From: Dyella sp. GSA-30
Lineage (GTDB): Bacteria > Pseudomonadota > Gammaproteobacteria > Xanthomonadales > Rhodanobacteraceae
DNA: 64,000 nt
Direction of reading: 5' to 3'
NCBI RefSeq assembly: GCF_027924605.1
Contig: NZ_AP027042.1
Span: 5,433,524 to 5,497,523 of the forward strand
The notes beneath the pieces are model-generated. The model worked only from the letters and a program-made list of their open reading frames with translations, did no database searches and had not been told where the DNA came from. This document shows, piece after piece, positions 1-64,000 of the stretch. Numbering within the stretch: position 1 is the first letter of the stretch; the number at the start of each line of letters is the position of its first letter. The position numbers and the translations under genes are program-made.

Positions 1-585
1 GTCGTAACCATACAAGGTGGAGATGTTGAAGCCCCAATCCACATGATCGGTCTGGACCGTGTCTTCCACGCGGGTAAGGTTGATGACGAGCTGATCGAAC
101 TCTACGCGGTTGGGCCGCGTCGCATACGACAACGGATAGTTCGTAAAGCTGGACGAACTCACGTTGGCCGACGGATTGATCCAACCGTTGATCTCGACAC
201 GGTTGCGCTTCATCCAGTTGCCGAGGCTGGTGCAGGCGAGCGCTTTTTGCAGCGGATACTGGCCGTAGGCCACCGGCACGCCGATGGGCGCCGCGACACC
301 GCCGAGCTGCCATTCGCCATTGGGAAAGGGCGGTGAGTCGAGCGGCGCATCCATCGCGCGGCGCTGTGGAGCGGGAGCGTTCGGATCCGACGGCTGTGCA
401 TCTTCACGGTAGGCCGCAGCAAGGCGCGAGCCAAACCCCTGTGAGCAGTCGTCGCTCGCGGGGCGACTCGCGGCAGGCGGCCCCAAGGCCTGGCTCGCCG
501 CTTGCGGCGCGTCATCGGCCAGCGCCTTGCCAACGGGGATCAGCGCCATCATCACGGCAACAGCTAGAACTTTCTTTACAGACAT
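1..585 (-). CDS. Outer-membrane beta-barrel porin, OmpL-like (partial, C-terminus beyond window)
   Basis: The reading frame is open from an ATG at 585 down to base 1, giving 195 codons without a stop. The N-terminus (MSVKKVLAVAVMMALIPVGK, then ALA-DD) is a signal peptide with a likely cleavage after ALA. A low-complexity linker follows, and then segments such as NRVEINGWINPSANVSSS and TDHVDWGFNISTLYGYD. These resemble the putative beta-barrel porin-2 (OmpL-like, bbp2) family, in which a VDWGF..S.LYG segment is typical. The protein would sit in the outer membrane as a diffusion porin. It lies downstream of kdpB on the same strand, so a link to potassium supply is possible but is only inferred. 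The 3' part is cut off by the window edge. Confidence 0.75.
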   Translation of the reverse strand, partial: MSVKKVLAVAVMMALIPVGKALADDAPQAASQALGPPAASRPASDDCSQGFGSRLAAAYREDAQPSDPNAPAPQRRAMDAPLDSPPFPNGEWQLGGVAAPIGVPVAYGQYPLQKALACTSLGNWMKRNRVEINGWINPSANVSSSSFTNYPLSYATRPNRVEFDQLVINLTRVEDTVQTDHVDWGFNISTLYGYD

Positions 586-692
586 AGTAATTCGAATCCG
601 GTCCCGCAACGGACCGCCTCTGGTGGTTGAAACAACAATCCGAAGCTTTTAGTGAGCGCGGTTTCAGACGCGCCCACTATCGAGCCTTCGCG

Positions 693-890
693 TTAGATCC
701 CGGCGTACCCGCCCCGTACATACTCATCGTCCTGCTGCGTCGCCTCACTATCGTGTGGCGCGACGCGCACCTTGGCGTGCATGGGTAGTGCAATCACCAC
801 ATCGCAGGGCGAGTCGTTGGCCGACAGACGCAACTCCATATCGGGGTGTGTTTCGTCGGGGAGGGAAACCGAGAGCTTCAGGGTATTCAT
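693..890 (-). CDS. Hypothetical 65-aa protein downstream of kdpB
   Basis: This short ORF starts 25 nt after the kdpB stop and ends about 107 nt before the porin start, all on the minus strand. The product is acidic and hydrophilic, with no signal peptide or membrane segment. It begins MNTLKLSVSLPDETHPDMEL and ends with DDEYVRGGYAGI. It has no similarity that I recognise to KdpC, which would have an N-terminal membrane helix and about 190 residues. The position argues for co-transcription with kdpFAB. The call as a real gene rests on the conserved-looking spacing and good codon use only. Confidence 0.5.
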   Translation of the reverse strand: MNTLKLSVSLPDETHPDMELRLSANDSPCDVVIALPMHAKVRVAPHDSEATQQDDEYVRGGYAGI

Positions 891-915
891 CGCTTGCTTT
901 GATCCTTGTCGGGAA

Positions 916-2988
916 TTAGGCGAGACCGCACAGCACCAGCAACAGGTCGATCAATTTGATGCCGACGAACGGCACGGCGATGCCGCCGAGGCCATAGACC
1001 AGCAGATTGCGACGCAGCAGCGCACCCGCGCCCAGCGCGCGGTACTTGACGCCTTTGAGTGCCAGCGGAATCAGAAAGATGATGATCAACGCGTTGAAAA
1101 TGACCGCTGACAGGATCGCGCTCTGCGGCGTAGCCAGATGCATCACGTTGAGCGCATTGAGCGCCGGATAGGTGGTGGCGAACGCCGCCGGAATGATCGC
1201 GAAATACTTGGCGATATCGTTGGCGATCGAAAAGGTCGTCAACGCGCCGCGCGTGATCAGCATCTGCTTGCCGATCTCCACCACCTCGATCAACTTGGTC
1301 GGGTTGGAGTCCAGGTCGACCATGTTGCCGGCTTCCTTGGCCGCCTGTGTGCCGGTATTCATCGCTACCGCGACATCGGCCTGAGCCAGTGCCGGAGCAT
1401 CGTTGGTACCGTCGCCGCACATGGCAACCAGACGGTTCTCGGCCTGGATGCTGCGAATCAATTTCAGCTTGGCTTCCGGGGTCGCCTCGGCGAGGAAATC
1501 GTCCACCCCGGCTTCAGCGGCGATCGCCGCGGCGGTGAGCGGGTTGTCGCCGGTAATCATCACCGTCTTGATGCCCATGCGGCGCATCTCGGCGAAGCGT
1601 TCGCGGATACCGCCCTTGACGATGTCCTTCAGCTCGATCACGCCCAGCGCGGTCGAACCCTCGGTAACGATCAGCGGCGTGGCGCCACGACGTGCGATGT
1701 CTTCGGCCATGCGCTTGACCAGCGGCGGCAAATGGCTGCCCAGCGAATCCAGATAGCGTTCGACTGCATCGAGCGCGCCCTTGCGGATATGACGCTCGCC
1801 GATGTCGACACCGCTCATGCGGGTTTGCGCAGTGAACGGGACAAACTGTGCGTGACCGGCTTCGAGCTGGCGCTCGCGCAGACCAAAGCGTTCTTTTGCC
1901 AGCACGACCACGCTGCGGCCTTCGGGCGTTTCATCGGCCAGCGAAGCCAGCTGAGCCGCGTCGGCAAGGATGCTCTCTTCAATGCCCGGTGCCGGCATGA
2001 AGGCGACCGCCTGGCGGTTGCCCAGGGTGATGGTGCCGGTCTTGTCCAGCAACAGCACGTCAACGTCGCCAGCCGCTTCCACCGCACGACCCGAGGTGGC
2101 GATGACATTGGCGCGGATCATGCGGTCCATGCCCGCAATACCGATGGCCGACAGCAAGGCACCGATGGTGGTGGGAATCAGACAAACCAGCAGCGCAACC
2201 AGCACGGTCAGCGTGATCGGGTTGCCCTTCCCGGCGACCTGCACGCTATAGATCGAATACGGCAGCAAGGTGGAACACGCCAGCAGGAAGATCAGCGTGA
2301 ACTTGGCCAGCAGGATTGTCAGCGCAATCTCGTTCGGCGTCTTGCGGCGCGCCGCACCTTCGACCATCGCGATCATGCGATCGAGAAAGCTCTCGCCCGG
2401 ATTGCTGGTGATACGCACCACCAACCAGTCGGAAAGCACACGCGTACCGCCGGTGACCGCACTGCGGTCGCCGCCCGATTCGCGGATCACCGGCGCGGAT
2501 TCGCCGGTAATAGCGCTTTCGTCGACACTGGCCGCACCGACCACGACTTCACCGTCGCCGGGCAAAAGTTCGGTAGCCTCGACCAGTACATGGTCGCCGC
2601 TGCGCAACTCGCTCGACTCGACAAAGGTGATCGCCGCATCGCGCTGCGGACCGGCCAGTTTCTTGGCCATGACGTTCTTGCGCGAACTGCGCAACGCAGC
2701 CGCCTGAGCCTTGCCGCGACCTTCGGCCAGCGCTTCGGCAAAGTTGGCAAACAGCAGCGTGAACCACAGCCAGACGCTGACCCAGAAAATGAACGCGGTC
2801 GGCGCCTCGCCATGGCCGGCCAGAGCCTGGACCCACAACAGCGTGGTCAACACGCTGCATACGAACACCACGAACATCACCGGGTTGCGGAACTGCAGCC
2901 GCGGCGATAGCTTGCGGAACGAATCGGCCACGGCCTTGAGAATCAAGTCGCGGTCGAAGCCGCGCACGGCATGGGTTTGAGTAGTCAT
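916..2988 (-). CDS. kdpB: Potassium-transporting P-type ATPase, catalytic subunit KdpB
   Basis: This is the P-type ATPase subunit of the high-affinity Kdp potassium pump in the inner membrane. The 690-aa length fits the family. The phosphorylation motif DKTGT lies at about residue 315 within [16 protein letters not shown]. The TGES actuator-domain motif appears in [10 protein letters not shown], and the hinge motif [15 protein letters not shown] is also present. Several hydrophobic segments flank these domains. The start lies 4 nt after the kdpA stop, consistent with translational coupling. KdpB couples ATP hydrolysis to K+ passing through KdpA, and KdpC is normally needed for activity. KdpC is not encoded directly downstream here. 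Confidence 0.97.
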
Positions 2989-2992
2989 CGAA

Positions 2993-4795
2993 TCAATGCC
3001 CTGACATCAGGTATTCGGCGATCGGGCCAAGTGCCAGAGCCGGAAGGAAAGTAAGCGCGCCGACCACGATCACCACGCAGGCAAGCAAGGTGACAAACAG
3101 CGGCGTATGCGTGGGCAAGGTGCCAGCCGACGGCGGTACGTGGCGCTTGGCGGCCAGCGAGCCGGCCATGGCCAACATCGCGATGGCCAGCGGAAAGCGT
3201 GCGAAGAACATGCACACACCCAGCAAGACGTTCCAGAACGGGGTGTTGGTCGACAGACCACCGAATGCGCTGCCGTTGTTGTTCGAGGCCGAGCTGACCG
3301 CATAGAGCACTTCGCTGAAGCCATGCGCACCGGGGTTGCTGACACCGGCGACACCCGCTGGCGCCATCACCGCAATCGCGGTACAGATCACGACCAGGGC
3401 ACACGGCAGCAGCACGGCCAGGCTGGCCATCTTCATCTCGTACGCTTCGATCTTCTTACCGAGGTATTCGGGCGTACGGCCCACCATCAGGCCAGCAATG
3501 AACACCGCGACGACCGCGAATGCGAGCATGCCGTAAAGACCCGAACCGACGCCGCCGAAGATCACCTCGCCCAGCTGCATCAGCCACATCGGTACCAGGC
3601 CACCCAGTGGAGTGAGCGAATCGTGCGCATTGTTGACCGCGCCACAGGAAGCGGCCGTGGTGATCGCGGTGAACAGGCCACTGGCGGCGATACCGAAGCG
3701 CGTTTCCTTGCCTTCCATGTTGCCACCCGGCTGCAACGCGGTGGCTTGCTGATCGACAGCCAGACCATGCAGCGCCGGGTTACCAGCCTGCTCGGCGGCT
3801 ACCACACCGATGGCCAGCGGCACAAAAATCAGCAGCATGGTGGCGAGAATTGCCCAGCCTTGTCGCCGGTCGCCGACCATGCTGCCAAAGGTGATGCAAA
3901 GACCGCCCGGAATCAGGAAGATCGCCAGCATCTCGATAAAGTTGGCAAGCGGCGTCGGGTTCTCGTAAGGGTGCGCGGAGTTGGCGCCGAAGAAGCCGCC
4001 GCCGTTGGTGCCCAGCTGCTTGATTGCAATCTGCGATGCGGCCGGCCCCATCGGCAAGCTCTGCGTATCGACCGGCGACTCTTTCGTCACGTCATGACCG
4101 GCCGCATCCTTGAGCACATTGCCCTGGGCATCCTTGACCTGCTCCACCTGCACGATGTGCTGGGTCAACGGCACGTCGACGTAGGCCTTGAAGTTCTGCA
4201 CCACGCCCTGCGAAACCAGCAGCAATGCCATGACCAGCGAGAACGGCAGCAGGATGTACAAGACGCTGCGCGTCATGTCGACCCAGAAATTGCCGATGCT
4301 CAACGAGCTCTTGCGCGTGAAGCCGCGAATGACCGCGATCAGCACAGCGATACCGGTCGCGGCAGAGAGGAAGTTCTGCACCGCCAGGCCGAGCATCTGC
4401 GTGAGATAGCTCATCGCGTTCTCGCCGGAATACGCTTGCCAGTTGGTGTTGCTGGCGAAGCTGATGGCCGTATTCATGGCCGAATCCGGCGTGATCGCCG
4501 TGAAATGCTGTGGGTTGAGCGGCAACCACTGCTGCACGCGCTGCAACAGGTACACCACCAGCAGGCCGGCGATATTGAACAGCAGCATGGTCATCGCATA
4601 GCGACGCCAACCCATGTCGTCCTCGGCACGGATACCGGAGGCGCGATACATCAGGCGCTCCACACCCGCACCCAGTCGATTGACGCGATTGGGCGTATCG
4701 GCAAATACCAAGGCCATGTACTGCCCCACTGGCTTGACCAGCAGCAACAGCACGACTAGATAGATGGCTACCTGAAGAATATCGTTCGTGGTCAT
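2993..4795 (-). CDS. kdpA: Potassium-transporting ATPase, potassium-binding subunit KdpA
   Basis: This is the channel-like K+-binding subunit of the Kdp complex, a polytopic inner-membrane protein related to Trk/Ktr channels. From the chosen ATG ([19 protein letters not shown]) it has 600 aa, slightly longer than E. coli KdpA. Selectivity-loop signatures such as [19 protein letters not shown] and the related [13 protein letters not shown] are present. The start at 4795 overlaps the kdpF stop as ATGA. An upstream in-frame ATG at 4828 would lie inside kdpF and is less likely. Confidence 0.97.
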
Positions 4796-4884
4796 TCGAA
4801 CCACTCCGGTTTGAGCAGGGCCACGCACAGGTAGCCCGTCAGCGCCACCGCAATAACGGTGGCCACGACATAAACAAAGGTCAT
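4792..4884 (-). CDS. kdpF: KdpF small membrane subunit
   Basis: This 30-aa single-span peptide begins MTFVYVVATVIAVALTGYLC and ends with LLKPEWFE. Length, hydrophobic helix and position immediately before kdpA match KdpF, the 29-aa lipid-like stabiliser of the Kdp complex in E. coli. An AGGA ribosome-binding sequence sits 7 nt before the ATG. Its stop overlaps the kdpA start as ATGA. It is too short for most gene callers. Confidence 0.88.
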   Translation of the reverse strand: MTFVYVVATVIAVALTGYLCVALLKPEWFE

Positions 4885-4917
4885 GGGAATTCCTGGTGGC
4901 TTACGCGAGGATTCGCG

Positions 4918-5010
4918 TCAGGGACGTTTGCCGAGGCGGTCGCAGATCAGCAGAAAGCCGATGCTGGCTGCACTGAGCACTAAACAAAACAGCAGATAGA
5001 CGATATCCAT
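4918..5010 (-). CDS. Hypothetical 30-aa single-span membrane peptide upstream of kdpF
   Basis: A short ORF of 31 codons including stop begins MDIVYLLFCLVLSAASIGFL and ends LLICDRLGKRP. It has one hydrophobic helix followed by a short basic tail. It ends 33 nt before kdpF, on the same strand, and its length is the same as KdpF. It may be a second small membrane subunit or a leader peptide of the kdp operon. I see no strong Shine-Dalgarno sequence, so translation is uncertain. Function is unknown. Confidence 0.5.
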   Translation of the reverse strand: MDIVYLLFCLVLSAASIGFLLICDRLGKRP

Positions 5011-5047
5011 GGGATGCCGATCGAAGGAGGTAGTGCAACGACGCGCA

Positions 5048-5053
5048 CTATAG
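5048..5053 (-). promoter_or_regulatory. Candidate -10 box of the kdp operon
   Basis: The minus strand reads CCTATAGTG here, 38 nt before the first small kdp-operon ORF. TATAGT is a good -10 hexamer. No clear -35 lies 16-18 nt upstream, which would fit an activator-dependent promoter such as a KdpE-controlled one. Inference only. Confidence 0.35.
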
Positions 5054-5113
5054 GAATCGGCACATAAGAAAGGGGTAGCGGTTTGGGCGGGTCGCGTATA
5101 GAACGCGTAAATT

Positions 5114-5132
5114 TTTACATCGAGGATGTAAA
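5114..5132. promoter_or_regulatory. Perfect palindrome TTTACATC-GAG-GATGTAAA, candidate operator upstream of kdp
   Basis: Two perfect 8-bp arms flank a 3-bp centre, about 60 bp upstream of the candidate kdp -10 box. The AT-rich dyad differs from the surrounding GC-rich sequence, as expected of a regulator binding site. The regulator is unknown. It could be KdpE or another response regulator. A role in DNA binding is inferred from symmetry and position only. Confidence 0.4.
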
Positions 5133-5135
5133 CGC

Positions 5136-5194
5136 CCCCCTCACCCCAGCCCTCTCCCCCGGCTCAGCCGGGGGAGAGGGCTGGGGTGAGGGGG
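5136..5194. repeat. Long GC-rich palindromic repeat (CCCCCTCACCCC family)
   Basis: Perfect 28-bp arms (5136-5163 and 5167-5194) flank a 3-bp loop. Left-arm landmarks are CCCCCTCACCCCAGCCC and CTCTCCCCCGGC. It lies between the DedA-rhodanese stop and the kdp promoter. The same core recurs at 8145-8281, so it is an interspersed element and not a gene-specific site. It could also stop transcription coming from the upstream gene, although there is no T-tract. Confidence 0.8.
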
Positions 5195-5210
5195 AGGCTC
5201 TTGCCAGGGA

Positions 5211-6197
5211 TCAAGCCGCCGTATGCGTCGGCACGATCATCACACCCTCATCTTTCTCAGGCGCCAGATGCTCGATCGCGTAACCGGCGGCATCCCACGC
5301 ATCCAGGCCGCCAAGCAGCGGCCTCACATGACGATACCCCCGATCGATCAGCGCCTTGGCCGCGATCGCGGCGGAGGTCTCGTTCGGGCAGTTGCAGTAG
5401 ATGATCAGCTCGCGGTCGGTCGGAATATCGTGCAGCGCCTGCTCCATGCTTTTCAGATCCGCCAGGACGGCTCCTGGGATGATCCGCGTGTCGACCACCC
5501 GCGCCGCCGAGGAACGCACGTCCACCACGATCGGCGACGCCCCAGAGGCAATCGCACCGGACAGCTCGTCGACCGTAATGCGCGCCATCCGCAACGAATG
5601 CAGCAGGCGCCGGCGCTGCCACCATTTGGCGGCGATATAAAGGGCGAGCAGTACGGCGATGATTTCCAGCGCGACCGTGCCGGCGCTGGCCAGCAGGTTC
5701 AGTACATGATCGATCTGCGCCGAGAAGACGTAGCCAAGGCCGATAGCGACACCCGCCCAGATCAGCGAACCGGCCACATCCAGCGCTATGAACGCCCAAG
5801 GCCGCAACCCCATGGCACCCACCAGGGGCGGCGCCACCGTCGACAGGCCCGGCACGAACTTGGCGATCAGCAACACGCGCCCGCGCCAGCGCTGAAAGCG
5901 CAGCTCGGATTGTTTTACGCAGGAATCGGGGGAGAGCGAGATGCGGCAGATAGTGCGCATGACGCCGGACCCATAACGACGCCCGGCCCAGTACCAGACC
6001 AGATCGCTAAGCAGGCAGCCGAGCACCGCAGCCGCCACGACCGTGGCCAAGGGCAGCTGGCCATTGGCGGCCAGGGCACCGGCGACCACCATGGTCGGCA
6101 CGGCGGGCACGGGCAGGCCGGCCTGTTCGACCAGGACATTGAAAAACACCAGAAGGGCGCCGTACTCCGCAATCAGAGCGATAATTTGGCTGGCCAT
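5211..6197 (-). CDS. DedA-family membrane protein fused to a C-terminal rhodanese domain
   Basis: The 328-aa protein has an N-terminal DedA/SNARE-associated (VTT) membrane domain over roughly residues 1-200. A rhodanese-like domain covers about residues 215-320, with the segments PIVVDVRSSAARVVDTRIIPGA and LIIYCNCPNETSAAIAAKAL. The active-site loop cysteine falls in YCNCPNE. DedA proteins act in lipid flipping and envelope homeostasis, while rhodaneses move sulfur or sense its redox state. The physiological role of the fusion is not known. The start MASQIIAL at 6197 was preferred because the 23 residues encoded upstream are not hydrophobic and would precede the first helix. Confidence 0.85.
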   Translation of the reverse strand: MASQIIALIAEYGALLVFFNVLVEQAGLPVPAVPTMVVAGALAANGQLPLATVVAAAVLGCLLSDLVWYWAGRRYGSGVMRTICRISLSPDSCVKQSELRFQRWRGRVLLIAKFVPGLSTVAPPLVGAMGLRPWAFIALDVAGSLIWAGVAIGLGYVFSAQIDHVLNLLASAGTVALEIIAVLLALYIAAKWWQRRRLLHSLRMARITVDELSGAIASGASPIVVDVRSSAARVVDTRIIPGAVLADLKSMEQALHDIPTDRELIIYCNCPNETSAAIAAKALIDRGYRHVRPLLGGLDAWDAAGYAIEHLAPEKDEGVMIVPTHTAA

Positions 6198-6436
6198 CGG
6201 CAGACGCCTCGATCGGTTTATTCCCCCCGCTTCGCCCCATCTGGGGGCGCGGCGGCCGAATTGCAAACACTGGATCAGCGCCGGTAACGGACCCTACCGG
6301 GTCGCTTTCCCGCGTACCGGCCCCAGCCCTCCGATGGCGCAAGTTTAAGCTATTGCAACGCCCACGCGCCGCAACAGCACCTACCCGATAGCCCCGGACA
6401 GAAAGTCTCAGTCGCGGACTGGCCTTGCTCTACGTC

Positions 6437-6442
6437 TATAAT
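6437..6442 (+). promoter_or_regulatory. Candidate -10 box (TATAAT) for ispB
   Basis: A consensus TATAAT lies 28 nt before the ispB ATG, in the divergent gap between the DedA-rhodanese gene and ispB. No convincing -35 is visible at the expected spacing. The assignment rests on the perfect hexamer and its position. Confidence 0.45.
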
Positions 6443-6470
6443 CCGGCTCATTCGTAACTGCGACTCCCAC

Positions 6471-7472
6471 ATGACCACGATACCTGCCGACGCCATCCGT
6501 ACCGCCGACTTCGCCGCCGTGCGCGCGCTCGCCGCCGCCGACATGCAGCGCGTCGATACGCTGATCCGTCACCGCCTCTCGTCGGACGTGGTCCTGATCA
6601 ACCAGATTGCCGACCACATCATCGCCAGCGGCGGCAAGCGCCTGCGCCCGATGTTGCACGTACTTTCCGCGGCGGCGGCAGGTTATCGCGGCGAACAGCA
6701 CATCAAGCTGGCCGCTGTTATCGAATTCATCCATACCTCGACGCTGCTGCACGACGACGTGGTCGACGAGTCGGACCTGCGCCGCGGCCGCAAGACCGCC
6801 AATGCGCTCTGGGGCAACGCAGCCAGCGTACTGGTCGGCGATTTTCTCTATTCGCGCTCGTTCCAGCTGATGGTCGAGTTGGACGATATGCGCATCATGC
6901 GCATCCTCGCCGACACCACCAACACGATCGCCGAAGGCGAAGTGCTGCAGTTGCTCAACATCGGCAATGCCGACGTCGACGAGGCAGCCTACCTCGCCGT
7001 GATCGAACGCAAGACGGCCGTGCTGTTCGCGGCCGCAACGGAGCTGGGTGGCATCCTCGGCGGCCTGCCGGACCATCAGGTCACCGCGCTGCGCCGTTAC
7101 GGCATGGAACTGGGCTACGCCTTCCAGATCGCCGACGATCTGCTCGACTACGTATCCGACGCCGATACCCTGGGCAAGAACATCGGTGACGATCTGGCCG
7201 AAGGCAAACCCACGCTGCCGCTGATCTATGCGCTGAAGAACGCCAGCCCGGAACAGGCGCAATCGCTGCGACATGCGATCGAACATGGTGGCCTGGATTC
7301 GCTCGATCGCATCATCGCCGCCATCCGCGACTCAGGTGCACTGGAACGCACGCACGAGCGTGCCGTCATGCATGCCGATGCCGCACGTAGCGCACTCGAT
7401 CACCTGCCGCCATCGACTTACCGTGACGCACTCAGCGCCCTGGCCGACTATTCGGTGGAACGCAAATTCTGA
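6471..7472 (+). CDS. ispB: Octaprenyl diphosphate synthase (polyprenyl synthetase)
   Basis: This enzyme elongates farnesyl diphosphate with isopentenyl units to make the ubiquinone side chain. The 333-aa length fits. The first aspartate-rich motif is LLHDDVVDESDLRRGR, at about residues 95-110. The second is FQIADDLLDYVSD, at about 218-230. GGKRLRPML near residue 55 is also family-typical. It is divergent from the DedA-rhodanese gene. Later genes in the window (ubiH and its paralogue) act in the same quinone pathway but are not in this operon. Confidence 0.93.
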   Translation: MTTIPADAIRTADFAAVRALAAADMQRVDTLIRHRLSSDVVLINQIADHIIASGGKRLRPMLHVLSAAAAGYRGEQHIKLAAVIEFIHTSTLLHDDVVDESDLRRGRKTANALWGNAASVLVGDFLYSRSFQLMVELDDMRIMRILADTTNTIAEGEVLQLLNIGNADVDEAAYLAVIERKTAVLFAAATELGGILGGLPDHQVTALRRYGMELGYAFQIADDLLDYVSDADTLGKNIGDDLAEGKPTLPLIYALKNASPEQAQSLRHAIEHGGLDSLDRIIAAIRDSGALERTHERAVMHADAARSALDHLPPSTYRDALSALADYSVERKF

Positions 7473-7508
7473 TCGGCGCCGATCGGCGCTTTTGACAGGG
7501 GAAGTCCA

Positions 7509-8099
7509 GTGCTAGGCAAGCTCTTCAAATCCAGGCCCGGCAAGCAGCCCGGACATGTCACCGTCAATCTCAACGACCGCGTGCAGCCGATACATCGCGG
7601 AGAGATCTACGAAGATCCGCTCGATGCGTTCTTGCGTGCAAAGAAGCTGGGTGCCGTCGATGGCGGCGGCAGCCTGCTCAGCGAGGTTGGCGAAATCCAG
7701 TATTGCGATGTCGAGGTCGAGCTGACTGATACCAACGAGGATGTGCTTGCCCTACTTGTACGGCAAGTGGAGGCACTGGGCGCACCGAAAGGCTCCAAGC
7801 TCATCCTCGGTGCGGGCAAAGAGGATATTCCGATCGGCCGGAACGAAGGCCTCGCGGTCTACCTCAACGGTACGGAATTACCCGATTCGGTTTACGCCGA
7901 GTGCGATTCCAATGTGGTCTACCGTACCTTTGCCGAGCTGCTGGGCAAAGAAGGCAGCATCCACAGCTACTGGCAGGGGCCGACCGAAACGGCGCTTTAC
8001 ATGTATGGCCCATCGTTCGAGCGAATGCATGCGTTGCTGAGTAATTTCATGGCGAGCTATCCGCTTTGCGACAAGGCGCGGGTTGTGCAGATCGCCTGA
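7509..8099 (+). CDS. Conserved hypothetical protein (196 aa)
   Basis: The ORF starts 36 nt after ispB with a GGGGAAG ribosome-binding sequence about 6 nt upstream of its GTG (7509). The product is a soluble protein beginning LGKLFKSRPGKQPGHVTVNL. It has no signal peptide and no membrane helix. A central part reads LTDTNEDVLALLVRQVEALG, and a hydrophobic middle reads KGSKLILGAGKE. I do not recognise a functional family. Codon use and the upstream ribosome-binding site support a real gene that is probably co-transcribed with ispB. Confidence 0.8.
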   Translation: MLGKLFKSRPGKQPGHVTVNLNDRVQPIHRGEIYEDPLDAFLRAKKLGAVDGGGSLLSEVGEIQYCDVEVELTDTNEDVLALLVRQVEALGAPKGSKLILGAGKEDIPIGRNEGLAVYLNGTELPDSVYAECDSNVVYRTFAELLGKEGSIHSYWQGPTETALYMYGPSFERMHALLSNFMASYPLCDKARVVQIA

Positions 8100-8144
8100 A
8101 ACGACCGTTCGATAGCGACTTTGTTATGAGCAGGACCGAAAGCT

Positions 8145-8281
8145 CCCCCTCACCCCAACCCTCTCCCCCGGCAAAGCTCAGGGGAGAGGGAGCCGAATGA
8201 GGACGCCTCATTGTTTCGCACTTGCGCAATCTGACCCCCTCTCCCCTGGCTTTGCCGGGGAAGAGGGTTGGGGTGAGGGGG
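8145..8281. repeat. Composite palindromic repeat of the CCCCCTCACCCC family
   Basis: Outer arms of 33 bp (8145-8177 and 8249-8281) are inverted copies with one mismatch. Both carry the CCCCCTCACCCC core and CCGGCAAAGC. A second, shorter pair (AGGGGAGAGGG and its complement) is nested inside, so the whole 137 bp looks like two elements in opposite orientation. It lies between two convergent genes (the 196-aa protein and the hydrolase), where it may also act as a transcription barrier. It is related to the element at 5136-5194. Confidence 0.8.
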
Positions 8282-8312
8282 CACAGGAGGCGACGTGAAG
8301 CGAGCCTACCTC

Positions 8313-9101
8313 TCAAGGCGTACCAGCAAACGCCCCATGCAGCCAATCGCGCATCAGCCGATAGCTGCGCTGCGCCGCACGCTCGTCATATTTGCAACCC
8401 GGCGAGTTCTGACCTTTCTCGGTAAAGCAATGCACCGCATTGCCGAGCACGACGAACTGCCAATCGGCCGGGCTTGAACGCATCTCGTCCATGAACTTGT
8501 CCGCGTCGGGCATGGTGCCCTTGTCGTCGGCGCCGTTCATGACCAGCACGCGTGCCTTGATGTTCTTGGCCAGCGACGGATCGTCGGTCTGCAAGGCACC
8601 ATGGAAGGACACGATGGCCGCTACATCGGCACCGCTGCGCGCGAGATCGAGCACGGTCGAGCCACCGAAGCAGAAACCGATCGCCGCCAGATGCGCCAGA
8701 TCGATCGGCGCGCTCTTGGCCTGCGCCTTGAGCTGACTGAGTGCCTCATTCACACGCTTACGCATCTCGGCGCGATTGCCATAAAGTGGCTTCACCGCCG
8801 CCATCGCCTCGTTGTCGTTGGTCGGGCGAATCTTCTCGCCATACATGTCGGTAACGAGAATCACGTAGTCCTTGCCAGCGATGCCATCGGCCTTTTCCAG
8901 GGCCTGATCGTTCACGCCATACCAGTTCGGCACCATCACCAGGCCAGGGCGTTTGGCACTGACCGCATCGTCATACACCAGCACGCTGTGGAAACGCGTA
9001 CCGTCCTGTGTCCATTCGACCGGCTTGTGCACCATCTTCGCCTGCGCGGCGAAGGAACAACCGGCCAGCAACAACAGACAAGCTAAACGAGCCATACGCA
9101 T
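8313..9101 (-). CDS. Dienelactone hydrolase family protein, exported
   Basis: This is an alpha/beta hydrolase of the dienelactone hydrolase family with 262 aa. The nucleophile Cys is in GFCFGGSTVLDLA. The Asp is likely in NGADDKGTMPDAD and the His in LGNAVHCFTEKG. The start at 9101 is set by GAGGACAG 7 nt upstream and yields the export signal MRMARLACLLLLAGCSFAAQ. LLAGC resembles a lipobox, so a lipoprotein is possible, but cleavage after AQA is also plausible. The substrate is unknown. It is on the same strand as the two quinone hydroxylases but 55 nt away from the nearer one. Confidence 0.82.
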   Translation of the reverse strand: MRMARLACLLLLAGCSFAAQAKMVHKPVEWTQDGTRFHSVLVYDDAVSAKRPGLVMVPNWYGVNDQALEKADGIAGKDYVILVTDMYGEKIRPTNDNEAMAAVKPLYGNRAEMRKRVNEALSQLKAQAKSAPIDLAHLAAIGFCFGGSTVLDLARSGADVAAIVSFHGALQTDDPSLAKNIKARVLVMNGADDKGTMPDADKFMDEMRSSPADWQFVVLGNAVHCFTEKGQNSPGCKYDERAAQRSYRLMRDWLHGAFAGTP

Positions 9102-9156
9102 GGTTCTGTCCTCGGGTGGCGAAAGTTCAGTCAATAGCGAAACAGCGACAAATGGT

Positions 9157-10368
9157 TCAACGCCCTGCGGCGTGTGCCGCAATACGCCGCTTCAGCGGCC
9201 CCAGGCGATCGAGCAACCGTACGCCCAGACCACGCGCTGCCACGCTTGGCGGTGCCTGCCATGCGTAGACGCGAGCGAGCGCGTCGAAACCGAGCGCATC
9301 GAGCGTGTCGGCACTGCGACGGCGGCGCGCATAGCGGCGCAATACGTGTTCGGCGGCGATATCCCGGCCGGCATCGCGCGCGACGCGCAAGGTGTCGCGC
9401 AATTCGGTGACGTCGCGCAGCCCCAGGTTCACGCCCTGTCCGGCCAATGGATGCACTGCATGGGCAGCGTCGCCGAGCAGCACGAAGCGTTCGGACTGAT
9501 AGCGTTCGGCGAGCTGCAATTTCAAAGGAAATGCCGCGCGCGGCGTCGTCGCCAGGATCGGCCCAAGGCGAAAATCGCTAGCCATGCCAAGCTCGTTCAA
9601 AAATGCCGCGTCATCCAGGGCCAGCACGCGCTGCGCTTCGGCTTCGGGCAGGGACCAGACGATCGAGCTGCGACCATCGGCCAGCGGCAACAGCGCCAGC
9701 GGACCGGTCGGAAGAAAACGCTGCCATGCGGTGTTCTGGTGCGCCCGTTCGGTATGCACATGGGCAACGATGGCGCGCTGGCCGTAGTCGCGGCCTCGCG
9801 TGGTGATGCCGGCCATGTCGCGCAGCGGCGAACCGGCGCCATCGGCGGCAACCAGCAAGCGTGCAGCGACCGGCTCGGCATCGACCAGTTCCAGTTGCAC
9901 GCGATCCTCGCGTACCTCGAAGCCGTGCACCTTGGCCGGACACAGGCGGCGTACGCCGGCCGGCTCCAATGCCTGCCAGAGCATCCACTGCACAAGATTG
10001 TTCTCGACGATATAGCCGAGCAGTTGGCGATCTTCGTCGGCTGCGTCGAAATCGATCGCCGCGCCGTTTTCGGCATCCCATACATGCATGTGCGAGTAAG
10101 GGCCGCTGCGTGAATCGCGAATGGATGGCCATACGCCCAGTTCGTCGAGCAAGACGATGGACGAAGGGGCCAGACCGACGACACGCAGATCGACTTCGTC
10201 GCTTATTTTCCACGCTGCCGGCTCACGCGCTTCCAGCAAGGCGGTGGCAAAACCGGCACGGGCCAGACTCAAGGCCGCAGCCGCACCCACCATACCGCCG
10301 CCGACAATGGCGACATCCAGTGCCGGACCACGGCGTCGCGCGGCATCACTGCGGAAACTGCTGTTCAT
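9157..10368 (-). CDS. UbiH/UbiF-family FAD-dependent hydroxylase (ubiquinone biosynthesis)
   Basis: This flavin monooxygenase of 403 aa has an N-terminal dinucleotide motif VAIVGGGMVGAAAALSLA. The FAD-contacting motif LGDAAHAVHPLAGQGVNLGL lies at about residue 290. It belongs to the group that hydroxylates the ubiquinone ring. Which position it modifies cannot be told from motifs alone (UbiI-like C5 or UbiF-like C6). Its ATG overlaps the stop of the upstream ubiH gene as ATGA. That arrangement parallels the adjacent ubiH-ubiI pair of E. coli and favours a UbiI-like role. Confidence 0.88.
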   Translation of the reverse strand: MNSSFRSDAARRRGPALDVAIVGGGMVGAAAALSLARAGFATALLEAREPAAWKISDEVDLRVVGLAPSSIVLLDELGVWPSIRDSRSGPYSHMHVWDAENGAAIDFDAADEDRQLLGYIVENNLVQWMLWQALEPAGVRRLCPAKVHGFEVREDRVQLELVDAEPVAARLLVAADGAGSPLRDMAGITTRGRDYGQRAIVAHVHTERAHQNTAWQRFLPTGPLALLPLADGRSSIVWSLPEAEAQRVLALDDAAFLNELGMASDFRLGPILATTPRAAFPLKLQLAERYQSERFVLLGDAAHAVHPLAGQGVNLGLRDVTELRDTLRVARDAGRDIAAEHVLRRYARRRRSADTLDALGFDALARVYAWQAPPSVAARGLGVRLLDRLGPLKRRIAAHAAGR

Positions 10369-11591
10369 GGCAGACGTTCCAATACAGCGCGAGGCGGTTG
10401 ACCACGAAAACCCATGCCCCGACGCGCCAGCAGATCCTGCAGTGGCGGCAGACGATCGCATGCCAGCATCGCCAGCGAGCGCAACGGACCAAGCAACGGC
10501 TGCTGCAGGCAGGCCAGACGCACCAAGCCATGACTCATGGCCATGGTGCCCTCGCGATCTTCCGCACGGCGTTCGGCGTAACGACGCAGCAAAGCGGCAT
10601 CGCCCGGGTCGCCCGCTTCGGCAATCAGTTCCGAAAGCGTGAGCGCATCGCGCAAACCCAGGTTGAAGCCTTGTGCGCCGATCGGATGCACCGTCTGCGC
10701 TGCATTGCCGACCAATACGGCGCGGGCGCCGACCAGACGTTCGGCCGCAACGCGATGGATCGCGTACGGGTATCGTTTGCCCGGACGACTCAGGCGGCCC
10801 AGACGCCAGCCAAAGCGCTCTTGGGCGAGTGCGATAAAACGCTCGTCGTCCATCGACGCCACTTCATCGGCCTCCTCGGCCGGCACCGTCAACACCAGTC
10901 CGCAGCGACGTTCGGCCAACGGCAACAACGCAATCGGCCCGTTGTCGGCAAAGCGTTCGAAGGCCCGGTTTCCATGTTCGCGCTCAGGCGTGACGGTGCA
11001 AACGAACAAGGTCTGTTCGTAATCGAGCGATTCGGCGGGAATGTCCAATTGCTCGCGCACGAACGACTGTGTGCCGTCGGCACCCACCACCAGCTTCGCA
11101 TGCAACTGGCGCGGACCTTCCGGCGTATCGATATGTGCCAGCCAGCCATCGGCCTGCGACTGGAGCGAACGCAACGTGGCCGGTGCCAGGCGGGTCAGGT
11201 GGCGGCATTCGTCCAGCCGCCGCAATAACGCCTGGCCGAGCTCGCGTGCCGGCAGGGTCCAGCCCAGCGCATCGACGCCCTGGCGCTCGGCGTCCATCCG
11301 CACACTGCCGAATTCACCGCTGCGGCTGACATGGATATGACGGATCGGCGTGGCGCGATCGGCCGCGTGGCGCCAGACGCCGATCGACGTCAGCCCGTTG
11401 ACCGTAGCCCGGGCCAAGGCGAGGTTGCGCTCGTCATAGCTGGGCTGGGTATCGACACGCGGCGCGGCCGCTTCGACCAGGGTGACCGCACAACCGGCCG
11501 TGTCCAGGGCGATGGCGAGGCTGGCGCCGACCAGGCCGCCGCCGACAATCAGGACCGGGGCTGCAAAGGGGGGAGAGTCCGAGGCATGCAT
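10365..11591 (-). CDS. ubiH: 2-octaprenyl-6-methoxyphenol hydroxylase UbiH
   Basis: The 408-aa FAD monooxygenase carries VLIVGGGLVGASLAIALD near the N-terminus and YDERNLALARA at about residue 60. Near residue 285 it has VGNAAQTVHPIGAQGFNLGL. The Asn in VGNAAQT is the variant I associate with UbiH rather than its paralogues, which usually have Asp. It hydroxylates C1 of the benzenoid ring in ubiquinone synthesis as part of the Ubi complex. The start MHASDSPPF was preferred to an upstream Met at 11621 because the first beta strand then begins near residue 11. Confidence 0.88.
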   Translation of the reverse strand: MHASDSPPFAAPVLIVGGGLVGASLAIALDTAGCAVTLVEAAAPRVDTQPSYDERNLALARATVNGLTSIGVWRHAADRATPIRHIHVSRSGEFGSVRMDAERQGVDALGWTLPARELGQALLRRLDECRHLTRLAPATLRSLQSQADGWLAHIDTPEGPRQLHAKLVVGADGTQSFVREQLDIPAESLDYEQTLFVCTVTPEREHGNRAFERFADNGPIALLPLAERRCGLVLTVPAEEADEVASMDDERFIALAQERFGWRLGRLSRPGKRYPYAIHRVAAERLVGARAVLVGNAAQTVHPIGAQGFNLGLRDALTLSELIAEAGDPGDAALLRRYAERRAEDREGTMAMSHGLVRLACLQQPLLGPLRSLAMLACDRLPPLQDLLARRGMGFRGQPPRAVLERLP

Positions 11592-11703
11592 GGCGGCGAT
11601 GATACGCGTTACGCACGTCACTGGGCTCCATCGCCGAGCACACGCCCGATGTGAGCTAAACTAGCCGCCTTTACGTATGACCGAAAAACCACCCGGAGCG
11701 CTC

Positions 11704-12300
11704 ATGGCACCCAAGCAAACGCAACGCATCGGCATTTTCCTGGCGCTCGCGCTGGTCATGTCGGCCACCCGCCTGCACCATTTCGATGCCTTGCCGGACG
11801 CGTCCTGGGCCGTGTTCTTCCTGGGCGGCTACTGGCTGCGCGGCTCGACCCGCTGGGCCTTCCCGATCCTGATGGCACTGGCCGTTCTGGTCGATTTCTT
11901 CGTGATCACCCATGCCGGGATCAGCTTCTTCGACCACTACTGCGTGTCGGCCGCCTATTGGATGCTGGCGCCGGCGTATCTCAGCCTGTGGATCGGCGGC
12001 AGCTGGCTCGCCAAGCATCAGCGCGGCCTCGGCGTGCGCACCCTGGGCCTGGCCATCGCTGCCCTACTGGTCAGCGAGTTCGTCTGCTATCTGCTGACCA
12101 ACGGCAGCTACTACTGGATGAGCGCCACCGTGCCGCAGCCGCGCAGCATGGCCAACTGGTTCGCCAACTTCGGCGACTGGTACCTGCTGTTCCTCAAGAC
12201 GACGGCAATCTATGTGGCCGTCGGCGCCGTGCTGCACGTGGTGGTGTCCCAGCTCGCCGGCACCCTCAAGGCCGGACAGCAGCACGACGCGAAGCAGTAA
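11704..12300 (+). CDS. btuM: BtuM-like cobalamin transporter (ECF-type S component)
   Basis: The 198-aa inner-membrane protein has about six hydrophobic segments and the early motif ATRLHHFDALPDASWAVFFL. Known BtuM proteins are solitary S-component-like vitamin B12 transporters with a conserved cysteine (Cys80 in the Thiobacillus protein) that ligates cobalt and removes cyanide. With the start at 11704, chosen for a GGAG sequence 5 nt upstream, the single mid-protein cysteine in FDHYCVSAAYW is residue 80. The gene ends 5 nt before a corrinoid adenosyltransferase, as expected for B12 uptake and activation. An alternative start lies at 11677. Confidence 0.68.
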   Translation: MAPKQTQRIGIFLALALVMSATRLHHFDALPDASWAVFFLGGYWLRGSTRWAFPILMALAVLVDFFVITHAGISFFDHYCVSAAYWMLAPAYLSLWIGGSWLAKHQRGLGVRTLGLAIAALLVSEFVCYLLTNGSYYWMSATVPQPRSMANWFANFGDWYLLFLKTTAIYVAVGAVLHVVVSQLAGTLKAGQQHDAKQ

Positions 12301-12305
12301 TCGCC

Positions 12306-12875
12306 GTGGGCAATCGACTTTCCAAGATCTATACGCGCACCGGCGATGACGGCAGCACCGGCCTGGGCGACGGCTCCCGCGTCGGCAAGGACTCGCTGCG
12401 CGTTGCCGCCTACGGCACCGTGGACGAGCTCAACAGCACGATCGGCATGGTGCTGGCCAGCGATGGCGTCGACGACGAGGTGCGCGAGGTACTCACCCAG
12501 GTGCAGCACGACCTGTTCGACCTCGGCGGCGAGCTGTGCATTCCCGGCATGGCGATGATCGAAGACGCCGATATCGATCGCCTGGAACAGGTGCTCGACC
12601 GCTTCAACGACCCGTTGCCCCCGCTGAAAGACTTCATCCTGCCCGGCGGCGGGATGGCGGCCTCGTGCTGCCATCTGGCTCGCACGGTGTGCCGTCGTGC
12701 CGAGCGCGAGGTGATTGCGCTGGGCCGCGAAGAAGACATCCGTCCGCAGGCGCAGCGTTATCTCAATCGCCTTTCCGACCTGCTGTTTGTGTTGTGCCGG
12801 GTGCTGGCGCGCGCCAGCGGCCATGGCGAAGTGCTGTGGCAGCACGAACGCCGTCGCAAACCCAAAGCCGGGTAA
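12306..12875 (+). CDS. Cob(I)alamin adenosyltransferase, PduO type
   Basis: This enzyme transfers adenosyl from ATP to reduced corrinoid, making adenosylcobalamin. The 189-aa protein starts at GTG 12306. The ATP-binding motif YTRTGDDGSTGLGDGSRV is at the N-terminus, followed by AAYGTVDELNS. The helical core contains LPGGGMAASCCHLARTVCRR and NRLSDLLFVLCR, both typical of PduO/MMAB enzymes. It is in an apparent operon with the BtuM-like transporter and the downstream deacetylase-like gene (2-nt gap). Confidence 0.93.
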   Translation: MGNRLSKIYTRTGDDGSTGLGDGSRVGKDSLRVAAYGTVDELNSTIGMVLASDGVDDEVREVLTQVQHDLFDLGGELCIPGMAMIEDADIDRLEQVLDRFNDPLPPLKDFILPGGGMAASCCHLARTVCRRAEREVIALGREEDIRPQAQRYLNRLSDLLFVLCRVLARASGHGEVLWQHERRRKPKAG

Positions 12876-12877
12876 TC

Positions 12878-13798
12878 GTGTTGCGCCTTTACACGCACCC
12901 GATCTGTTTGCAGCACGATCCGGGGCTTGGCCACGCTGAATCGCCGGCGCGGCTGCGCGCCGTACTCGATGCGCTCGACCATGATCGCTTCGCCGCACTG
13001 GATCGTATCGAGGCGCCACGCGCCACGCGTGAACAACTCGCTCGCGTACATGACGCCGGCCATATCGATCGCATTCTTGGCAGCGCGCCTGCCGAAGGCA
13101 CGCTGCGGCTGGACGAAGACACCCTGATGTCGCCCGCGTCCGCCGAAGCCGCCCTGCACGCTGCCGGCGCTGCGGTGGCTGCCGTCGACGCGGTCATGAA
13201 TGGCGAGGGCGAGCACGCCTTCTGTGCCGTGCGCCCACCGGGCCACCACGCCACCCGCGATCAGGCGATGGGTTTTTGCCTGTTCAACAATATTGCGGTG
13301 GCAGCCGCCCACGCTATTCACGCATACGGTCTGAAACGGGTCGCCATCGCCGACTTCGACGTTCACCATGGCAACGGCACGCAGGCCATCTTCGAGCAGG
13401 ACCCCCGGGTGTTGTTCGTATCCAGCCACCAGTCTCCGCTGTACCCCGACTCCGGACGGGAAGACGAACGCGGCGTCGGCAACATCGTCAATGGACTGCT
13501 GTCGCCAGGCGATGGCTCATACGCCTTCCGCGAATTGTGGGGGAACGTGCTGCTGCCGCGCATAACAGGGTTCAAGCCGCAATTGCTGCTGATTTCGGCA
13601 GGCTTCGATGCCCATCGCGACGACCCTCTTGCCGACCTGCACCTCGGGAGCGAGGACTACGCATGGATCACCGAGCGCCTGGTCGATCTGGCTCGCCTGC
13701 ATGCCAAGGGGCGCATCGTGTCGTGTCTCGAGGGCGGCTATAACCTTAGAGCACTGGCGGCAAGCGCCAGCGCTCATATTCAAAGCCTGCAGACCTGA
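12878..13798 (+). CDS. Histone deacetylase-like amidohydrolase
   Basis: The 306-aa protein has the arginase/deacetylase fold motifs. They are FCAVRPPGHHATRDQAMGFC at about residue 110, IADFDVHHGNGTQAIF at about 155 and LISAGFDAHRDDPLADL at about 240. The C-terminal motif is CLEGGYNL. The Asp and His of DFDVHHGNG and the Asp of GFDAHRDD are the zinc ligands of the family. Bacterial members act on acetylated polyamines or small molecules. The substrate here is unknown. Translation begins at GTG 12878, with TTG 12881 as an alternative. Confidence 0.9.
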   Translation: MLRLYTHPICLQHDPGLGHAESPARLRAVLDALDHDRFAALDRIEAPRATREQLARVHDAGHIDRILGSAPAEGTLRLDEDTLMSPASAEAALHAAGAAVAAVDAVMNGEGEHAFCAVRPPGHHATRDQAMGFCLFNNIAVAAAHAIHAYGLKRVAIADFDVHHGNGTQAIFEQDPRVLFVSSHQSPLYPDSGREDERGVGNIVNGLLSPGDGSYAFRELWGNVLLPRITGFKPQLLLISAGFDAHRDDPLADLHLGSEDYAWITERLVDLARLHAKGRIVSCLEGGYNLRALAASASAHIQSLQT

Positions 13799-13815
13799 CG
13801 GCAGCGTGCTGTCAG
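13795..13815. terminator. Hairpin spanning the stop codons of two convergent genes
   Basis: CTGACGGCA and TGCTGTCAG form a 9-bp stem (one G-U pair) around a 3-nt loop. The stem contains the TGA of the deacetylase-like gene and overlaps the stop of the lectin gene on the other strand. No T-tract follows on either strand, so termination is only a possibility. Confidence 0.3.
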
Positions 13816-14393
13816 AACCAGCTATCTGCCGACCAGACCTGAAACGCACCCCGAATGGTCACCGGAGAAGCACAGGTGCGCTGGACAAGGGACACTTCCT
13901 GACCTGGCCGCGGAGTGAGCGACGAGAGCTCCAGGCATTTTCCGGTGGCGGCGTTGACGATCGTCATCGGGCCCGGGAAGCGCGGCGTACCTGTTTGAGC
14001 CCAGGGCTTGAGGATCCAGCGTTGTGACCAGTCGCCGTTGCACTCCTCCTGGCTGATGCCTGCGCCGTTCTCGGGCGAACCATCCTGAACCTGCATGCAC
14101 GCGCCGGACGCCATCGACCAAAGATGATATTGCTCACCGGTATCGAGCGGGTCGTAAGCCATCCATTGCTGACCCGCGCTTGACGCATCGCATGGCGCGA
14201 CTTGTATGGTCGCGCCATTTTCCGCGCTGCCATCCTTTACCTCGATGCAAAGGCGACCGCGACTCATGGTGGCGCTGATCGCGCCCGACCGGGTGAGCCC
14301 CGGTGTTCCCGACCAGGCAAAAGAGGACGCTTGTGCAAGCGCCCCCGTCAAGCTTGAACCAAGAAGCACAGCAAAAACTAAGCGTTTGTCCAT
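13812..14393 (-). CDS. Secreted ricin B-type lectin domain protein
   Basis: The 193-aa product starts MDKRLVFAVLLGSSLTGALA and is cleaved probably after ALAQA. The mature part is one ricin-type beta-trefoil. Repeated QxW-like elements occur in SSAGQQWMAYDP, GDWSQRWILKPW and GAFQVWSADSWF, alongside the cysteine pairs expected of such lectins. A strong AAGGAG sequence 8 nt upstream fixes the start at 14393. It would bind carbohydrate outside the cytoplasm. No catalytic domain is attached. Confidence 0.85.
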   Translation of the reverse strand: MDKRLVFAVLLGSSLTGALAQASSFAWSGTPGLTRSGAISATMSRGRLCIEVKDGSAENGATIQVAPCDASSAGQQWMAYDPLDTGEQYHLWSMASGACMQVQDGSPENGAGISQEECNGDWSQRWILKPWAQTGTPRFPGPMTIVNAATGKCLELSSLTPRPGQEVSLVQRTCASPVTIRGAFQVWSADSWF

Positions 14394-14552
14394 AGGTAAA
14401 ACTCCTTGTTGTAACAGCCCCAAAAGGCTTGACAAGTGTAAGCGCCAGGGCCTTGGAGTTTCCCTAAAACCTATTGATTTTTAGGACGATTTTTTCTATA
14501 GCAAATCAATACAAAAGTGAAAGTGATGGGCGTCGCCCGATCTCTGGCGTTC

Positions 14553-14954
14553 TCAGCTTTCGGGCGTGAAATCCAACGCCACCGAATTGATGCAATACCG
14601 CATACCCGTCGGCTTCGGACCATCGGGAAATACATGCCCCAGGTGCGAATCGCACTGGGCGCAGCGGACCTCGACCCGGCGCATGCCGTGGCTTTCGTCC
14701 TGATGGAGGGTGACGGCGGCTTTGTCCATCGCCTGGTAGAAGCTCGGCCAGCCAGAGCCGGAATCGTACTTGGTATCGGACTCGAATAACTTGGCCCCGC
14801 AGGCCGCACAAACATACGTTCCTGAGGCCTTGTGCTCATACCATTTGCCGCTGAAAGGCGGCTCGGTGGCCGAGCAACGGCAGACGGCGTATTGCTCGGG
14901 GCTCAGTTCCTCACGCCACTGGGCATCGGTCTTGTTCAGTTTTGAATCGCTCAT
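14553..14954 (-). CDS. msrB: Peptide-methionine (R)-S-oxide reductase MsrB
   Basis: MsrB reduces the R-epimer of oxidised methionine in proteins. The 133-aa protein carries the two zinc CxxC motifs, in TYVCAACGAKLF and EVRCAQCDSHLGHVF. The catalytic cysteine is in GMRYCINSVALDF near the C-terminus. GSGWPSF is also typical. The chosen ATG (MSDSKLNK) has GGGAG about 7 nt upstream. An upstream Met at 14981 is less likely. Confidence 0.95.
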   Translation of the reverse strand: MSDSKLNKTDAQWREELSPEQYAVCRCSATEPPFSGKWYEHKASGTYVCAACGAKLFESDTKYDSGSGWPSFYQAMDKAAVTLHQDESHGMRRVEVRCAQCDSHLGHVFPDGPKPTGMRYCINSVALDFTPES

Positions 14955-15051
14955 GGCTGAATCTCCCGCTAGTTGGTTCAAAGCTTCTCTGCCTTAAATG
15001 GGGGCTTTCTGCTAGCTTTACGACCCTTCACAAGCCGACAGACTGCCCATC

Positions 15052-17583
15052 GTGACACGACGCCCTCTGCCCCCGCGCCGCCTCCTGGCAGTAGCCGCTG
15101 CCCTCGCCTTGATCGGCGCCCCCGGTGCTGAGGCAAAGAACAGCCAGGGACAGCATCGCAAGGCGTCGATGGACGGTACCGTACCGGTCTGCCCGCTCGG
15201 GACCTTCCTGTGCCCGCCGCGCCCGGACAACTACGCGATCTGCCGGCCCAACGCGATGTTGGAGTTCTACGACCCCACGCTGACCAAGGACTCCACGCTA
15301 CGCAACACGTCCAATACGCATGCGTGGGCCGAGCAGGTCGACAGTTCCGACCAGACCGTCTACCACCTGGAAGGCCGGGTCAAGATGGAGCGCGCCGACC
15401 AGCGTATGGAGTCGGATACCGCCGACTACAACGACGATACGACCGACTACGACGCCAAAGGCAATGTCCGTTACCAGGAAGCGGGCGAGCTGATCAAAGC
15501 CGACCACATGCGCGGCAACAACGATGCCAGCACCGGCACCGCGGACAACGTTACTTACCAGCTGCTGCAGTCGCGGGGTAACGGTACGGCCACGCAGGGG
15601 CATATGCTCGACGCGCAGCACAGCCACTACACCAACGCGATTTACACCACTTGCGACGTGGGTCATCACTTGTGGGAGTTCAAGGCCAAGGACATGACCT
15701 TGAACAAGGACACCGGCGTGGGCGTGGCGCGCAAGGCCACCATGCGCGTGGGCAATGTGCCGTTCCTGTACCTGCCGTATTTCACCTTCCCGATCGACAA
15801 CCGGCGCAAGAGCGGCTTTCTGTATCCGACGCTCGGCAACTCCAGCCGCTCGGGTTTCATGGTCAGTACGCCGTACTACCTGAATCTGGCACCGAACTAC
15901 GACGCGACGCTGGATCCGCGCATCTATAGCGACCGTGGCTTCCTGCTGGCGACCGAGTTCCGCTACCTCAATATTTTCCCGGGCACCACGGGTGTCTTGA
16001 ACCTGGAATACATGCCCAATGACACGGGCAAGAACGACCTGGGCGTGGTCGATCAGACCAAGGGTGACGACCGTTATTTGATCAAGTGGATCAACAGTTC
16101 GCACATCTGGGGTCCCGTATCTCTCGGTTTGAACATCAACCGGACATCCGACCGTAACTACCTGCGTGATTTCGGCAACGACATCTACCAGGCGTCCACG
16201 GAGATCCTGACCTCGAGTGCCTACTTGAGCGCAGGCGGTTCGTGGTGGAATGCCTCGTTTGGCGGCGACATCTACCAGAACGTCGACCCGACGCTGCCCG
16301 ATTCCATCGAACCTTATAAGCGCCTGCCTCGGGCGACATTGAACCTGGATATTCCGCTCAATCGCTGGTTCGATGTCGGTGCGCAAACTGAGGCGGTGGC
16401 TTTCAGCAAGAGTTCGTGGTCCAACTTCAGCGTGAATCCGGTCGATCAAAGCGTTTTGGTCGGCCCGGGAAACAATGCGCTGGATGGCAAGCGCTTCGAC
16501 ATCTATCCGTATATCTCGGCGGACTTCCAGGGGTCGTATTGGTTTGTACGTCCGAAAGTAGCGTATCGCTATACGACCTATCAGCTCGATGGTGATTACC
16601 GACAGTTTGGTTACACGCAACAGCTGGCCGCAGGTTACCAGTCACCATTTACCAGCCGCACGCCCAGCCGCTCGCTACCGGTCGTGAGCCTCGACAGCGG
16701 ATTGATCTTCGACCGCAACACCAGCCTGTTCGGCAGCAATTACACGCAAACGCTCGAGCCGCGCCTGTATTACCTGTACGTGCCGTACCGAAATCAGAAC
16801 AACCTGCCGCTGTTCGATACCTCGTTGATGTCGTTCGACTACTGGCAGTTGTTCTCACCCAATCAGTACTCCGGCGCGGATCGGCAGATGAACGCCAATA
16901 ACCTGACGGCGGCACTGACCTCACGCCTGCTCGATGAAAATGGCGTAGAACGACTGTCGGTGAGCTTCGGCCAGATTCGTTACTTTACCCAGCAGCAGGT
17001 CCAGCTACCGATAGACAATGCCTGCACCAAGGCGCAGCTCGCCATAAATGGGAAATGTTCTGCGATTCCGGTCCCAACCAACTTCAACGGCTCAGACTAC
17101 GTCGCACAGATCACCTCGCAATTGAGCGACGACTGGCGCGCGAACGTCTCGTACCAGTGGAATCCCAACACCCACCAGACCGATGTGGGTGCGTTCGAGC
17201 TGCAACGCCGCATCAAGACCGATGGCGTCCTCAACTTCTCGTACCGTTTCCGACGCACCCCGGGAACGACGGATGTCCTGCTGGAACAATACGACGCCTC
17301 GATTGTCTATCCCATTTCCGACCGTTGGCGCCTGGTGGGCGACTGGACGTACTCGGTACTGGACAAGAAAACCGTGCAGGCACTGGCAGGTGTGGAATAC
17401 GACAGCTGCTGCGTGGCTGTTCGCCTGGTTGGGCGCCACTACGTCAACAACGTGAACATCTATAACCCCACGACCGCGAGCGCCAACACGGCCATCATGG
17501 TCGAGCTCGAATTCAAGGGCCTGGGCGCGTTCAACGGTCAGACGGAAGGCATCCTCCGCCGTGGTATCCTTGGTTATCAATAA
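15052..17583 (+). CDS. lptD: LPS-assembly protein LptD
   Basis: LptD is the outer-membrane beta-barrel that inserts lipopolysaccharide in the outer leaflet together with LptE. The 843-aa protein starts at GTG with the signal sequence TRRPLPPRRLLAVAAALALI. The OstA/jellyroll domain spans about residues 100-230, including YHLEGRVKMERADQRMESDT. The barrel follows, with family-typical KSGFLYPTLGNSSRSGF. Cysteines near residues 43 and 49 and a CC pair at about 784 could form the inter-domain disulfides. It heads the conserved lptD-surA-pdxA-rsmA-apaG-apaH series. Confidence 0.96.
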   Translation: MTRRPLPPRRLLAVAAALALIGAPGAEAKNSQGQHRKASMDGTVPVCPLGTFLCPPRPDNYAICRPNAMLEFYDPTLTKDSTLRNTSNTHAWAEQVDSSDQTVYHLEGRVKMERADQRMESDTADYNDDTTDYDAKGNVRYQEAGELIKADHMRGNNDASTGTADNVTYQLLQSRGNGTATQGHMLDAQHSHYTNAIYTTCDVGHHLWEFKAKDMTLNKDTGVGVARKATMRVGNVPFLYLPYFTFPIDNRRKSGFLYPTLGNSSRSGFMVSTPYYLNLAPNYDATLDPRIYSDRGFLLATEFRYLNIFPGTTGVLNLEYMPNDTGKNDLGVVDQTKGDDRYLIKWINSSHIWGPVSLGLNINRTSDRNYLRDFGNDIYQASTEILTSSAYLSAGGSWWNASFGGDIYQNVDPTLPDSIEPYKRLPRATLNLDIPLNRWFDVGAQTEAVAFSKSSWSNFSVNPVDQSVLVGPGNNALDGKRFDIYPYISADFQGSYWFVRPKVAYRYTTYQLDGDYRQFGYTQQLAAGYQSPFTSRTPSRSLPVVSLDSGLIFDRNTSLFGSNYTQTLEPRLYYLYVPYRNQNNLPLFDTSLMSFDYWQLFSPNQYSGADRQMNANNLTAALTSRLLDENGVERLSVSFGQIRYFTQQQVQLPIDNACTKAQLAINGKCSAIPVPTNFNGSDYVAQITSQLSDDWRANVSYQWNPNTHQTDVGAFELQRRIKTDGVLNFSYRFRRTPGTTDVLLEQYDASIVYPISDRWRLVGDWTYSVLDKKTVQALAGVEYDSCCVAVRLVGRHYVNNVNIYNPTTASANTAIMVELEFKGLGAFNGQTEGILRRGILGYQ

Positions 17584-17638
17584 CTTCCCTTTTTGCCACC
17601 CGCATCGCCCACAGGGGCGATTTGAAGGCCCCCGACTG

Positions 17639-19003
17639 ATGAAGCAGCCCCTCGCGTTGTTCCTGTTCGCGATTGCCACCGCGACCGTCCTGCCCGCCCA
17701 CGCCCAGCTACTGCCGCAGTCGCAGGCGCCGCAGGGCAATCAGCCGCTCGACCGCATCGTGGCGGTGGTGGACGATGGCATCATCTTGCAGAGCGAGCTG
17801 AACGAAGCAATGCGCTCGGTCCAGCAGCAGTACGCCAGCGACCCCAGCCAGCTGCCGCCGCAGGACGTGCTGGCCCGCCAGGTGCTCGACCGCCTGATCC
17901 TGATGAAGCTGCAGGTGCAGCGTGCCGACGACCAGGGCATCCATGTGTCCGACGCCGATATCGACCAGGCCGTGGCCGCCGTCGCACAGCAGAACAAGAT
18001 GTCACCGGAGCAGTTGCGCGCCGCCGTCGAACAGGACGGTTCGAGCTTCGTGGCGTTCCGCAAGCAGCTCGCCGACCAGTTGGTCGCCCAGCGCCTGCAT
18101 GAAAGCGTGGTGCGCGACCAGGTCAGTATCAGCGACAGCGAGATCAACAACCTGCTCGCCAGCCCCACCTACAAGGCCGGCGAAGTCCACCTGTCGCACA
18201 TCCAGATCAGCGTGCCCTCGGGCGGCAATGCCGCCGATATCGAAGCGGCGCAAAAGAAGGCCCAGCAGGCCGTCGATGCGATCAAGGGCGGGATGGATTT
18301 CAAGGCGGCGGCGATCCGCTTCTCCGACGCTCAGGACGCGCTGGACGGCGGCGATCTCGGCTGGCGCCGTATGGACGAAGTGCCGCCGGCTTTCGTCGAT
18401 TCGATCAGCACGCTCAAGCCCGGCGACGTGACCGCAGCCCTGCGCGGCCCGACCGGCTTTCACATCCTCAAGCTGATCGACCAGCGTGCACCGAGCCGCC
18501 AGGTCATCACCGAGTATCACGCCCGCCAGATCCTGATCAAACCCAGCGAACTGATGACCCCGGAGCAGGCCCGCCAGAAGGCCGAGGATCTGTACAACCA
18601 GATCACGACCAAGAAGGGCGACTTCACCAAGCTGGCCAAGGACAACTCCAAGGACGACACCACCGCCAATGCCGGCGGCGACATGGGCTGGTTCCCGCAG
18701 CAGGCATGGGGCGGCGCAATCGCACAGCAGCTGACCACGCTGAAGGACAACCAGGTCTCGCAGCCGTTCCAGACGGAAGCGGGCTGGCACATCATTCAGC
18801 TGCTGGGAACGCGCCAGAGCGACCGTACCAACGACATCGAGCGCGATCAGGCTCGTCAGGCCATCGGCAACCGCAAGGCCGAGCAGGCCTACGACGACTA
18901 CCTGCGCGAAATGCGCTCGAGCGCCTACATCAACGTGCTGGTGCCCGAACTGCGCGATCCGAACCTGCCCAATGGCGGCCAGAGCGGCACGGGCAAGTCC
19001 TGA
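17639..19003 (+). CDS. surA: Periplasmic chaperone and peptidyl-prolyl isomerase SurA
   Basis: SurA escorts outer-membrane proteins, including LptD, across the periplasm. The 454-aa protein starts with MKQPLALFLFAIATATVLPA followed by HAQ, a clear signal peptide. The N-terminal chaperone region begins DRIVAVVDDGIILQSELNEA. Two parvulin domains follow at about residues 180-285 and 290-400, marked by GDLGWRRMDEVPPAF and GGDMGWFPQQAWGG. It begins 55 nt after lptD. Confidence 0.96.
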   Translation: MKQPLALFLFAIATATVLPAHAQLLPQSQAPQGNQPLDRIVAVVDDGIILQSELNEAMRSVQQQYASDPSQLPPQDVLARQVLDRLILMKLQVQRADDQGIHVSDADIDQAVAAVAQQNKMSPEQLRAAVEQDGSSFVAFRKQLADQLVAQRLHESVVRDQVSISDSEINNLLASPTYKAGEVHLSHIQISVPSGGNAADIEAAQKKAQQAVDAIKGGMDFKAAAIRFSDAQDALDGGDLGWRRMDEVPPAFVDSISTLKPGDVTAALRGPTGFHILKLIDQRAPSRQVITEYHARQILIKPSELMTPEQARQKAEDLYNQITTKKGDFTKLAKDNSKDDTTANAGGDMGWFPQQAWGGAIAQQLTTLKDNQVSQPFQTEAGWHIIQLLGTRQSDRTNDIERDQARQAIGNRKAEQAYDDYLREMRSSAYINVLVPELRDPNLPNGGQSGTGKS

Positions 19004-19010
19004 TGTTCGC

Positions 19011-20003
19011 ATGAGCAACCGTCCGCCCCTGCCCCGGCTCGCGGTCACTGCCGGCGAACCAGCGGGGATCGGACCGGAACTGCTGATCCGGTTGGCCGCC
19101 AGTTCGCTGGCGGCCAATTTCGTTGCAGTCACCGATCGCGACCTGCTGCGACGAGCCGCGGCGCGCTGTGGCACAACGATTGAACTGATCGACGACGATG
19201 GCGCGCCAGTGGTCGAGCGGCAGCCAGGCAGCCTGCGCATCCGCCACGTGCCGCTGGGCATCGAGGAGATCCCAGGCAAGCCCGACCCGCGCAACGCCCG
19301 GCATGTCCTGGCCACCCTGGCCGAAGCCGCCGATGGCTGCATGGCCGATCGCTACGACGCCATCGTCACCGCGCCGCTGCAGAAAGCATCGATCAACGAT
19401 GCCGGCATCCCCTTCAGCGGGCACACCGAATTCTTTGCCGAGCGCGCCAGCGCCGACGTGGTGATGATGCTGGCCAGTCCCGAGCTGCGCGTCGCGCTGG
19501 CGACTACCCACCTGCCGCTCGCGCGGGTTCCGGCGGCGATCACCACTGACCTGCTGCATCAAACCTTGCGCATCGTGCATCGCGAACTGCGCACCAAATT
19601 CGGTATCGCATCGCCGCGTATCGCGGTATTGGGCCTCAATCCTCACGCCGGCGAAGGCGGCCACCTCGGCCACGAGGAAATCGATACCATCATTCCCGCT
19701 CTGGATGCCTTGCGCGGCGAAGGCATGGACCTGCTTGGCCCCCTGCCTGCCGATACCGCCTTCGTCCCCGCCCAGCGCGAGCGCTACGATGCGGTGCTGG
19801 CGATGTATCACGATCAAGCCCTGCCGGTACTCAAGAGCGAAGCGTTCGACCGCACTGTGAACCTGACCCTGGGGCTGCCGTTTATCCGCACCTCGGTCGA
19901 CCACGGCACCGCACTCGACCTGGCCGGCACCGGCCGCGGCGACCCGGCCAGTCTCATTGCGGCGGCCAAGATGGCGCTTAGCTTGATCAAGTCCGCGCGA
20001 TAA
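19011..20003 (+). CDS. pdxA: 4-hydroxythreonine-4-phosphate dehydrogenase PdxA
   Basis: PdxA oxidises 4-phosphohydroxy-L-threonine in pyridoxal phosphate synthesis. The 330-aa length is normal. Family segments include TAGEPAGIGPELLIRL, TAPLQKASINDAGIPFSGHT, LGLNPHAGEGGHLG and AMYHDQALPVLK, which supply the metal-binding histidines. It begins 7 nt after surA. The start MSNRPPLPR was chosen over an upstream Met inside surA. Confidence 0.95.
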   Translation: MSNRPPLPRLAVTAGEPAGIGPELLIRLAASSLAANFVAVTDRDLLRRAAARCGTTIELIDDDGAPVVERQPGSLRIRHVPLGIEEIPGKPDPRNARHVLATLAEAADGCMADRYDAIVTAPLQKASINDAGIPFSGHTEFFAERASADVVMMLASPELRVALATTHLPLARVPAAITTDLLHQTLRIVHRELRTKFGIASPRIAVLGLNPHAGEGGHLGHEEIDTIIPALDALRGEGMDLLGPLPADTAFVPAQRERYDAVLAMYHDQALPVLKSEAFDRTVNLTLGLPFIRTSVDHGTALDLAGTGRGDPASLIAAAKMALSLIKSAR

Positions 20004-20061
20004 AGCCTGCCGATATGCCGGCTTTAGCTCCTCACTCCTGACACCTGACTCCTGACGCCCC

Positions 20062-20847
20062 ATGACTGCTCGCCCCAAGAAAAGCTTCGGCCAACACTTC
20101 CTGCACGAGAAGCGCTACATCGAGAGCATCGTCAGCGCGATATCGCCCAAGCCGGCTGATGTGGTGGTCGAGATCGGGCCAGGCGAAGGCGCCTTGACGC
20201 TGCCCTTGCTCGCCGCGGCCGGCAAGCTGACGGCGATCGAGCTCGATACCGACCTGATCCCCGACCTCAAGGTTCGTGCGGCGGCGGTGGGCCAGCTCGA
20301 AGTGATTCACGCTGACGTGCTCAAGGTCGACTTCACCTCGCTCGCGCGCGAACGGGGTGTCGACAAGCTCCGTGTGGCGGGTAATCTGCCGTATTACATC
20401 TCCAGCCCGATCCTGTTCCATTGCGTCGAGCATGCGGGCGCCATCGAAGACATGCATTTCATGCTGCAGAAAGAGGTCGTCGACCGCATGGCCGCCGAAC
20501 CGGGCAGCAAAGTGTATGGACGTCTATCCGTGATGCTGCAGCTGGTCTGTCGGATCGAGCCGCTGTTCGAAGTTCCGCCCGGCGCGTTCCGGCCGCCGCC
20601 GAAGGTGGATTCGGCTGTCGTCCGCATGGTCCCCTTGCCGCCCGAGCGCCTACCTCAGGCCGATCCGGCCCGACTCTACGCGGTGGTCAAGGCCGCCTTC
20701 GCTCAACGTCGCAAGACCTTGAGCAATGCCCTCAAGCAGGTCATGGACGCCGAGGCGATCAAATCGGCCGATGTCGACCCCAAGGCGCGTGCCGAGGCGC
20801 TCTCGCCAGCGGACTTCGTACGGCTGGCCCAGGTCCCGGTTCAGTAA
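20062..20847 (+). CDS. rsmA: 16S rRNA (adenine1518/1519-N6)-dimethyltransferase RsmA (KsgA)
   Basis: This SAM-dependent enzyme dimethylates two adjacent adenines near the 3' end of 16S rRNA. The 261-aa protein has KKSFGQHFLHE at the N-terminus and the SAM site VVVEIGPGEGALTLPL. The catalytic motif NLPYYISSPILFH at about residue 112 completes the set. Gene order after pdxA matches E. coli. A short stretch of repeated CTCCTGAC-like units lies just upstream (20028-20057). Confidence 0.96.
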   Translation: MTARPKKSFGQHFLHEKRYIESIVSAISPKPADVVVEIGPGEGALTLPLLAAAGKLTAIELDTDLIPDLKVRAAAVGQLEVIHADVLKVDFTSLARERGVDKLRVAGNLPYYISSPILFHCVEHAGAIEDMHFMLQKEVVDRMAAEPGSKVYGRLSVMLQLVCRIEPLFEVPPGAFRPPPKVDSAVVRMVPLPPERLPQADPARLYAVVKAAFAQRRKTLSNALKQVMDAEAIKSADVDPKARAEALSPADFVRLAQVPVQ

Positions 20848-20936
20848 TCCCGCCGCCTGGCGTCGATCTGCACGGAATTTCCCCGTGCATGAGGCATGCT
20901 TGCACCATGCATGGCAGCAACGCTTACAATCGCCTC

Positions 20937-21320
20937 ATGAATGACAAATCCCCCTACACGATCGACGTGCAGGTCGCTTCCCGCTTCGTCCCCGATCAAT
21001 CGAAGCCCGCTGACAATCGCTACGTGTTCGCTTACACCATCACCCTGCGCAATAACGGCGAGGTACCCGCGCGCCTCCTGACACGCCATTGGCTGATTAC
21101 CGATGCCAACGGCAAGATCGAAGAAGTGCGTGGCGATGGCGTCGTCGGCGAACAGCCGTGGATGCGGCCGGGCGACGATTACGAGTACACCTCGGGCGCG
21201 GTGCTGGAGACGGCTGTGGGCACGATGCAGGGCAGCTACCAGATGCTCGCCGACGACGGCACGCATTTCGAAGCGCCGATCCCTGCCTTCACGCTATCCA
21301 TTCCGCGCACGCTGCACTAG
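20937..21320 (+). CDS. apaG: ApaG-domain protein
   Basis: The 127-aa product closely matches E. coli ApaG in length and motifs, for example NRYVFAYTITLRNNGEVPAR, VVGEQPWMRPGDDYEYTSGA and GTMQGSYQM. ApaG is an immunoglobulin-like fold protein linked to cobalt tolerance and Ap4A metabolism, with an unclear molecular role. An in-frame ATG at 20907 would add ten residues. The 20937 start fits the family better. A TTGCAC/TACAAT pair at 20900-20930 could be a promoter whose transcript would begin at or near the ATG. Confidence 0.93.
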   Translation: MNDKSPYTIDVQVASRFVPDQSKPADNRYVFAYTITLRNNGEVPARLLTRHWLITDANGKIEEVRGDGVVGEQPWMRPGDDYEYTSGAVLETAVGTMQGSYQMLADDGTHFEAPIPAFTLSIPRTLH

Positions 21321-21325
21321 CGCCG

Positions 21326-22177
21326 ATGGCTACCTATGCGATCGGCGACGTACAAGGCTGTTATCCCGAGCTGCAACGTCTGCTGGAAAAACTGCGTTTC
21401 GACCCGGCTTCCGACCGACTGTGGTTCTGCGGCGACCTGGTCAACCGCGGCGGGCAGTCGCTCGACACCCTGCGCCTGATTCACAGCCTGCGCGACAATG
21501 TCATTGTCACCCTGGGCAACCACGATCTCAGCCTGCTGGCGATCGGACAACGACGACCGGACGCGCAGTCCAAGGTGAACCCGGAGCTGCGCGAAGTCTT
21601 GTTTGCCGAAGATGCGCCGGTGCTGTTCGAGTGGATGCGCGGCCAGAAGCTCATGCATCACGACGAGCAGTTGGGCTGGACCATGGTGCATGCCGGCCTG
21701 GCGCCGATCTGGACGCTGCGCCAGGCATTGCGCCAGGCGCAAGACGTCGAACGCGAGCTGTCGAGCCCACGCCATCCACGTATCCTGAAAAATCTGTTCG
21801 GTAACCGTCCGGCCGCCTGGTCCAGCCGCCTGCAAGGGATCGAGCGCATGCGCGCATCGATCAATACCTTTACGCGCATGCGCTATTGCGACGTGCATGG
21901 TCGGATCGACTTCGAAAGCAAGGGCATACCCGGCACACAAAAGCCCGGCATGTACCCGTGGTTCGAAGTGCCCGGCATGCGTCGTCGTGAAACGCGCATC
22001 GTCTGCGGCCACTGGTCGACGCTCGGCCGTTTTTCCGGCCTGGGTATCTACGCCATCGATACCGGCTGCGTCTGGGGCGGCAAGCTCACCGCCATTCGCC
22101 TGGAGGCGAACGACGAGCCGGCGTATATCACGGTGGATGCGGAGCCGCATCGGAAGAAGATGCCTGGCGGGGACTGA
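21326..22177 (+). CDS. apaH: Symmetrical bis(5'-nucleosyl)-tetraphosphatase ApaH
   Basis: ApaH cleaves Ap4A into two ADP and removes Np4 caps from RNA. The 283-aa calcineurin-type phosphoesterase shows the metal-binding motifs YAIGDVQGCYPEL, LWFCGDLVNRGG and TLGNHDLSLLAIG. CGHWSTLGRFSGLGIYAIDT lies toward the C-terminus. It starts 5 nt after apaG and closes the conserved operon. Confidence 0.95.
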   Translation: MATYAIGDVQGCYPELQRLLEKLRFDPASDRLWFCGDLVNRGGQSLDTLRLIHSLRDNVIVTLGNHDLSLLAIGQRRPDAQSKVNPELREVLFAEDAPVLFEWMRGQKLMHHDEQLGWTMVHAGLAPIWTLRQALRQAQDVERELSSPRHPRILKNLFGNRPAAWSSRLQGIERMRASINTFTRMRYCDVHGRIDFESKGIPGTQKPGMYPWFEVPGMRRRETRIVCGHWSTLGRFSGLGIYAIDTGCVWGGKLTAIRLEANDEPAYITVDAEPHRKKMPGGD

Positions 22178-22190
22178 CTAGACGTGAGTA

Positions 22191-22281
22191 TTTTAGGAGT
22201 GAGTGAAGAGGAGTGAGGAGTAAGAGAGAGCGAGAGCCTGCTTTTCTCTCACTCCTCACTCCTCTTCACTCACTCCTAAAA
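22191..22281. repeat. 31-bp perfect inverted repeat (AGGAGTGAGTGAAGAGG type)
   Basis: Left arm 22191-22221 and right arm 22251-22281 are exact inverted copies built from AGGAGTGAG units, separated by 29 nt. The element lies between the convergent apaH and secA genes, immediately beside a rho-independent terminator. ACTCCT-type units also occur at 20028-20057, so it belongs to a dispersed simple-sequence family. Confidence 0.85.
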
Positions 22282-22304
22282 AAGCCGGCTTGCGCCGGCT
22301 TTTT
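22277..22304. terminator. Bidirectional rho-independent terminator between apaH and secA
   Basis: AAAGCCGGC and GCCGGCTTT form a stem around TTGC. An A-run precedes it and a T-run follows it, so both strands read stem plus U-tract. It can serve apaH on the plus strand and secA on the minus strand, whose stop is 8 nt away. Confidence 0.85.
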
Positions 22305-22311
22305 CGTGGAC

Positions 22312-25044
22312 TCAGCTCAGCTGCCCATGGCAGTGCTTGTACTTCTTGCCCGAACCGCAGGGGCAAGGATCGTTGCGGCCAACCTTGGGGCCGTCACGCT
22401 GCACCACTTCGTTCTCGATCGACGGCATCGGAATCTCGCCCAGCTCCGGTGCGCTCAGCGCGCCCAGCGGAGCGCCGCCACCGGTCGCCTGCATCTGCTG
22501 CTGCAAGCGCTCGGCCAGACGCTGCTGCTCGGCTTCCATCGCGGCGACCTCTTCTTCGCTACGAATGCGGATGCGCGCCAGCATCTGCACCACTTCGGCC
22601 TTGATGCGATCAAGCATGCTGGAGAACAGCTCGTACGACTCGCGCTTGAACTCCTGCTTGGGCTGCTTCTGCGCGTAACCACGCAGATAGATGCCCTGAC
22701 GCAGGTAATCCATGCTTGCCAGGTGTTCCTTCCACGCGTTGTCCACCACGCTCAGCATGATGTGCTTTTCCAGCTGGCGCATGGGCTCGGAACCGATCTG
22801 CTGTTCCTTGTCCTTGAACAGCTTGTCGACGCTCTGGCGCACATGCTCAAGCAGCGTGTTGTCGTCGGCTTCCGTTTGCTGTTCGAGCCAATGACGCAAG
22901 TCGGCATGAACGCCGAATTCGCTTTCCAGCTCACGATCGAGGCCCTGGACATCCCATTGCTCGTCGATGCTGTGCAGCGGCACATAACGACGGACCAGGT
23001 TGTCGACCACGTCTTCGCGGATGTCGTTGATGGTTGCCGAGACGTCGTCGGTCTCGAGCAACTCGTCGCGCTGCGCATAGATCACCTTGCGCTGATCGTT
23101 GGCGACGTCGTCGAACTCCAGCAGGTGTTTGCGGATATCGAAGTTGTGCTGCTCGACCTTGCGCTGCGCCTTCTCGATCTGCCGGCTGATCATGCGATCT
23201 TCCAGCGCATCGTCTTCCTTCATGCCGAACATGCGCATCCAGCGGCCGACCCAATCGCCGGCAAAGATGCGCAGCAGGTTGTCCTGCAGCGACAGGTAGA
23301 AGCGCGACGAACCCGGGTCGCCCTGACGGCCGGAACGACCGCGCAGCTGGTTGTCGATACGGCGCGACTCGTGGCGCTCGGTACCGATGATGTGCAGGCC
23401 GCCCGCTTCGAGTACCTGATCGTGACGCTTCTGCCACTCGGCCTTGGCGCGCTTGCGATCGATGTCGTTAGCGTCTTCGGGCAACGCGGCCAGCGCCGCT
23501 TCAAGGCTGCCGCCGAGCACGATATCGGTACCGCGACCGGCCATGTTCGTGGCGATGGTGACCGAACCGGGCGCACCGGCCTGGGCCACGATATGCGCTT
23601 CGCGCTCGTGCTGCTTGGCATTGAGCACTTCGTGCGGAATGCCTTCCTTGCGCAGCAGGTTCGACAGCAGCTCGGACACTTCGATCGAGGTGGTACCGAC
23701 CAGCACCGGCTGACCGCGCTTGTGGCAATCCCTGATGTCTTCGATCACGGCACGGTACTTGACCTCCTGGCCAAGGAAGACCATGTCCGAATTATCCTTG
23801 CGGATCATCGCCTTGTGGGTGGGAATCACCACCACTTCCAGGCCGTAGATCTGCTGGAACTCGTAGGCTTCGGTATCGGCCGTACCGGTCATGCCGGCCA
23901 GCTTCTTGTACATGCGGAACAGATTCTGGAACGTCACCGTGGCCAGGGTCTGGTTCTCGCGCTGGATCGGCACACCTTCCTTCGCCTCGACCGCCTGATG
24001 CAAACCGTCGGACCAGCGACGGCCCGGCAGCGTACGGCCGGTGAATTCGTCGACGATGATCACTTCGCCATCGCGCACGATGTAGTCGACGTCGCGCTGA
24101 TAGATCGCGTTGGCGCGCAGCGCAGCGTTCAAGTGATGAACGACAGCGAGATTCTTCGAGTCGTACAAGCCGCTGTCGGCATCGATCACGCCGGTCTGAC
24201 GCAACAACTCATCGGCGTGCGACATGCCCTCTTCGGACAGATGCACCTGCTTCTGTTTTTCGTCGACCCAGTAATCGCCGGCACCGTCTTCTTTTTCCTG
24301 ACGGATCATCTTCGGCACGATCTTGTTCACCGACAGATACAGCTGCGGCGAATCTTCGGCCGGGCCGGAAATGATCAGCGGCGTGCGCGCCTCGTCGATC
24401 AGGATCGAGTCGACTTCGTCGACGATGGCGTAGTTGAGGCCGCGCTGATAACGCTGGTCCTTGGACAGAGCCATGTTGTCGCGCAGATAGTCGAAACCGA
24501 ATTCATTGTTGGTGCCGTAGGTGATGTCGGCAGCATAGGCCTGGTGCTTGTCGCTGTGATCCATGCCCGGCCACACCACGCCCACGGACAGGCCCAGGAA
24601 GTTGTACAGCTTGCCCATCTGTGCGGAGTCGCGACGTGCGAGGTAATCGTTCACGGTAACCACGTGAACACCCTTGCTCTCCAGCGCGTTCAGATACACC
24701 GGCAGCGTACCCACCAGGGTCTTGCCCTCACCCGTACGCATTTCGGCAATGCGGCCCGAATGCAGCACCATGCCGCCGATCAGCTGCACGTCGTAGGGGC
24801 GCATGCCGAGCACGCGCTTGGCGCCCTCGCGTACCGTGGCAAACGCCTCAGGCAGGATCTTGTCCAGCGACTCGCCCGCGGCGACACGCTGCTTGAATTC
24901 ATCGGTCTTGCCGCGCAGCGCTTCGTCGCTGAGCTTTTCGAACTCCGACTCAAGCGCATTGATACGCGCTACGGTCTTGGACAGCTGGCGCAGCACACGT
25001 TCGTTGCGGCTACCGAAAAGGCTCGTCAAGGCACGATTAAACAT
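22312..25044 (-). CDS. secA: Preprotein translocase ATPase SecA
   Basis: SecA drives protein export through SecYEG. The 910-aa length matches gammaproteobacterial SecA. The Walker A region [20 protein letters not shown] lies near residue 102. [20 protein letters not shown] is at about residue 208, and the helicase motif [13 protein letters not shown] is also present. The C-terminal SEC-C zinc motif contains [14 protein letters not shown]. The gene is monocistronic by position and convergent with apaH. Confidence 0.98.
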
Positions 25045-25251
25045 CGATCTTCCGGATCTGGAGACAGGAACGCCCGGCAGCTATGAAAGCGGCCGGGACG
25101 AAAGGATTGATGATACTAGGGTCAGGCGACGATCCCAACTTGCCGCTTTTTCCTGGAGATGGGGTGGCGGCAAAGTCGAGGGTTTTCAAGGGTTGCGGGG
25201 GTATGACGGCTCGCTTCACGCCGCTGCAAAGCCGATTGCCGTGCAACCTGG

Positions 25252-25303
25252 AAAAAATAAGGGGAAGAGCAAAGTACCTGATGCAGGCCTTCCGCTCCTC
25301 CCC
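25252..25303 (-). terminator. Terminator downstream of the M23 peptidase gene
   Basis: On the minus strand GGGGAGGAGC pairs with GCTCTTCCCC (one G-U), followed by TTATTTTTT. It lies 30-80 nt after the M23 peptidase stop. The loop is about 23 nt long. The rest of the 288-nt gap to secA (25045-25332) holds no gene that I can support and presumably contains the secA promoter. Confidence 0.6.
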
Positions 25304-25332
25304 TTTCAGGCCGCGCAGTGGCCTGTCACTAC

Positions 25333-26262
25333 TTATCGGTGACTTTTTACGTACGCCAGCGGATTGACTACCCGCCCGTCGTACCAGACCTCGAAATGCA
25401 GGTGCGAGCCAGTGGAACGCCCGGTCGAGCCGGCCTTCGCGATGACATCACCGATATGCACGCGCTGACCCGGATGAACTTCAAGCTGGCTATTGTGCGC
25501 ATAGCGGGTCATATAGCCGTTGCCATGGTCGATCTCCACCACGTTGCCATAGCCATTGCGAATACCGGCGTAGGTGACCATGCCCTCGGCCACGGCCTGC
25601 ACCGGCGTGCCGGTGGGGGCTGCGATGTCGATGCCGGTGTGATGAGCGGCATGCCCGCTGAACGGATCGGGGCGGCCACCGAAATAGGAGGAGATATAGC
25701 CGTCGAGCGGCATGCCAGTCGGCTTGAGATTGGATTCGATCTTGGCGTCGAGCAGGAAGCTCTGCAGCGCCGAAAGCTGGGCTTGCTGGCGATCGAACTG
25801 TTTGGCCAATACGTCGATGCTCTTGTCCAGCGTCTGCGGCAACGCATAGGGACTGTCGGAAGTATCTTCGACGCCACCGACCGGCGGTTGTTCATCGAAA
25901 TTGAATTCGCCGTCGTCCAGCTTGCCCACCTGGGTAAGGCGCTCGCCCAGGGCATTGAGCCGAGTGGACTGAGCTTGCAGCTGACCAAGCTTGATGGCCA
26001 GGGCGTCGACTTCACGCTGCGCGTCTTTGCGTACGTCGGCCAGCTGAGCATTCTGCTGGGCAACCTGCTTGTGCAGCTGACCGATTTCGGCAATCGCTCC
26101 ATCACGGGGACTTGCCAGCGCCAAGGCCACCAGCGCACCGAAACCCGCACAACCCACGACGGCCCCGACTGCTACACCCAATAGCCGATAGCGCAGGCGC
26201 CGATCAGCCAGATCCAAAGTTTTCGGCACCTTCTTGGTGCGTGATACAAGTATGATTTGCAT
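25333..26262 (-). CDS. Membrane-anchored M23 (LytM-type) metallopeptidase
   Basis: The 309-aa protein has one N-terminal membrane helix at about residues 28-50 (LLGVAVGAVVGCAGFGALVA). A coiled-coil periplasmic region rich in Gln and Leu covers about residues 55-110. The M23 domain is at about 190-305. The zinc and catalytic residues are visible in AHHTGIDIAAPTGTPV and GSHLHFEVWYDG, so the enzyme should be active, unlike EnvC/NlpD-type activators. It likely cuts peptidoglycan cross-links. It sits between secA and dciA and is divergent from dciA. Confidence 0.92.
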   Translation of the reverse strand: MQIILVSRTKKVPKTLDLADRRLRYRLLGVAVGAVVGCAGFGALVALALASPRDGAIAEIGQLHKQVAQQNAQLADVRKDAQREVDALAIKLGQLQAQSTRLNALGERLTQVGKLDDGEFNFDEQPPVGGVEDTSDSPYALPQTLDKSIDVLAKQFDRQQAQLSALQSFLLDAKIESNLKPTGMPLDGYISSYFGGRPDPFSGHAAHHTGIDIAAPTGTPVQAVAEGMVTYAGIRNGYGNVVEIDHGNGYMTRYAHNSQLEVHPGQRVHIGDVIAKAGSTGRSTGSHLHFEVWYDGRVVNPLAYVKSHR

Positions 26263-26293
26263 TGAATTTCCACATCCGAGATGTCGGCATCAC

Positions 26294-26776
26294 ATGCAGC
26301 GCAACGACCCACCTTCCTCCGGCCCTGTCAGCCGCGGACCCAAGTCCGTGACCGAATTTGGCCCTGTCGCGGCTCTCGCAAAGAGAGCCGGCGAGCTGGA
26401 GGCGCTGGATCGTGCACTGCGCCAGACGTTGCCGTCACCGCTCCGCGAGCAGGTTCGTTTCGCCAACCTGCGCGACGGCCGCCTTGTTTTTTTGGCCCCC
26501 TCGCCGGCCTGGGCGTCGAGACTGCGTCTTTCTCAGGCGCAGATACTCTCAGCCGCACACGCCCTAGGCGTGCACGCCAACTTGGTTACCGTGAAAGTGG
26601 CCCCCCTTCCGCCAACTCAAACCGAGCCGGACCGGACAAAACCGCTTTCCGCTGCCGCCGCCAATCACCTGAAGGCTGCCGCAGCATCAACTTCTGACCC
26701 CGAATTACGGGAACTGTTCCTGGAACTGGCGTCCGTCGCCGATATTTCTGCTTCCCGGACCGGCGGAACCCCCTAG
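26294..26776 (+). CDS. dciA: DciA-like (DUF721) helicase-loader protein
   Basis: The 160-aa protein contains the DUF721/DciA core in its middle. The core reads VAALAKRAGELEALDRALRQ followed by a stretch ending LVFLAPSPAWASRLRL. DciA is the ancestral loader of the replicative helicase DnaB in bacteria lacking DnaC. A dciA gene between lpxC and secA is a common arrangement in gammaproteobacteria. The ATG at 26294 was chosen because residues encoded upstream overlap the divergent peptidase promoter region. The C-terminal third is Ala/Thr/Pro-rich. Confidence 0.75.
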   Translation: MQRNDPPSSGPVSRGPKSVTEFGPVAALAKRAGELEALDRALRQTLPSPLREQVRFANLRDGRLVFLAPSPAWASRLRLSQAQILSAAHALGVHANLVTVKVAPLPPTQTEPDRTKPLSAAAANHLKAAAASTSDPELRELFLELASVADISASRTGGTP

Positions 26777-27097
26777 CCGACATCCCGGCTCGTTCCGACA
26801 CGCGGCGCTCCCGCGCCGATTCGACCAGCCACCCCCGGTGGCGAGGGAGGTTTATACCACGCGAACCCCGTTGACCAAGTGGCGATGTCATCGGTACGTG
26901 AACCGCGGCCGTGCGAAAGGGCGAGGTATATCACAAAAGGAAAAAGTCGCGCCAATGCGGAACGCTTTCCAGACGGCTCAACCCACCTTGAGACAAACGG
27001 ATTTTCGGAGGGAGACTTCAATCGCTCCGCACACGCAAAACCATACGTCCGTTTGTTATTTTTTGTAGCATCAGACAGTTAGCGCTCCCCAAATAGA
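26777..27097. other. Intergenic gap between dciA and lpxC, no gene supported
   Basis: About 320 nt with two short overlapping frames on the plus strand, neither with a ribosome-binding site nor recognisable motifs. Base composition becomes more AT-rich toward 27050. I see no RNA gene here. Confidence 0.5.
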
Positions 27098-27125
27098 AAA
27101 GGCCGCGCTCAGAGGCGCGGCCTTT
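27098..27125 (-). terminator. Rho-independent terminator downstream of lpxC
   Basis: An 11-bp stem AAAGGCCGCGC/GCGCGGCCTTT encloses a 6-nt loop. On the minus strand it is followed by TTCTATTT. It lies 42 nt after the lpxC stop. Confidence 0.8.
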
Positions 27126-27166
27126 CTTGTTGTAGCCGGAGCCGCTGTGTCAGATGCCAGGGCGAA

Positions 27167-28081
27167 TCAGATCGCCTGAGCCGGATGCGCGTAGGAGATC
27201 GGCGACGTCGCCGGATCGTCCTGATAGCTGACTTCTTCCCAGGCGGAAGCGTCGGCCATCAATGTGCGCAGCAGCTTGTTGTTGAGTTCATGACCGGATT
27301 TGTGTGCGTAGTACGCACCGATCAGACTGTGACCCAACAGATACAGATCGCCGATCGCGTCGAGGATCTTGTGCTTGACGAATTCGTCTTCGTAGCGAAG
27401 ACCGTCTTCGTTGAGCACGCGATAGTCGTCCAGCACCACGGCGTTATCCATCGAACCGCCGAGTGCGAGATTGTGTTCGCGCAGCATTTCGATGTCGCGC
27501 ATGAAACCGAACGTACGTGCGCGGCTGACTTCCTTCACGAAGGACGTCGTCGAGAAGTCGATCTCGGCGCGCGAGGTGCGCTTGCTGATGATCGGGTGAT
27601 TGAACTCGATCGAGAAGCCGACCTTGAAGCCCTCAAACGGCTCAAAACTGGCCCATTTGTCGCCTTCCTGCACCTTGATCGGCTTCTTGATGCGGATAAA
27701 GCGCTTGGCAACAGGCTGCTCTTCGATGCCAGCCGATTGCAGCAGGAAAACGAACGGACCGGCACTGCCGTCCATGATCGGCACTTCAGGTGCCGACAGA
27801 TCGACGTAGGCATTGTCGATGCCCAGACCCGCCATCGCCGAGAGCAGATGCTCCACGGTGGACACGCGGACGTCGCCATTGACCAACGTGGTCGACAGAC
27901 GCGTATCACCGACTTTGTCGGGACGCGCGGCGATATCAACAGGCGGCGAAAGATCCGTGCGACGGAAAACAATGCCAGTGTTCGGTGCGGCGGGGCGGAG
28001 CGTCATGTACACCTTGTCGCCGGTATGCAGACCGACGCCAGTGGCGCGAATGATGTTCTTGAGCGTACGCTGCTTGATCAT
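27167..28081 (-). CDS. lpxC: UDP-3-O-acyl-N-acetylglucosamine deacetylase LpxC
   Basis: LpxC catalyses the committed zinc-dependent step of lipid A synthesis. The 304-aa protein begins [20 protein letters not shown]. Zinc and active-site residues appear in [20 protein letters not shown], in [16 protein letters not shown] and in the His of [11 protein letters not shown]. It follows ftsZ on the same strand after an unusually long gap of 493 nt, so it may have its own promoter. Confidence 0.97.
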
Positions 28082-28574
28082 TTTTTAAGTACCTAGCTAT
28101 AGGGGCAGCAGCCAACAGGGTACGGATGCTAACACAGTCTTAACCTATAAAATAGCAAACCGTACCGTACAGTCTGTTCGCGCTTTCATACTCCTTTCAT
28201 CTGTGAATGAAAGTCATTCAGCGCCAAACAGACAAAAACCTCAATTCCATCAATGGATTAAAAATCGACTCGACCCCTGTGCCGGGACGGGAAAGTCCAG
28301 CAAAGGGGTCGGATTCAGCGGTCGTAATCCGTACGCCGCTCATCATGCGTCATCCGAAAACGCACAGTCTGGGAAAGCGTTCACCTAACAACTGGATGAA
28401 ATCGCTTCTTTCAAAGCTGCGTCAGCGGACCCTGACCAACCCTCACAAGGAGAGTCGGCGCGGGCGCGGGGAAAGCCCCGACACCCGTCACGACAGGTTA
28501 CTGACAGTCAGTTCGAGCTTTTGTTCACTTTTTTCTAAGATTTTTTTACCTCAGTATTTCTCGGTGCCCAGACT
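28082..28574. other. Long ftsZ-lpxC intergenic region, no gene supported
   Basis: This 493-nt gap is AT-rich at both ends and contains several small stems. Examples are CGACCCC/GGGGTCG around 28270-28312 and CGGGG-AAAG-CCCCG at 28476-28490. ORFs within it lack ribosome-binding sites and familiar motifs. It should hold the ftsZ terminator (an A/T-rich run at 28525-28550) and the lpxC promoter. A small RNA is possible but unproven. Confidence 0.4.
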
Positions 28575-29759
28575 TCAATCGGCCTGACGACGCAGGAAGG
28601 CCGGGATGTCCAGGTAGTCGAAGCTCGGATCGGCACTCTTGGCCGGCGCCGACTCGGTGCGGACATTGTTGGCCACCGTTTCCGGTTGAGCGTAGTCGAC
28701 CACTTCGTTGCCGGTACCGGTACGCAGCACGACCGGGCGCGGACGCTGGCGCATTTCCACCTGCTGAGGCGCCTGATGGCGACCCGGCTGGCGGGCGGCG
28801 GCAGCACGGTTCAGGCCGGTGGCCACCACGGTGACGCGGACGTCGTCCTGCATTTCCGGATCGAGCGAGGTACCGATCACGACGGTGGCGTCTTCGCTGG
28901 CGAAGTCGTGGATCACGCGGCCGATCTCGTCGAACTCACGCATCGTCAGGTTCGGACCGGCGGTGACGTTCACCAGGATGCCGCAGGCACCGTTGAGGTT
29001 CACGTCTTCCAGCAGCGGGTTGTTGATCGCCGCTTCGGCGGCCGCCTGGGCGCGATCGTCACCACGAGCGGTGCCCGAGCCCATCATCGCCATGCCCATT
29101 TCGGACATCACGGTACGCACGTCGGCAAAGTCGACGTTGATCAGGCCCGGGGCCGTGATCAGGTCGGCGATACCCTGCACCGCACCCTGCAGTACGTCAT
29201 TGGCTGCCTTGAAGGCATTGAGCAGGGTCACTTCGCGACCCAGCACCGAGAGCAGCTTTTCGTTCGGCACGGTGATCAACGAATCGACGTGCTGCGACAG
29301 GTCTTCAATACCCTTCAGGGCGACCTGCATGCGGCGACGGCCTTCGAACGGGAACGGCTTGGTCACCACCGCGACGGTGAGGATGCCCTTCTCTTTCGCC
29401 AGCTGTGCGACAACCGGCGCCGCACCGGTGCCGGTACCGCCACCCATGCCGGCGGTGATGAAGACCATGTCCGCGCCTTCGAGCATTTCCTCGATGCGCT
29501 CGCGATCTTCCAGTGCGGCCTGACGACCCACTTCCGGGTTGGCGCCGGCACCAAGACCCTTGGTGACGTTGCCGCCCAGCTGCAGGTGCGTGCGCGAGCC
29601 GCAGCTCTTCATCGCCTGCGCATCAGTGTTGGCGACGACGAATTCGACGCCTTCGATATTGGCATTGAGCATGTGTGCCACGGCATTGCCGCCGCCACCG
29701 CCCACGCCGATGACCTTGATAACTGCGTTAGGTGCGAGTTTTTCGATCAGTTCAAACAT
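28575..29759 (-). CDS. ftsZ: Cell division GTPase FtsZ
   Basis: FtsZ forms the cytokinetic ring. The 394-aa protein starts at [20 protein letters not shown] with GGAGG about 7 nt upstream. The tubulin signature [16 protein letters not shown] lies near residue 105. The C-terminal conserved peptide [16 protein letters not shown] binds FtsA and ZipA. It is the last division gene of the cluster, 128 nt after ftsA. Confidence 0.98.
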
Positions 29760-29887
29760 TTCCCGTCCTCCGTAGAGACGCATCATTGTCGTTGTAACCA
29801 CGGCTACGACACCTCCTGCCGGTCCGTGGTGTCGGGCTTTTTCCCTGTGCCCAGGACAGCGCATCCCGCGCCGTCGGATTTCCAAAA

Positions 29888-31120
29888 CTAGAAATTCTTT
29901 GCCAGCCAACCGCGCAGGCGTTCGACCAGACCGCCCATGCTGCCGCCTACCGGTCCGCCCGAGCGCATGCCGCCTGCGCGCGCGCCATGCAACAGCAGGC
30001 CCACGCCGGTGGAATGCAACGGATTGGCGACGACTTCACCGAGGCCGCTGACATGCTGCGGCACACCGATGCGAACCATCTTGTGGAAGATCTCTTCGGC
30101 CAGCTCCAGCGCACCTTCCATGCGCGAAGCGCCACCGGTGAGCACCACGCCCGCGGCAACCAGGCTTTCGTAGCCCGAGCGACGCAGCTCGTCCTGCACC
30201 ATTTCGAAGATTTCTTCGTAACGCGCCTGCACGCTTTGCGCGAGCGACTGGCGAGCCAGGCGACGCGGCGGACGATCGCCTACGCTGGGGACCTGGATGG
30301 TCTCTTCAGCATGGGCAAGCTGCGCCAGAGCGCAGGCGTATTTGATTTTGATTTCTTCGGCGTGTGCAGTCGGTGTATGCACGCCATAAGCAATATCGTT
30401 GGTGACCTGATCGCCGCCGACCGGCAACGACTTGGTGTAGCGGATCGAACCTTGCGTATAGATCGCAATGTCCGTGGTGCCCGCACCGATATCCACCAGG
30501 CACACGCCCAGCTCGCGTTCGTCGTCGGTCAACACCGACTTCGCACTGGCCACCGACGACGGCACCAGTTCGTCGACCGACAAACCGCAACGCTGGATGC
30601 ACTTGCTGATGTTCTGCACGGCCGCCGCGGCACCGGTGACCAGATGCACACTGGCTTCCAGACGCACGCCGCTCATGCCGACCGGCGAGCGAATGCCGTC
30701 CTGGCCGTCGATGCGATATTCCTGCGACTCCTTATAGAGGACCTTGCGATCGGCCGGGATCGCCACAGCGCTGGCCGCTTCGAGTACCTGATCCAGATCG
30801 CTGGGAGTCACTTCGCGGTCGCGGATCGGTGCGGTGCCGTGCGAGTTCCTGGTTTCCAGATGGCTGCCGGAAATCGATGCGTAGACCGAGCGGATATCGC
30901 AGCCGGCCATCAGCTCGGCCTCTTCGACCGCCCGCTGGATCGAATGCACGGTCGATTCGATATCGACCACCGAGCCGCGCTTCAAGCCGCGCGACACGTG
31001 CGTGCCGATACCGATCACCTCGATCGGTTCACCCGGTTCGTACTCGCCGACGATCGCCACCACTTTCGAGGTGCCGATATCGAGGCCGACGACGAGTTGC
31101 TTATCGTTCCTGGGTTTCAT
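29888..31120 (-). CDS. ftsA: Cell division protein FtsA
   Basis: FtsA is an actin-like ATPase that tethers FtsZ to the membrane. The 410-aa protein starts [20 protein letters not shown] after the Met. Actin-fold phosphate loops appear there and in [14 protein letters not shown], and the adenosine site is [12 protein letters not shown]. The C-terminal amphipathic helix [14 protein letters not shown] is the membrane anchor. The ATG overlaps the ftsQ stop as ATGA. Upstream in-frame codons inside ftsQ are not used. Confidence 0.97.
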
Positions 31121-31854
31121 GTGCGGGGCGTGCCTCCAGCATTGACGGCAGGCGCCTGCGAAGGCCATCGCACGGCGAATCCGTTGGTATAGCGAAGATC
31201 GGCGTAGGCAAAGCCATCGGTGTGGCCTGCCATCAGCTGTGGGTAGACGTCGAGAAAGCGGCGCAAGCGCCGGCCCGCCTGATCCCGATCGCCGACGACG
31301 ATCTGTGCGCCGGTCGATGTGGTCAGGCTCCAGCTGCCGCGCTCGGTAAGCGCGACGCCGGTGATTTTCAATTTGGTGTTGGTGAAGGCTTTTTGCGTTT
31401 CCGCGTAGAAGCTCACCACCTCGGCCAAGCGTGCGTCGGGGCCGTGCAGATCCGGCAGGTTTGCGCTGGCGGCGGCATCGGGTGCGTCGAACACCATGCC
31501 CTGGCGACTGATCAGCTTGCCCTCGTTCCACTTGGCGAAGGGCTGGCGCTCATAGATGCGCAGCAGCAGCGTATCGGGCCAGTGCTTGCGCACTTCCACC
31601 GACTCGACCCAGGGCATCGCCTCGATCGAGCGCTGCACGGCATCCAGGTCCAGCGCAAAGAAGCCCTTGCCGAGACTCGGCAATACGGCAGTGCGAATCT
31701 GCTCGGGCGTCAGGTGCTTGAACTCGGCCTGCACGGTCAACTCCGTCACCGGCCAACGATTCACTGCAAACCAGCCGCGCAGGACGCCGACGATCGGCAG
31801 CGCGACCAGCGCAAGCGCAAGGCACCAGGCAACGAGGCGGACTGCTCCCCTCAC
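31117..31854 (-). CDS. ftsQ: Cell division protein FtsQ
   Basis: This bitopic divisome protein has a short cytoplasmic tail and one membrane helix ([19 protein letters not shown]). A POTRA domain starts near [20 protein letters not shown], followed by the FtsQ/DivIB beta domain. The 245-aa length is typical. It starts at GTG, which overlaps the ddl stop as GTGA. Confidence 0.95.
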
Positions 31855-32807
31855 GCGTTACCTCCGTCGCGATCGAAACTGGTTTCCAACACGCGCCAGC
31901 ACAGCGTCTCGTAGTCGATACCGACGACCTTGGCGGCCTTGGGTACCAGCGAATGCGAGGTCATGCCGGGCGCGGTGTTCACTTCCAGCAACCAGTTCTT
32001 GCCATGCTTGTCGCGCATCACGTCTACGCGTCCCCAGCCGGAGCAGGCCAGCGCATCGAACGCGGTCAGCGCGAGCTCGCGCATTTCCTGCTCCGCCGAA
32101 CCGTCGAGACCCGGGCAGATGTACTGCGTGTCTTCGGCGATGTATTTGGCGTTGTAGTCGTAGTACTCGCCCTTGGGCACGATCTTGATCGTTGGCAGGA
32201 CATCGCGACCGAGCACACCGACGGTGAACTCACCGCCTTCGCGTGCGTCGCCCTCGATCAGGGTCTCCATCAGCATGTCGCCGGGATAACGTTGCGCCAG
32301 CTCGACGGCCGCATCGAGGTCTTCCGCTTTGAAAACGCGCGTGACACCGACGCTGGAACCTTCCCAGGCGGGTTTGACGATCAACGGAAAGCCCACTTCG
32401 CGCGCCGCAGCATGCACATCGGCACCGCGCGGCAACGCCTTGTAGCGCGGCGTCGGCAAACCCATCGACAGCCACACCTGCTTGGCGCGGATCTTGTCCA
32501 GCGACAGCGCCGAGCCGAGCACGCCCGAACCGGTGAACGGTACGCGCAGCGACTGCAAGGCGCCTTGCAACTCGCCGTTCTCGCCGCCGCCGCCGTGCAG
32601 GATATTGAACACGCGCGCGAAATGACCGGCACGCACGGCATCCAGCAGGGCCGGAATACCGTCGATCGCGTGCGCGTCGACGCCGCGTGCCTTGAGCGCG
32701 GTCAGCACGCCGCGACCCGAATCCAGCGATACCTCGCGCTCGGCCGAGCTGCCGCCCATCACTACGGCGACGCGACCGAACTGGGCGGGATCGTTGATCG
32801 TCTTCAT
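31851..32807 (-). CDS. ddl: D-alanine--D-alanine ligase
   Basis: This ATP-grasp enzyme makes the D-Ala-D-Ala dipeptide of peptidoglycan. The 318-aa protein shows [19 protein letters not shown] at the N-terminus, [16 protein letters not shown], then [18 protein letters not shown] and [18 protein letters not shown]. These are the substrate and Mg-ATP sites of the family. It overlaps murC by ATGA and ftsQ by GTGA. Confidence 0.96.
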
Positions 32808-34246
32808 GACTTCTTGGTCCTCAAATGCCCGGCATTGGCCAGCTCCACTGCGGCCGAACCGATATCGCCCGCGCCAAGCAGCAACAGCAGATCGCCGTCG
32901 CGCAACAGCGTGGGCAGGGTTTCGGAAAATTCGCGCGGATGTTCGATCAGCACCGGATCGACCTTGCCACGCGCGCGCACCGCACGAGCAAGTGCGCGAC
33001 CGTCGGCACCGGCAATCGGCGCTTCGCCGGCCGGATAGACATCGGTCAACACCAGCACGTCGGCATCGGCCAGCACGTTGGCAAAATCATCGAGCAGATC
33101 GCGGGTACGGCTATAGCGATGCGGCTGGAATGCCACCACCAGGCGACGATCCGGCCAGCCACCGCGCGCAGCGGAAAATACCGCCGCAAGTTCGCGCGGA
33201 TGGTGACCGTAGTCGTCGACCAGCAGAGCGCTGCCCTTGTCCAGCGCGATCTCGCCGCGTCGATGGAAACGACGGCCCACGCCCTGGAAACCGGCGAGTG
33301 CGTGCGCAATCGCTTCGGCTTCCACGCCGAGCTGCCAGCCGATGCTTGCCGCGGCCAACGCGTTGAGCACGTTGTGACGGCCCGGCAGATTGAGCGTCAC
33401 CGGCAGGCTGCCCTCGCGACCCGGCAGGTGCAGGTCAAAATGCATCTCGAAGCCGCTCTGCGACAGGTTCGACGCGCGCACATCCGCATCGGGCGTGTCG
33501 ATGCCGTAGGTCATGACGCGACGTGTGGTGTGCTTGGCCAGCTCGGCCACTTCCGGGTCGTCGACGCAGAGCACGGCCAGGCCATAGAACGGCAGGCGAT
33601 GCAGAAAATCGCCGAAGGCTTTCTTCACCTGGGCGAAATCGCCGCCGTAGTTCTCCAGATGGTCGGCGTCGATGTTCGTGACCACCGCGATCACCGGCGA
33701 TAGCAGCAGGAACGAGCCATCGGACTCGTCCGCCTCGGCCACGATGTACTGGCCCGTGCCCAGGCGCGCATTCGCGCCGGCGGCATTCAACTGGCCGCCG
33801 ATCACGAAGGTCGGATCGTAGTCGGCCTCGGCCAGCACGCTGGCGGCCAGGCTGGTCGTGGTGGTCTTGCCGTGCGTTCCGGCGATGGCGATGCCGCGAC
33901 GGAAACGCATCAGCTCGCCGAGCATCTCCGCACGCGGCACCACTGGAATGCGCCCGGCGCGTGCGGCGACCAACTCGGGGTTGTCCTGGCGAATGGCGCT
34001 GGACGTCACGACAACGTCGGCATCGCCGATATGTTCCGCGGCGTGACCGACATGAACGGTGATGCCGAGGTTCTGCAGACGCTGCGCGGTCGGCGAATTG
34101 GAACGATCCGAACCGGATACGGCATAACCGAGGTTATGCAGCACTTCGGCAATGCCGCTCATGCCCACGCCGCCGATGCCGATGAAGTGTACCCGCTGGA
34201 ACGTGGACATCAGTTCTTCGTGAGCATGCAGGCGACGCGGCGTCAT
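32804..34246 (-). CDS. murC: UDP-N-acetylmuramate--L-alanine ligase MurC
   Basis: MurC adds the first amino acid of the peptide stem. The 480-aa Mur ligase shows [20 protein letters not shown], the ATP loop [19 protein letters not shown], and [15 protein letters not shown]. The start at 34246 overlaps the murG stop as ATGA. An alternative Met (MSTFQRVHF) lies 12 codons further in. Confidence 0.97.
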
Positions 34247-35316
34247 GCGGCCACCTCCATGCAGGCGCGCGCGATCACCTGCGCGGCATCGGGCTTGGCC
34301 AGCGTACGCGCGGCTTGCGCCATCGCGATCAACTTGCCGCGGTTGTCCAGCAGCGCTTCAATGCGCTGCGCCAAAGCCTGTACGTCCAGATCGCGCTCCT
34401 GAATCAATTCGGCCGCACCCGCGGCGACCAGCGCCTCAGCGTTGCGGGTCTGGTGGTCGTCCACCGCGTGCGGAAACGGCACGAGCACCGCGCCGAGTCC
34501 GGCGGCGGTCAGTTCGGCCAGGGTCAAGGCGCCGGCGCGGCATACGGCCAGATCCGCCCATGCATACGTGCCGGCCATGTCTTCGATAAACGGCACGATC
34601 TGCGCGTCCACCCCGGCCTTGGCATAGGCTTCGCGCGCTTCGTCGATACCGCGATTGCCGCACTGATGCAGCACTTCGGGGCGCTGCGCCGGCGCCAGTT
34701 GTGCGAGCGCTTGCGGCAACACCGTGTTCAAGGCGCGTGCCCCAAGGCTGCCGCCCAACACCAGCAAACGCGGGCGACCGCTGCGGCCGGCCATACGTTC
34801 GGCAGGCGCCGGCAACGCGCCGATCGCCGCACGCACCGGGTTGCCCACCCATTCGGCGTTCGGCAAGGCATCGGCGAAACCGGCCAGTACGCGACGCGCA
34901 TAGCCGGCCAGCTTGCGATTGGTATAACCGGCAACGCGGTTCTGTTCGTGCACCAGCAACGGACGGCCGCTCAGGCGTGCGGCGACGCCGCCGGGACCTG
35001 CCACGTAACCACCCATCGACAGCACGCTGCGCGGCTTTACCCGTCGCAGCACGGACAACGATGCGAGCAAGGCACGCGCCAGCATCAACGGCGCCAGCAC
35101 GCGCGTCTTCAGGCCTTTGCCGCGCAAGCCGCCTACCGGCACGGTATAGAGCGTGATGCCATGCGTCGGCACTACGCGTGTTTCCATGCCGCCATCGGCG
35201 CCCAGCCACACGACGGGCACGCCCTGCACGCGCAGCGCTTCGGCCACCGCAAGGCCGGGGAAAATGTGGCCGCCGGTACCGCCGGCCATGATCAGTACGG
35301 GTGCGTTGGCCGTCAT
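34243..35316 (-). CDS. murG: Lipid II synthase MurG (UDP-GlcNAc transferase)
   Basis: MurG adds GlcNAc to lipid I on the inner face of the membrane. The 357-aa GT28 enzyme has [20 protein letters not shown] near the N-terminus, [20 protein letters not shown] and [17 protein letters not shown]. These are the family's diphosphate and UDP-binding segments. It overlaps ftsW and murC by 4 nt each. Confidence 0.97.
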
Positions 35317-36569
35317 GCGCCCACCGCCTCGCGTACGGGTGTCGCCACTGCCGCGTCTGCCGCTGCCGCCTTCGCATCGGGCACGGCTGTCGCCGGCATG
35401 CGTGTAGCCATCTGACGCGCATCGAGTGCGCGGTTGATTTCATACGTCGCACGCAACAACACACCGGCCATCGCGCAGGTCAGCACGATCGACGAGCCAC
35501 CGTAGCTGATCAACGGCAGCGTCAGGCCCTTGGTCGGCAGCGCGCCCAGGTTGACGCCGATCGACACCATCGTCTGCAAGCCGATCATCAACGAAATGCC
35601 AAAGGCGACATAGCCGGCGAAACGCTGGCCCAGCTCGACACCCTTGATGCCCATCGACAGGCCGCGCCACACGACCATTGAGAACAGGCCCATGACGCAG
35701 AGAATGCCGGCCAGACCCAGTTCTTCGGAGATCACCGCAAAGATAAAGTCGGTATGCGCTTCGGGCAGATAGGACAGCTTCAACACGCTTTGCCCCAAGC
35801 CCACGCCGGTCCACTCGCCGCGGCCGATCGCCATCAGCGACTGGGTCAGCTGGAATCCGTCGTTGAACGGATCCTTCCACGGATCCATGAACGAAGTGAG
35901 GCGCTTCATGCGATACGCCTCGCTGGTTGCCGCGATCGCCAGCAACGGCATCAGCGGCAGACCCATGCCGAACAGGAAGATCGGCCGCGCGCCGCCCAGC
36001 CATACCATCGCGATCGCCACGCCGATCATCAGCGTGGCCGAACCGAAGTCCGGCTGCGCCAGCAGCAGCAAGACGAACAGGCCCGCGACCAGCAACGGCT
36101 TGAACAAGCCCATGAAGCGCGTCTCGACGCTTTCACGGTGACGCACCAGGTAGCTGGAGATATAGATCACCAGAATCAGCTTGACCGCTTCCACCGGCTG
36201 AAAACTGGTCACCACCAGGTTCAACCAGCGATGCGCGCCATTGAGCTTCATCCCGAGGAACGGGAGAAACACCGCAAGCAGCAGGCTGAAGGCAAGCAGC
36301 ATCAGCAGGAACGCGTTCTTCTCCAGGAACTTCAGTTCCGTGCGCATGGCCACGCCTGCCACCACGAAACCCAGCGCAAGAAACAGCAGGTGCTTCTTGA
36401 GGAAGTAGAACTCGCCCAGGTTCGAGTTCGCGGCGGCGACCGCGATCGAGCTGGAGGTGACCATGACCAGCCCGAGGCTCGCCAGACCGACGAGCGCGAC
36501 CAGCAGCGGCATGTCGAACTTGCCGCGCGGTCCTTGCCGCCGTTTTGCCTGGGTTGCGTCGAAGATCAT
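35313..36569 (-). CDS. ftsW: Septal peptidoglycan polymerase FtsW
   Basis: FtsW is the SEDS-family glycosyltransferase that works with FtsI at the septum. From MIFDATQAK it has 418 aa and about ten membrane helices. SEDS motifs include QPDFGSATLMIG, GVGLGQSVLKLSYLPEAHTD and PLISYGGSSIVL. It follows mraY after 2 nt. The gene murD, which lies between mraY and ftsW in E. coli, is absent. Confidence 0.96.
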   Translation of the reverse strand: MIFDATQAKRRQGPRGKFDMPLLVALVGLASLGLVMVTSSSIAVAAANSNLGEFYFLKKHLLFLALGFVVAGVAMRTELKFLEKNAFLLMLLAFSLLLAVFLPFLGMKLNGAHRWLNLVVTSFQPVEAVKLILVIYISSYLVRHRESVETRFMGLFKPLLVAGLFVLLLLAQPDFGSATLMIGVAIAMVWLGGARPIFLFGMGLPLMPLLAIAATSEAYRMKRLTSFMDPWKDPFNDGFQLTQSLMAIGRGEWTGVGLGQSVLKLSYLPEAHTDFIFAVISEELGLAGILCVMGLFSMVVWRGLSMGIKGVELGQRFAGYVAFGISLMIGLQTMVSIGVNLGALPTKGLTLPLISYGGSSIVLTCAMAGVLLRATYEINRALDARQMATRMPATAVPDAKAAAADAAVATPVREAVGA

Positions 36570-36571
36570 CG

Positions 36572-37672
36572 TCAGCGCACCTTCAAGGTTGCCAAGCCGA
36601 TCAACACCAGCACCACGCTGATGATCCAGAAACGCACGATCACCCGCGGCTCGGGCCAGCCCTTGAGCTCGAAGTGGTGATGGATCGGCGCCATGCGGAA
36701 AATACGTTTGCCGGTGAGCTTGAAGCTCGCCACCTGCATCATCACCGACAGCGTTTCCATCACGAACACGCCGCCCATCACGATCAGCACGATCTCCTGG
36801 CGCACGATCACCGCAACGCAACCAAGCGCAGCACCGATCGCCAGCGCACCGACGTCGCCCATGAACACTTGCGCCGGATACGTGTTGAACCAGAGGAAGC
36901 CCAATCCGGCACCTGCCAGTGCGGCGCAGAAAATCGCCAGCTCGCCCGCACCCGGAATGACCGGAATCAGCAAGTGACGCGAAAACTCAGCGTTGCCCGA
37001 AAGATAGGCGAACGCACCCAGCGCGCCGGCCACCAGCACCGACGGCATGATCGCAAGGCCGTCCAGACCGTCGGTAAGATTCACCGCGTTGGAAAAGCCG
37101 ACGATCATGAAATAGGCGATCACCACGAAGAACAAGCCAAGCGGCAAGGCCACCTGCTTGAACAAGGGCAGAAACAGCGCCGTCTCGGCTGCCGGCTGCG
37201 CGCCGATCGCATGCGGGGCGGTGTAGTAAAGAACCAGCGCGGCGCCCAGGCCGAACACCGACTGCCAGAAATACTTCCAGCGACTGGCCAGACCACGGCT
37301 GTCCTTGAGTACCAGCTTCTTGTAATCGTCGTAGAAACCGATCGCACCGAAGCACAGCAGCACCGCCAGCACCACCCACACATAGCGATTGTGCAGATCG
37401 GTCCACAGCAAGGTGGCCACAGCAACCGACAGCAGGATCATCACGCCGCCCATGGTCGGCGTACCGGCCTTGGACAGATGCGTCTGCGGACCGTCCTTGC
37501 GCACGACCTGTCCCGCCTTCAAGGCGGCCAGCTTGCGGATCAACCACGGGCCCATCAACAACGACATCGACAACGACGTCAGCGCCGCGGCGATGGTGCG
37601 GAAGGTGATGTACTGGAACAGATGCAGCGCAGTGAAGTACTTCGCCATCCATTCGGCCAGTTCAGGCAGCAT
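36572..37672 (-). CDS. mraY: Phospho-N-acetylmuramoyl-pentapeptide transferase MraY
   Basis: MraY makes lipid I from UDP-MurNAc-pentapeptide and undecaprenyl phosphate. The 366-aa polytopic protein has [45 protein letters not shown] and [15 protein letters not shown]. These include the catalytic aspartates and the HHH motif. A GGGAGGAG sequence sits before the ATG at 37672, inside the 3' end of murF (11-nt overlap). Confidence 0.97.
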
Positions 37673-39029
37673 CGGAGGCTCCTCCCGTGTGCTTGTCGTT
37701 GCGCAAGGCGGCAACGACCTGTTCCATGCCGGCCGAGCGCGACCCCTTGATCAGCAGCGTGACGCCACCGTGCAACTGTTCGTTCAATGCCTTTGCCAAT
37801 GCCTGCTTATCCGTGTAGTGCGCGCCGCGTTCGCCAAAGGCTTCTACTGCCGCCGCGCTGAGTGGCCCGACCGCAAACAGGCGGTCGATACCCTGCTTCT
37901 TTGCCCGCTCGCCGATGCCTGCATGCATGGCGCGCGCGTTGGGGCCGAGCTCCGCCATGTCACCAAGTACCAGCCAGCGTTCGCCCTGTGCCAGCGCCAA
38001 TGTGTCGATGGCGGCACCGACCGAACCGGGGTTCGCGTTATAGCTGTCGTCGATCAGCACCCAGCCGGCCGCCATCGTCTCGGCGCGCAAGCGACCGGCG
38101 ATCGCCGGCACCTGTTCCAGCCCGGTGACGATCGTGTCGAGCGGAACGTTGAGCGCCAGCGCGATCGCCGCGGCGGCCATCGCGTTGCCGACGTTGTGGC
38201 GTCCGGGCAACGGCAAATCCACTTCGGCATCGCCGACCGGGGTACTCAAGACGAAGCGCGAGCCGTCGACGCCGAGCTCGACGATGTCGGCGCCGATATC
38301 GGCCTTGTGATCCAGCGCAAAGCGCAACTGGCGGCGCGAGCCGGCCAGGCCGCCGAAGAAGCTGGCGAACGCGTCATCCGCATTGATTACCGCCACGCCG
38401 TCGACCGGCAACGCCTGATACAGCGCGCCCTTGGTTTCGGCGACGCCTTCCACGCTACCCATGCGCTCAAGATGCGCGGGCGCGATGGTATTGACGAGGC
38501 CGATATCGGGCCGTGCGATGGCAGCAAGATAGGCGATGTCACCCGGCTTGCCCGCGCCCATTTCCAGCACGGCGTACTGCGTATCGGCCGGCATCGCCAG
38601 CAGGGTCAGCGGCAGGCCGAGCTCGTTGTTGTAGTTACCCGCGTTGACATGCGTGCGGCCATGGCGCGACAGGATCGAGGCCACCAGGGTCTTCACCGTG
38701 GTCTTGCCGTTCGAGCCGGTGATACCGACCACCTGCACATTACTTTGCGCCCGCACCGCGCTGGCCAGGTCACCCAGCGCCAACTCGGTATCGTCGACGA
38801 CGATCTGCGCGATCGGCGCGTCGACCTTGCGCGTTACCAGCGCCGCGGCCGCACCACTCGCTGCCGCCTGGGCAACAAAGTCGTGGCCGTCCACGCGCTC
38901 GCCCTTGATCGCAACGAACAAGTCGCCCGGTTTGATCTTGCGCGTATCGATGCTGACATCACCGACATCGATGTCGGCACCCATCAGCTGGCCGTGTGTC
39001 CACAAAGCAATCATCGTCGCCCGCATCAT
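37662..39029 (-). CDS. murF: UDP-MurNAc-tripeptide--D-Ala-D-Ala ligase MurF
   Basis: MurF adds the D-Ala-D-Ala dipeptide. The 455-aa ligase shows [20 protein letters not shown], the ATP loop [20 protein letters not shown], and [23 protein letters not shown] precedes the ATG at 39029, which overlaps the murE stop as ATGA. A second ATG follows directly. Confidence 0.97.
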
Positions 39030-40501
39030 GCGCGTACCTCCAGCGCCGCACGTGCGACCGCAAAATCGTCGAAAGGCCGCTTGCCCGCAGCGCTCTCCTG
39101 ATAGGCTTCATGGCCCTTGCCGGCGACCAGCACGACATCGCCCGGCTTGGCCCGGGTTACCGCCCAGCGAATCGCAGCCGCGCGGTCGCGCTCGACTTTC
39201 GCCAGCCCAGGCCGGCTGAGGCCGGCGACGATCTGCGCGACGATGACGTCGCCGTCTTCGCTACGCGGGTTATCGTCGGTCACGACGATGCTGTCGGCCA
39301 GACGCTCGGCAATTTCACCCATGACCGGACGCTTGCCGGCGTCGCGATCGCCGCCGCAGCCGAACACGCAGATCAACTGGCCGGCGCAATGCGCACGCAA
39401 CGCCGTCAACGCCTGCTCCAGCGCATCGGGGGTGTGCGCGTAGTCGACCACCACCAGCGGTTCGTTGCCGAAACCGCCGAGGCGGTTCATGCGGCCGTTG
39501 ACCGGCTCCATTGCCTCGACCGCCTCGACGATGCTTTCAAAAGGCTCGCCAAGCGCGCCCAGGCAACCGACCACGGTCAATAGATTGGCGACGTTGAAGC
39601 GACCCAGCAGGCGGCTGCTTACCGGTCGTTCGCCCCATGGCGTGCGCAATACGAAGTTCAAGCCTTCGGACGAGGTCGTTATCGCCGTCGCGGCGATGTC
39701 CGCCTGCTCGTCACCGGCTGCGCTGTAGCGCAATGCACGTGCGCTTGCAGGCAGCCGCGCGGCGAGCTCGCGGCCAAAAGCGTCGTCGATGTTGATTACC
39801 GCGGCATGCAGGCTCGGCCACGCGAACAGCTTGGCCTTGGCCGCACCGTAGGCTTCCATGCTGCCGTGATAGTCGAGGTGATCGCGCGTGAGATTGGTGA
39901 ACGCGGCGATATCGAACTTCACCGCACCCACGCGACCCTGCTCCAGTGCGTGCGACGACACTTCCATCGCCACATGCGTCGCACCTTCGGCGCGGAACTC
40001 GGCCAGCAGACCCTGCACCTCGATCGCGTCGGGCGTGGTGCGTTCGCCGGCCTGCAAGTTACCGTGCAAGCCGGCACCCAATGTTCCGATGGTGGCTGCG
40101 CGATGCCCCAGGTGCTCCAGCGCATGCGCCAGGAGTTGCACGGTGGAGGTCTTGCCATTGGTGCCGGTCACGCCGATGACGTTCAATGCAGCCGACGGCT
40201 CGCCGAAGAAGCGCGCTGCGATGTCGCCGACGCGACCGTGCAGGTTGTCGATCCACAGCACCGGCACGTCCAGCGCGGTCTCGTTCGGAGCCGGGGCTTC
40301 GGCCAGCACCACGCGCGCACCACGCTGCACCGCGATGGCCGCGAATTTGATGCCGTGTTCGCGTGTGCCACGCAGCGCGAAGAAGGCATCGCCCGGGCGC
40401 ACGCGGCGCGAGTCGAGATTGAGGCCCGAAACGACGATATCGCCGGCACTGGCAGTGTCGGCGATGCCGCGGAGCAGTTGGTCGAGGCGGCGTGTCGTCA
40501 T
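39026..40501 (-). CDS. murE: UDP-MurNAc-L-Ala-D-Glu--meso-diaminopimelate ligase MurE
   Basis: MurE adds the third stem residue. The 491-aa ligase has LDSRRVRPGDAFFALRG, the ATP loop VTGTNGKTSTVQLLAHALE, and VVDYAHTPDALEQAL. VVTDDNPRSEDGDVI carries the DNPR motif that selects meso-diaminopimelate over lysine. It starts at 40501 with an ATGA overlap with ftsI. Longer upstream readings run into ftsI. Confidence 0.97.
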   Translation of the reverse strand: MTTRRLDQLLRGIADTASAGDIVVSGLNLDSRRVRPGDAFFALRGTREHGIKFAAIAVQRGARVVLAEAPAPNETALDVPVLWIDNLHGRVGDIAARFFGEPSAALNVIGVTGTNGKTSTVQLLAHALEHLGHRAATIGTLGAGLHGNLQAGERTTPDAIEVQGLLAEFRAEGATHVAMEVSSHALEQGRVGAVKFDIAAFTNLTRDHLDYHGSMEAYGAAKAKLFAWPSLHAAVINIDDAFGRELAARLPASARALRYSAAGDEQADIAATAITTSSEGLNFVLRTPWGERPVSSRLLGRFNVANLLTVVGCLGALGEPFESIVEAVEAMEPVNGRMNRLGGFGNEPLVVVDYAHTPDALEQALTALRAHCAGQLICVFGCGGDRDAGKRPVMGEIAERLADSIVVTDDNPRSEDGDVIVAQIVAGLSRPGLAKVERDRAAAIRWAVTRAKPGDVVLVAGKGHEAYQESAAGKRPFDDFAVARAALEVRA

Positions 40502-42312
40502 GGCGTCGCGTCCTCGACCGGCGCTTCCTCGATATTGGGCGCATCCGGTGGCTTGTTGCCAACCAAGCCGTTGTTGCCCTGCAAAGGTCCGCCGGCATAC
40601 CAGCGACCGATGTTGTCGGGTGGGATATTGAGCAGGCGCAACGCGCCATCCATCACCTTGGCAAACACCGGACCGGATACCAGGCCGCCGTAATAGCTGC
40701 CCTTCTTCGGGTTGTCGATCACCACGATGCCGACCAGCTGCGGATTCGATGCCGGCACCAGACCGGCGAAGGCGGCGCTGTAACTGTTCTTCGAGTAACC
40801 GCCAGCAGACGCCTTGTGCGCCGTACCGGTCTTGGCCGCGACGGTGTAGTTGGCGATCCAGGCATAAGGCGCCGCCGTGCCGCCCGGCTGCGTCACGGTG
40901 ATCATCATCTTGACGACCTGTTGCGCGATCTCCGGCGCCACGATCTGGCGCGCTTCGCCATCGACGCCCTTGACGAAGGTCGGCGAGTGCATGATGCCGT
41001 TGTCGCCGATGGTGGCGTACGCGTTGGCCAACTGCAGCGGCGTGACGTTCAAGCCATAGCCATAGCCAAGAATCGCCTTTTCGAGCGGACGCCAATCGCG
41101 TCCGATCTTCATGTGGCCGGCCGCTTCGCCCGGGAAGCCGCTATTGGTGCTGTTGCCGAAACCGAATGCGCGATAGGTGTCGTACATCAGGTTGGTATCG
41201 AGCTGCGTCGCGATATGCGCGGCGCCGACGTTGCTTGACTTGGTGAGCACGCCGGTCGGCGTCAGCACGCCCCAGTTGTGGGTGTCGTGGATATCGTGGC
41301 CGTAATAGAACCAGTGGCCGCCATTGGTATCGATCAGCGGGCTGTTCGGCGTGTACTTGCCGCTGGAAAGCGCCGCCGTCATCAGGATCGGCTTGACCGT
41401 CGAGCCGGGCTCGAACAAGTCGGTCATCGAGCGATTGCGGCGATCGCCCGGCTGGCTGTTGTGCAAGGCATTCGGGTTGTAGGTCGGCCAGTTCGCCATC
41501 GCCAGCACTTCGCCAGTCTTGACGTCGAGAATCACGACCGAGCCGGAGTCCGACTGCGACTTGTCGATCATGTTCTTCAGTTCGTTATAGGCCAGGAACT
41601 GAATGCGCCGGTCGATGCTCAGGGTCAGGTTGCGGCCCGGCTGCGGCGCACGGACCTGTTCGACGTCCTCGACGATATGGCCCTGACGATCCTTGATGAC
41701 CCGCTTGGCGCCCGGCTTGCCGGCCAACCAGTCGTCGAAAGCCAGCTCCAGGCCTTCCTGGCCGTGGTCTTCGATATTGGTGAAGCCCAGCACATGCGAG
41801 GTGACTTCGCCGGACGGATAGAAACGGCGGTACTCGCGCTGCCCCGCCACGCCCGGCACGTTCAAGTCGAGCACGACTTGTGCCGCGTCGGGGCTGAGCT
41901 GACGGCGCAGATAGACGAACTCGCGTTCCGCGCGTTGCAGCAGATACTGCTTGAGCTCGCCCGCATTGATGCCCAGCGCCGTGGCCAGCGCGGGAATGCG
42001 ATCTTCGTTCTCCAGCACTTCGGACGGATTGGCCCAGATCGACACCACTGGCGTCGACACCGCCAACGGCTCGCCGTTGCGGTCGAAGATCGTGCCACGC
42101 GACACCGCGATCGGCACCTCGCGCAGAAAACGCGCGTCGCCCTGGTTCTGATAGAACTGCTTGCGCACGACCTGCAGGTCGAAGGCGCGGGCGACCAGCC
42201 CCATCGAGGCCAGCCCCAGCACCACGACCACCGCGGTCATGCGCCGGCGGACTTTGGGCCCGCTCTTCTGTTGGCGGCGCGCGGTCGGCGCGGAGTGATC
42301 GCGCCGGCTCAT
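40498..42312 (-). CDS. ftsI: Penicillin-binding protein 3 FtsI
   Basis: FtsI is the septal transpeptidase. The 604-aa protein has one N-terminal membrane helix (AVVVVLGLASMGLVARAF) and a pedestal domain with SRGTIFDRNGEPLAVST. The catalytic motifs are STVK at about residue 303, SSN at about 358 and KTGT at about 494. It lies between ftsL and murE with 4-nt overlaps on both sides. The C-terminus extends as an acidic Pro-rich tail. Confidence 0.97.
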   Translation of the reverse strand: MSRRDHSAPTARRQQKSGPKVRRRMTAVVVVLGLASMGLVARAFDLQVVRKQFYQNQGDARFLREVPIAVSRGTIFDRNGEPLAVSTPVVSIWANPSEVLENEDRIPALATALGINAGELKQYLLQRAEREFVYLRRQLSPDAAQVVLDLNVPGVAGQREYRRFYPSGEVTSHVLGFTNIEDHGQEGLELAFDDWLAGKPGAKRVIKDRQGHIVEDVEQVRAPQPGRNLTLSIDRRIQFLAYNELKNMIDKSQSDSGSVVILDVKTGEVLAMANWPTYNPNALHNSQPGDRRNRSMTDLFEPGSTVKPILMTAALSSGKYTPNSPLIDTNGGHWFYYGHDIHDTHNWGVLTPTGVLTKSSNVGAAHIATQLDTNLMYDTYRAFGFGNSTNSGFPGEAAGHMKIGRDWRPLEKAILGYGYGLNVTPLQLANAYATIGDNGIMHSPTFVKGVDGEARQIVAPEIAQQVVKMMITVTQPGGTAAPYAWIANYTVAAKTGTAHKASAGGYSKNSYSAAFAGLVPASNPQLVGIVVIDNPKKGSYYGGLVSGPVFAKVMDGALRLLNIPPDNIGRWYAGGPLQGNNGLVGNKPPDAPNIEEAPVEDATP

Positions 42313-42581
42313 TGCGTCACCAACTGAATGTCCTGCGGCCGCGGCGTGAGCATGCCCAGTTTCTGCCGCGCCTCGTTATCGACGCGGCGGGGCTCGGCCC
42401 AGGTCGCCTGCTCCAGCTCCAGCTTGCCGTACTCGATATTCAGTTCGTCGCGCTCGTTCTGCAGGCGTGACAACTCGATGAACTGCACGCGGCTCTCGTG
42501 CTGCGTCCACACCACGGTGATCGCGCTCGCAAGCACGGCCACCAGGAGGATCAGCAGGAGGGCTGCGCCGATCACCTTCAT
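42309..42581 (-). CDS. ftsL: Cell division protein FtsL
   Basis: This small bitopic divisome protein of 90 aa has a single helix (LLLILLVAVLASAITVVW) followed by a coiled coil (IELSRLQNERDELNIEYGKL). Size, topology and position between rsmH and ftsI identify it. The ATG overlaps the rsmH stop. Confidence 0.92.
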   Translation of the reverse strand: MKVIGAALLLILLVAVLASAITVVWTQHESRVQFIELSRLQNERDELNIEYGKLELEQATWAEPRRVDNEARQKLGMLTPRPQDIQLVTQ

Positions 42582-43507
42582 GCGAGCTTCTCCGCCACGC
42601 GCAGCACGGCGGAGCGTGAACGCGGATTGACGGACAGCTCGTGATCAGAGGGAAACTGCGCCTTGCCCACGGCAGCCAGGCGCGCCAGCTTGGCCGCCTG
42701 CGGCGGACCACGGCGACTGCCTTGCACCTTGCCGGAATGGTCGCGGATAAACAGCTTGACCACGCGATCTTCCAGCGAGTGGAAACTGATGATCGACAGC
42801 CGACCGCCGACGTTCAGCCGCTCCAGCGCGGCGTCGAGCCCCTGTTTCAGGGATTCCAGCTCGCCGTTGACGCGGATACGCAACGCCTGAAAGCTGCGCG
42901 TGGCCGGATGCTTGCCCGGCTCGCGGCGGCCGACGACGCGCTCGATCAATGCAGCCAGCTCGCCAGTGCGCAGGATCGGCTTTTCGGCGCGCTGTTCGAC
43001 GATGGCACGGGCGATCTTGCGGCTGAAACGCTCCTCGCCATAGGTCCACAGCACATCGGCGATCTCGCGCTCATCGGCCTGCGCAATGAAATCCGCCGCG
43101 CTTTCGCCCTGCGTGGTGTCCATGCGCATATCGAGCGGCGCATCGGCCATGAAGCTGAAGCCGCGAGCGGCTTCGTCCAGCTGCGGCGAGGAGACGCCCA
43201 GGTCGAGCAGGATGCCGTCGAGGCCGGTGGCAGTTTCGTCCCACTCGGCCATGGAAGAGAAATTGGCGTGGCGGATCGACACACGCGCATCACTGGCAAA
43301 CTCCGCCTGCGCCGTGGCAATGGCCTGCGGATCGCGATCCATCAACAGGAGGCGACCGTCGGGGCCCAGGCGTGACAGCACCGCGCGAGCGTGACCGCCG
43401 CGTCCGAACGTGCCATCCAGATAACGCCCGCCAGCCTGCACGGCGAGTCCCTCCACTGCTTCACCCAGCATCACCGGGATGTGCCGCAACGCTTGTTGCT
43501 CGGCCAT
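42578..43507 (-). CDS. rsmH: 16S rRNA (cytosine1402-N4)-methyltransferase RsmH
   Basis: RsmH is a SAM-dependent rRNA methyltransferase of 309 aa. It begins MAEQQALRHIPVMLGEAVEG and has the SAM motif YLDGTFGRGGHARAVLSRLG, GILLDLGVSSPQLDEAARGF, and SIISFHSLEDRVVKLFI. The ATG at 43507 is preceded by GGGAG. The other 16S C1402 methylase, RsmI, is also in this window. The gene follows mraZ after 84 nt. Confidence 0.96.
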   Translation of the reverse strand: MAEQQALRHIPVMLGEAVEGLAVQAGGRYLDGTFGRGGHARAVLSRLGPDGRLLLMDRDPQAIATAQAEFASDARVSIRHANFSSMAEWDETATGLDGILLDLGVSSPQLDEAARGFSFMADAPLDMRMDTTQGESAADFIAQADEREIADVLWTYGEERFSRKIARAIVEQRAEKPILRTGELAALIERVVGRREPGKHPATRSFQALRIRVNGELESLKQGLDAALERLNVGGRLSIISFHSLEDRVVKLFIRDHSGKVQGSRRGPPQAAKLARLAAVGKAQFPSDHELSVNPRSRSAVLRVAEKLA

Positions 43508-43591
43508 GCCGCACTCCCGTCCCGTATCCTTAAAGAACCACCTGAAAACGCTTTTTTGAAAAAGCCACCTGACCCGCTGCAACCCCTCCGG

Positions 43592-44038
43592 TTACAGGCG
43601 CAAATCGGACATGTCGTCGCTGATTTCGTCTTCACCGATGGTCTGGCGGATCTTCGCCAGATGGGCTTGCTCGCTCCAAAGCTCGAACTTGTTGCCCATG
43701 CCCAACAACACCGCCTTCTTCTCGATGCCCGCCGCCGTCCGTTGGCTGCCAGGCAGAAGAATGCGTGCGGCACTGTCGGGTTCGACCATCGCGGCAGCAC
43801 CCACCAGCTTCATCTGCAATGCGCGATGCACCGCCTTGACGCTGGGGAGCGCATTGACCTGGTCGCGCACCCGCTCCCACTCCGCGTGCGGGAACAGCCA
43901 GAGGCAGCCCGACTCGAAGGGGTTGTAGGTGATCACCAGACGATTGGCACAGGCCTCCTCAACCAGCTCCCGATACGCAGTCGGAATAGCCAGGCGGCCT
44001 TTATCGTCAACGGTGATGGCGGTTTCGCCCTGAAACAC
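43592..44038 (-). CDS. mraZ: Transcriptional regulator MraZ
   Basis: MraZ is a ring-forming AbrB-like DNA-binding protein that represses its own dcw operon. The 148-aa protein starts at GTG ([20 protein letters not shown] after the initiator). A second repeat contains [20 protein letters not shown], matching the two SpoVT-AbrB domains. It is the first gene of the division cluster. The operator repeats described below lie directly upstream. Confidence 0.96.
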
Positions 44039-44049
44039 GACCGGCAGAC

Positions 44050-44084
44050 TCCACGAAATCCCACGATTTCACACCGGGACCCAC
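44050..44084 (-). promoter_or_regulatory. MraZ operator: four GTGGG-like boxes at 10-bp spacing
   Basis: On the minus strand GTGGG (44084-44080), GTGTG (44074-44070), GTGGG (44064-44060) and GTGGA (44054-44050) repeat exactly every 10 bp. MraZ rings are known to bind tandem TGGG(A/N)-N5 repeats upstream of mraZ. The array overlaps the -10 region and ends next to the ribosome-binding site, so binding would block transcription. Confidence 0.8.
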
Positions 44085-44111
44085 GATAGTCTCGCCCCTT
44101 GAGACTGTCAA
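44083..44111 (-). promoter_or_regulatory. dcw (mraZ) promoter, sigma-70 type
   Basis: On the minus strand a consensus TTGACA (44111-44106) is followed after 17 nt by TATCGT (44088-44083). The -10 overlaps the first MraZ box. The predicted start lies about 38 nt before the mraZ GTG. Confidence 0.82.
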
Positions 44112-44287
44112 GGGATTTTTGCTTGTGAATCAAGGAGAAAGGCAATGGTGTGGCAGTATTTCCAGCCTTTTCTGAGGAAGCCATTCAAGGTGATTGAATG
44201 CTCGGGATTTTTTGCTTTTTAAGCAGCGTTTTTTTGCGCCAGATCACAGTTGCCCGGAACGCAGGTTCTGAACATGCGTTCATCCCA

Positions 44288-44319
44288 CCGACCCCCACCG
44301 CGAATGCGGCGGAGGTCGG
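44288..44319 (-). terminator. Strong hairpin downstream of rnpB
   Basis: Fourteen-bp arms (44288-44301 and 44306-44319, two G-U type mismatches) enclose a 4-nt loop. It starts 17 nt after the 3' end of RNase P RNA. There is no T-tract after it on the minus strand, so it may be a processing or pausing structure and not an intrinsic terminator. The remaining bases to mraZ hold the dcw promoter. Confidence 0.4.
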
Positions 44320-44335
44320 CTTTAGAGAAGTAAAA

Positions 44336-44698
<363 letters not shown>

Positions 44699-44700
44699 AC

Positions 44701-45525
44701 TCACGAGTATAGCGCCTTCCTTGACGCCCCCGTAATCGCCGCGGCCAGCTTGGCCGCCTTCGATGGCGGCAATTCCTCGCTGAGAATGGCAAAAACGCGC
44801 TGCCCTTCGGCCAGATTTTCATCGACCTCTTCGCCACGGCCGGCCACCAGGATGACGCATTCGCCGCGCTGCTGATCGGGGTCGGCCACCACGCGCGCGG
44901 CCAGCTCGCCCAGAGGCTCGCCGATCACGGTCTCGAAGAGCTTGGTCAGCTCGCGCGCGAGCACCGCTTCGCGCTGCGCGCCAAAAACATCGCGCATATC
45001 GGCAAGACTTTCGGCCACGCGATGCGAAGACTCATAGAACATCAGCGTGCGCGCATCGCCGGCCAGTTCCTGCAGGCGGCTACGGCGCGCCGCCGCCTTG
45101 GGCGGCAGAAAACCCTCGAAGACGAAACGATCGCTCGGCAGGCCCGCCACCGAAAGCGCCGCAATCGCCGCACATGCGCCCGGCACCGGAATGCAACGGA
45201 TACCCGCCGCCCTGGCCGCCCGAACCAGCCGAAACCCCGGGTCGCTGATCAACGGCGTGCCCGCATCGGAAATCAGCGCCACCGACTCGCCACCCTGAAG
45301 GCGGCGAACCACCGCATCCACCACATCGCGCTCGTTGTGCTCATGCAGTGCGATCGTGGGCGTGTCGATGTTGTAGTGGATCAGCAACGGACGGCTGTGG
45401 CGGGTGTCTTCGGCGGCGATCACGGCAACGTTTCGCAGCGTCTCCACGGCACGCGCCGAGAAATCGTCCCGATGACCGATCGGTGTCGCGACCACCCATA
45501 ACTGGCCCGGCTGAGGGTGAGACAT
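44701..45525 (-). CDS. rsmI: 16S rRNA (cytidine1402-2'-O)-methyltransferase RsmI
   Basis: RsmI 2'-O-methylates C1402 of 16S rRNA, the same base modified by RsmH. The 274-aa tetrapyrrole-methylase-fold protein has LWVVATPIGHRDDFSARAVE, AAEDTRHSRPLL, LISDAGTPLISDPGFRLV and FVFEGFLPPK. It is divergent from lpoA. Its stop codon lies 2 nt before the 5' end of rnpB. A symmetrical CTATATATAG at 45592-45601 could contribute its promoter. Confidence 0.95.
   Translation of the reverse strand: MSHPQPGQLWVVATPIGHRDDFSARAVETLRNVAVIAAEDTRHSRPLLIHYNIDTPTIALHEHNERDVVDAVVRRLQGGESVALISDAGTPLISDPGFRLVRAARAAGIRCIPVPGACAAIAALSVAGLPSDRFVFEGFLPPKAAARRSRLQELAGDARTLMFYESSHRVAESLADMRDVFGAQREAVLARELTKLFETVIGEPLGELAARVVADPDQQRGECVILVAGRGEEVDENLAEGQRVFAILSEELPPSKAAKLAAAITGASRKALYS
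44706..44711 (-). promoter_or_regulatory. rnpB -10 box inside the rsmI 3' end
   Basis: TATACT on the minus strand lies 8 nt before the 5' end of RNase P RNA and within the last codons of rsmI. The -35 region is not obvious. The spacing to the RNA 5' end supports the call. Confidence 0.6.
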
Positions 45526-45722
45526 CGCAGGTTCCTTCAAACAATGAGTTACGCGGAGCGTTTCGTTGCGGCTCAGCGAGCGTGGACACCCTCTATATAT
45601 AGAAGCGTCCGCCAGGGGGCAGGCCACGACGAGCCGACCGCAAACACTTGCCGATGCCGGACACGGCACGGCGAGGCTGCATGGCGATCGGCTATGATCG
45701 CGCATTGTGACCCAAGACGATA

Positions 45723-47576
45723 ATGGATCTACGGATGACCATGCGCCTGTATCGCACCGCGGCCCTGGGGCTGGCGATTTCGCTCGCCATGACCGCCTGC
45801 GTTCCACCCGCAGCACAACGTTCACCGGCCGAAATCTCCGCATCGCTCAATGCGGATGCGCTCAGCCGGCAGGGGCAGTTCGATCAAGCCGCCAAGGCCT
45901 ACCTGGACCTGGCGACACTCGCACCGGATAACCGCGACCACTATCAGTTGCTCGCCGCCGAGGCATACAGGCAGGAAGGCAGGCTCGAGCAGGCCGCCCC
46001 GCTGCTGACCGGGATCAAGCGCGCGCGCCTGACCAGTACCGACCCGGTGTTGTACGACTTGCTGCAGGCGGAGATTGCACTCAGCCAGCACGACGCCCCC
46101 CGCGCGCTGCAGTTGACCACGCAGCCCTCCGTGGCCGTGCCGGCCGCGATGCAGTTGCGTTTGCTGGAACTGCGCGCGCGCGCCATGGAAGCCAGCGGCG
46201 ACTATTGGGGCGCGGCACGCAGCCGCGTGGAGATGGACAGCCAGCTCACCGGGCTCGACAACACGCAGAACCGCAAACAGATCATCGCCCTGCTCACTCG
46301 CGTCGGCGCGGATCCCTTGAAGCAACGCGCCGCCGGCATGCGCCCGGGCGACCGCATGCTGCCCTGGATCGACGAGGCACTGAGCCATATGGGCGTCGCC
46401 GTGGCCAGACCGCAGCCGGCACTCGATCAGCCGGTCGGTACCTTGATGCCCGGCGACAAGGCGAATGTACGTGAAGGCTACAAGATGCCTGGGCGGGTGG
46501 CCCTGCTGCTGCCCGCCAGCGGCAACTATGCCGGCGCGGGCTCGATCATCCGCGAAGGCTTTTTTGCTTCCTATGCCGATGCCGCACGCAACCATGCGCC
46601 GCGCGCGGAGGTACGTGTCTATGACAGCGGCGGCACCGCGGCGAGCGCCACCAAGGCTTATCAGCAAGCAGTCGACGACGGCGCACAGCTGATCATCGGA
46701 CCACTGACGCGTGCCGAAGTATCGGGCGTCTTTGGCCTGAGCCAGCTGCCGGTGCCGGTGCTGGCGCTCAATCATCCCGACGACAAGGCGCTGCCGGCCA
46801 CCGGCGCGAGCGAGTTCGGCCTGCTGCCGGAAACCGAAGGCGCGCAGGCGGCCGACCACATGGCCGAACAAGGCCTGCACAGTGCGTATGTCGTCATTTC
46901 CAGCGACGATTTCGCGCAACGCGCCGGCAGCGCATTCAAGGCCGAATTCGAAGCACGTGGCGGCACGGTTGCCGGCAACGGCACACTGGGCAGCGGCGTC
47001 AATTACGCCAGCGTCATTACCGGACTGAATGCCGCATCGGCTGCCAGCGACGCCGGCGTATTCATCAGCATGAAGCCGCAGCAGGCTCGCCTGCTGCTAC
47101 CGCAGCTGCGCCTGGCACGCATCAATGCGCCGGTTTTCGGCACCTCGCATATCTATGGCGGTGCGGACGACGCGGGCTCCAATCGCGACCTGGACGGCGT
47201 CGAGTTCTCCGATGCGCCCTGGCTGTTCGACGCACAGCCCGGACTACCCAATCACGATGACATCGCCACGCCACTCCCCGCCGCACGCGGCGTGTCGGCA
47301 CGCCTGTTCGCCTTCGGCATGGATGCATGGAACCTCGTACCGTATCTGGATTGGCTGCATGAACACCCTGGCAGTTATCTGCCAGGTGCAAGCGGTCAGC
47401 TGACCGCTGATCAGTTCGGTCGCATTCGACGCGTGCTTGTCTGGGCGAAGTTCCAGGACGGCATCGCGCACCCTTTGAACGGCAGCCTGCAGATGGATAG
47501 CGTCCCAATGTCGGCTCCGCCAACGCAGGGGCCGCCGCCGCAGTCGGCAATGAGCGACAATCCGCCAACCTATTGA
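45723..47576 (+). CDS. lpoA: LpoA-like outer-membrane lipoprotein, penicillin-binding protein activator
   Basis: LpoA reaches from the outer membrane to stimulate PBP1A. The 617-aa protein has a lipoprotein signal with lipobox AMTAC at about residue 26. A TPR-like helical N-terminal domain spans about residues 40-230. A periplasmic-binding-protein-like domain follows, beginning PGRVALLLPASGNYAGAGSI. The order rsmI (divergent), lpoA, yraN matches E. coli. A TATGAT at 45693-45698 may be its -10 box. In-frame ATG codons at 45735 and 45741 are alternative starts. Confidence 0.88.
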   Translation: MDLRMTMRLYRTAALGLAISLAMTACVPPAAQRSPAEISASLNADALSRQGQFDQAAKAYLDLATLAPDNRDHYQLLAAEAYRQEGRLEQAAPLLTGIKRARLTSTDPVLYDLLQAEIALSQHDAPRALQLTTQPSVAVPAAMQLRLLELRARAMEASGDYWGAARSRVEMDSQLTGLDNTQNRKQIIALLTRVGADPLKQRAAGMRPGDRMLPWIDEALSHMGVAVARPQPALDQPVGTLMPGDKANVREGYKMPGRVALLLPASGNYAGAGSIIREGFFASYADAARNHAPRAEVRVYDSGGTAASATKAYQQAVDDGAQLIIGPLTRAEVSGVFGLSQLPVPVLALNHPDDKALPATGASEFGLLPETEGAQAADHMAEQGLHSAYVVISSDDFAQRAGSAFKAEFEARGGTVAGNGTLGSGVNYASVITGLNAASAASDAGVFISMKPQQARLLLPQLRLARINAPVFGTSHIYGGADDAGSNRDLDGVEFSDAPWLFDAQPGLPNHDDIATPLPAARGVSARLFAFGMDAWNLVPYLDWLHEHPGSYLPGASGQLTADQFGRIRRVLVWAKFQDGIAHPLNGSLQMDSVPMSAPPTQGPPPQSAMSDNPPTY

Positions 47577-47618
47577 TCCAGCGCAGTCACCACGATGCTC
47601 GATCACTTCACCAGCCTC

Positions 47619-47688
47619 TTGTAGGAGCGACTTCAGTCGCGACCAGCTGTGACGCAACCGAGCGTCGCGGCTGAAGTCGCTCCTACAA
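47619..47688. repeat. REP-like inverted repeat (GTAGGAGCGACTTCAGTCGCGAC)
   Basis: Arms of 25 nt (47619-47643 and 47664-47688) with core TTGTAGGAGCGACTTCAG are near-perfect inverted copies around a 20-nt centre. The GTAGGAGCG..TTCAG.CGCGAC core is the widespread REP sequence of pseudomonads and xanthomonads. It lies between lpoA and yraN and could stabilise or terminate the lpoA transcript. Confidence 0.85.
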
Positions 47689-47830
47689 AGTTGGCAGCAT
47701 TGCCGCTTTCCCGACGTGCAAGTTCTCTTTTTCCGTAGCGCTCACGCTCACTGCACCGACTCGACATGCGCACCGATACGGTCGATAACAACGATCGCAC
47801 CCCGGAGCTGCAGTAAAGGCGAAGCGCAGC

Positions 47831-48187
47831 ATGCGTTCGACTGGCAATGTCTTTGAAGATCATGCGTACGCGGCTCTGCAACGTGCCGGCCTGGCGCTCC
47901 TCGCCCGCAACTACTACACGCGCCACGGCGAGCTCGATCTGATCATGCTCGATCGCCAGACCGTGGTTTTCATCGAGGTGCGCTACAGGAAAAACGCGCG
48001 CTGCGGCAGCGCACTCGACTCCATCACAAGCGGCAAACGGACCAAACTGATCCTCGCCGCGCAGAAATGGCTGATGTCGAATCCGAAGCACGCCCACCGT
48101 GCCTGTCGGTTCGATGTCGTCACTTATGACGGAGCCCTGGAGCAACCACACATGGACTGGTTGCGTAACGCGTTTACTACGGACTAG
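47831..48187 (+). CDS. yraN: YraN family (UPF0102) endonuclease-like protein
   Basis: The 118-aa protein has the restriction-endonuclease-like core of the family. It includes GNVFEDHAYAALQRAGLALL, HGELDLIMLDRQTVVFIEVR, and a Lys-rich helix in SGKRTKLILAAQKWL. Asp and Glu of GELDLI and IEVRYR would bind metal. The cellular role is not settled. It follows lpoA as in E. coli. Confidence 0.92.
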   Translation: MRSTGNVFEDHAYAALQRAGLALLARNYYTRHGELDLIMLDRQTVVFIEVRYRKNARCGSALDSITSGKRTKLILAAQKWLMSNPKHAHRACRFDVVTYDGALEQPHMDWLRNAFTTD

Positions 48188-48865
48188 GTCAGGGGCACGC
48201 GTGGCTCATCCGCTAAGCCAAAGCCGGCCAATGCCGTGAAGAGCCGCTGATTTTAAAATAACGCTGAAATGCTTGTAGGGGTAATCCTACAAAACCAGGC
48301 CACCGGCCAGTCCTTTGCAGACAAGCTATTGCCAGCACAAGGAAATATTCTTCTCGCACTCAGCATGCAGGGCAATACCTACCCGCATCACAGGCAGAAC
48401 CTCACGTACTGGCAATACAACGACACTTGCGCCAGAATTCGCGCCGTACGGGGGCGCATGTATGAGCCTGGCCGGACGCTGACAGGAGATTCAGCGTCGG
48501 GCAAGAGCGGCGCCCAGGGGTAATCAACTCGTACACACCAGGGATAACAAGCTGTATCGGTGTGGGCAAGGAGCCCTGCATGACATCCACGAGTGTGTAT
48601 CGCGCGCAAGCAAATGCTGCCCGCCTAGCCTCCCACAGGCTCGAGTTCGTCGGTAACGCCACGACGGGTTTCCTTCATTCCCACGCACCTGAGCGCCACC
48701 CGCTCCCCCAACGTCGGGGGCCGCGCCTGCGCCTGCGCTCCGTCGCCGCCTTTAATCACTCGACGCCTACCCGCTAGGGAGCGCGCGTCTCAACGGTCAG
48801 CTTCTCCGCGTTCGTTTCTGCGAACACGCGGACGGCCCGTTATCCCCTTCATCTACGAGCACGAC
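48188..48865. other. Gap between yraN and the T4SS cluster, no gene supported
   Basis: These 678 nt mark the border between the conserved yraN region and the secretion cluster. TTGTAGG and CCTACAA form a small stem at 48270-48290, and CGCTGA...TCAGCG forms another near 48478-48497. Two short ORFs lack ribosome-binding sites and motifs. No integrase, tRNA or insertion sequence is visible. The last 100 nt should carry the T4SS promoter. Confidence 0.4.
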
Positions 48866-49333
48866 GTGAAAACACAGCTTTCTCATCTCGCCAAGGCAGG
48901 CGTTGCTGTTGCCGCCGCATTTGCCGTCACCGGTTGCGGTACGCCTGCAGCGAAGGATTTCGGTGGCCGCTGGAAATCCGTCAACCAGTTTCAAAAAGAC
49001 ACCACGGAAATTCCACTCGCACAGCCCTACGTGTTTTTCCCTGCCCCCATGGACGGCACCTTGAAAGCCATGTTGACGCGGTGGTCGAAAGACACCGGCT
49101 TGCTGCTCTCCTATCAGGTGCTGTCCGACTTCACCTTGACGGCGGCCGCGGCGCGCATCCACACGCCAAACCTTCGTGCCGCCGCAGCCGAGCTCAACGC
49201 CGTGTACGCGCCGCAAGGCGTGTCGATCTCGGTAAATCAGCGACAGATCGTCGTGCAGCCATTGGCTGCGCCGACACCCGATGCGCCACCTCGCGCTCCG
49301 CCTGAAGGGACAGCAGACCGCAGCGGGATCTAG
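48866..49333 (+). CDS. virB7: T4SS outer-membrane lipoprotein VirB7 with N0 domain (first copy)
   Basis: The 155-aa product starts at GTG and has a lipoprotein signal with lipobox VTGC at about residue 24. The mature part carries a short VirB9-binding stretch and then an N0/STN-like domain (MDGTLKAMLTRWSKDTGLLL onward, to about residue 132). A Pro-rich tail ends the protein. An N0 domain on VirB7 is a hallmark of the Xanthomonas-type T4SS, where it rings the outer-membrane pore. In Xanthomonas citri virD4 precedes virB7, but here yraN does. A second copy lies at 63430. Confidence 0.85.
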   Translation: MKTQLSHLAKAGVAVAAAFAVTGCGTPAAKDFGGRWKSVNQFQKDTTEIPLAQPYVFFPAPMDGTLKAMLTRWSKDTGLLLSYQVLSDFTLTAAAARIHTPNLRAAAAELNAVYAPQGVSISVNQRQIVVQPLAAPTPDAPPRAPPEGTADRSGI

Positions 49334-49377
49334 GTTGGACCCGCAACGCCAGAGCAAGCTTATATGGACATTGGACG

Positions 49378-50274
49378 ATGTTGAGCAAGAAAACTTCAAG
49401 CAAGAAGATCGATGAAGCCATCGGCAAATCGGTCAATTTCGAATTGACGATCGCCGACATGGCCAGGCGCAGCGAACGACGCGCCTGGTGGGTGGCCGGC
49501 GCGACCATCGTGATGGCGCTGATTCTCGCCGGCGGCTATTTCTACATGCTTCCGCTGAAGGAAAAAGTCCCTTACATCGTGATGGCCGATGCCTATACCG
49601 GCACCAGCACCGTCGCACGACTGACCGACGATTTCCGCAACCGGCAGATCTCCACGAGCGAAGCCATCAATCGCAGCAACGTGGCGCATTTCATCATGGC
49701 GCGCGAGTCTTACGACGTGGCGATGATGAACCTGCGCGACTGGGTCACCGTGTTGACCATGTCCTCGCCGGAGGTCGCCGCTGCGTACAAGACACTTCAC
49801 GCCCCCAACAATCCGGATGCGCCGTACAACGTCTACGGCCGTGACAAGGCGATCCGCATCAAGATCCTGAGCACCGTGCTTCTCGGCGGCGGTCCTGGCA
49901 AGACGCCCAACGGCGCAACCGTCCGGTTTCAACGCAGCTTGTACGACAAGAAGACCGGCTCGTCGCAGCTGATCGATAACAAGATCGCCACCATGAAGTT
50001 CGTCTACAAGCCCAACTTGCAGATGGACGAGCGGTATCGCATCGAGAACCCGTTGGGTTTTCAGGTCACCGAGTACCGCGTCGACAACGACTACGCGTCG
50101 TCAGCTCCGGCGGAAGTGCAAGGCGATGCGCCGCCATCTCCGGCGCCCGCGCCGGCCAGCAGCACCACTGGCGCCGATGCCATGCAGCAGGGCCTGAGCG
50201 CGCCACCCGTGACCGAACAGGGCGAGCAGCCGCCTGCCGCGCAGACCCCGTCGCGGGGAGCAGGCCGCCGATGA
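49378..50274 (+). CDS. virB8: T4SS inner-membrane protein VirB8
   Basis: VirB8 is a bitopic assembly factor. The 298-aa protein has a cytoplasmic N-terminus and one membrane helix (WWVAGATIVMALILAGGYFY). A periplasmic NTF2-like domain runs to about residue 235, with MARESYDVAMMNLRDWVTVL. A Pro/Ala/Ser-rich C-terminal tail of about 60 residues goes beyond the usual VirB8 domain. It starts 44 nt after virB7 and its stop overlaps virB9 as ATGA. Confidence 0.92.
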   Translation: MLSKKTSSKKIDEAIGKSVNFELTIADMARRSERRAWWVAGATIVMALILAGGYFYMLPLKEKVPYIVMADAYTGTSTVARLTDDFRNRQISTSEAINRSNVAHFIMARESYDVAMMNLRDWVTVLTMSSPEVAAAYKTLHAPNNPDAPYNVYGRDKAIRIKILSTVLLGGGPGKTPNGATVRFQRSLYDKKTGSSQLIDNKIATMKFVYKPNLQMDERYRIENPLGFQVTEYRVDNDYASSAPAEVQGDAPPSPAPAPASSTTGADAMQQGLSAPPVTEQGEQPPAAQTPSRGAGRR

Positions 50275-51041
50275 ACCGGACAACCAAACATCCTCTGGCC
50301 GGCATGCTGGGCTTGGCGCTTGCCTGCGCGGTGCAGACAGCCGCCGCGCAAGTCGTTCAGCAATACGAGTTCCAACCCGACCGCATCTATCAGGTGCGCA
50401 CCGGCCTTGGCATCACGACGCAGATCGAACTGAGCCAACACGAAAAAATCCTCGATTACAGCACCGGCTTCAGTAGTGGCTGGGATCTGACGCGCCGTAA
50501 CAACGTGTTCTATCTCAAGCCGAAGAACGTCGATGTCGACACCAACATGGTGATCCGCACGGAGACGCACTCGTACATCTTCGAGCTCAAGGTGGTCGCC
50601 ACCGACTGGAAGTCGCTCGAGCAGGCCAAGCGCGCTGGCGTGCAGTACAAGATCGAGTTTGCTTACCCGGGCGACACGAGCTTTTCGGACGAGGCGAAGA
50701 AAGCGGCGGACGTTCCCGAGCTGAGCACCGCGCTGGTCAAGGGACGCAGCTATAACTTCGATTACGACTACGCCACCCACGACATCAAGAAGACGCCCTG
50801 GCTGATTCCGATCAACGTCTATGACGATGGTCAGTTCACCTATATCCGGATGGGCGACCTCAAGCAGTTTCCGACCGGCAACTTTCCGGCCGTTTTCATG
50901 CGCGAGAAGGAGCACGGCGAGGACGCCGTGGTCAACACGACGATCGAGGGAAACACGATCGTCGTCCATGGCACGTATCCCTACTTGATCATCCGCCAAG
51001 ACAAGAACGTCGTCGGCCTGCGAAGGAACGTTAAAAAGTGA
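50271..51041 (+). CDS. virB9: T4SS outer-membrane complex protein VirB9
   Basis: VirB9 forms the periplasmic and outer-membrane core with VirB7 and VirB10. The 256-aa protein has a signal peptide (LAGMLGLALACAVQTAAAQ) and the two VirB9 lobes. Family segments are QVRTGLGITTQIELSQHEKI and NVFYLKPKNVDVDTNMVI. Its stop overlaps the GTG start of virB10. Confidence 0.93.
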   Translation: MNRTTKHPLAGMLGLALACAVQTAAAQVVQQYEFQPDRIYQVRTGLGITTQIELSQHEKILDYSTGFSSGWDLTRRNNVFYLKPKNVDVDTNMVIRTETHSYIFELKVVATDWKSLEQAKRAGVQYKIEFAYPGDTSFSDEAKKAADVPELSTALVKGRSYNFDYDYATHDIKKTPWLIPINVYDDGQFTYIRMGDLKQFPTGNFPAVFMREKEHGEDAVVNTTIEGNTIVVHGTYPYLIIRQDKNVVGLRRNVKK

Positions 51042-52192
51042 GCCCTCATACGCATCACGCCGATGACGATGCCGACGGCATCGGCCACGCCGATCTGCCC
51101 GAGCAGGACGCCAATCCCTATTCGGTGCAATACACGCGCGAAACGACCGCCCCTGACCTCGACGCGAAGGCCCCACAACTCCGCTCGGCCGACGTACGAC
51201 GGATGAACCATCGCGCCATGTTGTTCCTGGCGGGCATTGTGGTGCTGGTGATCGCCGCGGCGATCTGGATGATGAACACCGCATCGCAACGCAGCGACGA
51301 CGCACCCAAGCCGCGCTCGGAGACCGTCTCGATTCCCGATGCCCCCAGGGCCTTGCCCATGTTGCCGCCGCCGGACGCACCGGAAAAGCGAGCTGCTGCG
51401 ATTCCGTTGGCTTCGGTGCCGCCGTTGCCCGACGTCCGCCAGATGCCACCGCCGGTCGCGTCCGAAGGACCGCGTGGACCGTCGTTGATGGAGCGCCGCA
51501 TGGAACAGGGCAATGGCTCCAGCCAGGCGGCTCCTGCCAACCCGGCGGTAGCGGCGGCCGATACGACGCCCAACGATGCGGTTACCAGCGCGCAGCCGTT
51601 GACTCATCCCGATGCGATCATGCTTCGCGGCACATACATCCGCTGTGTGCTGGAAACACGCGTGATCACGGACATTCCGGGATTCACTTCCTGTGTCGTG
51701 ACGGAGCCGGTGTATTCGTTCAACGGCAAGCGCCTGTTGCTGCCCAAGGGCTCGAAGGTGCTGGGCAAGTACGACACCGTTCCCACCACCGACCGCGTCG
51801 CCGTGATCTGGGATCGCATCGTCACGCCCACCGGCATCGATGTAAACATGGCCAGCCCGGGCGTGGATGGGCTCGGCGGCGCGGGGCATCCGGGCCATCT
51901 CAATTCGCATTGGGGTAGCCGTATCGGTGCGGCGCTGCTGATCAGCATCCTCAGCGATGCGTTCAAGTACGAAGGCGCCAAGCACGGCCCCAGCACGACC
52001 GCCATGGGCAACGGCTTTGCAGTGCAGTCGCCGTACGAAAGCAACACCGCGCAGACGCTGCAGAACCTTTCGCAGCAAGCCGTGCAGCGATCGGCCAACC
52101 GCCCGCCGACGGTCACCATCAACCAGGGCACGGTCGTGAACATCTACGTCGCTAAAGACGTCGATTTCAGCGGCGTGGTCGCGAGGTTCTAA
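51038..52192 (+). CDS. virB10: T4SS core-complex protein VirB10
   Basis: VirB10 spans from the inner membrane to the outer-membrane pore. The 384-aa protein starts at GTG and has a membrane helix near residues 58-76 (AMLFLAGIVVLVIAAAIWMM). A Pro-rich linker covers about 90-190. The TrbI/VirB10 beta-barrel domain includes LLPKGSKVLGKYDTVPTTDR. The antenna-like region lies toward the C-terminus near GSRIGAALLISILSDAF. Confidence 0.93.
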   Translation: MSPHTHHADDDADGIGHADLPEQDANPYSVQYTRETTAPDLDAKAPQLRSADVRRMNHRAMLFLAGIVVLVIAAAIWMMNTASQRSDDAPKPRSETVSIPDAPRALPMLPPPDAPEKRAAAIPLASVPPLPDVRQMPPPVASEGPRGPSLMERRMEQGNGSSQAAPANPAVAAADTTPNDAVTSAQPLTHPDAIMLRGTYIRCVLETRVITDIPGFTSCVVTEPVYSFNGKRLLLPKGSKVLGKYDTVPTTDRVAVIWDRIVTPTGIDVNMASPGVDGLGGAGHPGHLNSHWGSRIGAALLISILSDAFKYEGAKHGPSTTAMGNGFAVQSPYESNTAQTLQNLSQQAVQRSANRPPTVTINQGTVVNIYVAKDVDFSGVVARF

Positions 52193-52198
52193 AAGCAT

Positions 52199-53245
52199 AT
52201 GAACATGGATGACGGCGCCATCGCGCAGGTTTCAAACGAATTCCTGGAATACCAGTACGAAGTGCTGGGTATCCGGGAGTTCATGGCGTCGCCGGACGTC
52301 ACCGAAATCTGCATCAACCGCCCTGGCGAGCTTTATCTGGAGAGCCGGGGCGGCTGGCAGCGTGTGGAGGTGCCCTCCCTCAGCTTCGAGCGTGCCCGCC
52401 AGTTCTGTACCGCGGTAGTGAACGAGAGCAACACCGGACAGCGCATCACCGATGTCGACCCGGTCGTCTCGCTCACCTTCCCCACCGGTCAGCGTGCGCA
52501 GTTCGTCATCCCGCCGGCGGTCGACGCCGGCAAGATCTCCATCACCATCCGTCTGCCCTCCAAGCAGACCAAGACCCTGGCCCAGTACCAGTCGGACGGC
52601 TTCTTCGACGAGATTCTGGAAAACCCGCCGGAGATCAGCGCCGGCGATCGTGAGCTGCTGGACCTGCGCGGCAGCCGGCGTTACGCCGATTTCTTTCGCC
52701 AGGCCGTGCTCAACAAGAAGAACATCGTCGTCGCCGGTGCTACCGGTAGCGGCAAGACCACCTTCATGAAGTCGCTGGTACATCACATTCCGGCTGACGA
52801 ACGCCTGGTGACCATCGAGGACGCCCGCGAGCTGTTCATCGACCAGCCCAACGTGGTGCACCTGCTTTATTCCAAGGGCGGTCAGAGCACCAGCAACGTC
52901 ACCGCCAAGAGCTGCATGGAAGCATGCCTGCGTATGAAGCCCGACCGCATTATTCTGGCCGAGCTGCGCGGTGATGAATCGTTCTACTTCATCCGTAACT
53001 GCGCCTCCGGTCACCCCGGTTCGATCACCAGCTGCCACGCCGGCAGCACCGAGCAGACCTGGGACCAGCTGGCCTTGATGGTCAAGGCGTCCAATGAAGG
53101 TGCCGGGCTCGAGTTCGAGACCATCAAGCGCCTGCTGATGATGACCATCGACATCGTCGTGCACATCAAGGCACATGCCGGCCGCCGCTACATCACCGGT
53201 ATCGATTTCAACCCGGGCCGCCATCTGGCGGAACACCGGGCATAG
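52199..53245 (+). CDS. virB11: T4SS ATPase VirB11
   Basis: This hexameric cytoplasmic traffic ATPase has 348 aa. Walker A is VVAGATGSGKTTFMKSLV at about residue 178. The Asp box reads LVTIEDARELFI, Walker B is RIILAELRGDESFYFI, and the His box is GHPGSITSCHAGS. It sits 6 nt after virB10. Confidence 0.96.
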   Translation: MNMDDGAIAQVSNEFLEYQYEVLGIREFMASPDVTEICINRPGELYLESRGGWQRVEVPSLSFERARQFCTAVVNESNTGQRITDVDPVVSLTFPTGQRAQFVIPPAVDAGKISITIRLPSKQTKTLAQYQSDGFFDEILENPPEISAGDRELLDLRGSRRYADFFRQAVLNKKNIVVAGATGSGKTTFMKSLVHHIPADERLVTIEDARELFIDQPNVVHLLYSKGGQSTSNVTAKSCMEACLRMKPDRIILAELRGDESFYFIRNCASGHPGSITSCHAGSTEQTWDQLALMVKASNEGAGLEFETIKRLLMMTIDIVVHIKAHAGRRYITGIDFNPGRHLAEHRA

Positions 53246-53265
53246 ACGAATCGGGAGAACGCCAG

Positions 53266-54075
53266 ATGATCGCTGGAATGGAAATGATGTCCTGCCCCAA
53301 CCTGTCGGTTCCCGCCGAGGTGATGCAGCACATCGTCAATGTGGAGTCGGGCAAGAACCCGTATGCCATCGGCGTCGTTGGCGGCCAGCTCGTGCGTCAA
53401 CCGCAGAACCTCGACGAAGCCATTGCCACGGCGCAGATGCTCGAGTCGAAGGGTTACAACTATTCGTTGGGCATTGCGCAGGTCAATCGCAACAACCTCG
53501 GCAAGTACGGCATCGATTCCTACGAAAAAGCCTTCGATCGCTGCACCAACCTGCAAACCGGCTCGCGCATCCTGGCCGACTGCTACCGCAGCGCCGGTGG
53601 CGACTGGGGCAAATCGTTCAGTTGTTACTACTCCGGCAACTTTGTCACGGGCTATCGGCATGGCTACGTGCAAAAAATCTATGCCTCCATGCAGGGCGAC
53701 ACCCGCGTGCCGACGGCGCCCGTCCCGTTGGCCGATGCAAGGCAGGCTCGCGTGCCGTCGCAAGCCGTCTCGGCGACCAACGGCGCCGCCTATCGCGTCG
53801 CCATCCGCAGCAGCGCGCTCGATACCGCCAGCGTGGCCGCTACCGCCGCCATACATGCCGCGCTACCGGCCGCGGCGACGAAGCCTTCCTCACCCACGCT
53901 GTCGCCCCCGGCGTTGCCCTCATCCGGCGTTTCCGACGAGGGCCTTTTCGTCCCCGTCGTGCGCGGCCCCAACGATCCTGCCACACCCGTACCGATGGCC
54001 GTCGCACCTGCGGCGTCCGCCGTTACACCCAACCCACAACAACACGACACCCGCGATGCCGCATTTGTCTTTTGA
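53266..54075 (+). CDS. virB1: T4SS lytic transglycosylase VirB1
   Basis: VirB1 locally opens peptidoglycan for assembly of the machine. The SLT domain occupies about residues 8-135. The catalytic Glu is in HIVNVESGKNPYAIG, and SLGIAQVNRNNLGKYG follows. The 269-aa protein ends in a long Ala/Pro/Ser-rich tail. No obvious signal peptide is visible from the chosen ATG, so export may be unusual or the true start may differ. Confidence 0.88.
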   Translation: MIAGMEMMSCPNLSVPAEVMQHIVNVESGKNPYAIGVVGGQLVRQPQNLDEAIATAQMLESKGYNYSLGIAQVNRNNLGKYGIDSYEKAFDRCTNLQTGSRILADCYRSAGGDWGKSFSCYYSGNFVTGYRHGYVQKIYASMQGDTRVPTAPVPLADARQARVPSQAVSATNGAAYRVAIRSSALDTASVAATAAIHAALPAAATKPSSPTLSPPALPSSGVSDEGLFVPVVRGPNDPATPVPMAVAPAASAVTPNPQQHDTRDAAFVF

Positions 54076-54224
54076 TTCCACCGGCATCGCATCTGCGTCA
54101 TCGCACGACCGGCAACACCAGAAAAGGTTTCAGTAAGTAGTACGGACCGCCCTCAAAGGCAGTCGTTTGCAACGCGACGAACATGGAACGTCGCGAGTCT
54201 TCAACCCAACGGAAAGAGTGTCAC

Positions 54225-54614
54225 ATGAAAAACACACCGCCCTCTCACTCGCACAAGCACTTGCTGTCGGCCATGCTCATAAGCACCGCCATGGCCGCCC
54301 TGCTCTCGGCGCCAGGCATGGCATGGGCCCAGGAGTTTGCCGGCGCGGACCAGAAGGTCTGCGGCTTCTTCACCAACATCAACGGCCTGCTCAACATGGC
54401 CTCGATCGCAGTGGTGACCATCGCCGTCGTGTTTGCCGGCTACCAGATCGCCTTTGCCCACAAGCGCATTGCCGATGTCGCGCCAGCCCTGATCGGCGGC
54501 GTGCTGATCGGCGCGGCCGGCCAGATCGCCAAGATGGTGATCGGCGACACCGGCCAGCAATGCCAGGCGCAGACCTCGATGGTCGTCGAGTATCTGCTCA
54601 ATCACTATGCATAA
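54225..54614 (+). CDS. virB2: T4SS pilin VirB2
   Basis: This small pilin precursor of 129 aa has a long signal peptide ending AMAALLSAPGMAWAQ. Two hydrophobic helices follow (ASIAVVTIAVVFAGYQIAFA and VAPALIGGVLIGAAGQIAKM). The VirB2 topology and its position before virB3 identify it. The ATG at 54225 has GGAAAGAG upstream. The stop region overlaps virB3 by 8 nt. Confidence 0.9.
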   Translation: MKNTPPSHSHKHLLSAMLISTAMAALLSAPGMAWAQEFAGADQKVCGFFTNINGLLNMASIAVVTIAVVFAGYQIAFAHKRIADVAPALIGGVLIGAAGQIAKMVIGDTGQQCQAQTSMVVEYLLNHYA

Positions 54615-54912
54615 GAACCCGCTGTTTCGAGGCTGCACGCGCCCCGCCATGTTCCTTGGCGTGCCCTATGTACCGTTCTTCATAGGTGCCGGCGCGTGTC
54701 TGCTCCTGGCGATGTACACCAACCTCTTCTATCTGGTGCTGATGCCCATGGTGATCTTTGCCATGCGTCAGATGGCCCGGCGCGACGAAATGATCTTTCG
54801 CCTGCTCGGACTGCGCATGCACTTTCGCATGCGTGTACGCAACCTCCAGCAGAACGACGGCATGTGGGTGTTCTCGCCTAACAGCTATCGCTACGGCAAC
54901 AACAAGACGTAA
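54607..54912 (+). CDS. virB3: T4SS inner-membrane protein VirB3
   Basis: This 101-aa membrane protein begins MHKNPLFRGCTRPAMFLGVP, the typical VirB3 N-terminus. A helical hairpin (FFIGAGACLLLAMYTNLFYL and beyond) follows. It works with VirB4, which is encoded 57 nt downstream as a separate gene, whereas some systems fuse the two. Confidence 0.92.
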   Translation: MHKNPLFRGCTRPAMFLGVPYVPFFIGAGACLLLAMYTNLFYLVLMPMVIFAMRQMARRDEMIFRLLGLRMHFRMRVRNLQQNDGMWVFSPNSYRYGNNKT

Positions 54913-54969
54913 CCCCGGAGGCGTCGGCGCGCTCGTCGCGCCTGACGCCTCCACGAATGGATTTCGACC

Positions 54970-57429
54970 ATGTTCACCCCCGACAGCTCCATCAGCGACT
55001 TCATACCGCTATCCACCCACGTCTCACCGACGGTGCTCAAGACCAACGGCGGCGACTTCCTTCTGGTATGGCGCCTGGAGGGCCTGCCCTTTGTCGGGCG
55101 CGAGGAGTGGGAACTCGAACATCGTCACAACACCTTCAACCGCATGTTGCAGACGCTGCGTGCGCCGGACTTTGTCAACGTTGCCTTCTGGGTCCATGAC
55201 GTACGCCGCCGCGGGCGCGTCAGGGACAGCAGCCGCTTCGATCAGCGTTTCAACCAGCAGCTGTCCGATGCGTATTACAATGCATTGTCGGCGCAGAAGC
55301 TGATGCAGAACGAGCTTTATCTCACCATGCTTTATCGCCCCATGGTGAGCGGAAAACGCTTTGCCGAAAAATCGGCCGACGTCAGCCGCCTGCAGGCCGA
55401 GCAGGACCAGTCGATCGCCACCGTGCGCGAGCTGGCCGGCAACGTCGAGGCCGTGCTGAAGGACTACGCCCCCACCCGCCTGGGCATGTATGAAGCCGCC
55501 AACGGCTTGGTGTTTTCCGAAGCCCTGGAGTTCTTCGGCTATCTGCTCAACCGCATTCAGGAGCCGGTGCCGGTGCTGCCGGCCCCGGCCTATAACTACC
55601 TGGCGGTGTCCAAGCATCGCTTCTCAGCAAAAACGGGGGACTTCGTCATCACGACGCCTACCGGCGCGAATCATTTCGGTGGCCTGCTGAACATCAAGGA
55701 ATACACCGACGGCACCTACCCGGGCATCTTGAATGGCCTGAAGTACCTGGATTTCGAATACGTCATCACGCATTCGTTCAGCCCCATGGGCCGCCATGAT
55801 GCACTCAAGGCGCTCGACCGCACCAAGGGGATGATGATCTCCTCCGGCGACAAGGCGGTCAGCCAGATCGCCGAACTCGACCACGCGATGGATCAGCTGG
55901 CTTCGGGCAACTTCGTGCTGGGTGAATACCACTTCACCATCGCGATCTACGCGCCCAGCCAGGAGGCCTTGTCGCAGCAGATTGCCGCGACACGCGCGGA
56001 ACTCTCCAACGCCGGCTTCGTCTCCATCAAGGAGGATCTGGCCGTCACCGCCGCGTTCTACGCCCAGTTGCCCGGCAACTGGCGATACCGCACGCGTCTG
56101 GCGAACGTCAGCTCGCTGAACTTCCTGGGCCTCTCCCCCCTGCACAATTTCGCCACCGGCAAAAAAGAAAACAACCCGTGGGGCGATTGCGTCACCACGC
56201 TGCAGACCACCAACGGACAGCCGTACTACTTCAACTTCCACGCCACCCATCCGGCCGAAAACTCGCTCGGCGAGAAGGCCATCGCCAACACCATGGTGAT
56301 CGGCAAATCCGGTACCGGTAAAACCGCACTGATCAACTTCCTGCTCAGCCAGGTACAGAAACTCAAGCCCTCGCCGACGATCTTCTTCTTCGACAAGGAT
56401 CGTGGCGCGGAGATTTTCGTGCGCGCCTGCGGCGGCAACTATCTCGCGCTGGAAAACGGCAAGCCGACCGGCTTCAACCCGTTCCACTGCGAGCGCAACG
56501 AAGACAATGTGCAGTTCCTGGCCGAACTGATCAAGGTGCTGGCCGGCAAGAGTGTGTACTCCTCGCGCGAGGAAGAAGATATTTTCCGCGCGGTCGAGAA
56601 CATGCTCGATACCCCACAACACCTGCGCAACATGACGAACTTTCAGAAGAGCCTGCCCAACATGGGCGACGACGGCCTGTTCGTGCGCATGAAGAAATGG
56701 ACCGCCGGCAATTCGCTGGGCTGGGTATTTGACAACCCGTTCGACACCATCGACCTCAAGAAAGCCAACATCATCGGTTTCGACTACACCGACATCATCG
56801 ACAACGCCGAAGTGCGAGCGCCGGTGATCAATTACCTGCTGCACCGCCTGGAAGAGCTGATCGATGGCCGTCCGCTGATCTACGTCATGGACGAGTTCTG
56901 GAAGATCCTCGACGGCAAGGGCGGCTTGAAAGAGTTCGCCAAGAACAAACAGAAGACCATCCGTAAGCAGAACGGCTTGGGCATCTTCGCCACGCAGAGT
57001 CCGGAAGACGCACTCGCCAGCGACATCGCCGCCTCGCTGATCGAGCAGACGGCCACCATGATCCTGCTGCCCAACCCCAACGCCAGCCGCGAAGACTACG
57101 TCGAAGGGCTGAAGCTGACCGAAGCCGAATATCAGGTCGTGGTCAGTCTGGACGAACGCTCGCGTTGCTTCCTGGTGAAACAAGGCCACGCCTCCTCGGT
57201 ATGCCAGTTGAACCTGCGCGGCCTCGACGACGCGCTCGCCGTCATCTCCGCCTCGACCGACAACATCGAGATCATGCACGAGATTCTGCAGGCGCAGGCC
57301 GCATCGCTAGGCATCGAACAGGACGCCCTGACGCCGAAACAATGGCTGCAGGCGTTCTACGACAACCGCAAGGGCAGCGGCAAAGGCAAGCCCGCCCCCT
57401 CCACGCCGCGCGCCGTGCGCACGGCCTGA
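54970..57429 (+). CDS. virB4: T4SS ATPase VirB4
   Basis: VirB4 is the large conserved ATPase of the inner-membrane complex. The 819-aa protein carries Walker A in VIGKSGTGKTALINFLLS at about residue 445. Walker B lies in GRPLIYVMDEFWKILDGKGG, and KQNGLGIFATQSPEDALAS follows. The N-terminal CagE/VirB4 domain includes NGGDFLLVWRLEGLPFVG. It is the best phylogenetic marker of this cluster. Confidence 0.96.
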   Translation: MFTPDSSISDFIPLSTHVSPTVLKTNGGDFLLVWRLEGLPFVGREEWELEHRHNTFNRMLQTLRAPDFVNVAFWVHDVRRRGRVRDSSRFDQRFNQQLSDAYYNALSAQKLMQNELYLTMLYRPMVSGKRFAEKSADVSRLQAEQDQSIATVRELAGNVEAVLKDYAPTRLGMYEAANGLVFSEALEFFGYLLNRIQEPVPVLPAPAYNYLAVSKHRFSAKTGDFVITTPTGANHFGGLLNIKEYTDGTYPGILNGLKYLDFEYVITHSFSPMGRHDALKALDRTKGMMISSGDKAVSQIAELDHAMDQLASGNFVLGEYHFTIAIYAPSQEALSQQIAATRAELSNAGFVSIKEDLAVTAAFYAQLPGNWRYRTRLANVSSLNFLGLSPLHNFATGKKENNPWGDCVTTLQTTNGQPYYFNFHATHPAENSLGEKAIANTMVIGKSGTGKTALINFLLSQVQKLKPSPTIFFFDKDRGAEIFVRACGGNYLALENGKPTGFNPFHCERNEDNVQFLAELIKVLAGKSVYSSREEEDIFRAVENMLDTPQHLRNMTNFQKSLPNMGDDGLFVRMKKWTAGNSLGWVFDNPFDTIDLKKANIIGFDYTDIIDNAEVRAPVINYLLHRLEELIDGRPLIYVMDEFWKILDGKGGLKEFAKNKQKTIRKQNGLGIFATQSPEDALASDIAASLIEQTATMILLPNPNASREDYVEGLKLTEAEYQVVVSLDERSRCFLVKQGHASSVCQLNLRGLDDALAVISASTDNIEIMHEILQAQAASLGIEQDALTPKQWLQAFYDNRKGSGKGKPAPSTPRAVRTA

Positions 57430-57435
57430 TTCGAC

Positions 57436-58266
57436 ATGGACGCATACACCATGGCCCCATCTTTCTCCCTAACCCCGTCGTTCCGGCGAACGCCGGAACC
57501 CTGCGTCTTCACACGCCGTATCCTTTCTTTCGCGACAGTCCTTCTCGCCGCACTCGCCACGCCTGCTCACGCTCAATGGAAAGTCGTCGACAACGACGCC
57601 AACCGCACGCTCAAGGACATCCACCAGGACCTGAGCAACACGATCCATAAAGACCTCTCGACCACGCTGCACCAGGATCTGCAGAAGATCCACACCCTCG
57701 GCGGCTACAAGCAACTCGGCGACCGCGCGGTCGATCCGGATCAGCAACTCACCGAGCAGATGCTGCAAAAGGATATCGAGCAGTGCAACAACATCACCAA
57801 AGGCCAGCAGCCCATCTGCGAGGAGATCGTCAAGACGCGCAACGCCCAGATGAACTACATGGTCACCATGTACAAGCTGGCCGCGCAAACGCGTAACGAC
57901 CAACTCAAGCAGATTCAGGACGAGCGTAGCCGGCTGCAAAGTAGCGACTACGGCAAGCTGGAAGACAACACGAACAAGCTCATTGCCCTGCAGACGCAAT
58001 TGCAGATCGATCAGCAACAGACGCAGACGGTCATGTATGCCTATGAGACACGGTTGAAGTACCTGCGTGAACTACAGACCAACTCGACCCATGGCATGCT
58101 GACCGGCAGCGACCCGTCACCCTCCTCGCCGCTGGACATGATCAAGCAGATCGGCGCCGGCCTTGTCACCGGTGTCGCACTCAAGTCCGCGCTTGAAGCC
58201 GAGAAGACTTCCAAGCCGTCCGGCATGAAAACGTTGTCGTCGACGAACGGATGGTCGCCGCTATGA
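57436..58266 (+). CDS. virB5: T4SS periplasmic protein VirB5-like
   Basis: The 276-aa product has a late hydrophobic signal (ILSFATVLLAALATPAHAQ) preceded by an unusually long N-terminal stretch. Part of that stretch is encoded by a GC-rich palindrome (57480-57499), so the true start is uncertain: ATG 57436 or ATG 57451. The mature part is helical and Gln-rich, with IVKTRNAQMNYMVTMYKLAA and repeated Gln-Thr near residue 190. Position between virB4 and virB6 and the coiled-coil nature support VirB5, the minor pilus-tip component. Its stop overlaps virB6 as ATGA. Confidence 0.75.
   Translation: MDAYTMAPSFSLTPSFRRTPEPCVFTRRILSFATVLLAALATPAHAQWKVVDNDANRTLKDIHQDLSNTIHKDLSTTLHQDLQKIHTLGGYKQLGDRAVDPDQQLTEQMLQKDIEQCNNITKGQQPICEEIVKTRNAQMNYMVTMYKLAAQTRNDQLKQIQDERSRLQSSDYGKLEDNTNKLIALQTQLQIDQQQTQTVMYAYETRLKYLRELQTNSTHGMLTGSDPSPSSPLDMIKQIGAGLVTGVALKSALEAEKTSKPSGMKTLSSTNGWSPL
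57480..57499. repeat. Palindrome GTTCCGGCG-AA-CGCCGGAAC inside the virB5 5' end
   Basis: A perfect 9-bp inverted repeat with a 2-nt centre, in the context CCCGTC[palindrome]CC. This is the core of a dispersed repeat I know from xanthomonad-like genomes (CCGTCATTCCGGCGAACGCC type). Here it is translated as SFRRTPEP ahead of the signal peptide. Confidence 0.75.
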
Positions 58267-59399
58267 GCATGCTCGACACACTCAGCGGTTCACCGGTGGC
58301 ACAGGCCGGCCTGGACCTGGGAGGAGCGACACAATTTGTCTTCTTCCAGGTGATCAACGATTTTCTGCGCGACGAAATCGACATCTTTCAATGGTCGCTG
58401 CTGCAGCGCACGACCTTGTGGGTCGGCAGTCTCGCGCTGATCTTCCTGACCCTGTGGATCATGATCCAGGGCTACCGCATCGTCACCGGGCAGTCGCGCG
58501 AGCCGATGATGGCGTTGGTCGGCAACTCGCTCAAAGCCGTCCTGATTATCGGTCTTGCTACCAGCATGGCCGGCGGTTCTTCGCAGCTCTACTGGGCCAT
58601 GACCGACGGCACCGCCAATCAGGTCAGCACGCTCGTTACCGGCAAGAGCAGCAGTCCGTTTCAGAACATCGACAAGAATCTGGCGTACATGCAATTGACG
58701 CTGACCACGATCGATTCGCTCAGTGGTGGACAGGGCAGCGCGCAGGATGACGCCAAGAGCCGGGCGATGTGGTTTACCGGCATTGGCTTGGCGGGGCCTG
58801 GTGTGATTGCCGGCTCGATGTTGTTGCTCAACAAAATCGCCATTGCCCTTTTTATTGGGCTGGGGCCGCTATTCATCCTGGCGTTGCTGTTCCCGCAGAC
58901 GAAGTCGCTTTTCAGTAGGTGGCTTCTCTACGGCATTGGCACGATGTTTTCGTTAGGCGTGTTGAGCTTTACCGTGACGCTGTCTTTAAAGATGGTGCAA
59001 GCCGTTGCAGCATCTTTTCTCGCGCGCTATGCCGCTGCGGACTTTCTCAACCTCGGCAATGAGATGAACGGCATCAATAGCATGGCTCTGCAACAAGGTG
59101 GTTTGGGCCTGGTGCTGTCGATTCTGATTGTTTCGGCTCCGCCCGTGGCGGCGACGTTCTTCCAAGGCACGCTGGCTGCGTTCTCGTCGTATTCGTCGTT
59201 CGGGAATGTGGGGTCGCAGACGGCGCAGTTGCCGCCAGGAGTACCTGGAAGAGGCGAGTCTCCCAAGCCGAACCGTCATACGCAGCACACGAGTGATAGC
59301 CATGACTCCAAAACTGCCACGTACGCTAACTACAGCTCACGCGCCGGAACCGGCGTCAACGCTAACAACGACGACTCCGTAAAAAAGAGTGGAGTATAA
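58263..59399 (+). CDS. virB6: T4SS inner-membrane channel protein VirB6
   Basis: The 378-aa polytopic protein has about six hydrophobic segments, including LWVGSLALIFLTLWIMIQGY, LLLNKIAIALFIGLGPLFIL and LVLSILIVSAPPVAATFFQG. A VirB6/TrbL signature lies near GLGPLFILALLFPQTKSLFS. The C-terminal 60 residues are hydrophilic and Ser/Thr/Asn-rich. Base composition becomes less GC-rich from the second half onward. The start overlaps the virB5 stop as ATGA. Confidence 0.9.
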   Translation: MSMLDTLSGSPVAQAGLDLGGATQFVFFQVINDFLRDEIDIFQWSLLQRTTLWVGSLALIFLTLWIMIQGYRIVTGQSREPMMALVGNSLKAVLIIGLATSMAGGSSQLYWAMTDGTANQVSTLVTGKSSSPFQNIDKNLAYMQLTLTTIDSLSGGQGSAQDDAKSRAMWFTGIGLAGPGVIAGSMLLLNKIAIALFIGLGPLFILALLFPQTKSLFSRWLLYGIGTMFSLGVLSFTVTLSLKMVQAVAASFLARYAAADFLNLGNEMNGINSMALQQGGLGLVLSILIVSAPPVAATFFQGTLAAFSSYSSFGNVGSQTAQLPPGVPGRGESPKPNRHTQHTSDSHDSKTATYANYSSRAGTGVNANNDDSVKKSGV

Positions 59400-59401
59400 G
59401 T

Positions 59402-59887
59402 ATGAAGTATCTATTTTCCTTTTTTTTCACGATATGCGTGACCCCGTCGGTCCTGGCCCAATGTGCTCCGGGCATCCCGGGAGCAGGGAATCCCAACTGT
59501 ATTCCACCTGACGTGCCAGGATCTCCAGGCGGCCAATATCGACCACAAAACACCCCTCAAGAGGCCATATGGGAGAGCCGCTGGGGAGCTATTGCAATCG
59601 ATCCCCAAACTGGGGCTGCAGGGACAGTTACTGGATATCGGACTAAATCTGAAGCTCAAGCAGCAGCTCTTCAAGATTGTGGATCACATGGTTCAAAAAC
59701 CTGCAAAGTTAATCTTGCTTACCATGATCAGTGCGCTGCAATTGCCTGGGGCTCAAGTAGCCATGGCACCGGTAGCGGCCCCTACGAACCAGATGCAAAA
59801 AGAGAGGCCATGCTCGGATGCAAGGACAGCTCAACGGACTGCAAGATTGTGTACAGCGCTTGTAGCTATTCAGAACAAGCTCGGTGA
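59402..59887 (+). CDS. Secreted DUF4189 domain protein
   Basis: The 161-aa protein has a signal peptide (MKYLFSFFFTICVTPSVLAQ). A Pro/Gly-rich segment follows, then a DUF4189-like domain with WGAIAIDPQTGAAGTVTGYR and CAAIAWGSS. Six or more cysteines suggest disulfides. It starts 2 nt after virB6, so it is co-transcribed with the T4SS. Function is unknown. A periplasmic accessory or immunity role is possible by position only. AT content is higher than in the genes before it. Confidence 0.8.
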   Translation: MKYLFSFFFTICVTPSVLAQCAPGIPGAGNPNCIPPDVPGSPGGQYRPQNTPQEAIWESRWGAIAIDPQTGAAGTVTGYRTKSEAQAAALQDCGSHGSKTCKVNLAYHDQCAAIAWGSSSHGTGSGPYEPDAKREAMLGCKDSSTDCKIVYSACSYSEQAR

Positions 59888-59896
59888 GGACAGTCC

Positions 59897-60211
59897 ATGT
59901 CAATCCGAATTCTATCGGTCATATTGGTCGGGCTGACCACCTGTCAAACCGCCCTCGCGGACAAGGGCTACTACGAGTATCTCCAGTACTACAACAACGA
60001 TCCCTTTACCTTCTGCACAGTCGGCGTGCCGGAAGACTGTTGGGCGCCTATCGATGCCGCAACGGGCACGTTCACCGTGACCAATCAGTATTGCTTCAAT
60101 CCGGTCTCCGCAGCCACATTCGCACGAGTCTGCCCGAGAGCGTTCAACAATGTCAGCTCTGGCACCGACTCAGTATCGACACCAAACGACCCTGCTGACG
60201 CCAGCCCGTGA
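59897..60211 (+). CDS. Small secreted cysteine-containing protein, unknown
   Basis: The 104-aa product has a signal peptide (MSIRILSVILVGLTTCQTAL, then AD). A Tyr-rich mature part (KGYYEYLQYYNNDPFTFC) holds four cysteines, and the end is Ser/Asp/Pro-rich. It starts 9 nt after the DUF4189 gene stop. I do not recognise the family. Its place in the T4SS operon suggests a periplasmic accessory. Confidence 0.7.
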   Translation: MSIRILSVILVGLTTCQTALADKGYYEYLQYYNNDPFTFCTVGVPEDCWAPIDAATGTFTVTNQYCFNPVSAATFARVCPRAFNNVSSGTDSVSTPNDPADASP

Positions 60212-60247
60212 TATCGACATAAGACCTCTTAGAGACCTTCGCCGCCC

Positions 60248-60844
60248 ATGAAGCTTTCTCACGCCATGCTTGCCTTGTCTCTCACCTTCGCCACAACCGC
60301 CTGTGGATCACATATGAAAACGCCAGACATCAAGAAGAACCCGCATCCGAAGATGCGCTACGAATTGACCATGACGATCAAGGATGCACCGGGGCAGTTT
60401 GATTCGATAACGGGATTCGTGCAGTACGAAGTACTGAACAAAGCATGCGTGCCGGAGACGGGCGGTCCGATGAATGCCATGCGACTTGCTCCGCAGCTTG
60501 ACCCACCGCTTGAATTTACTCGCATCAACGACTCGGAATACCGCGCTACCGTCTATCTCGATCGTCTTCAAGACGAAGACTACTACGGCCTTGGCGTATG
60601 TCGTTGGTCGATGACGGGAGTCGTTACGAGGCTGCGCGTTGGCAAGGGCAGGTTTAGTCCAGACCTTAGCCCTGATGAGGTGTTTTCCCAGAAGCCTATA
60701 ACGCGCTATTACGTACACGCTGACTACACAGACCGCGACTCTGAAGGACTACGCACCGGTGAGAGCAGCCTATCCAGCTTCGATCAAGCACACCAGATCG
60801 GAGCGTTCTCAATAACTCTCGCAGCCAAGGAGGCATCGCTCTGA
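60248..60844 (+). CDS. Putative T4SS immunity protein (lipoprotein)
   Basis: The 198-aa product starts MKLSHAMLALSLTFATTACG. ATTAC is a loose lipobox with a Cys at residue 19. The mature part is mainly beta-strand-like, with segments such as MRYELTMTIKDAPGQFDSIT and EYRATVYLDRLQDEDYYGLG. It directly precedes the lipase effector, with the AAGGAGG of that gene inside its 3' end and a CTGA overlap of stop and start. In X-type T4SS loci, exported lipoprotein immunity genes sit next to their cognate effector, so this is the likely antidote. Inference from position and export. Confidence 0.65.
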   Translation: MKLSHAMLALSLTFATTACGSHMKTPDIKKNPHPKMRYELTMTIKDAPGQFDSITGFVQYEVLNKACVPETGGPMNAMRLAPQLDPPLEFTRINDSEYRATVYLDRLQDEDYYGLGVCRWSMTGVVTRLRVGKGRFSPDLSPDEVFSQKPITRYYVHADYTDRDSEGLRTGESSLSSFDQAHQIGAFSITLAAKEASL

Positions 60845-61518
60845 CCATCACCACCCAAGACTATGCCGCCCTGGACAAAGATTCGTATAACGTCCCGGAT
60901 GTTGAAAAAAAAAGGATCGTGGGTGGCATCGAGTACAAAGTTGTTGACTACTACAGCAACCCTGTCACCGGCTATCAGGGCACAGCTTATCAACGCCTCG
61001 ACACCAATGAAGTGGTTATCGCCAGTCGCGGCACCGAGCCTAGCGGCGGTACTGTTCAAGACGCCTTAGCTGACCTTGGCATGATCGTCACCGGCTTTAA
61101 CGCCCAGCTCCCCGACGCACGCGCCTTTGCCAAGCGTGTTCAGGAAAATGTTGATGCCACAGCCGCCCGCAAGGGAATCCCCCTCCCCACCATCACCGCC
61201 ACCGGCCACTCCCTCGGCGGCGCACTGACCGAAGCTCTCGCCTATGAGAATCACTGGCACGGCGAAACCTTTAACGGCTTCGGCGCCGTCGATCTGCAAT
61301 ACAACATTCCCGAAGGCGGAGCGCAGGTCATCAACCACGTTCGCGTCACTGACGTGGTCGGCGCCGCCAATCGCCACTTTGGCGAAGTCCGCTACTACGC
61401 CACACAAGAAGATATCGAAGCGCTCAATACGGCCGGTTACACCAACGCAACGACAGGCGCAACAGCGGGAGCAGCACATGCAACACGCAGTACCACAACC
61501 AGACCAACGACGACGTAG
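60841..61518 (+). CDS. Class 3 lipase, candidate T4SS effector (X-Tfe), truncated and with CTG start
   Basis: The frame reads LTITTQDYAALDKDSYNVPD onward. The lipase core contains GYQGTAYQRLDTNEVVIASR, GTEPSGGT and the nucleophile elbow TATGHSLGGALTEALAYE. Later acids such as VTDVVGAANRHFG may supply the Asp and His. A perfect AAGGAGG lies 7 nt before CTG 60841, which overlaps the upstream TGA, where one would expect ATGA. No ATG follows in frame before the core, and GTG 60919 would remove the family N-terminus. The frame stops at 61518, so the C-terminal XVIPCD secretion signal expected of such effectors is missing. A run of nine A lies at 60905-60913. Either a rarely translated gene or a recent pseudogene. 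Confidence 0.65.
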   Translation: MTITTQDYAALDKDSYNVPDVEKKRIVGGIEYKVVDYYSNPVTGYQGTAYQRLDTNEVVIASRGTEPSGGTVQDALADLGMIVTGFNAQLPDARAFAKRVQENVDATAARKGIPLPTITATGHSLGGALTEALAYENHWHGETFNGFGAVDLQYNIPEGGAQVINHVRVTDVVGAANRHFGEVRYYATQEDIEALNTAGYTNATTGATAGAAHATRSTTTRPTTT

Positions 61519-61520
61519 CT

Positions 61521-61826
61521 AGCGGAAGGACATCGCGCCTGCCTTCGGCGTATACGGCGAGCCGCTATCTCCGTCGATGCGCTTGGGCCCACGTCGATAC
61601 GGCGTGGGCCGTGAGCACGCCTAACGAGCTGCACAGGCGGGATTGGCAGCAGCTTGTCCATGCGCATCAGGAAACCCAGCAGCAACTGCAATATCAAGAC
61701 CATCTGAAGGCTGAGCCGCTTGGACCTGCACACCGCATGGAATACGGGCGCGACGCTTCAAATGCCTCGCGCATCGACGGAGACACCAGCCTGGATCGAC
61801 TTGCGAGGAGCGGACTCAGGCCGTAG
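61521..61826 (+). pseudogene. Remnant resembling an XVIPCD C-terminal tail
   Basis: In the frame that ends with TAG at 61826 the translation includes AHVDTAWAVSTPNE, then RDWQQLVHAHQETQQQLQYQ and DHLKAE. This resembles the last part of the XVIPCD signal of X-T4SS effectors, which has a conserved HV-T-AV-TP stretch followed by a Gln-rich tail. It has no start codon with a ribosome-binding site, and the first two thirds of an XVIPCD are not present. A second Gln-rich frame (QRQAQQREQHMQHAVPQPDQ) ends at 61522. Together these look like debris of one or two effector 3' ends. Confidence 0.5.
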
Positions 61827-61865
61827 TGTCCACCTCGGGTCTTTCCAGCCGGCTCCAAATTCTCT

Positions 61866-62501
61866 ATGACATGTCGTGCTGCCGCCTCTTTTCTTACCCG
61901 TCGGCATGGAGTGCGGAGCATCGCTCTGTGCGCCTTGCTGTCGGTGTGCGGGCACGCGCTGGCCGCCCTGCAAGGCGAGAACCTGCTGCAACCGTTGCCA
62001 ACGGGTTTCCGGATCGCCAACGAGCAGACCGAGGGGAGTGCTTCGCTGACGGAGATGGTACCGACCAACGAGACGGTGGATCAGTGGTCGCGCATGGTGA
62101 CCACCCAGGTCTACCGCGGCTTGAGCGACGCCTCCTTTTTCAGCAAGTACCAAGGCCAGATGAAGGATCGCTGGGCCAAGGCTTGCGACGTAGCCGATGT
62201 CCAGCCGTTCTCCGACGGCAGCGAGAACGGTTACGTCACCCACGTCTGGTTACAGGTTTGCGCCTTCAAGGACAAGCAGAAGAAGCCTGAGATCACGCTG
62301 TTCAAGTTTATCCAAGGCCGTGATGCAACGTATGTGGTGCAGATGGCCTCTCACTTTCAGCCAACGAAGGCGCAGCTAGCCGAGTGGATGGCGTACCTGG
62401 GCAAGGTAACGGTCTGTGACACGCGCCGCGCGGACTCACCCTGCCCCATCGACGAGTCCACCCGCGTTACGGTAAAGACCGCGCCGGAAGCCGCCAAGTA
62501 A
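61866..62501 (+). CDS. Periplasmic protein of unknown function, possible second immunity factor
   Basis: The 211-aa protein has an export signal (VRSIALCALLSVCGHALA). The mature domain begins ALQGENLLQPLPTGFRIANE. Further segments are LTEMVPTNETVDQWSRMVTT, FKFIQGRDATYVVQMASHFQ and KVTVCDTRRADSPCP. I recall similar exported proteins in Lysobacterales but no established function. Because it follows the decayed effector in the same direction, it may be another immunity or accessory factor. No lipobox is apparent. Confidence 0.7.
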   Translation: MTCRAAASFLTRRHGVRSIALCALLSVCGHALAALQGENLLQPLPTGFRIANEQTEGSASLTEMVPTNETVDQWSRMVTTQVYRGLSDASFFSKYQGQMKDRWAKACDVADVQPFSDGSENGYVTHVWLQVCAFKDKQKKPEITLFKFIQGRDATYVVQMASHFQPTKAQLAEWMAYLGKVTVCDTRRADSPCPIDESTRVTVKTAPEAAK

Positions 62502-63429
62502 GATCGACCACGCCTCGCCGCAACGATCGGCGCCCTATCGCTCCGGCAGCGTCCAGAAGAGATATTCGTGTTTTGAATATCTGACCGCGCAAATTTCGCG
62601 ATACACAAGATGTTTTCCTGCGGCTCTTGGCTCCGCCCTCTAGTCAGCGGCAACACTTTTCGGGCGCCAGACAAAAAAACCTGAAAAATCATTATCAAAC
62701 AGAAACAGGTACCGCTGTCGCACGTGTGTCTGACGCTTCGCGAATCCGTTTATCTTAATGCGCCTACATTATCTGTCAGCATTCCCCTACAAACTCTCCA
62801 TTGCCTTCAATCCAATGACGAGATAATGACAATCAAAACAAATGAGACGCACATCACATTTAGCCGTCCAATCAAACGTAATAACTTGCGAATGACTCGA
62901 TAAAAGCCATGCTGCGACGCAGCCTCATGCAATCGTTTGAAACACAAAAACCCTTATTTTTCTGACGTGCACTAGCACAATCAGACATCTTGCGTCAGAA
63001 TCCGGCCTGAGGGGACTAGGGCCCCCTCCAGGGGTCAATGTCGTCATCTCGGTAAGCCTACGGGTCGGGCGCGCGGGGCGCTCGCTTTCCAAGATACGCA
63101 TTGGACGGTTCAAAAGATGTGGACGGCTTTAAAAGCCAGTCTGACAGGGAGCCTGAATGGAATCGACGATTTACAGTCCGCGGCCGCATTGCTCGGCCGC
63201 TGTAGCAGCGAAGAAACAGGGGATTACGGGCGGACTTACCGCCAACTTTTTTCTCAAGCTGCTCGAGCATTCGCCTCCTCGCAGGATGGCGAAGCTTTGC
63301 TATTCGCCTTGACTTGACGCTGCCGATTTTGGCGGGCGTTTTTGGCGTGCTCGTAGTACTTGCACGCAGCGTGACACGCGGGTTTTCCGCGCGAATCCAG
63401 CTATTTCAATCTCACTTTGCGGGTACGAC
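62502..63429. other. Intergenic region between the two T4SS clusters, with palindromes
   Basis: This 928-nt stretch has no gene that I can support. The part from about 62640 to 62960 is clearly AT-rich compared with the flanks. AGATATTC and GAATATCT form an exact inverted repeat at 62560-62582, followed by the dyad GCGCAAATTTCGCG at 62587-62600. Later GC-rich stems (GCGGCCG/CGGCCGC near 63180, GGCGG/CCGCC near 63228) are visible. A 66-aa ORF at 63117-63317 lacks supporting features. The last 100 nt should hold the promoter of the second virB7. Confidence 0.45.
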
Positions 63430-63942
63430 GTGAAAAAGGTTTACGTAACTCGAGCCCTTGGGGGCGCTTCGATGCTTGCGGCACTGGCCTTGTCCGGCTG
63501 CGGAACTCCGCCGGCAAAGGATTTCGGTGGCTCGTGGAAGCCGGTCAACCGGTTCCAGGATGCGCCCACTGAAATTCCGCTTGCGCAGCCATATGCGTTT
63601 TACGCGTCGCCTATGGACGGCACGCTCAAAGCGATGCTGACACGCTGGTCGAAAGACTCCGGCATGGTGCTGTCCTATCAGCTGCATTCGGACTACACGC
63701 TGTTCAAGCCGGTCTCGCAGATCCACACGCCGAACGCGAAAGCCGCCGCCGCGGAGTTGAGCGCGATCTACGCAAGTGAAGGCGTGCAGATCACCGTGAA
63801 CGATCGCCAGATCGTTGTCGAAGAAGCAACGACCTCGGTCCCTGACGCGACCAGCCCGGCAACCGACGCGCCTCCGGCAGCGGCTCCAGCGCCGGCTCCC
63901 GCCGCTCCAAAGCAAGACGCACCGGCGAGCACCAAGTCATGA
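63430..63942 (+). CDS. virB7: T4SS outer-membrane lipoprotein VirB7 with N0 domain (second copy)
   Basis: The 170-aa product is a clear paralogue of the protein at 48866. Both start at GTG in the context ACGACGTGAAAA, and both have a lipobox (LSGC here) followed by GTP.AKDFGG.WK. They share EIPLAQPY.F, MDGTLKAMLTRWSKD and a final VNDRQIVV-like strand. The tail is longer, rich in Ala and Pro. It begins a second T4SS cluster, since a virB8 start follows 40 nt downstream. Confidence 0.85.
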   Translation: MKKVYVTRALGGASMLAALALSGCGTPPAKDFGGSWKPVNRFQDAPTEIPLAQPYAFYASPMDGTLKAMLTRWSKDSGMVLSYQLHSDYTLFKPVSQIHTPNAKAAAAELSAIYASEGVQITVNDRQIVVEEATTSVPDATSPATDAPPAAAPAPAPAAPKQDAPASTKS

Positions 63943-63982
63943 CCTTCCTATTCGACATGACAGCTGACATGGGTGCACGCTA

Positions 63983-64000
63983 ATGCTTAACAAGAAAACA
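63983..64000 (+). CDS. virB8: Start of a second virB8 (cut by window end)
   Basis: Only six codons (MLNKKT) are visible before the window ends. They match the first VirB8, which starts MLSKKT, and the position 40 nt after a virB7 is the same as in the first cluster (44 nt). Confidence 0.55.

What the first reader, a model, noticed from the sequence alone, without database searches (positions are those of the whole stretch)
48866..53245. VirB7 with an N0 domain marks this as a bacterial-killing X-T4SS
Classical VirB7 lipoproteins are very short. These two copies are 155 and 170 aa and contain a secretin-like N0/STN domain, the distinctive trait of the Xanthomonas citri antibacterial T4SS. The nearby exported lipoprotein and lipase fit an effector-immunity module, and no relaxase or mating genes are seen.
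Basis: partly seen in the sequence, partly recalled or inferred. Interest (0 to 1): 0.55.

Follow-up and report, generated by a model that had tools for sequence, protein, structure and literature searches.

The report
Doubled bacteria-killing type IV secretion locus
This bacterium carries the known kind of type IV secretion machine that injects toxins into rival bacteria, but with most of its parts encoded twice side by side and a spare set of two inner parts elsewhere on the chromosome.

Summary
VirB7 (155 aa, 48866-49333) and a second VirB7 (170 aa, 63430-63942) match X. citri VirB7, N0 domain included (E 2e-35 and 2e-39). The system meets the published X-T4SS criteria: chromosomal, VirB7 with N0, XVIPCD effectors (9 in the genome), VirB4 apart from 10 plasmid VirB4s. 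Two relaxase families are absent genome-wide. VirB5 rests mainly on position.

Two X-T4SS clusters lie in tandem across the contig junction. Cluster A (window) has virB7-virB6 but no virD4. Cluster B has virB7-virB4, two XVIPCD effectors and virD4, but no virB5/virB6. Their proteins differ by 11-41% except VirB11 (345/346; exact 1,021-bp tract). An unlinked virB5-virB6-DUF4189-DUF4189 cassette lies about 0.56 Mb away. Unlinked VirB6 genes recur in 8 of 71 family genomes with VirB6; a few carry C-terminal enzyme domains.

The window 'lipase' is a truncated effector homologue without XVIPCD. Verdict: a known kind in a new, modular arrangement; sharing of parts is inferred.

The parts
48866..49333 (+). 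virB7A, lipoprotein with N0 domain, 155 aa
   Evidence: phmmer to 6gyb/2l4w/3ov5; TEIPL motif
49378..50274 (+). virB8A, with a 58-aa C-terminal extension, 60% A/Q/G/P
   Evidence: PF04335 E 2.7e-40; composition
50271..51041 (+). virB9A
   Evidence: PF03524 E 1.2e-47
51038..52192 (+). virB10A
   Evidence: PF03743 E 7.4e-52
52199..53245 (+). virB11A ATPase; 345/346 residues identical to virB11B
   Evidence: PF00437 E 2.3e-25
52343..53363 (.). 1,021-bp tract exactly identical to cluster B (virB11 and the start of virB1); its right edge corresponds to the end of the chromosome contig
53266..54075 (+). virB1A lytic transglycosylase
   Evidence: PF01464 E 6.2e-9
54183..54614 (+). virB2A pilin
   Evidence: PF04956 E 4.8e-14
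54607..54912 (+). virB3A
   Evidence: PF05101 E 9.8e-24
54970..57429 (+). virB4A ATPase
   Evidence: PF03135 E 2e-50; tree
57436..58266 (+). virB5A (by position and conservation; no Pfam hit of its own)
   Evidence: VirB5-family ORF upstream of virB6 in 70 of 71 named loci; PF07996 in 3 of 41 homologues; Foldseek inconclusive
58251..59399 (+). virB6A, 'type 1'
   Evidence: PF04610 E 2.6e-28; tree
59402..59887 (+). DUF4189 exported protein; the family sits behind virB6 in most X-T4SS loci
   Evidence: PF13827 E 1.2e-21; 62 of 71 named loci
59897..60211 (+). small exported protein with homologues in other X-T4SS loci
60248..60844 (+). exported lipoprotein, homologue (39%) of the immunity-like gene of cluster B
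   Evidence: a homologue lies directly upstream of the lipase in 31 of 31 named loci that have the lipase
60841..61518 (+). truncated lipase-effector homologue (start at 60841 or 60919), no XVIPCD
61866..62501 (+). exported protein; its only homologue in my locus set is in the Dyella dinghuensis X-T4SS locus (48%)
63430..63942 (+). virB7B, first gene of cluster B (B8-B11 follow in L004; B1-B4, two XVIPCD effectors and virD4 in L005)

Best explanation
This is a chromosomal Xanthomonadales-type bacteria-killing T4SS (X-T4SS) whose machine genes are doubled in tandem. Cluster A (virB7-virB6) lacks virD4. Cluster B (virB7-virB4, two effectors, virD4) lacks virB5 and virB6. Inferred working: one VirD4 recruits XVIPCD effectors (lipase, NlpC/P60 and other cell-wall enzymes, zeta toxins and others) to VirB4/VirB11 motors, and they leave through an outer-membrane complex of VirB7(N0)/VirB9/VirB10. 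The cell can build that complex from set A or set B. Set A has its own VirB5/VirB6. Set B must borrow these, either from A or from the unlinked virB5-virB6-DUF4189 cassette 0.56 Mb away. The VirB11 genes are kept identical by recent gene conversion. Shown: gene content, homology, absence of two relaxase families, XVIPCD effectors, the identical tract. Inferred: killing, part sharing, function of both cores.
For: VirB7-N0 matches. Eleven VirB genes plus virD4 across A+B. Nine XVIPCD proteins, all over the family cut-off, 0 of 14 control genomes, with PG-binding, NlpC/P60, lipase and zeta-toxin domains among them. VirB8 extensions of 58 and 113 aa, 60% and 73% A/Q/G/P, within the published 53-73% range for the order. 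VirB4 clade. No PF03432 or PF08751 in the genome. VirB7A has no match in 72,556 plasmids at E 1e-3. PF04610 gives three VirB6-type genes (T4SS3, cluster A, the unlinked one); PF10412 gives virD4 of cluster B, virD4 of T4SS3 and one weak hit elsewhere. No virB5/virB6 remnant behind virB4B. dN/dS 0.03-0.30 for all nine gene pairs. Cluster A lies at the rsmI-lpoA-yraN site used by relatives.
Against: No expression, secretion or killing data. VirB5A is assigned mainly by position; Foldseek gave nothing significant. The exact virB11 tract ends precisely at the contig end, so assembly may have sharpened its identity, although the copies stay about 93% alike for some 170 bp beyond that end. dS near 1 and the undecided A/B tree do not show how long both sets have lived in one genome, so one set could be recent or redundant.
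Confidence: 0.85

Rival explanations
1. Two complete, separate X-T4SS machines: cluster B works with the unlinked VirB5/VirB6 pair and both machines share VirD4, so the two channels serve different conditions or effectors.
For: The unlinked pair is intact and of the other VirB6 type. In two Luteibacter genomes with tandem clusters, one cluster has type-1 and the other type-2 VirB6. G103 also has type-1 VirB6 at its main locus and a type-2 unlinked set.
Against: No physical or expression link between the unlinked pair and cluster B. Its nearest kin are VirB6 of Dyella dinghuensis and another unlinked gene, which says nothing about B.
Confidence: 0.35
2. One set is redundant and on its way out: set A plus VirD4 is the working machine and set B is a leftover that lost virB5/virB6 (or the reverse).
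For: B lacks virB5/virB6 and A lacks virD4; the lipase copy beside A is truncated. The second copy in G118 has a stop in virB4.
Against: All nine duplicated genes are intact in both sets, with dN/dS 0.03-0.30. Core divergence may predate co-residence, so this argument is weak.
Confidence: 0.3
3. A conjugation system or integrative conjugative element.
For: It is a class A VirB/VirD4 machine; a plasmid-type T4SS lies about 20 kb away.
Against: No PF03432 or PF08751 relaxase in the genome, VirB4 in the X-T4SS clade, nine XVIPCD effectors, the same chromosomal site in relatives.
Confidence: 0.03
4. The doubling is an assembly artefact at the contig ends.
For: The exact 1,021-bp repeat ends exactly at the contig end.
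Against: All other gene pairs differ by 11-41% in protein, so B is not a copy of A; the virB1B reading frame runs through the junction; tandem clusters occur in other assemblies (G121, G122).
Confidence: 0.04

Closest known systems
X. citri chromosomal X-T4SS (core complex 6gyb; review PMC6536674, outline, passages and sections 4 and 10 read)
   Same: VirB7 with N0 domain and TEIPL motif, VirB8 A/Q/G/P-rich tail, XVIPCD effectors with immunity genes, no relaxase found, chromosomal virB7-first operon.
   Different: Here most of the operon is doubled, linked virB5/virB6 and virD4 are each in only one cluster, and a second virB5-virB6 pair is unlinked. The review text has one 'duplicat' hit, in the reference list, and no 'paralog'.
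Tandem X-T4SS clusters of Luteibacter sp. UNCMF331Sha3.1 (species listed in Table 1 of PMC6536674) and UNC138MFCol5.1
   Same: Two X-T4SS clusters within about 15 kb.
   Different: There both clusters have a virB6; here cluster B has none.
Rickettsiales T4SS with several VirB6 paralogues (PMC7648143; start of abstract seen in a search listing)
   Same: Several VirB6 genes, some with long C-terminal extensions, in one T4SS.
   Different: Those systems belong to intracellular bacteria; here two VirB6 types exist with linked VirB5 and DUF4189, and the system is antibacterial by homology.
Atypical T4SS effectors without XVIPCD (PMC10989847, abstract and passages read)
   Same: The window lipase lacks XVIPCD and sits behind an immunity-like gene.
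   Different: It is truncated after the catalytic part; toxicity unknown.

Membership tests
X-T4SS (criteria as printed in PMC6536674) | located in chromosomal DNA | tested here: met
   One 5.50-Mb contig; rsmI, lpoA and yraN next to virB7A; same site in many relatives
X-T4SS (criteria as printed in PMC6536674) | VirB7 with C-terminal N0 domain | tested here: met
X-T4SS (criteria as printed in PMC6536674) | all twelve class A subunits present | tested here: met
   Met for A+B together, VirB5 by position and conservation, its fold test inconclusive. Neither cluster alone has all twelve: A lacks virD4, B lacks virB5 and virB6.
X-T4SS (criteria as printed in PMC6536674) | genome encodes effectors with C-terminal XVIPCD | tested here: met
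   9 matches to PF20410, all over the cut-off
X-T4SS | VirB8 with A/Q/G/P-rich C-terminal extension | tested here: met
   58 aa 60% (A), 113 aa 73% (B)
X-T4SS | no relaxase or oriT with the locus | tested here: inconclusive
   PF03432 and PF08751 absent from the genome; other relaxase families and oriT not tested
X-T4SS | contact-dependent killing of Gram-negative bacteria | not testable with these tools
   needs a competition assay
Conjugative MPF_T system | VirB4 groups with conjugative plasmids | tested here: not met
   A and B lie in the 46-row X-T4SS clade (100*), outside 10 plasmid VirB4s; the third T4SS does group with plasmids
X-Tfe effector (window lipase 60841-61518) | C-terminal XVIPCD | tested here: not met
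   No PF20410 hit in the window; truncated relative to the 537-aa homologue

The most novel reading that the evidence does not exclude
In Xanthomonadales killing T4SSs, VirB5-VirB6-DUF4189 is an exchangeable module, like the VgrG/Hcp islands of type VI secretion. It comes in deeply split VirB6 types, is swapped at the main locus, is carried as unlinked cassettes (sometimes with an immunity-lipase pair or an alternative VirB7-VirB9-VirB10 core), leaves displaced virB6 3' ends around effector genes, and in a few genomes VirB6 itself carries an enzyme at its C-terminus (phage lysozyme, SRAP domain, peptidase-like domains). The present genome, with two cores, two VirB5/VirB6 types and one VirD4, would be a machine assembled combinatorially from such parts.
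Probability: 0.3. Interest if true: 0.8.

Novelty: new variant of a known kind. Interest (0 to 1): 0.5.

Why it matters
The X-T4SS itself is known. What matters is that a killing T4SS can have doubled, diverged core complexes that seem to share one coupling protein, and that VirB5/VirB6 pairs travel separately from the rest. That makes a basic question testable: do VirB6 and VirB5 decide effector or target specificity, or can they be exchanged freely among cores? VirB6 proteins fused to cell-wall enzymes, if real and delivered, would be a new kind of T4SS-borne toxin, comparable with toxin-armed VgrG proteins (comparison recalled).

Tried and rejected
Conjugation reading: rejected by the VirB4 tree, the XVIPCD effectors and the absence of two relaxase families.

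Simple recent tandem duplication: not settled. The free core tree (B7-B10) parts A and B, but the tree holding them together scored higher and was not rejected (p-AU 0.687; two long rows left out). VirB4 joins them at 93, not starred.

'Cluster B shares only VirB6A': I held this until the PF04610 search showed an unlinked virB6; it is now one of two options.

VirB5 fold: the AlphaFold model of VirB5A has mean pLDDT 70. Foldseek gave no match at E <= 0.001 and no VirB5/TraC among the listed hits. The profile search of PDB sequences gave no T4SS hit and I take its hits as spurious.

DUF4189: the model (mean pLDDT 85.5) matches only Rv1813c (7nhz, E 1.3e-5); no function follows. No paper in the library holds both 'DUF4189' and 'type IV secretion'.

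Remnants of XVIPCD behind the window lipase: none found. My guess that several Xanthomonadaceae second VirB6 hits were unlinked was wrong for 9 of the 15 stretches fetched: virB4 lies next to them.
Full report
Observation. The window is C1:5433524-5497523 of a single 5,501,810-bp contig. virB7A (48866-49333) heads an operon virB7-B8-B9-B10-B11-B1-B2-B3-B4-B5-B6 that ends at 59399. virB7B (63430-63942) heads a second one that runs out of the window. Both VirB7 proteins match the X. citri VirB7 structures over the TEIPL motif and N0 domain. Pfam alone gives only a sub-threshold TcpQ hit. The lack of any hit for VirB7A in 72,556 plasmids fits a chromosomal killing system.

Kind of system. The review PMC6536674 prints four criteria for an X-T4SS (passage): chromosomal, VirB7 with N0, all twelve subunits, XVIPCD effectors. 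All are met by A+B together, with VirB5 the weakest: VirB5A has no Pfam hit, 3 of 41 homologues match PF07996, and the fold search was inconclusive, but a VirB5-family ORF lies directly upstream of virB6 in 70 of 71 named loci examined (80 loci were fetched, of which 71 had a full virB6 and 1.5 kb after it). VirB8 extensions agree with the printed table. The genome has nine XVIPCD proteins, all over the cut-off, none in 14 control genomes. By Pfam two lie in cluster B (NlpC/P60 with PG-binding; lipase), two are zeta toxins, two have PG-binding domains and three show only the XVIPCD. VirB4 of A and B lie in a 46-row X-T4SS branch (100*), apart from ten plasmid VirB4s (a 'quick' tree with long plasmid branches). 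PF03432 and PF08751 relaxases are absent.

Architecture. Cluster B continues over the contig end: B8-B11 in L004, B1-B4 in L005, then an exported ORF (L005 4588-5211), an XVIPCD cell-wall enzyme, an immunity-like gene, an XVIPCD lipase and virD4. virB5 and virB6 are absent and left no trace behind virB4B. Cluster A has virB5/virB6 and DUF4189 but no virD4. Protein identity A/B over aligned codons: VirB7 58.7%, VirB8 66.8%, VirB9 79.3%, VirB10 62.4%, VirB11 99.7%, VirB1 68.0%, VirB2 63.5%, VirB3 76.2%, VirB4 89.4%; dN/dS 0.03-0.30. The virB11 region is 0% different over codons 51-346 while the same windows differ by 9-31% from four relatives. The exact tract is 1,021 bp (52343-53363) and ends at the contig end. 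Beyond that end the copies stay about 93% alike for some 170 bp before diverging. I read this as gene conversion; the assembler may have sharpened the identity.

Is the doubling common? Of 233 family genomes, 68 (my count of rows) have a near full-length VirB4 match at 74% or more. Four of them have two: G000, G121, G122, and G118 (second copy on another contig, with a stop inside). The second copies in G121, G122 and G118 have a virB6. Only the present genome lacks it in one copy. Cluster A lies at the rsmI-lpoA-yraN site used by many relatives.

The unlinked pair. PF04610 finds three VirB6-type genes in the genome: T4SS3, cluster A, and C1:4929732-4930424. The last belongs to a virB5-virB6-DUF4189-DUF4189 cassette (L158 7296-10385, minus strand) between metE-like and ychF-like neighbours (names by eye from the sequences), with a TrbM-like ORF nearby (the TrbM match is below cut-off). 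The genome has only three DUF4189 genes, all behind these two virB6 genes. VirB6 falls into two deep clades (100*); virB6A is in one and the unlinked gene in the other.

Recurrence. In the family scan with the unlinked VirB6, 71 of 233 genomes have a match. By hand, eight of them (G000, G086, G089, G090, G103, G112, G113, G232) hold a VirB6 away from virB4 in addition to the linked one (ten loci), and G054 holds one with only a virB4 fragment. I fetched 10 of these 11 loci (not G113's). A VirB5 is adjacent in 7 of 10, DUF4189 in 8 of 10, an immunity-lipase pair in 3 of 10. One (G103) also has virB7-virB9-virB10. The tree needs 8 label changes for these ten unlinked rows, 7 forced by starred branches, so they did not arise once. 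G159 and G059 are ambiguous because contigs end there.

VirB6 with extra domains. Two of the 10 are fusions: G054 (557 aa: TrbL plus Phage_lysozyme, E 3.4e-23 and 4e-24) and G089 (563 aa, C-terminal part without a significant Pfam match; M15-peptidase-like by eye, a recalled motif). They share a junction motif. From the order scan (123 of 398 genomes matched) I picked 15 stretches for long frames or extra hits, not at random. Nine proved to be main loci beside virB4, one had no VirB6, and five are unlinked by the positions: three further C-terminal extensions (L185 with an SRAP domain, E 2.6e-10; L186 and L187 without further Pfam matches, HExxH-like by eye) and two plain cassettes (L188, L194). 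G444, which carries L185, has no X-type VirB4 match.

Effector-immunity module. The window lipoprotein is 39% identical to the immunity-like gene of cluster B, and the window lipase 52% identical to the first 202 of 537 residues of the cluster B effector. In 31 of 31 named loci with such a lipase (80 examined) an immunity homologue lies directly upstream. XVIPCD-less toxins with immunity partners are published (PMC10989847, passages), so it need not be dead.

Mechanism. Known for X. citri and S. maltophilia (PMC6536674, PMC6759196, passages): VirD4 recognises the XVIPCD and effectors pass to the prey on contact. Here I infer that a single VirD4 serves two cores. Which VirB5/VirB6 joins cluster B is open: VirB6A in trans, or the unlinked pair (rival 1).

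Literature. Searches showed no paper, in titles, abstract starts or the passages I read, on unlinked virB5-virB6 cassettes, doubled X-T4SS cores or VirB6-enzyme fusions. The library is open-access only, so this is not proof of novelty.

Limits. No reads, no expression, no function. Counts for unlinked VirB6 were made by hand from two listings. Domains named 'by eye' are not tested.

Noticed in passing
L005 19045-20000 and L006 1-10867 (C1:19045-30867): A third T4SS (VirB2, B3, B4, B5, B6, B8-B11, VirD4) whose VirB4 groups with an X. hydrangeae plasmid (100*), followed by a lipase-like gene; no relaxase found in the genome for two families.
   Followed up: partly
L174 4348-6021 (G054), L171 5193-6884 (G089), L185 2649-4967 (G444), L186 2011-3786 and L187 2260-3915 (G464): VirB6 proteins with extra C-terminal domains (phage lysozyme and SRAP by Pfam; three without a significant Pfam match), unlinked to virB4.
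   Followed up: partly
L062 15063-17860, L120 17125-18972, L099 17162-21514, L106 17007-17711: Extra virB6 copies, mostly 3' fragments, with DUF4189 genes, in arrays behind the full virB6 and around effector genes, as if modules were inserted by recombination in virB6.
   Followed up: partly
L166 5886-10773 (G103): Unlinked virB7-virB9-virB10-virB5-virB6-DUF4189 set without virB8, virB11, virB1-4 or virD4 in the 13 kb fetched.
   Followed up: partly
59402-59887: DUF4189 is found within 1.5 kb behind virB6 in 62 of 71 named X-T4SS loci; the model resembles Rv1813c. Role unknown.
   Followed up: partly
L170 (G090) and L173 (G086): Two genomes of one genus carry different virB5-virB6 cassettes at what looks like the same chromosomal site (shared phosphatase, methyltransferase and response-regulator neighbours).
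   Followed up: no
L142 (G056 C1:4259665-4262104): X-type virB4 split into two overlapping frames, a frameshift or sequencing error.
   Followed up: no
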